Below are positions 1 through 20,431 of a stretch of DNA of 20,431 nt, piece by piece. The stretch is taken from positions 1 through 20,431 of IMG/VR virus record IMGVR_UViG_3300009152_000265, one strand, 5' to 3'. The DNA is from a virus. Each line of letters opens with the position of its first letter. The first letter of the stretch is position 1. The position numbers were made by a program, and so were the translations under genes. The notes under the pieces are model-generated. The model ran no database searches, had not been told where the DNA came from, and saw only the letters and a list, made by a program, of their open reading frames with translations.

Positions 1-261
1 TGCTACTGGTCTGCCGTGCGATTCGCTCCGGCTTGAGTTTGAGTATCCGACCTTGCGCCAGAGCTTGCGAAGGAACACCGCGCCCATCACTCGTGGGTCG
101 ACTTCGACCGGAGGTGGGCAAACGCGGCGCACGTCGTTAATCGTAACCGTGCCTCCGTTGCAGCCGATCGTATATGCTGCCGAGCGAGCTTGTTCTAGCC
201 ACTCGGTGCGGGTTGCTTCGTATAGCGGAAGCACGCTTTGCTCGAATAGGGTGGCGCTCAT
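1..261 (-). CDS. Conserved phage protein of unknown function (3' end beyond window)
   Basis: This reading frame starts with ATG at 261 and stays open to the left edge, so only 87 residues are visible and the C-terminus is missing. The protein begins MSATLFEQ and has the segment VTINDVRRVCPPPVEVDPR followed by VMGAVFLRK. That pattern is familiar to me from small uncharacterised proteins in many phage early regions, although no function is known. It is probably a compact helical protein. The start overlaps the stop of the preceding gene in an ATGA arrangement, which suggests translational coupling. I am confident it is a gene and cannot assign a role. Confidence 0.75.
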   Translation of the reverse strand, partial: MSATLFEQSVLPLYEATRTEWLEQARSAAYTIGCNGGTVTINDVRRVCPPPVEVDPRVMGAVFLRKLWRKVGYSNSSRSESHGRPVA

Positions 262-431
262 TTGCTGGCCTCCTTCAGCAGAGCCATCTGCTCTTCCAAA
301 TATTTCCGTGCAAACTCTTCGCTTTCTACAGTGAAGCGAGCCATGTGTTCGGCTCGTTCACGTTGTTCCCAGGCACTGTCAACTCTATGTTGATAGGCTT
401 CATTTTCTAGTCTCATTTTAGTGTAGTACAT
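258..431 (-). CDS. Small charged helical protein, unknown function
   Basis: This gene encodes 57 residues beginning MYYTKMRLENEAYQ. It is rich in Glu, Arg and Ala with no Gly or Pro, so a single long helix or coiled coil is likely. I chose the ATG at 431 because GGAG lies about ten bases upstream; a TTG nine codons earlier is possible but lacks such a site. Its stop overlaps the next start by four bases (ATGA). It lies in the leftward arm between a 30-codon gene and the gene at the left edge. I do not recognise it. Confidence 0.6.
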   Translation of the reverse strand: MYYTKMRLENEAYQHRVDSAWEQRERAEHMARFTVESEEFARKYLEEQMALLKEASK

Positions 432-433
432 AT

Positions 434-526
434 TTATTTTCTCCGAGTTTTTTTCCAACCGATTGCAGCTAATAGATCATGCCACAGTTTGGCGAGGATA
501 ATTTTATTTTGGTCGTTTGTTTTCAT
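434..526 (-). CDS. Very small protein (30 residues), unknown function
   Basis: The frame encodes 30 residues, starting MKTNDQNKIILAKLWHDLLA and ending in a basic tail (KKTRRK). It fills the space between the preceding helix-turn-helix gene, which it overlaps by 23 bases, and the following gene, which starts three bases beyond its stop. AGGAG is absent; GGAGAC lies just upstream of the ATG. The even spacing in a tightly packed array is the main argument that it is real. The amphipathic centre with a basic end could bind nucleic acid or a protein partner, but that is only inference. Confidence 0.45.
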   Translation of the reverse strand: MKTNDQNKIILAKLWHDLLAAIGWKKTRRK

Positions 527-746
527 GTTTGTCTCCGTATAAATACACGGCTAATGTGTTTCTGTTCACTCCAAACTCTGTGCAGATTGCAGCCAGGGAT
601 TTTTGCTTCTTATATTCAGCAATAGCCAGAGCTATCTGCGTTGGTACTGGCCTCACTTTAGGGCCACGTTTCTTGGGCGCATCATCTATCGGCGGTGCGA
701 CAGTAATTAACCCGGCTTGTCTAAGATGTACGAATGGATCACTCAT
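504..746 (-). CDS. Small DNA-binding protein with helix-turn-helix-like segment
   Basis: This 80-residue protein has a basic linker KKRGPKVRP at about residues 25-33, reminiscent of an AT-hook core. It is followed by a segment at about 50-68 (SLAAICTEFGVNRNTLAVYL) that reads like a resolvase/Hin-type helix-turn-helix with the usual Gly-Val turn. The C-terminus is basic. A good ribosome binding site (AGGAGA) precedes the ATG, unlike most neighbours. It is likely a transcription or replication accessory factor acting on phage or host DNA. The helix-turn-helix reading rests on the motif alone, and the target is unknown. Confidence 0.72.
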   Translation of the reverse strand: MSDPFVHLRQAGLITVAPPIDDAPKKRGPKVRPVPTQIALAIAEYKKQKSLAAICTEFGVNRNTLAVYLYGDKHENKRPK

Positions 747-781
747 AATTTTTCTCCTCTGTTTCTAAGATTTCGTGTAGT

Positions 782-1075
782 CTACGTGGCAGGAATGGAT
801 AGGTCATCACTATCTTTAACAGTCGCTCCAGATAGGCTTCGCGCTTGCTCGGCAAGCTTAACGTAGGATTCACCCAAAGACAGTTTAAGCTGTCTAATTT
901 CTGTGCTGGCTCGTTCAAGTTCTTGTTCATATATTTCTGTGGTTTTAGGTTGGCTATCAATACAAAGCATTATCGATTCGGTGAGACCTTCGGCCTCCGC
1001 TCTAGCTGCACGGCCTACGCCGCGCTTGCTAACTTCTTGAAGTGCTATCTTCATTATCTTTTCTTTAGTGGTCAT
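782..1075 (-). CDS. Small coiled-coil protein, unknown function
   Basis: The gene encodes 97 residues. The N-terminus (MTTKEKIMKIALQEVSK) is basic and helical. From about residue 40 to 80 the sequence is Glu/Leu/Lys-rich with heptad-like spacing (YEQELERASTEIRQLKLSLG), suggesting a coiled coil and oligomerisation. No SD sequence is visible before the chosen ATG; an internal ATG six codons later is an alternative. A second minus-strand frame (739-960) overlaps it but looks less protein-like. I do not recognise a family. Confidence 0.6.
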   Translation of the reverse strand: MTTKEKIMKIALQEVSKRGVGRAARAEAEGLTESIMLCIDSQPKTTEIYEQELERASTEIRQLKLSLGESYVKLAEQARSLSGATVKDSDDLSIPAT

Positions 1076-1135
1076 ACTGTCTTTTGGTTGGTTGTTTATT
1101 TATTATCAAGGAAAATATCTTGCTCGTTTTATCCT

Positions 1136-1163
1136 TAGGAAAAACGACTAGCTTTGCTAGCTG
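1136..1163 (-). terminator. Possible weak leftward terminator
   Basis: On the minus strand CTAGC-AAA-GCTAG (1160-1148) forms a 5-bp hairpin and is followed by TCG and five T residues (1144-1140). The stem is short, so termination would be weak. It would end any transcript crossing 1180-1560 before the gene that starts at 1075. Confidence 0.25.
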
Positions 1164-1258
1164 CTTGTCAGTCTTCTGAAAAGTAGGAGAGTGGGCACAA
1201 CTCACCCATTGCTGGGAGAGGATGCTTGGCAGTCTGAAAAGCTGGAGCCAGTGGTCAT

Positions 1259-1549
1259 CTACGTGAGCATTGGGACGGCGTTGACTCTATTCACCCAGCT
1301 CACGTTACTCACCTCCATTGCTGGAGCGTCATGTATTAAGTCGCTTGGTACGTTGGTCGAGGCGACACCGTGTTCTATCCTCACGTCCTGCCGTGCGCGG
1401 GTCAGTTGGTGAGGGTGTCCTTTTAGATCGGGAAAAGAAACAGCCCCGGCAGTGCTTGCGATCACTCCGAGGCTGTGTTCCAGGGAACTCGTAAGCTTCT
1501 GGAAAGTCTGGACAAGTTCGCAAGAACTGTCTATTCCGTAGTGTATCAT
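1259..1549 (-). CDS. Doubtful hypothetical protein
   Basis: An ATG at 1549 opens a 96-residue frame, and codon use along it is not obviously unlike its neighbours. There is no SD sequence, no recognisable motif, and the flanks contain inverted repeats that fit a non-coding or structured region equally well. A second minus frame over the same bases (stop at 1329) contains a HCRGC cluster like the end of a zinc finger, but only a TTG start. I list this frame as the longest candidate, not as an established gene. Confidence 0.28.
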   Translation of the reverse strand: MIHYGIDSSCELVQTFQKLTSSLEHSLGVIASTAGAVSFPDLKGHPHQLTRARQDVRIEHGVASTNVPSDLIHDAPAMEVSNVSWVNRVNAVPMLT

Positions 1550-1581
1550 TTAATTTTATTGGTAAGTCAACATTTATTTTT

Positions 1582-1794
1582 ATGCCCCACTATGCCAGCG
1601 GAGATCACCTGTTTATCACGGATAAACAATGCGCTAGTCACCCCGATTTTATCAAGGAACTAATCCTTGAGGGATCGGAGGACGTAATGGTGATAGACCG
1701 CTGGGAAAGCAAGGGGTTCATCAAGGTTTATGTGAGGATAGTAAGCTCTGACGCTTCCCCACCAGGGGAATCCGGAAGTCAGGGCGGCTCCTAA
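1582..1794 (+). CDS. Possible small protein on the strand opposite to its neighbours
   Basis: This ATG-initiated frame encodes 70 residues. The middle part (EGSEDVMVIDRWESKGFIK and what follows) looks like a folded alpha/beta protein, and the tail is rich in Gly and Ser. It would be the only rightward gene within the leftward arm and its last 74 bases overlap the 3' end of the minus-strand gene at 1721-1942. There is no SD sequence. Two perfect inverted repeats lie inside it. The alternative is a non-coding interval whose frame is open by chance. Confidence 0.35.
   Translation: MPHYASGDHLFITDKQCASHPDFIKELILEGSEDVMVIDRWESKGFIKVYVRIVSSDASPPGESGSQGGS
1610..1628. repeat. 19-bp palindrome, operator-like
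   Basis: TGTTTATC-ACG-GATAAACA has perfect 8-bp arms and a 3-base centre. A second perfect repeat, TCAAGGA-ACTAA-TCCTTGA, follows at 1652-1670. Neither is followed by a T-run, so they read more like binding sites or RNA hairpins than terminators. Confidence 0.45.
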
Positions 1795-1942
1795 TGTAGG
1801 CCACCATAGCATCTAGGCATCTGCCATAGGGGATGCCATAGAATCCCCGCCAAGCCTGTAGGATGGCCTTGGTATCAGGGTGTACCGAGAGAGTGGCACG
1901 TTGCAGCATCACTCTGTTAGTCTTATTGCTATTAGTTTTCAT
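1721..1942 (-). CDS. Small conserved protein of unknown function, possibly DNA-binding
   Basis: The 73-residue product begins MKTNSNKTNRVMLQRATLSV. The segment TLSVHPDTKAILQAWRGFYG followed by IPYGRCLDAMVAYIRS has the length and rhythm of ribbon-helix-helix or small helix-turn-helix proteins: a short beta strand followed by two helices. I chose the ATG at 1942 because AGGAT lies nine bases upstream; an upstream start would run into the preceding gene. It starts two bases after the preceding stop, so it is probably co-translated with 1945-2253. The ribbon-helix-helix idea is inference. Confidence 0.65.
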   Translation of the reverse strand: MKTNSNKTNRVMLQRATLSVHPDTKAILQAWRGFYGIPYGRCLDAMVAYIRSRPDFRIPLVGKRQSLLSSHKP

Positions 1943-1944
1943 TA

Positions 1945-2253
1945 TTAATATCCTGTTTTGACTGCCCATGCCATACCTGTTCCTTTAAATCTATAATTTA
2001 ATTGGAATGCTTTGCGCCTATCCATCACCTTAGAAACAATCTGTTCGTTATCGTTCTGATAGTCGATAAGAACGTGGCGCACCTCTACTGGAGAATTACC
2101 ATGTTCCTCCATGTTTATACAGTTTAACTTTGTAGCGGTAGTAGTGAGCAAACACTGCTTCTCCATTGGTTTTTTCCTGATAGCCATTTGATAACTCCTC
2201 AAGTTAGCAACTGCCTTTGAATATATTTGTGTGTATGATTTTATTTGTGTCAT
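1945..2253 (-). CDS. Hypothetical phage protein
   Basis: This gene encodes 102 residues. The N-terminal third is basic (MAIRKKPMEKQ at about 23-33). The C-terminal half, running from SPVEVRHVLIDYQNDNEQIV to FKGTGMAW, looks like a beta-rich domain. A strong ribosome binding site (AAGGAGAT) lies about seven bases upstream of the ATG, one of the few clear SD sites in this arm. It precedes the small gene at 1721-1942 by two bases. No family is recognised. Confidence 0.7.
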   Translation of the reverse strand: MTQIKSYTQIYSKAVANLRSYQMAIRKKPMEKQCLLTTTATKLNCINMEEHGNSPVEVRHVLIDYQNDNEQIVSKVMDRRKAFQLNYRFKGTGMAWAVKTGY

Positions 2254-2267
2254 GTTTTATCTCCTTT

Positions 2268-2897
2268 CTAGTGTTTCTTGTACGTTACGTTGAATGTTTC
2301 TCTATCCCAGCAAGCCCGACAAGTTAAGCATTTGTTGCCAGTTGTTGAGGCTGGGCAACTGAACGCTGATGCTGATGCACCGCTGACGTTCACCCCTAGC
2401 ATACGAGCGAACATTTCTGGAGCCTTTCCATCAAACATAAGAGCCGACAATCGGATAGTTAGATTGTCTGGAACAACTCCACCTTCGGAGATGAATTGCC
2501 TGACGTATGCATACTCCCGCGTTGGCATCCAATGCTTGATGTTTGGTGTCTTGTTTACCACCTCAACGATCTTCGCCAGGTGCCAAGCTCCCTGCAAATC
2601 TCCGCTATCAAACCAACGGAAGTATCCAGAGGACTCCGTCTCGTTGATAACTTGTGCCATTGCGTCTACCCAACCATCTTCCGTGAGTGCAGCAAATCTG
2701 TTTGCGTGCGCTTTCTTAGTCGATGGGTACAGATAGTTACCCCGGCGAGCGTAACATCTGCTACAGATAGACCCCTCTACTTTAGCCATGCGTGCCCCTA
2801 CGTGGCACAGCTCAGCCGATATAGACCAGCTCTGGCACGGCATCTTAGATGGCGCGGAGAGATTGCCTACGAATTTTAATGCCTCATTAGTTGTCAT
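2268..2897 (-). CDS. Cys-rich phage protein resembling the Gp88 family
   Basis: The 209-residue protein has two cysteine groups: C21, C31, C45 and C48 near the N-terminus (SICSRCYARRGNY) and C181, C190, C193 and C196 near the C-terminus (KCLTCRACW). Between them lies a conserved-looking core with RWFDSGDLQGAWHLAKIVEV at 94-113 and HWMPTREYAYV at 122-132. This pattern matches what I recall as the phage Gene product 88 family. Its function is not established; the cysteines suggest zinc or an iron-sulphur cluster. The stop is 14 bases before the next gene. It probably acts in the cytoplasm during early infection. Family assignment is from memory of the motif pattern. Confidence 0.72.
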   Translation of the reverse strand: MTTNEALKFVGNLSAPSKMPCQSWSISAELCHVGARMAKVEGSICSRCYARRGNYLYPSTKKAHANRFAALTEDGWVDAMAQVINETESSGYFRWFDSGDLQGAWHLAKIVEVVNKTPNIKHWMPTREYAYVRQFISEGGVVPDNLTIRLSALMFDGKAPEMFARMLGVNVSGASASAFSCPASTTGNKCLTCRACWDRETFNVTYKKH

Positions 2898-2906
2898 TTG
2901 TTTTTA

Positions 2907-3059
2907 TTAGTATCCATTGGTGATGTTTATCAGAACGTATGTTCCTTCTTTACATAATGTCCAAGGAACACCCGATGTGTTGAGTGCTTGAATCAAACGA
3001 GCGAATGCTTGCGTTTGTTCGTAGTCTTTCAGATCGAACTTTAATGTTTCTATTGTCAT
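2907..3059 (-). CDS. Small protein (50 residues), unknown function
   Basis: This frame starts MTIETLKFDLKDYEQTQAFA and continues as a helix-then-strand protein ending in YVLINITNGY. It fits neatly between the methyltransferase-like gene, whose stop is 12 bases upstream, and the Gp88-like gene, whose start is nine bases beyond its stop. Its leader is A/C-rich (AATAAACAAAATG) with no SD, as in most neighbours. The composition is typical of a small alpha/beta phage protein. The role is unknown. Confidence 0.6.
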   Translation of the reverse strand: MTIETLKFDLKDYEQTQAFARLIQALNTSGVPWTLCKEGTYVLINITNGY

Positions 3060-3071
3060 TTTGTTTATTGT

Positions 3072-3656
3072 TTATCTAAGGCTATCCCATTGTTCAGCCA
3101 TTGCATTTGCAATGCCTTGAAATGTTTTGCTGCGTAGTTTTCCACTACCACCGCCAGTTTTTGCGTGCCACATTGGTGACGACTTGCCACTAGCGTACAC
3201 CTTGCGTTCTCCCTTACTCACGATGTTAGTTGGTGTAAGCAGGTCTAGATTCTTCAACCATAAGCACGTTGCCTTGGTTGTTTCATGCCCGAATTGCCAG
3301 GGATGAATGATCTGATCTGGCTTTCGTATTCTAGTTGAGATCACGCTGATTGGATTCTCGATGCAGATTTTTTTGATCGGTGCATCCATTAATGCACGTA
3401 CAAAATCCAATGCTTCGGCTTGCTCTTTCACCTTATATTTAAACCAGGCCGCGCCGCTTACAGCGAGATGCGTACACGGTGGGTGAGCAATCATCATGTC
3501 CCAGCCATTGTTAATGATGTCGAACACGTCACCTTGGTAGTGGTGTGGCTTGCCATCATCTGATGGCAGCAAGTCGCATGATATTGCATCATGACCGTTG
3601 GCACGGAAGGCTTCCCTCACCGTACCCGAATACTCACAAGCTATTAGTATTTTCAT
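3072..3656 (-). CDS. DNA (cytosine-5) methyltransferase-like protein, compact phage form
   Basis: From the ATG at 3656 the product is 194 residues. It opens with MKILIACEYSGTVREAF, corresponding to the S-adenosylmethionine-binding motif I. It then shows HPPCTHLAVSG at 58-68, the Pro-Cys catalytic motif with C61 as candidate nucleophile, and IENP at 99-102, the Glu-Asn-Pro motif. The end TFQGIANAMAEQW resembles the last conserved C5-methyltransferase motif. It is much shorter than usual bacterial enzymes (about 300-400 residues) and has little room for a target-recognition domain. Likely roles are modification of phage DNA against restriction or a related base modification. A longer upstream start would lie inside the preceding gene; the chosen start overlaps it by 23 bases. 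Activity is inferred. Confidence 0.8.
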   Translation of the reverse strand: MKILIACEYSGTVREAFRANGHDAISCDLLPSDDGKPHHYQGDVFDIINNGWDMMIAHPPCTHLAVSGAAWFKYKVKEQAEALDFVRALMDAPIKKICIENPISVISTRIRKPDQIIHPWQFGHETTKATCLWLKNLDLLTPTNIVSKGERKVYASGKSSPMWHAKTGGGSGKLRSKTFQGIANAMAEQWDSLR

Positions 3657-3861
3657 GGATGGCTTTTGCTTGATCAAAGATTTTATGATATATATTTTTC
3701 TCGGAAACCTGGAATCCAAGTTTTGTGAGAGCCATAATATCATTTACATCTATTGTTTTTCTTCGGGTTAGGGTTTCTATAAACCCATTGTGCTCGCTGA
3801 CAATATAGAACGCGCTGGCTCCATAGTTTTTCTTAACTTCTACTTCTATTTTTGTATTCAT
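3634..3861 (-). CDS. Small hypothetical protein
   Basis: The 75-residue product begins MNTKIEVEVKKNYGASAFYI, a beta-hairpin-like start, followed by TRRKTIDVNDIMALTKLGFQ, which looks helical. Its start overlaps the stop of the preceding gene by four bases (ATGA), and its 3' end overlaps the methyltransferase-like gene by 23 bases, so the three are probably translated as a coupled set. The leader is A-rich (AAAACAAAATG) without SD. The family is unknown. Confidence 0.68.
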   Translation of the reverse strand: MNTKIEVEVKKNYGASAFYIVSEHNGFIETLTRRKTIDVNDIMALTKLGFQVSEKNIYHKIFDQAKAIHENTNSL

Positions 3862-4190
3862 TTTGTTTTATATTTCTTACGTTTCCATGCATTGAGTAGG
3901 TCTTGGATATGCCAGTCTAAGTCTGGCTGAAGCCAACATTCAGAGCCGTCTACATTATCCCACGGCATCTTAATTTTAGGCATAAATATTACGCACCATG
4001 CGTTAATAAAATTCAACATAGACTCAACATTGATAGTGCCGTCTATGCTGTCGTATTTGTTGGGCGTTCCATGCCCATCATTTTCTACTAGCAAAACAGG
4101 CTTACGATCCACGCATATGGTAGCGCAGAATAAGTCTGTCTCGTCGCTGAAGTGCTCGTTATGTTTTATCTTTGTTAGTGTTATTTTCAT
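3858..4190 (-). CDS. Hypothetical phage protein
   Basis: The gene encodes 110 residues starting MKITLTKIKHNEHFSDETDL. Segments such as ICVDRKPVLLVENDGHGTPN and MPWDNVDGSECWLQPDLDWH suggest an alpha/beta fold with acidic loops; the tail is basic (KRKKYKTK). I recall similar small proteins in phage early regions but cannot name a family. It overlaps the preceding gene by 32 bases and the following one by four, typical of this arm. The leader is AACAAAAACAAAATG with no SD. Confidence 0.68.
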   Translation of the reverse strand: MKITLTKIKHNEHFSDETDLFCATICVDRKPVLLVENDGHGTPNKYDSIDGTINVESMLNFINAWCVIFMPKIKMPWDNVDGSECWLQPDLDWHIQDLLNAWKRKKYKTK

Positions 4191-4380
4191 TTTGTTTTTG
4201 TTGTTTTAACATATAGACAACCAATTTATAGGCTTCGACGAAGCATTCTTCGGCGGTAGCTTTGGCATCACGAGGATCATCTGGGTCTTCATCGTTGTCT
4301 GCACGGAGCCAGAATAGTCCAGCGTTTAACAATATTTCTATTTCTTTAAGACGAGGCGTTCCATTTGGTATATATTTCAT
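4159..4380 (-). CDS. Small acidic hypothetical protein
   Basis: The product has 73 residues and starts MKYIPNGTPRLKEIEILLNA. Its centre (NDEDPDDPRDAKATAEE) is strongly acidic, and the C-terminal helix YKLVVYMLKQQKQNENN is followed by a polar tail. Its start overlaps the stop of the upstream small gene by four bases, and its 3' end overlaps the following gene by 32 bases. Acidic small phage proteins often inhibit host DNA-binding enzymes by mimicking DNA, but nothing here proves that. Confidence 0.66.
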   Translation of the reverse strand: MKYIPNGTPRLKEIEILLNAGLFWLRADNDEDPDDPRDAKATAEECFVEAYKLVVYMLKQQKQNENNTNKDKT

Positions 4381-4523
4381 TTGGTTTTTGTGGTTTCCAG
4401 GAATTGCTTTTTAAGCTCTAGCATTTGTTCTTTGCTGAGCTTTCTAAATGCAGCAGATGCTCTAATCTTTTCTGCATTGGCTTCGATTATTTGTATCAAT
4501 ATCTCTCTTTCCATGTCGTTCAT
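4377..4523 (-). CDS. Small helical protein (48 residues), N-terminus shared with its upstream neighbour
   Basis: The frame begins MNDMEREILIQIIEANAEKI and is almost entirely helix-forming residues. The first eight residues match the neighbouring upstream gene (MNKDMEREI), and the DNA around both starts is nearly identical, pointing to a local duplication or a conserved start context. It overlaps the next start by four bases. The leader ACAAAAACCAAATGAA occurs again before the following gene. The function is unknown. Confidence 0.58.
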   Translation of the reverse strand: MNDMEREILIQIIEANAEKIRASAAFRKLSKEQMLELKKQFLETTKTK

Positions 4524-4535
4524 TTGGTTTTTGTG

Positions 4536-4694
4536 TTAGATAATTCCTTGATCTATCCATTCATCAAACGTCTTTAATGGCTTATCAATAGCGTGCATCA
4601 GATAAATCTGATACTCGTCTTTAAGTTTGCCGTTAAATCGCGTCTGCCACTCTTCGTTTTGTATGTATATTTCTCTTTCCATGTCTTTATTCAT
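4536..4694 (-). CDS. Small hypothetical protein (52 residues)
   Basis: The product starts MNKDMEREIYIQNEEWQTRF and ends DEWIDQGII. Its N-terminus resembles that of the following gene, but the rest differs. It is preceded by a run of CAA repeats (about 4700-4716 on the plus strand as GTT repeats), an unstructured A/C-rich leader in place of a Shine-Dalgarno site. Stop and next start are about 12 bases apart. No family is recognised. Confidence 0.58.
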   Translation of the reverse strand: MNKDMEREIYIQNEEWQTRFNGKLKDEYQIYLMHAIDKPLKTFDEWIDQGII

Positions 4695-4720
4695 GTTTCT
4701 ATTTGTTTTGTTGTTGTTGT

Positions 4721-5002
4721 TTATGTGTGTACAGCCTCGCTGACAACTTTGGCGAGGTTAGCTTTCGCTTCCTCCACCAATTTGTCCGCTGATTGCTCTA
4801 TATTAACAGCCGCATTATAGGCGGCGTTAGCTTTAGCAGACTCGTTGGATGCGAGGATAAACTTAGCCTCGGCATCGTCTCGATCTAGTTTTCTACTATA
4901 AGCTTTGTATCTGGCTTCTACGGTCAATGCATTAGCATTGTAAGCGGCATCTCGTGCCTCGATATAACTTTTTCTTGCATCTTCTACTGATATATTATTC
5001 AT
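4721..5002 (-). CDS. Ala-rich coiled-coil protein
   Basis: The 93-residue product is rich in Ala, Glu, Lys and Asp with no Pro or Gly (for example ARDAAYNANALTVEARYKAY and KLVEEAKANLAKVVSEA). It should form one or two long helices and probably a coiled coil. The stop at 4721 and start at 5002 leave short gaps to both neighbours. The leader (AATAAACAAAAAAATG) is A-rich with no SD. It could be a structural or regulatory helper; no family is recognised. Confidence 0.65.
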   Translation of the reverse strand: MNNISVEDARKSYIEARDAAYNANALTVEARYKAYSRKLDRDDAEAKFILASNESAKANAAYNAAVNIEQSADKLVEEAKANLAKVVSEAVHT

Positions 5003-5010
5003 TTTTTTGT

Positions 5011-5349
5011 TTATTTGAGTTTTGACTTAACTTTTTGCCAATATTTGGCGGTTTTTGGGCTATAAACACCCCCAGGCCCACCGTTCCAGATTTTTGCCCT
5101 TACTTCGGGCGTGCATCCGAAACGTTTGCCGTAGTGGTCTGTATAGATAACAAACATCTCCATAGATTTTTGAATGCTATACCTATCGTTCAACGTGTAG
5201 TGCTTTTTGCTGATCTGGTTGCAGTCTTTTACAACTACTTCCCAGATTTGCGCCGCACCCACGGCTCCTCCATTGTCACCTATAGCGTTACAATTGCCGC
5301 CGGATTCGACGGCGACAATTGCAGCGAAGAGCATTGCGGTTGTGATCAC
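5011..5349 (-). CDS. Lysozyme/transglycosylase SLT-like protein, probable endolysin
   Basis: The 112-residue protein has VAVESGGN at 12-19, with E15 in the place of the catalytic Glu of soluble lytic transglycosylases. GDNGGAVGAAQI at 24-35 is the usual substrate-groove motif. RAKIWNGGPGGV at 84-95 and the end YWQKVKSKL complete the pattern seen in small phage lysozyme-like enzymes that cleave peptidoglycan. I kept the GTG at 5349 (two bases after the upstream stop); an internal ATG five codons later would shorten the first helix. There is no obvious signal peptide, so export would need a holin or another route. Its place in the leftward arm, far from the holin-like genes at the right end, is unusual. 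Confidence 0.8.
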   Translation of the reverse strand: MITTAMLFAAIVAVESGGNCNAIGDNGGAVGAAQIWEVVVKDCNQISKKHYTLNDRYSIQKSMEMFVIYTDHYGKRFGCTPEVRAKIWNGGPGGVYSPKTAKYWQKVKSKLK

Positions 5350-5350
5350 A

Positions 5351-5683
5351 TTAGGCGGCTTTCAATTTGGCTAATTTTTCTTGATCCTTCGCAATCTTAG
5401 CCTCTAGTGCGCTTACTTCGTCCTTACGCTTAAGAATGAATGACATTGTGTCACTCCGCACTCCTGACTTGTCCTTAATATCTGCCAACGTGTAGCCTTG
5501 GCTGACCGCGATTTGGATCATGTGGGCGATTTGCCCTACGTCCATACCTCCCAATTTCTCGCGCTTTTCATTACGGCATTCCGTGATTAAAGCACGATTT
5601 GCTTTTAACGTTTCCTTGTCGAAGGAATTGCTTTTATTTACAATTTCAGACACTTGTGACTTGCTTAATGCTAACGTGTTCAT
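5351..5683 (-). CDS. First gene of the leftward arm; helix-turn-helix-like protein with coiled-coil tail
   Basis: The 110-residue product has a helical N-terminus and a central segment DVGQIAHMIQIAVSQGYTLA followed by DIKDKSGVRSDTMSFILKR. The latter fits a helix-turn-helix (TLADIKDKSGV as turn, RSDTMSFIL as recognition helix). The C-terminal VSALEAKIAKDQEKLAKLK is a short coiled coil for dimerisation. AGGAT lies about eight bases before the ATG. As the gene next to the large control region, it is a reasonable candidate regulator of the leftward arm or of the divergent region. The regulatory role is inference. Confidence 0.72.
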   Translation of the reverse strand: MNTLALSKSQVSEIVNKSNSFDKETLKANRALITECRNEKREKLGGMDVGQIAHMIQIAVSQGYTLADIKDKSGVRSDTMSFILKRKDEVSALEAKIAKDQEKLAKLKAA

Positions 5684-5744
5684 TTTTATCCTTTTTTTAT
5701 AGGTAAGCGAAAATTCCCAGCGAAATGCTGAGCTTTTTCGTGTA

Positions 5745-5786
5745 CCTAACTAGCTCACGCTTTCGCAACGGAAAGCACTAGTTAGG
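5745..5786. repeat. Long two-part stem-loop
   Basis: CCTAACTAG (5745-5753) pairs perfectly with CTAGTTAGG (5778-5786). Inside, GCTTTC (5759-5764) pairs with GAAAGC (5771-5776) around a GCAACG loop. The two stems are joined by an asymmetric bulge of five against one base. It lies in the leader of the leftward arm and could be an RNA structure, operator or origin element. Confidence 0.6.
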
Positions 5787-5811
5787 AATATTGACTTGAG
5801 CAGATTGTCAC

Positions 5812-5838
5812 AAAAACCGCGTCAGGTTTTTTATCTTT
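5812..5838 (+). terminator. Terminator-like hairpin with T-run
   Basis: On the plus strand AAAAACC (5812-5818) and GGTTTTT (5825-5831) form a 7-bp stem around GCGTCA, followed by TATCTTTT. The stem is A-T rich, so strength is uncertain. It would stop any rightward transcript coming from 5690-5800. It may also act as a hairpin in the leftward leader. Confidence 0.35.
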
Positions 5839-6356
5839 TAAGGTAAGCCGTCTCCGCTTTATGCTCGCCGCACGTAGGTATGTATATGCCTCCGCTTACT
5901 TGCTATTCCATGATGTAGGAATGCATCGGGTCGCCGCAGTATTATTCGATCGCACCGTCAGCGGGGAAGTGTGCCCGCCGCCTTGCTCGTTAAACTTTCA
6001 GAGAACACTCCCCACAATGCACATAAGGAATCTGACTACAAACAAATTCTCACTTATTTTTAATGATAATTTAAACCATTGATACACAAGCCACTTGCAA
6101 AGGATATTTCTCGCTCTCTCTGCAATTCCGCGCCCACTAATTCACCGAAAAACGTAGTAGGAATCAGAGATAAAAGGGAAGGGAAGCAGCCGCCAGCACT
6201 CCCCATGCCAACACACAACTTTTTTCTGTGCTTATTCTGTGCCAACAAGGAAACTCTTTTCGCCTTTTTTTGTAACTCTCCCCGCTCGCTAGGCAGAATA
6301 GTTTGCACTACGCAAAAAACATTTTTTCCCAAGAATGACGAGCCGGACGACCCCGA

Positions 6357-6377
6357 TCTTGACTAATTCAGTCAAGA
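6357..6377. repeat. 21-bp palindrome, repressor-operator candidate
   Basis: TCTTGACT-AATTC-AGTCAAGA has perfect 8-bp arms around a 5-base centre. Each arm includes TTGACT, a -35-like hexamer, in divergent orientation. No T-run follows. Size and symmetry fit a site bound by a dimeric regulator, perhaps one of the phage helix-turn-helix proteins. Confidence 0.5.
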
Positions 6378-6583
6378 AGACAAGTATATTGCATTTCCTT
6401 GCCTGTCCGGTAACACTTTCCTGCAACACCAGCACGCTTTATCCCAAGCCCAGCATTCACACGGAGCATAGGGGGGGAGGGGATCGGCAGCGACGGCCAG
6501 GCGCACGATATTATTGGTTAACTAGCCATTTAATAAAAATAATAAATACGTGCCTAATAGGAAACAAAAGGCTTGACACATCC

Positions 6584-6610
6584 TTTTTTCCCCCCTCACA
6601 CTCCCCCTTT
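6584..6610. repeat. Polypyrimidine mirror repeat
   Basis: The plus strand runs six T, six C, then TCACACT, five C and three T. It reads almost the same in both directions around C6599. Homopurine-homopyrimidine mirror repeats can form triplex (H-DNA) structures and are easily unwound. The location upstream of the small terminase gene fits an origin or packaging element. Confidence 0.5.
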
Positions 6611-6642
6611 CTTTACTGGTTTCTTTTAAATTTGGCTGTCTT

Positions 6643-6670
6643 GACGCGAGCACATTAAGTGCCGAGCGTC
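6643..6670. repeat. Stem-loop upstream of the rightward arm
   Basis: GACGC (6643-6647) pairs with GCGTC (6666-6670) and GCAC (6650-6653) with GTGC (6659-6662), around an ATTAA loop with small GA/CGA internal bulges. A 10-bp palindrome ATAGTACTAT follows at 6746-6755. They could be leader structures, operators or part of a terminase recognition site. Confidence 0.45.
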
Positions 6671-6843
6671 TGTGAAGAAAATGATCATATCGGTGAATTC
6701 AACCAAATGAATGCTACCAATGTCTAAGTCTTATTGAGTAGTATCATAGTACTATCCCTGGGGTATAAGCACAGAATACTCCTTATAGGTGGTGTGTATA
6801 AAGAAAACACTTGACAATTAATTTGGGTGCGAGAAAACAGGAT

Positions 6844-7356
6844 ATGCAACTTGCTAGTCAGGCTATAGTTAATTCTTTAGCTACTGTTGATAGTAGGAGT
6901 TTAGAGAGCCGCGATCCTATGAAGGCTATGCTCACGTTGGAGATGTTGAGTAGTGGGAATACGTGGGAGGAGATAGCTAACGAGACTGGCTGGAACTTTG
7001 ACCAGATATCTAGGGTGAGGGCTAGACATGGTATGGCTATAGATCAGCGGAAGAAGGAGTTGGCACAGGATGGCTTTGAGATGGCTGAGGGATTGAGGCT
7101 GCTGGTGAAGCAGAAGATGGAGCAGTTGGCTAACAACCCAGAGGCTTTGGCTAAGACCAATCTTAAGGACTTGGTGCTGCCTTATGCTATTGCGGTGGAT
7201 AAGGGAATGCAGGCTTTAGGAGAGCAGAAGACGATTGTTGAGCATCGCACTGGTAGGCCGAGTTTGGAGGATGCTATTAAGGCTATTGAAGATGCGCGGC
7301 TTGCTTTGCAGAAAGAGGCTATTCCAGTTGATAGCGTTGATATCACAAAACAATGA
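6844..7356 (+). CDS. terS: Terminase small subunit
   Basis: The 170-residue product has an N-terminal helix-turn-helix region (SGNTWEEIANETGWNFDQIS) of the type that recognises packaging sites. A helical oligomerisation part follows (EGLRLLVKQKMEQLANNPEA), and the C-terminal EHRTGRPSLEDAIKAIEDAR resembles tails of other phage small terminases. It overlaps the large-subunit gene by four bases (ATGA), the classic arrangement. The start is uncertain: a TTG at 6811 would add 11 residues and has an A/C-rich leader like other genes here, whereas the ATG at 6844 has AGGA too close to be ideal. The identity rests on position plus the helix-turn-helix; it is the DNA-selecting part of the packaging motor. 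Confidence 0.82.
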   Translation: MQLASQAIVNSLATVDSRSLESRDPMKAMLTLEMLSSGNTWEEIANETGWNFDQISRVRARHGMAIDQRKKELAQDGFEMAEGLRLLVKQKMEQLANNPEALAKTNLKDLVLPYAIAVDKGMQALGEQKTIVEHRTGRPSLEDAIKAIEDARLALQKEAIPVDSVDITKQ

Positions 7357-8960
7357 GTGTCGTCTGGAAGAACCATCCATTGCTTACGCCGCCCAATGAT
7401 CGGGAGATGGCTTCTATGCAGCCAGAAAAGATAATGGAGCTGTGGTCTATCTATCACGATGCCATTGATAATGCGGAGCGCGATCCCTATCGTTATGGCT
7501 TTAGACTAGCGCACTGGAAGCGGGCAGAAGATTTATTAAAAAAATTTAATGAAATATTGATTAGTGGTGGTAACAGGTCTGGGAAAACAAGTTATGCGGC
7601 TAGAGCTGTTGTCTGTGCGGCGATAGACAATCCTGGCAGTGTCATCATGTGCTTTGCACAGAATGCGGATGTGTCTATTAGACAGCAACAAAGCGCAGTG
7701 TATGATGCATTACCAGAGGAGATGAGAAAGAAAACTCTGGGAGCAGAAGCTAATGTAAGCTATACAAGAAAGAACGGCTTTAGCAAAAGCAGTTTAATAT
7801 TGCCTGGAAGCAAGAGTCACATTATATTTAAAACCTATGCACAATTTCTTAACAACGATACGATCCTTGAAGGTGCGGAGCTTGGCAGCCGTGAGCCTAG
7901 CGGTCTTAACATTGGGGCGTGGTGCGACGAGTATCTTATTGGGCCTGAGCTCCTCACTACTCTACGGTTTCGCTTGGCTACTAGAAATGCTAAGCTCATT
8001 GTTACGTTCACTCCAATTGATGGCTATACAGAAGTTGTCAGAGATTACATTGAGAAAGCGAGGACTATCGAAAGCCGAAGCGCGGAACTTCTTGGGGGTA
8101 GGCAAGTGCCATTCGTGCAACACAGCTTCAACCGAGACGCAGGAATCATCTACTTCCATTCCATTGACAATCCTTTTGGGGGGTATGACCGCATCTCTAA
8201 AGACCTCAAAAGCCGTCCCGAAGAAGAAATCCTCACCAGAGCTTATGGCGTGCCGACAAAAAGCGCGTCCTCGCGGTTCCCGATGTTCTCGCGGGAAGTG
8301 AATGTAATTCCACACGAAAAGATACCAACTAAGGATTTAACGCACTACATGGTGCTTGATCCTGCTGGGAGAAAGAACTGGTTCATGTGCTGGATTGGGG
8401 TGGACGTAAGTGATACATATTACGTCTACCGTGAGTGGCCAGATCAGAACGTAGGAGACTGGGCTAAGTGGCATGGTGGCAGATGGATTGGAGGCGAAGG
8501 AAGCAAGGGGTTGGGCTATGGCATCAAGGACTATGTCAACCTAGTCACTACGCTAGAGGATGAAATCAAAGAGCCAATCTTTGAACGTCTCATCGATCCT
8601 CGCTTGGGTGCAGCTAAATATCAGGGGCAAGACGGAGCTTCATCCATTATTGAGGACTTGGCAGACAGTGGGCTTATATTCATTCCCGCTCCGGGGCTAG
8701 ACATTGAGGATGGCGTGCAGGCTATCCAGACTAAGATTGCCTACAATCGTAAGGCTCCAGTGGATGGGATCAATCGCCCTCACTTCTACGTATCTGATAG
8801 ATGCCAGAACATCATCACTGCTTTGCAGGAATACACTGGTGATAGCGGCCCAGATGAGGCGTGGAAAGACCCAGTAGATGTTATTCGGTATGCCTGTATT
8901 GATGGCATTCGTTTTATTGATAGCAAGCAACCACACACTAAACGCAAAGGGGGATACTAA
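7353..8960 (+). CDS. terL: Terminase large subunit (packaging ATPase and nuclease)
   Basis: The 535-residue product has a Walker A motif GGNRSGKT at 72-79. Walker B is in IGAWCDEY, with D192 and E193 as the magnesium-binding and catalytic acids. The nuclease domain shows acidic residues in MVLDPAGRKNW (D336), LIDPRLG (D415) and DPVDVIRYAC (D506, D509), matching the RNase H-like fold of phage terminases. It cuts concatemeric DNA and pumps it through the portal at the procapsid vertex. Length is normal for the family. Its stop shares one base with the next start. The call is secure. Confidence 0.96.
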   Translation: MSVVWKNHPLLTPPNDREMASMQPEKIMELWSIYHDAIDNAERDPYRYGFRLAHWKRAEDLLKKFNEILISGGNRSGKTSYAARAVVCAAIDNPGSVIMCFAQNADVSIRQQQSAVYDALPEEMRKKTLGAEANVSYTRKNGFSKSSLILPGSKSHIIFKTYAQFLNNDTILEGAELGSREPSGLNIGAWCDEYLIGPELLTTLRFRLATRNAKLIVTFTPIDGYTEVVRDYIEKARTIESRSAELLGGRQVPFVQHSFNRDAGIIYFHSIDNPFGGYDRISKDLKSRPEEEILTRAYGVPTKSASSRFPMFSREVNVIPHEKIPTKDLTHYMVLDPAGRKNWFMCWIGVDVSDTYYVYREWPDQNVGDWAKWHGGRWIGGEGSKGLGYGIKDYVNLVTTLEDEIKEPIFERLIDPRLGAAKYQGQDGASSIIEDLADSGLIFIPAPGLDIEDGVQAIQTKIAYNRKAPVDGINRPHFYVSDRCQNIITALQEYTGDSGPDEAWKDPVDVIRYACIDGIRFIDSKQPHTKRKGGY

Positions 8961-9346
8961 TGAAGAAAGTAAAAATCGGTACAGTAGCTGAAGAGCTAAA
9001 GATGGATATTAACGAGCTGATCAAATTAAAAAGTGATAAGCTAAAACCAGATGTTCACTACACTGGATATGGGAAGAACACCCTGCTTACGGAGAAGGCT
9101 ATTGAGATTATCAAGCTATCTCTAGCCATTCCATTAGCAGTACCTAATAGGATTGAGGCCGTAGTACTACGTGAGGCTAAGAACCCGCGCTGGATATATG
9201 CCAAATTGAACGGCAGCAACCTAAAGGTTCCTGTAGCCATACCTCGCAAGCTCCGTGGTAAACTTGTGGGCAAACGTATCTACGTTGACGCAATTACAGA
9301 TGCAAGTAACGCAACTACCTATAGACATGAACTCCTCGGAGATTGA
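8960..9346 (+). CDS. Small protein with DNA-binding-like N-terminus, between terL and portal
   Basis: The 128-residue product starts MKKVKIGTVAEELKMDINEL, a pattern shared by excisionase/MerR-type helix-turn-helix domains and the N-terminal IF2 domain. HYTGYGKNTLLTEKAIEIIK follows. The second half (NPRWIYAKLNGSNLKVPVAI, then GKLVGKRIYVDAI) looks like a small OB-type beta barrel. Such two-part proteins occur in phages without a known function. It shares one base with the terL stop and overlaps the next gene by 20 bases. A role in packaging control or late transcription would fit its place but is inference. Confidence 0.75.
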   Translation: MKKVKIGTVAEELKMDINELIKLKSDKLKPDVHYTGYGKNTLLTEKAIEIIKLSLAIPLAVPNRIEAVVLREAKNPRWIYAKLNGSNLKVPVAIPRKLRGKLVGKRIYVDAITDASNATTYRHELLGD

Positions 9347-9533
9347 TGATATAACCATCGACCCTGAGTGGCAGGCCGAACAGGTAGACAGGTTGCTTGG
9401 ATTTGAGCTATTGCAACAAGCAATTCATGCCCGATACCAACCCATCGATGCCGCGCATTTAGCGGATAAGGTGGCGTTGGATAAGGGCATGGCCTATCGC
9501 ATCGTACAGTCCATCCAGCGAAATTTTAAATGA
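9327..9533 (+). CDS. Small helical protein upstream of portal
   Basis: I chose the ATG at 9327, giving 68 residues beginning MNSSEIDDITIDPEWQAEQV; an upstream GTG would add 24 residues lying entirely within the previous gene. The rest (RLLGFELLQQAIHARYQPID, then HLADKVALDKGMAYRIVQSI) looks like a winged or simple helix-turn-helix. There is no SD. It overlaps the previous gene by 20 bases and the portal gene by four (ATGA), so translation of the three is probably coupled. The function is unknown. Confidence 0.68.
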   Translation: MNSSEIDDITIDPEWQAEQVDRLLGFELLQQAIHARYQPIDAAHLADKVALDKGMAYRIVQSIQRNFK

Positions 9534-11605
9534 ACGACAATAAAGAAGCCCTTATCTACGTTGAAGAAGAAGTAAATGTTCCAGCATTGTTGGGTGCTTA
9601 CACGCGCACAACTGCTGACCTAGAATTCTTCTTTAACCAATGCCGAGACAGTTATGATTATCGTCGTAACTATTGGCCAGGTAAGAGCGACGATTTGCGC
9701 AAGCATGGTGCAGATGCTTTCCCTTGGGATGGGGCTGCTGATACAGAGGCTCACGTTATTGATGAGCGTATCAATCGGTATGTTGCCATCTTCATCTCTG
9801 CGCTCAATCGTTCTAATATCCGCGCCTATCCTGTAGAGGCTGGAGACATGGCTCGCTCGCGTGTTGTTAGCAGCTTCTTGAAGTGGATGGTGGCTTCCTA
9901 TATTCCTCAGTTCAAACGCCAGATGGAACTTGGGGCCAACTTCTTGTTGGAACGTGGCATGATGATCACATATGTTGGCTGGCAGCGTGAAGACCGCACA
10001 TTCAAGCAGAAGCTTACGCTAGATCAATTGCAGGCATTAAGTCCTCAAGTTGTTCAAGCCGTTCTTGAAAAGAAGAGCGATAAACAATTGATTGAAATGT
10101 TAAAATCCCAATTTGGTGGGATGACTGACATTAAAGCTAAGAAAGCTTTAAAAGATTTACGTGATGTTGGTATTGCTGAATTTCCAATTGTTCGCCGTTC
10201 TGTTGATTGTCCATTGGTTCAATCGCTGGCTCCAGATGGCGATGTACTATTCCCTGCCTATACTACAGACCCACAAAAGGTTCCATATTGTTTCTGGCGT
10301 GTGTTAATGACCGCCCAGCAGATTCGTAATAAGGTTAATACAGAAGGCTGGGATAAGGACTGGGTTGAGTATGTTATTGAGAACTGTGCAGAATCGGCAG
10401 ACCCGCTGCGCATTGAACGCCGTAATCAATATCTTTACCAAACAACTACATATACAGCACAAGAGCTGTATGAAGTGGTGTATGGCTATCAGCGTTTAAT
10501 CGATGAAGAGGATGGCTCTGAAGGTATCTATTGCACGGTATTCCACCGTAATTGCGTAAGCAAGCCAGAGGTTCCAAACTATGCTATGCATGAGTTGATG
10601 AACGGATACGAAGACTATCCTTTCGTTGTAACAAAACTTTCCGAAGATAACAAACGTCTATACGATGTTCAGAGCTTCCCACAAATGCTGAAAGGCATTC
10701 AGTGGCTTGTGAAGACAGAGCGCGATAGTCGCGTTGATCGTAATAGCCTCTCTACGCTTCCTCCTATTATGCACCCTGTTGGCAATCCTCCAGCAGATTG
10801 GGGGCCAGGGCGTTATGTTCCCTATCGTCGTGCTAATGAATTCCAGTTTGGGCCTACGCCATCATTCAATCCCGGCTCTATCGAGATGGAGACAACGCAG
10901 TTGAATCAAGCTGATAAGTTAATCGGCCTTGATGTTGGTAATGCTCTCTCTTCGATTCAGCAGCAATACTTTGTTGATAAGTTCCTCACGCACGTTCGTG
11001 ACGTATTGCGCTTAACATATAAATGCTATCAACGCTTTGGCCCAGACCAAGTATTCTTCCGTGTCACTGGCGTATCTGATCCTCAGCGTTTTGATCGTGG
11101 TGATCCAAATGAGAATTTTGACATCATCATTAATTATGATGTAATGCAAAACGATCCAGATAATGTTGATAATCATTTGAAGCAATTCACAGCGATGCTT
11201 CAACTAGATCGCAATGGCCGCATTGATATTGATGCGTTGCTAGAATTCGGTGCAGCTAGCATTAATCCTGTGCTGGCAGATACAATTCTCCGTCCAGCGG
11301 GTGTGGCTCAAGAACAAGTTGTTAAACAAGTGACTGATGACCTATCCAAGATTTATGCTGGTATTGAAGTGGGTGCTCGTCCTAATGGTGCGCAAGTAGC
11401 ACTGCAAGTGGTGCAGCAATATGCTCAACAGCCAGACGTTAATCAGCGTTTACAGCAGGATAAGGCGTTTGCTGCTCGACTTCAGAAGTATGCTCAGCAA
11501 TACCAGTTCCAGATGCAACAAGCTCAGAACGCTCAGATTGGTCGTGTAGGTACAGCTCCCGCAGCGATGGGAGAGACACCTACTCAAGGAATGCAACAAC
11601 AGTAA
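9530..11605 (+). CDS. Portal protein
   Basis: This 691-residue protein lies directly downstream of the terminase genes and has the features of podovirus-type (P22-like) portals. There is an early WPGKSDDLRKHGADAFPWDG region, then GAADTEAHVIDERINRYVAI. A large mixed alpha/beta body follows, with a long Gln-rich helical C-terminus (VALQVVQQYAQQPDVNQRLQ) like the barrel of P22-type portals. As a dodecamer at one capsid vertex it is the DNA channel and binds the terminase and the adaptor. The start overlaps the preceding stop by four bases. Assignment rests on position, size and sequence pattern. Confidence 0.88.
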   Translation: MNDNKEALIYVEEEVNVPALLGAYTRTTADLEFFFNQCRDSYDYRRNYWPGKSDDLRKHGADAFPWDGAADTEAHVIDERINRYVAIFISALNRSNIRAYPVEAGDMARSRVVSSFLKWMVASYIPQFKRQMELGANFLLERGMMITYVGWQREDRTFKQKLTLDQLQALSPQVVQAVLEKKSDKQLIEMLKSQFGGMTDIKAKKALKDLRDVGIAEFPIVRRSVDCPLVQSLAPDGDVLFPAYTTDPQKVPYCFWRVLMTAQQIRNKVNTEGWDKDWVEYVIENCAESADPLRIERRNQYLYQTTTYTAQELYEVVYGYQRLIDEEDGSEGIYCTVFHRNCVSKPEVPNYAMHELMNGYEDYPFVVTKLSEDNKRLYDVQSFPQMLKGIQWLVKTERDSRVDRNSLSTLPPIMHPVGNPPADWGPGRYVPYRRANEFQFGPTPSFNPGSIEMETTQLNQADKLIGLDVGNALSSIQQQYFVDKFLTHVRDVLRLTYKCYQRFGPDQVFFRVTGVSDPQRFDRGDPNENFDIIINYDVMQNDPDNVDNHLKQFTAMLQLDRNGRIDIDALLEFGAASINPVLADTILRPAGVAQEQVVKQVTDDLSKIYAGIEVGARPNGAQVALQVVQQYAQQPDVNQRLQQDKAFAARLQKYAQQYQFQMQQAQNAQIGRVGTAPAAMGETPTQGMQQQ

Positions 11606-11608
11606 TTT

Positions 11609-11821
11609 ATGATCGACAAGAAACAGCTAGACGCACTGTCACATCAAGATGCCTTCATTCAGTTGCTGGATGAAGTGCATGACATTCGTGAATCACTCAT
11701 CCGTGAATTGCACGATGTTGGCAGCGACAAGATTCAGCAGATCAGTGGACGCATTCTTCAGTGCGATGAGTTCCTGATGATGGCTGGATACAAGAGCATC
11801 GAGAATCGGCGCACGCTGTAA
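11609..11821 (+). CDS. Small post-portal protein, unknown function
   Basis: The 70-residue product (MIDKKQLDALSHQDAFIQLL, then DEVHDIRESLIRELHD) is all helical. It resembles about 70-residue proteins that follow portal genes in other podovirus-like genomes and have no known role. It starts three bases after the portal stop and ends two bases before the 3' end of the oppositely oriented tRNA gene. There is no SD. Positional conservation suggests a head assembly accessory. Confidence 0.7.
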   Translation: MIDKKQLDALSHQDAFIQLLDEVHDIRESLIRELHDVGSDKIQQISGRILQCDEFLMMAGYKSIENRRTL

Positions 11822-11823
11822 GC

Positions 11824-11898
11824 TGGAGCCTTTGGCAGGAGTCGAACCTGCAACCGCCTGTTTACAAAACAGGTGCTCTACCATTGAGCTACAAAGGC
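11824..11898 (-). tRNA. tRNA-Thr (anticodon UGU), CCA encoded
   Basis: The cloverleaf is complete. The acceptor stem is GCCTTTG/CAAAGGC, the D arm GCTC/GAGC, the anticodon stem CCTGT/ACAGG with loop TTTGTAA (anticodon TGT, reading ACA), the variable loop has five bases, and the T arm is GCAGG/CCTGC with loop TTCGACT. The discriminator is T and the CCA end is encoded. All stems pair perfectly, so it is probably functional. It lies on the minus strand inside the rightward structural block, with its own candidate promoter. ACA codons appear frequent in the neighbouring structural genes, which fits a role in supporting late translation. Confidence 0.95.
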
Positions 11899-11911
11899 AT
11901 TGCCATGCATA

Positions 11912-11945
11912 TATATAGCAATGAAAAACTTTGCTATGATGTCAA
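11912..11945 (-). promoter_or_regulatory. Candidate promoter for the tRNA gene
   Basis: On the minus strand an extended -10 (TG-C-TATATA, with TATATA at 11917-11912) lies 13 bases before the tRNA 5' end. A perfect TTGACA sits at 11945-11940, but the 22-base spacing is too long for normal cooperation, so the extended -10 would do most of the work. Confidence 0.4.
11915..11940. promoter_or_regulatory. Inverted repeat carrying back-to-back extended -10 elements
   Basis: ATAGCAA (11915-11921) and TTGCTAT (11931-11937) form a perfect 7-bp inverted repeat with a 9-base centre. Read rightward the second arm gives TGCTATGAT, an extended -10 for the scaffold-capsid genes. Read leftward the first arm gives TGCTATATA for the tRNA. 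The same bases could also form an RNA hairpin. Confidence 0.4.
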
Positions 11946-11984
11946 TACGCAATCGCCGTGGCGTAAAGACGGTGAAAACACAAT

Positions 11985-13097
11985 ATGTCAGAAGTCACTA
12001 CCTCAAACGTATCGGAGGCTAAACAGGATACGGTAGAAAAGTCTAATATAACGACGAGTCAGTATGCCGTTCGTCGTTTGGGTGAGCTGAAAGCTCGTCC
12101 TATTTCTCCTGTAGTACAGCGAGAAGAGGAACCTGAGCCGAAGCCCGCTCCAGAAGTCGCGCCAGAAGTTAAGGACGCAGAAGAACAGCCGCCACAATCT
12201 AAGGAGGATGGCGAGCAAGTTCCCACGTCTGAGACAGAAGGCAAAGATGTTCTTTCACAAGTCGACCTTTCGGAACTTACCGATGAGGATATTGCAGAAT
12301 TAGCTCAAAAGGGGAAATCTGGTTTGTTGAAGCGTATTGCTGAACTCACTGCCAAACGAAAAATGGCAGAAGAACGAGTGGCACAATACGAGGCTCGCCT
12401 GCAACAACAACAAAACGAGAAGAACCCGCTAGAGCCGAAGATCGAGAATAATCCGTATGCCTCGATTGCCACGATGGAAGACCTCAGCAAAAAATTTGAG
12501 GAAACCAATCAGGTGATCGAATGGGCAGAGGACACTCTCGACAAGTCCGAGCATCTCGGTTATGAAGATGTCGTCACGCAAATTGACGGCAAGGACTTAA
12601 CCAAATCAGAGATTAAGGATTATCTTCGTCGTGCGCGTAAGGCGCGTGATAAATTCCTACCTGCGCAGAAAAAGGAAATTGATTCCAATGCACAGAGAAA
12701 AGCTTTAAAGTCTGCCTTTGAAGGGCAGGCGTCCAAGGAATTGGATTGGTTGTCGTCTCAGGATGACAATGATTTAAAGCGGCAGTATCAAGCAATGATG
12801 GCTGATCCACGTCTCAAAGACCTTGAGAAGTCCATGCCAGATGTTGCTCCCCAGCTACCATACTTGCTGGCTCACGCTGCTAATTCAATCTATGGCCGTA
12901 AGGCTATTTCGTTGGATTCCAAACCAGCTCTGAAGGTATCGGCTCCCGGTAGTCCTGATTCTAGTTCTGCTGTTTCTGGCAGGCCAATGAAAGAGGGCGA
13001 ACGGAACGTGAAAGAAGGTGTTAAACGACTCCTAGACTCAGGCAGCATTAGTGATTTCGTAGCCCTCCGAACTGCACAACTCTCAAAACGTAAGTAA
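11985..13097 (+). CDS. Scaffold-like protein
   Basis: The 370-residue product precedes the capsid gene and has the usual scaffold composition. The N-terminal 110 residues are low-complexity and rich in Pro, Glu and Ser. A coiled coil follows (GLLKRIAELTAKRKMAEERV and on to about 145), then a charged helical middle, and the C-terminus is basic (LRTAQLSKRK), as expected for contact with the acidic inner capsid surface. It should guide procapsid assembly and then leave. No protease gene is seen, so exit without cleavage is likely. GGTG ten bases before the ATG is a weak ribosome site. The call rests on position and composition. Confidence 0.75.
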   Translation: MSEVTTSNVSEAKQDTVEKSNITTSQYAVRRLGELKARPISPVVQREEEPEPKPAPEVAPEVKDAEEQPPQSKEDGEQVPTSETEGKDVLSQVDLSELTDEDIAELAQKGKSGLLKRIAELTAKRKMAEERVAQYEARLQQQQNEKNPLEPKIENNPYASIATMEDLSKKFEETNQVIEWAEDTLDKSEHLGYEDVVTQIDGKDLTKSEIKDYLRRARKARDKFLPAQKKEIDSNAQRKALKSAFEGQASKELDWLSSQDDNDLKRQYQAMMADPRLKDLEKSMPDVAPQLPYLLAHAANSIYGRKAISLDSKPALKVSAPGSPDSSSAVSGRPMKEGERNVKEGVKRLLDSGSISDFVALRTAQLSKRK

Positions 13098-13109
13098 ACT
13101 GATACTAAT

Positions 13110-14093
13110 ATGGCCTTTTCAAATACATTCGACACAACGAATCCAGGCTCCGCTGTTTCTAACCGCGAAGACTTGACCGATGTCTTGACAATCCTCGCTC
13201 CAGAAGAGACTCCTGTTCTTTCTGGTGCTGCTAAATCCAAAGCGTCCGCTACATTCGTAGAATGGACGGTTGACAGTCTCTCCGCTCCTGTGACCACTGG
13301 CGTTACAGAAGGTACAGACGTCACAAGCTTCACAGACAAGTTTGCTAATCGCGCTCGTCTGGGTAACTACATCCAAAAATTCCGTCGTGACTTCATGGTT
13401 TCTGACCTTCAACAGGCTGTTGATTCGGTTGGGCCAGCGAAAGTTGCTCAGGCTGAGGCGAAAGCTGTCCGCGAAATCAAGCGCGACATCGAAGCGACCC
13501 TCTGCTCGGCCAATGATCGTAGCGTTGAAGACGGTGCTGGTACACCCTATGGTCTTCGTGGCCTTGGCAACTGGATTAGCTCCAGCGGCCCGTCCGATGT
13601 TCCTGCGGCCTACCGCACTCCTGCTGGTTCCATCTGGTCTAGCGGCACGTTCAACGAGACAGTGTTCAACAACCTCATCACCAGCATCTTCCGTGTTACT
13701 GGCATGAGCAATGGTTTGACACTCGTTGCTGACACAGCCCTGCGCCGTGTTATCAGCGATTTCGCTCGTACATCTGGTAGCTCCGACTACTCGGTTCGTA
13801 AGGTGAACTATGGTGGCGGCGAAGCCAGCATCAAACTCTCTGTCGAAATGTATGAGAGCGATCATGGCCTTGTCTCGATCATCAACATGAATCCTGATTG
13901 CGCTCCTGATACGACCAATAAGGACACTGGCTACCTCATCAATCCTGAGTATTATGGGGTTGCTGAACTCATCTCGCTCGGTTCGACACGTCTGCCTAAC
14001 TTGGGCGGTGGCGAACGCGGCTATGTTGACTGCGCGTTGACGATGCTGATGAAGCACCCTGGTGCTCACGGCAAGATCACCGTTCTGTCGTAA
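13110..14093 (+). CDS. Major capsid protein (HK97 fold, SU10/DUF5309-like)
   Basis: The 327-residue protein lies between scaffold and decoration-type genes. The N-terminal part (SNREDLTDVLTILAPEETPV, then a WTVDSL segment) and the middle IQKFRRDFMVSDLQQAVDSV match my memory of capsid proteins of the SU10-like group (DUF5309). The later TPYGLRGLGNWISS, VYESDHGLV-like segment and GYLINPEYYGVAEL are typical of the peripheral and axial domains of the HK97 fold. It forms the head shell. No N-terminal delta domain is evident, which agrees with a separate scaffold. There is no clear SD. The group assignment is from memory; the capsid call itself is firm. Confidence 0.87.
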   Translation: MAFSNTFDTTNPGSAVSNREDLTDVLTILAPEETPVLSGAAKSKASATFVEWTVDSLSAPVTTGVTEGTDVTSFTDKFANRARLGNYIQKFRRDFMVSDLQQAVDSVGPAKVAQAEAKAVREIKRDIEATLCSANDRSVEDGAGTPYGLRGLGNWISSSGPSDVPAAYRTPAGSIWSSGTFNETVFNNLITSIFRVTGMSNGLTLVADTALRRVISDFARTSGSSDYSVRKVNYGGGEASIKLSVEMYESDHGLVSIINMNPDCAPDTTNKDTGYLINPEYYGVAELISLGSTRLPNLGGGERGYVDCALTMLMKHPGAHGKITVLS

Positions 14094-14115
14094 TCTTAAC
14101 TAAGGAACTACTACT

Positions 14116-14568
14116 ATGCCTAAAATTACAGTAAACGAGGCCGCTTCTGGCTTCACACACATCGTAACAATCGACTACGTCGACTTGATTGCGCTTGGTA
14201 CAGGTAATCAAAAAGCAATCGCCATTCTTCCTGCTGGCAGTGCCGTTGAGCTTGTGGGTATCCACAAGGCAACTGCTGCCGCTGGTAGCACAAGCGTAGT
14301 GTTAGACATTGGCACAACATCTGGAACTCCTACAGAGTTTATCTCTAGTTTGGATGCTGACGGTATGACTGTTCCTGTGTACAACACAGGCACATTGTTC
14401 GTGCAATCGGCTGGCACAACCACTATTAAGGGTGGTGCGCTTCCAGTTAAACCAGTGGCCGCTGATACTCCTGTGTATCTGAAGCTCACTGATGCTGCTG
14501 TTGCTAGCCTCACGGCTGGTAAATGGATTATCGGAATGAAGATTCTGAATCTAGGCCAGTTTGCCTAA
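14116..14568 (+). CDS. Possible head decoration protein
   Basis: The 150-residue product follows the capsid gene by 22 bases with AAGGA nine bases before the ATG. It is rich in Ala, Thr, Val and Gly and looks all-beta (AVELVGIHKATAAAGSTSVV, FISSLDADGMTVPVYNTGTL), as do many capsid-stabilising or decoration proteins encoded immediately after the shell protein. A strong terminator follows, so it is the last gene of the head transcript. It could also be a head fibre or minor head protein. Confidence 0.6.
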   Translation: MPKITVNEAASGFTHIVTIDYVDLIALGTGNQKAIAILPAGSAVELVGIHKATAAAGSTSVVLDIGTTSGTPTEFISSLDADGMTVPVYNTGTLFVQSAGTTTIKGGALPVKPVAADTPVYLKLTDAAVASLTAGKWIIGMKILNLGQFA

Positions 14569-14583
14569 TCACATAGCTGTGAT
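14568..14583. repeat. Short hairpin before the terminator
   Basis: ATCACA-TAGC-TGTGAT is a perfect 6-bp hairpin starting at the stop codon of the decoration-type gene. It may protect the transcript 3' end or add to termination. Confidence 0.4.
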
Positions 14584-14590
14584 AGAATTG

Positions 14591-14625
14591 GGCCACCTCC
14601 TATTGGGGGTGGCCTTTTTATTTTT
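14591..14625 (+). terminator. Rho-independent terminator after the head genes
   Basis: GGCCACCTCC and GGGGGTGGCC form a 10-bp stem (one T-G pair) around TATT, followed by TTTTTATTTTT. This is the strongest terminator in the window. The next gene starts only three bases after the T-run. Confidence 0.92.
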
Positions 14626-14627
14626 GC

Positions 14628-14936
14628 ATGAATATCACCCAGTCAGAGCAGAAGTTCAGTGAGGACGAACTTAACGCAGAGCGCAAGAAGCTGATTCTTG
14701 AGCACTTTGCCGATGAAGGCAAAACGCAGTTTGAGCGCGAGAATCTTGCGCGTGCTCAATCCGCGTTGATGAAGAATCATAAAACCATTCCCGGACTAGG
14801 GAAGTGCGTTGCTGTGATTCCTCAGCGTGAGTTCCATCGTCTCGTTGCTAAGTATGGTTATGAGACAGTTCATAGCCGCGAATTTATGAAATACTTTAAC
14901 AAAGCAATGCCAGACCTTTCTCCAAATAAAGCCTGA
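14628..14936 (+). CDS. Small structural-module protein, unknown function
   Basis: The 102-residue product is charged and helical at the start (SEDELNAERKKLILEHFADE). It ends in a segment, IPQREFHRLVAKYGYETVHS followed by REFMKYFNKAMP, that I recall from small uncharacterised proteins beside adaptor genes in podovirus-like genomes. Its ATG lies three bases after the T-run of the terminator, so no ribosome binding site is possible except the terminator sequence itself. Expression would depend on read-through or an unusual start. Its stop shares one base with the next start (TGATG). Confidence 0.7.
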   Translation: MNITQSEQKFSEDELNAERKKLILEHFADEGKTQFERENLARAQSALMKNHKTIPGLGKCVAVIPQREFHRLVAKYGYETVHSREFMKYFNKAMPDLSPNKA

Positions 14937-15805
14937 TGCAAAACAAGAACTACAGCGATCTGTTTGCGCTCATTCAAGCTCTAGCTGGCGTAGATGCCTT
15001 TACGACATCAGAACAAACGAAGATACTGGCAATGGCGAATCGTCGTCTTTGGCAGGCGTATCAGGCTTGCCCTGTATGGGCACGATACTTCGTGGCTTCT
15101 CAGGCTCGTCCAATAAATAGCAGCGGTGTTATTCCTAGGACATATGATGAGACGGCTGGCATTCGGTCTGTTTCTTCTGCTACTCGCAGCAGTGCAATTG
15201 TAACGATTGTAACCAGTGCATCTGTAGATTTCTGTGAAGGAATGTACGTCACGATTAGTGGTCTTACTGGTAGCGTAAGTCCTAACGGCAGCTATCAAGT
15301 GGCTGGGATTACATCGACCAATAACACTAACGATACATTCACATATAACCTCACCACTACCGATACCAATTTTGAGGTATATACAGGGACTGGTGTTGTT
15401 AGCCCAGTTGCTATTCCAGTAATTAGTGACATCAATCGCATCTTTACGGCTGATCCGTTCACAAGTCATGGTTATCGTGAGATTGAGTATTACGAAGATT
15501 TTGCTGGCTGCCATCCTATCAATCCACATGGAACCAACCTTGGATATTGGATGTGCTTTAAGGAAGAATGGGATGGCCCATATGAGGCCACTGCCACTAC
15601 GATCCCAGATGAATTCTTCTATTTTGCGGCCCATGCTACCTATGCTGACTTCCTGAGAATGGATGGCCAGACCGAGAAAGCTATGGCAGAAGAGAATCTC
15701 GCTAATGAATACCTTGTGGTAGAGTTGGATAAACCAGCTAATCAGCGTAATATCAATAATGCGTTTCGTCGCATCTCAACATATACATCACGTCAGTTCC
15801 GATAA
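14936..15805 (+). CDS. Head-tail adaptor-like protein with an inserted beta domain
   Basis: Of the 289 residues, the helical ends (LANRRLWQAY-type segment at about 35-43 and FFYFAAHATYADFLRMDGQT, then EKAMAEENLANEYLVVELDK) match a familiar adaptor type found beside portals. That type binds the portal and starts the tail. Between them, at about 78-160, lies a Ser/Thr-rich stretch (SSAIVTIVTSASVDFCEGMY, SGLTGSVSPNGSYQVAGI) that reads like an inserted Ig-like or similar beta domain. It shares one base with the preceding stop. The family call is from sequence pattern; the insert is my interpretation. Confidence 0.68.
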   Translation: MQNKNYSDLFALIQALAGVDAFTTSEQTKILAMANRRLWQAYQACPVWARYFVASQARPINSSGVIPRTYDETAGIRSVSSATRSSAIVTIVTSASVDFCEGMYVTISGLTGSVSPNGSYQVAGITSTNNTNDTFTYNLTTTDTNFEVYTGTGVVSPVAIPVISDINRIFTADPFTSHGYREIEYYEDFAGCHPINPHGTNLGYWMCFKEEWDGPYEATATTIPDEFFYFAAHATYADFLRMDGQTEKAMAEENLANEYLVVELDKPANQRNINNAFRRISTYTSRQFR

Positions 15806-15807
15806 GC

Positions 15808-16122
15808 ATGAATAACTCACTCATTGTTAACTTATATCCAAGTCCTACAGGCGAAGCCGATGAACGTCTGGCAGTCAGCACGGCTGCTGTCAGCCTCACT
15901 GCTGCATGGACTGAATCTAAGACCAAGTATGTATTGATCGATGTCCAGGGTGATGATGTTATGGTGACTTTTGATGGTAGTGCGCCGACATCTACAAATG
16001 GTCATTTGTTTAAGAAAGCTACTCCTCCTTTTCTGTGGCACAAGAACACTGCTCGTCTAGCTAAGTTTATCCGTTCTGCTTCTACAGACGCATCGATCCA
16101 AGCAACCCCATTTACCGTCTAA
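15808..16122 (+). CDS. Small beta-rich structural protein, first of a paralogous pair
   Basis: The 104-residue product has GDDVMVTFDGSAPTSTNG at 48-65 and a basic second half with LWHKNTARLAKFIRSASTD. The same motif order recurs in the next gene, so the two arose by tandem duplication. It lies between the adaptor-like and the fibre gene and starts two bases after the previous stop. This suggests a virion protein, perhaps a fibre attachment or minor decoration protein. There is no SD and I do not recognise the family. Confidence 0.65.
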   Translation: MNNSLIVNLYPSPTGEADERLAVSTAAVSLTAAWTESKTKYVLIDVQGDDVMVTFDGSAPTSTNGHLFKKATPPFLWHKNTARLAKFIRSASTDASIQATPFTV

Positions 16123-16126
16123 TCAA

Positions 16127-16453
16127 ATGGCAAACGCACGCATAGTAAATACACCGTCTCAAGCCATTGCTCAATATGGTACGGTGCACCATCAGAATAC
16201 GATTAGTTCTTCGGCTGAAAATGTTGTAGATTGGACTATGTCTACTGACACAACCCATCTGCTGGTGCAATGCACAGGTGGTGATGCGCGTGTTACTTTT
16301 GATGCTACGACAAGTCCTACTTCCACAAAGGGGTTTAGATTTCCTGCAAATAGTTCAGCCTACTGGACAAAACGTATGGCATTAAATGCCAAGGCCATCC
16401 GTGAGGCTGGAACTGATTGCGTTTTTGAAATGCAGGAACTCAACTACCTCTAA
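16127..16453 (+). CDS. Small beta-rich structural protein, second of a paralogous pair
   Basis: The 108-residue product carries GDARVTFDATTSPTSTKG at 52-69 followed by YWTKRMALNAKAIREAGTD, aligning with the preceding gene over its C-terminal 60 residues (shared GD, VTFD, PTST, AK-IR and TD). The N-terminal halves have diverged. It starts four bases after its partner and two bases before the fibre gene. Two divergent copies suggest a hetero-oligomer or two separate positions in the virion. The function is unknown. Confidence 0.65.
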   Translation: MANARIVNTPSQAIAQYGTVHHQNTISSSAENVVDWTMSTDTTHLLVQCTGGDARVTFDATTSPTSTKGFRFPANSSAYWTKRMALNAKAIREAGTDCVFEMQELNYL

Positions 16454-16455
16454 AA

Positions 16456-18567
16456 ATGGATGTCTTTAAAACTCTACTTCTTGATACACCAGCATCTACT
16501 GGTGTCACTGGGGCTTTATCATATAAAGGTACATGGAATGCTACAACGAATAATCCTTCGTTAAGCGATCCTCCTGGTGGTGATACTCAGGGTAATTACT
16601 ATGTAGTAAGTACTGCTGGAACACAGTTTGGCATTAGCTTTGATGTAAACGATTGGATCATTAGCAATGGCACGGCTTGGCAGAAGGTGGACAATACAGA
16701 TGCAGTGAACACTGTGTTTGGCCGTACAGGTGCAGTGGTGGGGGTGAGTACAGACTATAGCGCGGTGGGTATTACAAACACGGCTATTGGTCTAAGCAAT
16801 CCTTCTACTGGTGCTTTTACAACACTTTCTGCCACTACTCCATTACCAGCAACATCTGGTGGGACAGGAATTAGTAGCTTAGGAACAGGTGTGGCTACAT
16901 TTTTAGGAACACCTACTTCTGCAAATTTAGCGGCGGCAGTCACAAATGAAACAGGCAGCGGCTTGTTAGTATTTGGTACTTCGCCTACAATCACCACCCC
17001 AGTGATTGCCCAAATCAATGATGCTAGTGGCAACGAGACGCTGAAGCTGGCATCGATTGCCAGCGCGGTAAACGAAGTAACGATTGAAAATGCTGCAACA
17101 GGCAACGCCGTCCACATCTTAGCGACAGGCGGGGATGCTAGCGTTGGCCTGCATTTGGCAGGCAAGGGCGCGTCAGGCTACGTCAACGTGCAAGACTCAA
17201 TAGATGCCACGAAGCGCATCATGTTCAACGCTGCGGGTGGCACGACAAACACGCGCACGATGCTGAGCAGCACGCAGACCGTGGACAGAACGCTTTCGCT
17301 GCCAGACGCTACGGATACATTGGTTGGCAAAGCGACAACGGACACGCTGACGAACAAGACGCTCACTAGCCCCACTATTACAGGAGGTGCGCTAAACGGC
17401 ACGCTGGGGGCCACCACGCCTAGCACGATTGCCGCGACAACAATTAGCGCGTCTGGACTTATAAGCGCGGGTCTTGGCATTGAACTTGGAAATGATAATT
17501 CGTATTTATACGATAGCGGAACAGGCGCAGTAACCCTCAGATTAGGAGCATCTGGCCCATATCTTTCATTTCTTACAAATTCTGGTGACCCAATGGTTGA
17601 TGGTGCTGGTGGAACATTGGCACTTGGCACGGCAGGAGTTAGGAGAGCAACGCTCACCTCCACTGGCTTAAACTCCACGGCCATCGGAGCGACCACACCT
17701 AGCACGGTGGCGGCAACGACGGTGAGCGCGAGTGGTGCTATTACAAGCACACTTACTTCAGGTAATTATTTAAATGCTGCATCGGCAACAACCTCACCAG
17801 TATATTTGCGGCAGACTAATACGTCTGGGCGGACAACACTAGGAACAGAAGGGTCTACAGCAGCTCAACTCCTCACTGGTTCGACAGCCTATGGCTCGGT
17901 GCTTGGATACCAAGTTGGAAAAACCCTTTCCATTGGTTCTAGCGCGACAGTTGCTCAAATTTCCGACACTGGCCTCGCGGTCACTGGGGGCATTTCATCC
18001 ACAAGCACAAATACTTATTCTGGGGGATGGTCGCAATTTAGTGGAACTGGCGGAGCGCCCTCATCTGGTTCTGGTTATGAAATTCGTGGTGGCACAACAC
18101 CGGCTATAACAGCATATAATCGGACTGGTGGTGCGTATCTAGGATGTAGTCTTGATGGTTTAACAGTAAACATTCTTGCAAGTGGAACTGGCGTTTTATT
18201 GGTGAGTTCTGGGTCAGTCGCGGTCACAGGGGCTATTACAGCCACAGGTAACATCACAGCCTACTATTCTGATGACCGTCTAAAGAACAAATTGGGTAAC
18301 ATCGAGAACGCTCTTGATAAAGTATGTTCGCTTGACGGCTTCTACTACGAGGCAAACGAGACGGCACAAGCACTCGGTTACAAGCCTGTGCGCGAAGTGG
18401 GCTTATCTGCCCAGAGCGTACAGAAGGTGCTGCCAGAAGTAATTGCTCCAGCTCCTATCGACTCACAATATTTAACGATGCATTATGAGCGGGTTGTTCC
18501 TTTGCTGGTTGAAGCTATCAAAGAGCTTCGGGCTGAGGTGGCTTCGCTAAAGAAGTGCAATTGCTAA
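16456..18567 (+). CDS. Tail fibre with C-terminal peptidase S74 intramolecular chaperone
   Basis: The 703-residue protein starts with a module familiar from phage fibres (YKGTWNATTNNPSLSDPPGG, then VNTVFGRTGAVVG, to about residue 97). A long Thr/Ser/Ala-rich beta-repetitive shaft follows, including two near-identical GATTPST-AATT-SASG units (318-334, 411-427). The C-terminus is an S74 domain: SDDRLK at 605-610 supplies the Ser605/Lys610 pair expected for self-cleavage before Ser605. The GLSAQSVQKVLPEVI segment (about 649-663) and a final coiled coil LVEAIKELRAEVASLK are standard for these trimerisation chaperones. The mature fibre would thus lose about 99 residues. It likely binds the host receptor. 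GC-rich and AT-rich segments alternate. Confidence 0.88.
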   Translation: MDVFKTLLLDTPASTGVTGALSYKGTWNATTNNPSLSDPPGGDTQGNYYVVSTAGTQFGISFDVNDWIISNGTAWQKVDNTDAVNTVFGRTGAVVGVSTDYSAVGITNTAIGLSNPSTGAFTTLSATTPLPATSGGTGISSLGTGVATFLGTPTSANLAAAVTNETGSGLLVFGTSPTITTPVIAQINDASGNETLKLASIASAVNEVTIENAATGNAVHILATGGDASVGLHLAGKGASGYVNVQDSIDATKRIMFNAAGGTTNTRTMLSSTQTVDRTLSLPDATDTLVGKATTDTLTNKTLTSPTITGGALNGTLGATTPSTIAATTISASGLISAGLGIELGNDNSYLYDSGTGAVTLRLGASGPYLSFLTNSGDPMVDGAGGTLALGTAGVRRATLTSTGLNSTAIGATTPSTVAATTVSASGAITSTLTSGNYLNAASATTSPVYLRQTNTSGRTTLGTEGSTAAQLLTGSTAYGSVLGYQVGKTLSIGSSATVAQISDTGLAVTGGISSTSTNTYSGGWSQFSGTGGAPSSGSGYEIRGGTTPAITAYNRTGGAYLGCSLDGLTVNILASGTGVLLVSSGSVAVTGAITATGNITAYYSDDRLKNKLGNIENALDKVCSLDGFYYEANETAQALGYKPVREVGLSAQSVQKVLPEVIAPAPIDSQYLTMHYERVVPLLVEAIKELRAEVASLKKCNC
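17407..17457 (+). repeat. Fibre shaft repeat unit, copy 1
   Basis: This 51-base segment encodes GATTPSTIAATTISASG (residues 318-334). It recurs 279 bases downstream with only conservative differences (Ile to Val at two positions). Confidence 0.7.
17686..17736 (+). repeat. Fibre shaft repeat unit, copy 2
   Basis: This copy encodes GATTPSTVAATTVSASG (residues 411-427). Copies like these are sites where homologous recombination can swap shaft or tip segments. Confidence 0.7.
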
Positions 18568-18568
18568 A

Positions 18569-19483
18569 ATGACGCTTCCTGCATCAGGCGCAATCTCCCT
18601 TAATAATGTTAATGTGGAGTTGGGACTAGCTGGCACTACGTCCATCAATATGAACCAAGCAAGTGTTCGCACTTTGTTTGGTGTAGCTAGTGGTGCAATT
18701 TCGATGAGCGATGGCTATGGTAAATCTAATGGTATTTCTGCTACTGGTGGCACTATTACTACTAGTGGTGGTTATAAAATACATACATTTACTAGCTCTG
18801 GTACATTTACTGTTTCTAGTGTTCCATCTGGAAAAACAATAGATTATTTAGTTGTAGCAGGAGGAGGAGGAGGTGGTGGTTTAATTGGGTCTGGCGGTGG
18901 TGGTGGTGGATTAACATGGACAACTGGTGCTACTCCTTCTGTCACTGCATATTCAGTGACTGTTGGTGGAGGAGGAGCAGGCGGTGTTGCTTCAAGTGGT
19001 ACTGCTGGTTATAGTGGCGGTAATTCATCTTTTAATGGTTCTACTGGATATGCTGGCGGTGGGGGCGGAACAGATTCAACAGTCTCTGGTGGAAACGGTG
19101 GTTGCGGTGGCGGTGGTCGTTCTCCTTCATCTCCGGGTACTGGTTCGCAAGGTGGTGGCGGCGGTTCTGGCTCTATTCCTCCTCCATATAACGGAGGTGG
19201 TGGCGGCGGTATGGGTGCAGCAGGTTCTGGCCCATATGGTGGTGTAGGACTTGCTTATTCTGTTAGCGGCACTTCTCTTTACTATTCAGATGGTGGTGGT
19301 GCATCGGACTTAAATAACACATCATATGGTGGAGGAGGTGGTGGAACTGGCGGTGCTGGTAATAGTGGTGCTGGCGCAACCAATAGAGGTGGTGGTGGTG
19401 GCGGTGTAGGATATGGTTATGGTTCTGGTTATACTGGTGGCAGTGGAGGTTCTGGTGTTGTAATTATTCGTTATCTTGGTTAA
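18569..19483 (+). CDS. Glycine-rich tail tip/adhesin candidate
   Basis: The 304-residue protein begins with a 50-residue module (MTLPASGAISLNNVNVELGL, ending SGAISMSDGYGKS) common at the start of phage tail proteins. After a short beta segment (KIHTFTSSGTFTV) comes a glycine-rich part from about residue 95 onward, with runs of five to eight Gly separated by variable loops. It ends VVIIRYLG, a typical close for this glycine-rich domain. By analogy with polyglycine-sandwich adhesins such as the S16-type gp38, the variable loops could contact the receptor. It follows the fibre gene by one base and probably works with it. The adhesin role is inference. Confidence 0.75.
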   Translation: MTLPASGAISLNNVNVELGLAGTTSINMNQASVRTLFGVASGAISMSDGYGKSNGISATGGTITTSGGYKIHTFTSSGTFTVSSVPSGKTIDYLVVAGGGGGGGLIGSGGGGGGLTWTTGATPSVTAYSVTVGGGGAGGVASSGTAGYSGGNSSFNGSTGYAGGGGGTDSTVSGGNGGCGGGGRSPSSPGTGSQGGGGGSGSIPPPYNGGGGGGMGAAGSGPYGGVGLAYSVSGTSLYYSDGGGASDLNNTSYGGGGGGTGGAGNSGAGATNRGGGGGGVGYGYGSGYTGGSGGSGVVIIRYLG

Positions 19484-19487
19484 TCAT

Positions 19488-19835
19488 ATGGCACACTTTG
19501 CTGAAATAAACTCAAACAATTTAGTTCTTCAGATTTTAGTTATTCCTGACGAGCAAGAATATCGTGGACAAGATTTTTTAGCTAATGATCTAGGTCTTGG
19601 TGGAACTTGGATTCAAACAAGTTACAATCATAAGATCAGAAAACGATTTGCTGGTATTGGGATGACCTATCGTAAAGACCTTGATGCCTTTATTCATCCA
19701 CAACCATTTCCATCTTGGTCGTTAAATGAGGATGATTGTTGCTGGTATGCACCAGTTCCATGCCCAAGTGATATAGGATATATTTGGAATGAAGATATTT
19801 TGAATTGGCAGAAACAAGATTACTCTCAAAAATGA
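19488..19835 (+). CDS. Conserved small phage protein of the type frequent in cyanophages
   Basis: From the ATG at 19488 the product has 115 residues. The start MAHFAEINSNNLVLQILVI, the central TWIQTSYNHKIRKRFAGIGM and HPQPFPSWSLNEDD, and the end YIWNEDILNWQK form a pattern I know from a widespread small protein of cyanophages and other aquatic phages. It is often encoded near tail genes and has no defined function. A TTG four codons upstream would overlap the previous gene. Its stop overlaps the next start by four bases. It may hint at an aquatic host but does not prove one. Confidence 0.78.
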   Translation: MAHFAEINSNNLVLQILVIPDEQEYRGQDFLANDLGLGGTWIQTSYNHKIRKRFAGIGMTYRKDLDAFIHPQPFPSWSLNEDDCCWYAPVPCPSDIGYIWNEDILNWQKQDYSQK

Positions 19836-19978
19836 GCGCACTAGATATAGTCATGAAAGCATGGCCTATCTTATTTGGCCTAATCACTCTAATTATAGTG
19901 TTGTCTAAGTTAGACTTACGCGTAGCCGTATTAGAAGAAAAAATCAAAGCAGCCTTTGAAATACTCAATAGAAAATGA
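19832..19978 (+). CDS. Small membrane protein (48 residues), holin-type candidate
   Basis: The product starts MSALDIVMKAWPILFGLITL and has one hydrophobic helix at about 8-25, followed by a charged helical tail (LRVAVLEEKIKAAFEILNRK). It overlaps both neighbours by four bases, giving a tightly coupled cluster of three small membrane-associated proteins. One short transmembrane span plus cytoplasmic coiled coil fits a pinholin, antiholin or lysis accessory. No family is recognised; the lysis role is inferred from size, topology and position. Confidence 0.62.
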   Translation: MSALDIVMKAWPILFGLITLIIVLSKLDLRVAVLEEKIKAAFEILNRK

Positions 19979-20205
19979 GCTACGATCCACTCAGCATCGA
20001 TTCACAATTGTCTAAAATTCTAACTCGATTAGATTCCCAAGACGAAAAGATGGATGCCATCTTAGCCCAATGTCTCAAGACTAATGGGCGTGTTACAGTG
20101 CTAGAGAGTTGGCGTGATGAACTCAAGGGTAAGGTGGTAATTGTTGCCGCCCTATTATCTGCTGGTATTTCTGCTGTCACGGCTTGGTTTATCAACCACT
20201 ACTAA
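19975..20205 (+). CDS. Small tail-anchored membrane protein, lysis-cluster candidate
   Basis: The 76-residue product has a coiled-coil N-terminal half (SQLSKILTRLDSQDEKMDAI, GRVTVLESWRDELKG) and a C-terminal membrane span (VVIVAALLSAGISAVTAWFI, about 54-73). This resembles haemolysin XhlA-type proteins that work with holins. It overlaps the preceding gene by four bases. Its topology mirrors that gene, which has its span first and coiled coil second, so the two may pair. Confidence 0.66.
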   Translation: MSYDPLSIDSQLSKILTRLDSQDEKMDAILAQCLKTNGRVTVLESWRDELKGKVVIVAALLSAGISAVTAWFINHY

Positions 20206-20209
20206 TCAT

Positions 20210-20431
20210 ATGTTCAGCTTTATCAGCTCTGCTCTTGGCGGGTCGCTTCTTGGTGGTGTTTTAAGCCTATTCCAGAAGTGGGCTGATGTTAAGGCTAAGG
20301 GCATGGAAGCCGACATTGAGATACGTAAGATGGAGGCTATGTCTCGCCTAAAGGTGACGGAAGGCGAACTGGCGGCATTTAACACTTCCCAGCAGGCTAA
20401 TGAGGATATTGCCATTCCTGCCAACACCCCA
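20210..20431 (+). CDS. Membrane-associated protein, lysis-cluster candidate (3' end beyond window)
   Basis: An ATG at 20210, four bases after the preceding stop, opens a frame that runs to the right edge (74 residues visible). It begins with a Gly/Ser/Leu-rich hydrophobic stretch (MFSFISSALGGSLLGGVLSL) and continues as a charged helix (KGMEADIEIRKMEAMSRLKV). Proteins of this build are sometimes annotated as three-span phage holins, where further spans would follow. I cannot see them because the gene is cut. The call is tentative. Confidence 0.6.
   Translation, partial: MFSFISSALGGSLLGGVLSLFQKWADVKAKGMEADIEIRKMEAMSRLKVTEGELAAFNTSQQANEDIAIPANTP

Follow-up and report, generated by a model that had tools for sequence, protein, structure and literature searches.

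The cohesive ends of phage HK97 have been determined experimentally and carry 10-nt 3′ overhangs, while the site of its small terminase subunit (TerS) has been mapped 15–29 bp after the cut, where it includes or adjoins an A-tract (PMC11331095, PMC9410871). At the right end of the HK97 genome, a G9-ATC box is found, the G-run ending 42 nt before the genome end, and TerS starts at base 50; no mention of this G-run was found in the HK97 terminase literature searched. Pseudomonas phage D3, which is a 3′-overhang cos phage as well, features GGGGTGGGGCGGG-TC, a box separated by 40 nt from the end of the genome (GCGCCCCCA), and then GGTCTTTTT. In both phages, which were the two references with known 3′-overhang ends in our comparison (n = 2), TerS directly follows the genome end.

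The window studied here, i.e., the whole stretch of 20,431 bases, is an IMG/VR virus record corresponding to a water-phage genome. Nucleotide searches among phage records returned no match, either to the window or to its region 5684–6843, and a search of bacterial genomes for a host or prophage using the large terminase subunit (TerL) found nothing. According to its sequence and to the analogy with HK97 and D3, the core of this region is probably a DNA-packaging site of HK97/D3-like layout, with a cut predicted near 6522–6531 (Table 1).

Table 1. Features of the divergent region and of the adjoining terminase genes (positions in the window).
Feature	Position	Strand	Description
Block A	5684–6035		Conserved non-coding region; probable leader/operator region of the leftward arm
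Stable hairpin in block A	5743–5785	−	Located in the probable leader of the leftward transcript
G-box (G7AG4)	6471–6482	+	cosQ-like core of the probable packaging site; single-copy, conserved
Spacer	6483–6512		Sequence variable, length nearly constant
Box 2 (ATTGGTTAACTAGCCATTTAATAAAAATAA)	6513–6542	+	ATTGGTYA..GCC..A-tract; candidate cut region and putative terminase-binding box
Predicted cleavage site	6522–6531		Estimated from the box-to-end distances in HK97 and D3
Block B	6573–6640	+	TTGACA, 18-nt spacer, CACACT flanked by C-tracts, TTTCTTT(TA) repeats
Block C	6739–6799		Conserved palindrome-like element (AGTATCATAGTACTATCCCTGGGGTATAAG...CTCCTTATAGGTGGTGTG)
TerS	6844–7356	+	Assigned by position and helix-turn-helix architecture
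TerL	7353–8960	+	PHROG 2, E = 6.5e-21; Pfam Terminase_6N above its cutoff

The gene-free region and its borders

The region extends between a leftward ORF (5351–5683, minus strand, start at 5683) and a rightward gene with its ATG at 6844, and these two starts make the coordinates of the gene-free divergent stretch reported by the first-pass annotation exact. Its remark that no frame looks coding is borne out both by the codon scores of the ORFs inside the region, which range from −0.05 to −0.42 bits/codon (window genes: +0.02 to +0.43; mean of spurious ORFs: −0.19), and by the longest open stretch, which is ordinary, being matched or exceeded in 11% of shuffles. Three ORFs considered as coding candidates (5861–6082, 6079–6366 and 6335–6658) were ruled out by these codon scores. 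Relatives were collected through the similarity of their TerL (80 in total), and we looked in them for a conserved protein encoded in the region, but none was found. The region is mostly unalignable between relatives, and the alignment recommended by the same annotation did reveal conserved blocks, i.e., the G-box, box 2 and blocks A, B and C. The G- and C-runs described earlier are real, one of them being extraordinary, and TTGAC boxes are indeed present (at 5792, 6364, 6573, 6642 and 6811). Of the hairpins, those resembling terminators are modestly above chance (4 vs. 1.3 ± 1.0 expected), whereas the inverted repeats mostly have their arms separated by hundreds of nt.

The gene at the right end, identified from the start as the small terminase gene, is a conserved small-terminase-like gene that aligns from its ATG with 11 homologues. 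Its AF2 model (pLDDT 75) consists of a helical N-terminal domain and a long helix; fold comparison yielded no significant PDB match and the family libraries no match at all. Downstream of TerL come a gene of 128 aa, one of 691 aa at the place of the portal, one of scaffold size and one for an SU10-type capsid protein. In three relatives (L005, L010 and L012), insertions of about 0.4 kb separate TerS and TerL. Finally, a tRNA-Thr (TGT) lies antisense inside the late operon (11824–11898, minus strand), the Rfam scan of the window finding only a tRNA, and a minus-strand tRNA-Thr (TGT) is also located downstream of TerL in L005, L008, L026, L033, L035 and L047.

The G-box, box 2 and the predicted cut

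The G-box is common to nearly all relatives spanning the region, in which it takes the form of six to nine G, one A or C, and four to six G. In 18 of 18 records, it is confined to this site, where it forms one run or a pair of runs and invariably precedes the late region, and 66 of the 67 matches found on both strands of 1.5 Mb of relatives lie just upstream of TerL (≤1.9 kb) and on the TerL strand. Its distance to TerS is variable, ranging from about 130 to 665 nt across relatives, the TerS gene of the window starting 361 nt after the G-box. Box 2, which is kept across relatives, reads ATTGGTYA..GCC..TTAAAAAAAT and is located about 47–48 nt after the G-box. The copy carried by the window is slightly degenerate (G7AG4-ATC; broken A-tract), which counts against the packaging-site reading. 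When the A-tract was not demanded by the search, 17 of 18 loci, all dissimilar to one another, nonetheless had it begin 46–51 nt past the G-box (shuffles: 0.07). In the set for which the search pattern did require an A-tract, the spacer between the two boxes has almost no information content, and such an information-poor spacer of fixed length fits a cut site whose end sequence need only match itself. As a side observation, box 2 is duplicated downstream of the G-box in L022, L130 and L209, the two copies being separated by about 60 nt.

The terminase recognition site (pac/cos) suspected in the first-pass annotation is thus strongly supported by a single-copy site, its fixed spacing, its place upstream of TerS and the parallel with HK97 and D3. 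By analogy with these two phages, we further infer that the terminase would cut here and leave cohesive ends with a 3′ overhang, and where exactly it would do so. Briefly, the G-box would act as a cosQ-type signal, and the terminase, helped in its binding by the A-tract box, would cut the concatemer about 40–50 nt further downstream, inside box 2 or next to it. TerS and TerL would then be the leading genes of a linear virion DNA that starts at the cut, and the spacer would be free to change in sequence but not in length.

Alternative readings and the flanking blocks

Instead of a fixed cut, the site could be a pac site, at which a first cut would be followed by headful packaging, thereby producing permuted ends. 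Four near-complete contigs (G031, G039, G040 and G047) close into circles at unrelated points, as expected for permuted genomes or concatemers, and most contigs read through the site. Moreover, the 691-aa protein in portal position has about the size of the portal protein of P22, a headful phage. Nevertheless, a fixed cut agrees better with the near-constant spacing of the two parts and with the HK97/D3 parallel, and the near-complete contig L026 (38.9 kb) is broken at the box, starting just after it and stopping about 10 nt before it. More generally, the left ends of 6 of 29 contigs fall at the box, within 80 of 2100 nt (P about 7e-4, for an interval chosen post hoc), but this pile-up is weak evidence for a packaging site here because poly-G itself can break assemblies. 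We regard a pac site as unlikely.

Also unlikely is the idea that, in place of cohesive ends, the site would define direct terminal repeats like those in the annotations of phiM5 and LUZ24. Sinorhizobium phage phiM5 shares with the window its module order, a related capsid protein and an annotated terminus immediately upstream of TerL, in the form of a 357-bp direct terminal repeat, with a C9 tract 34–42 nt from the end of the repeat. The place of this terminus also speaks for packaging from the site as such. However, the C9 tract is oriented the other way and has different surroundings, LUZ24 is devoid of an exact G-box, and the doubled segment is invisible in contigs.

The region was also proposed to hold a replication origin, for which the G-box and the AT-rich box would bind an initiator and promote unwinding. 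The single copy of the site, the AT-rich box beside a conserved box and the repetition of box 2 in three relatives are compatible with this idea, as is the cumulative GC skew of the window, a check already suggested in the first-pass annotation, with a sign change and a minimum that do fall in the region (~6250–6750). Yet, this minimum coincides with the divergence of the genes and is therefore uninformative on an origin, the region lacks any short-spaced iteron array, and a G-rich box is carried by the packaging ends of HK97 and D3. The origin receives no specific support and appears improbable. Finally, it is very improbable that the conserved boxes are nothing but operators or promoters of the late operon, since the divergent genes, the TTGACA blocks and the presence of block B directly before TerS in relatives would suit transcription control, but not the variable distance between G-box and TerS, a TerL 13–18 kb away in one group and promoter matches at chance level.

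For blocks A, B and C, which flank the probable packaging site, the most likely role is to drive or regulate transcription of the two divergent arms. Block A, which has no Rfam match, was found in no viral contig other than L126 (using two exact k-mers of 18 and 25 nt), to which it is 91% identical over 347 aligned nt, compared to 83% for the adjoining gene. It is probably the leader of the leftward transcript, and this leader RNA is possibly structured: the minus-strand fold of 5684–5833 reaches z = −4.1, and its hairpin shows one compensatory change in L126 (A-T to C-G).

Block B, a probable promoter-like element, is found 76–87% identical about 80 nt upstream of TerS in seven relatives (L005, L008, L009, L017, L022, L024 and L047) and on the minus strand inside the late operon of seven others (L046, L051, L054, L058, L061, L063 and L071). 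In four of the latter (L046:7805, L054:9645, L058:12312 and L061:14610, minus strand), the block (TTGACA, C5-N7-C5, TTTCTTTTA repeats) occupies the late-operon gap that holds the tRNA in the window. We also observed that its reverse complement (GGGGGAGTGTGAGGGGG) resembles the G-box. Block C lies next to TerS, in the same place, in L126 and L081 (74–83% identical), and only in these two among the loci compared. Blocks B and C, which flank TerS in different subclades, are probably promoters. Altogether, the divergent promoters proposed in the first-pass annotation are plausible from the TTGACA block before TerS in one subclade and from the block beside TerS, but the number of full sigma70-like matches in the region does not exceed chance (2 vs. 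2.5 expected).

Distribution of the box and its counterparts in described phages

To go beyond the TerL-based collection, a protein-free scan was carried out on 2.9 million viral contigs, using only the non-coding G-box/A-tract pattern, and 108 contigs matched. Among the 80 pattern-matched contigs examined, 55 have a TerL homologue no more than 2.3 kb away and on the same strand, while 7 of the rest end too early to judge. The pattern mostly led back to the window-type terminase, and in part to different terminase families and arrangements of genes. In L153, L197 and L159, the box precedes another TerL family, with an HNH (in L153), methyltransferase or homing-endonuclease gene in between. In a further group (L132:197, L163:10015, L181:4703, L200:1990 and L164:4778), the same G-box and A-tract layout is mostly followed by a head-closure-like gene of 820–990 aa, and TerL is found 13–18 kb downstream, which counts against the packaging-site explanation. 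The occurrence of the box in such new gene contexts argues for an independent DNA site rather than for the TerS promoter.

Similar arrangements exist in described phages. C75C1 (OQ984151) has the divergent layout, the terminase-to-capsid gene order and the composite box in the same place, albeit with a degenerate box 2 and a TerL only 42% identical to that of the window. Cronobacter phage Ss1 and Vibrio phages VA-RY-3 and PVA7 show G5AG5-GTAA 211–284 nt upstream of the predicted TerS (the gene before TerL), but their TerL is of the BcepC6B/Mx8-like family and their second box is another one. No G-box was found in the sequence stretches examined of BcepC6B, MEP301, Hodr and Mx8.

These distributions lead us to the tentative and still doubtful proposal that a G-box at a fixed distance from an A-tract may be a cos signal, so far without a name, that is common to a wide range of 3′-overhang phages (the window family, C75C1, HK97, D3, Ss1-like phages and at least one more terminase family) and would have been kept while terminases, cohesive-end sequences and neighbouring genes were exchanged. 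A search of the literature for the motif string of the boxes retrieved nothing. Finding packaging sites by sequence is difficult, and nearly all uncultivated phages lack a mapped one. If the proposal holds, the ends of virion DNA would be predictable from sequence alone, and a once-per-genome box with near-constant spacing would allow genome-end prediction for more than 100 metagenomic phages. It would also indicate that packaging motors have a recognition step in common, which has outlasted the replacement of terminase genes.

With HK97, the likeness lies in the order of the elements, i.e., a G-rich box on the coding strand (G9-ATC), 42 nt, the cut, then an A/T-tract and TerS. In contrast, the surrounding sequence is unrelated, the termini of the window family are predicted from sequence, and HK97 has an HNH gene near cos, whereas none was found among the window proteins scanned (the window being partial). 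Moreover, the cut-to-T7 distance of HK97 is unlike that of the window family, with the T7 tract about 64 nt after the G-run vs. 46–51 nt for the A-tract, which counts against a packaging site of this layout. D3 belongs to another phage group, has its G-box interrupted twice and an HNH gene alongside, but the distance of its T5 tract fits the window family better than does the T7 tract of HK97. Its succession of box, 40 nt, end and GGTCTTTTT is closely like that of the L089-type relatives, in which AACGCCCCCA-TAAAAAAA is found at the distance corresponding to the D3 end.
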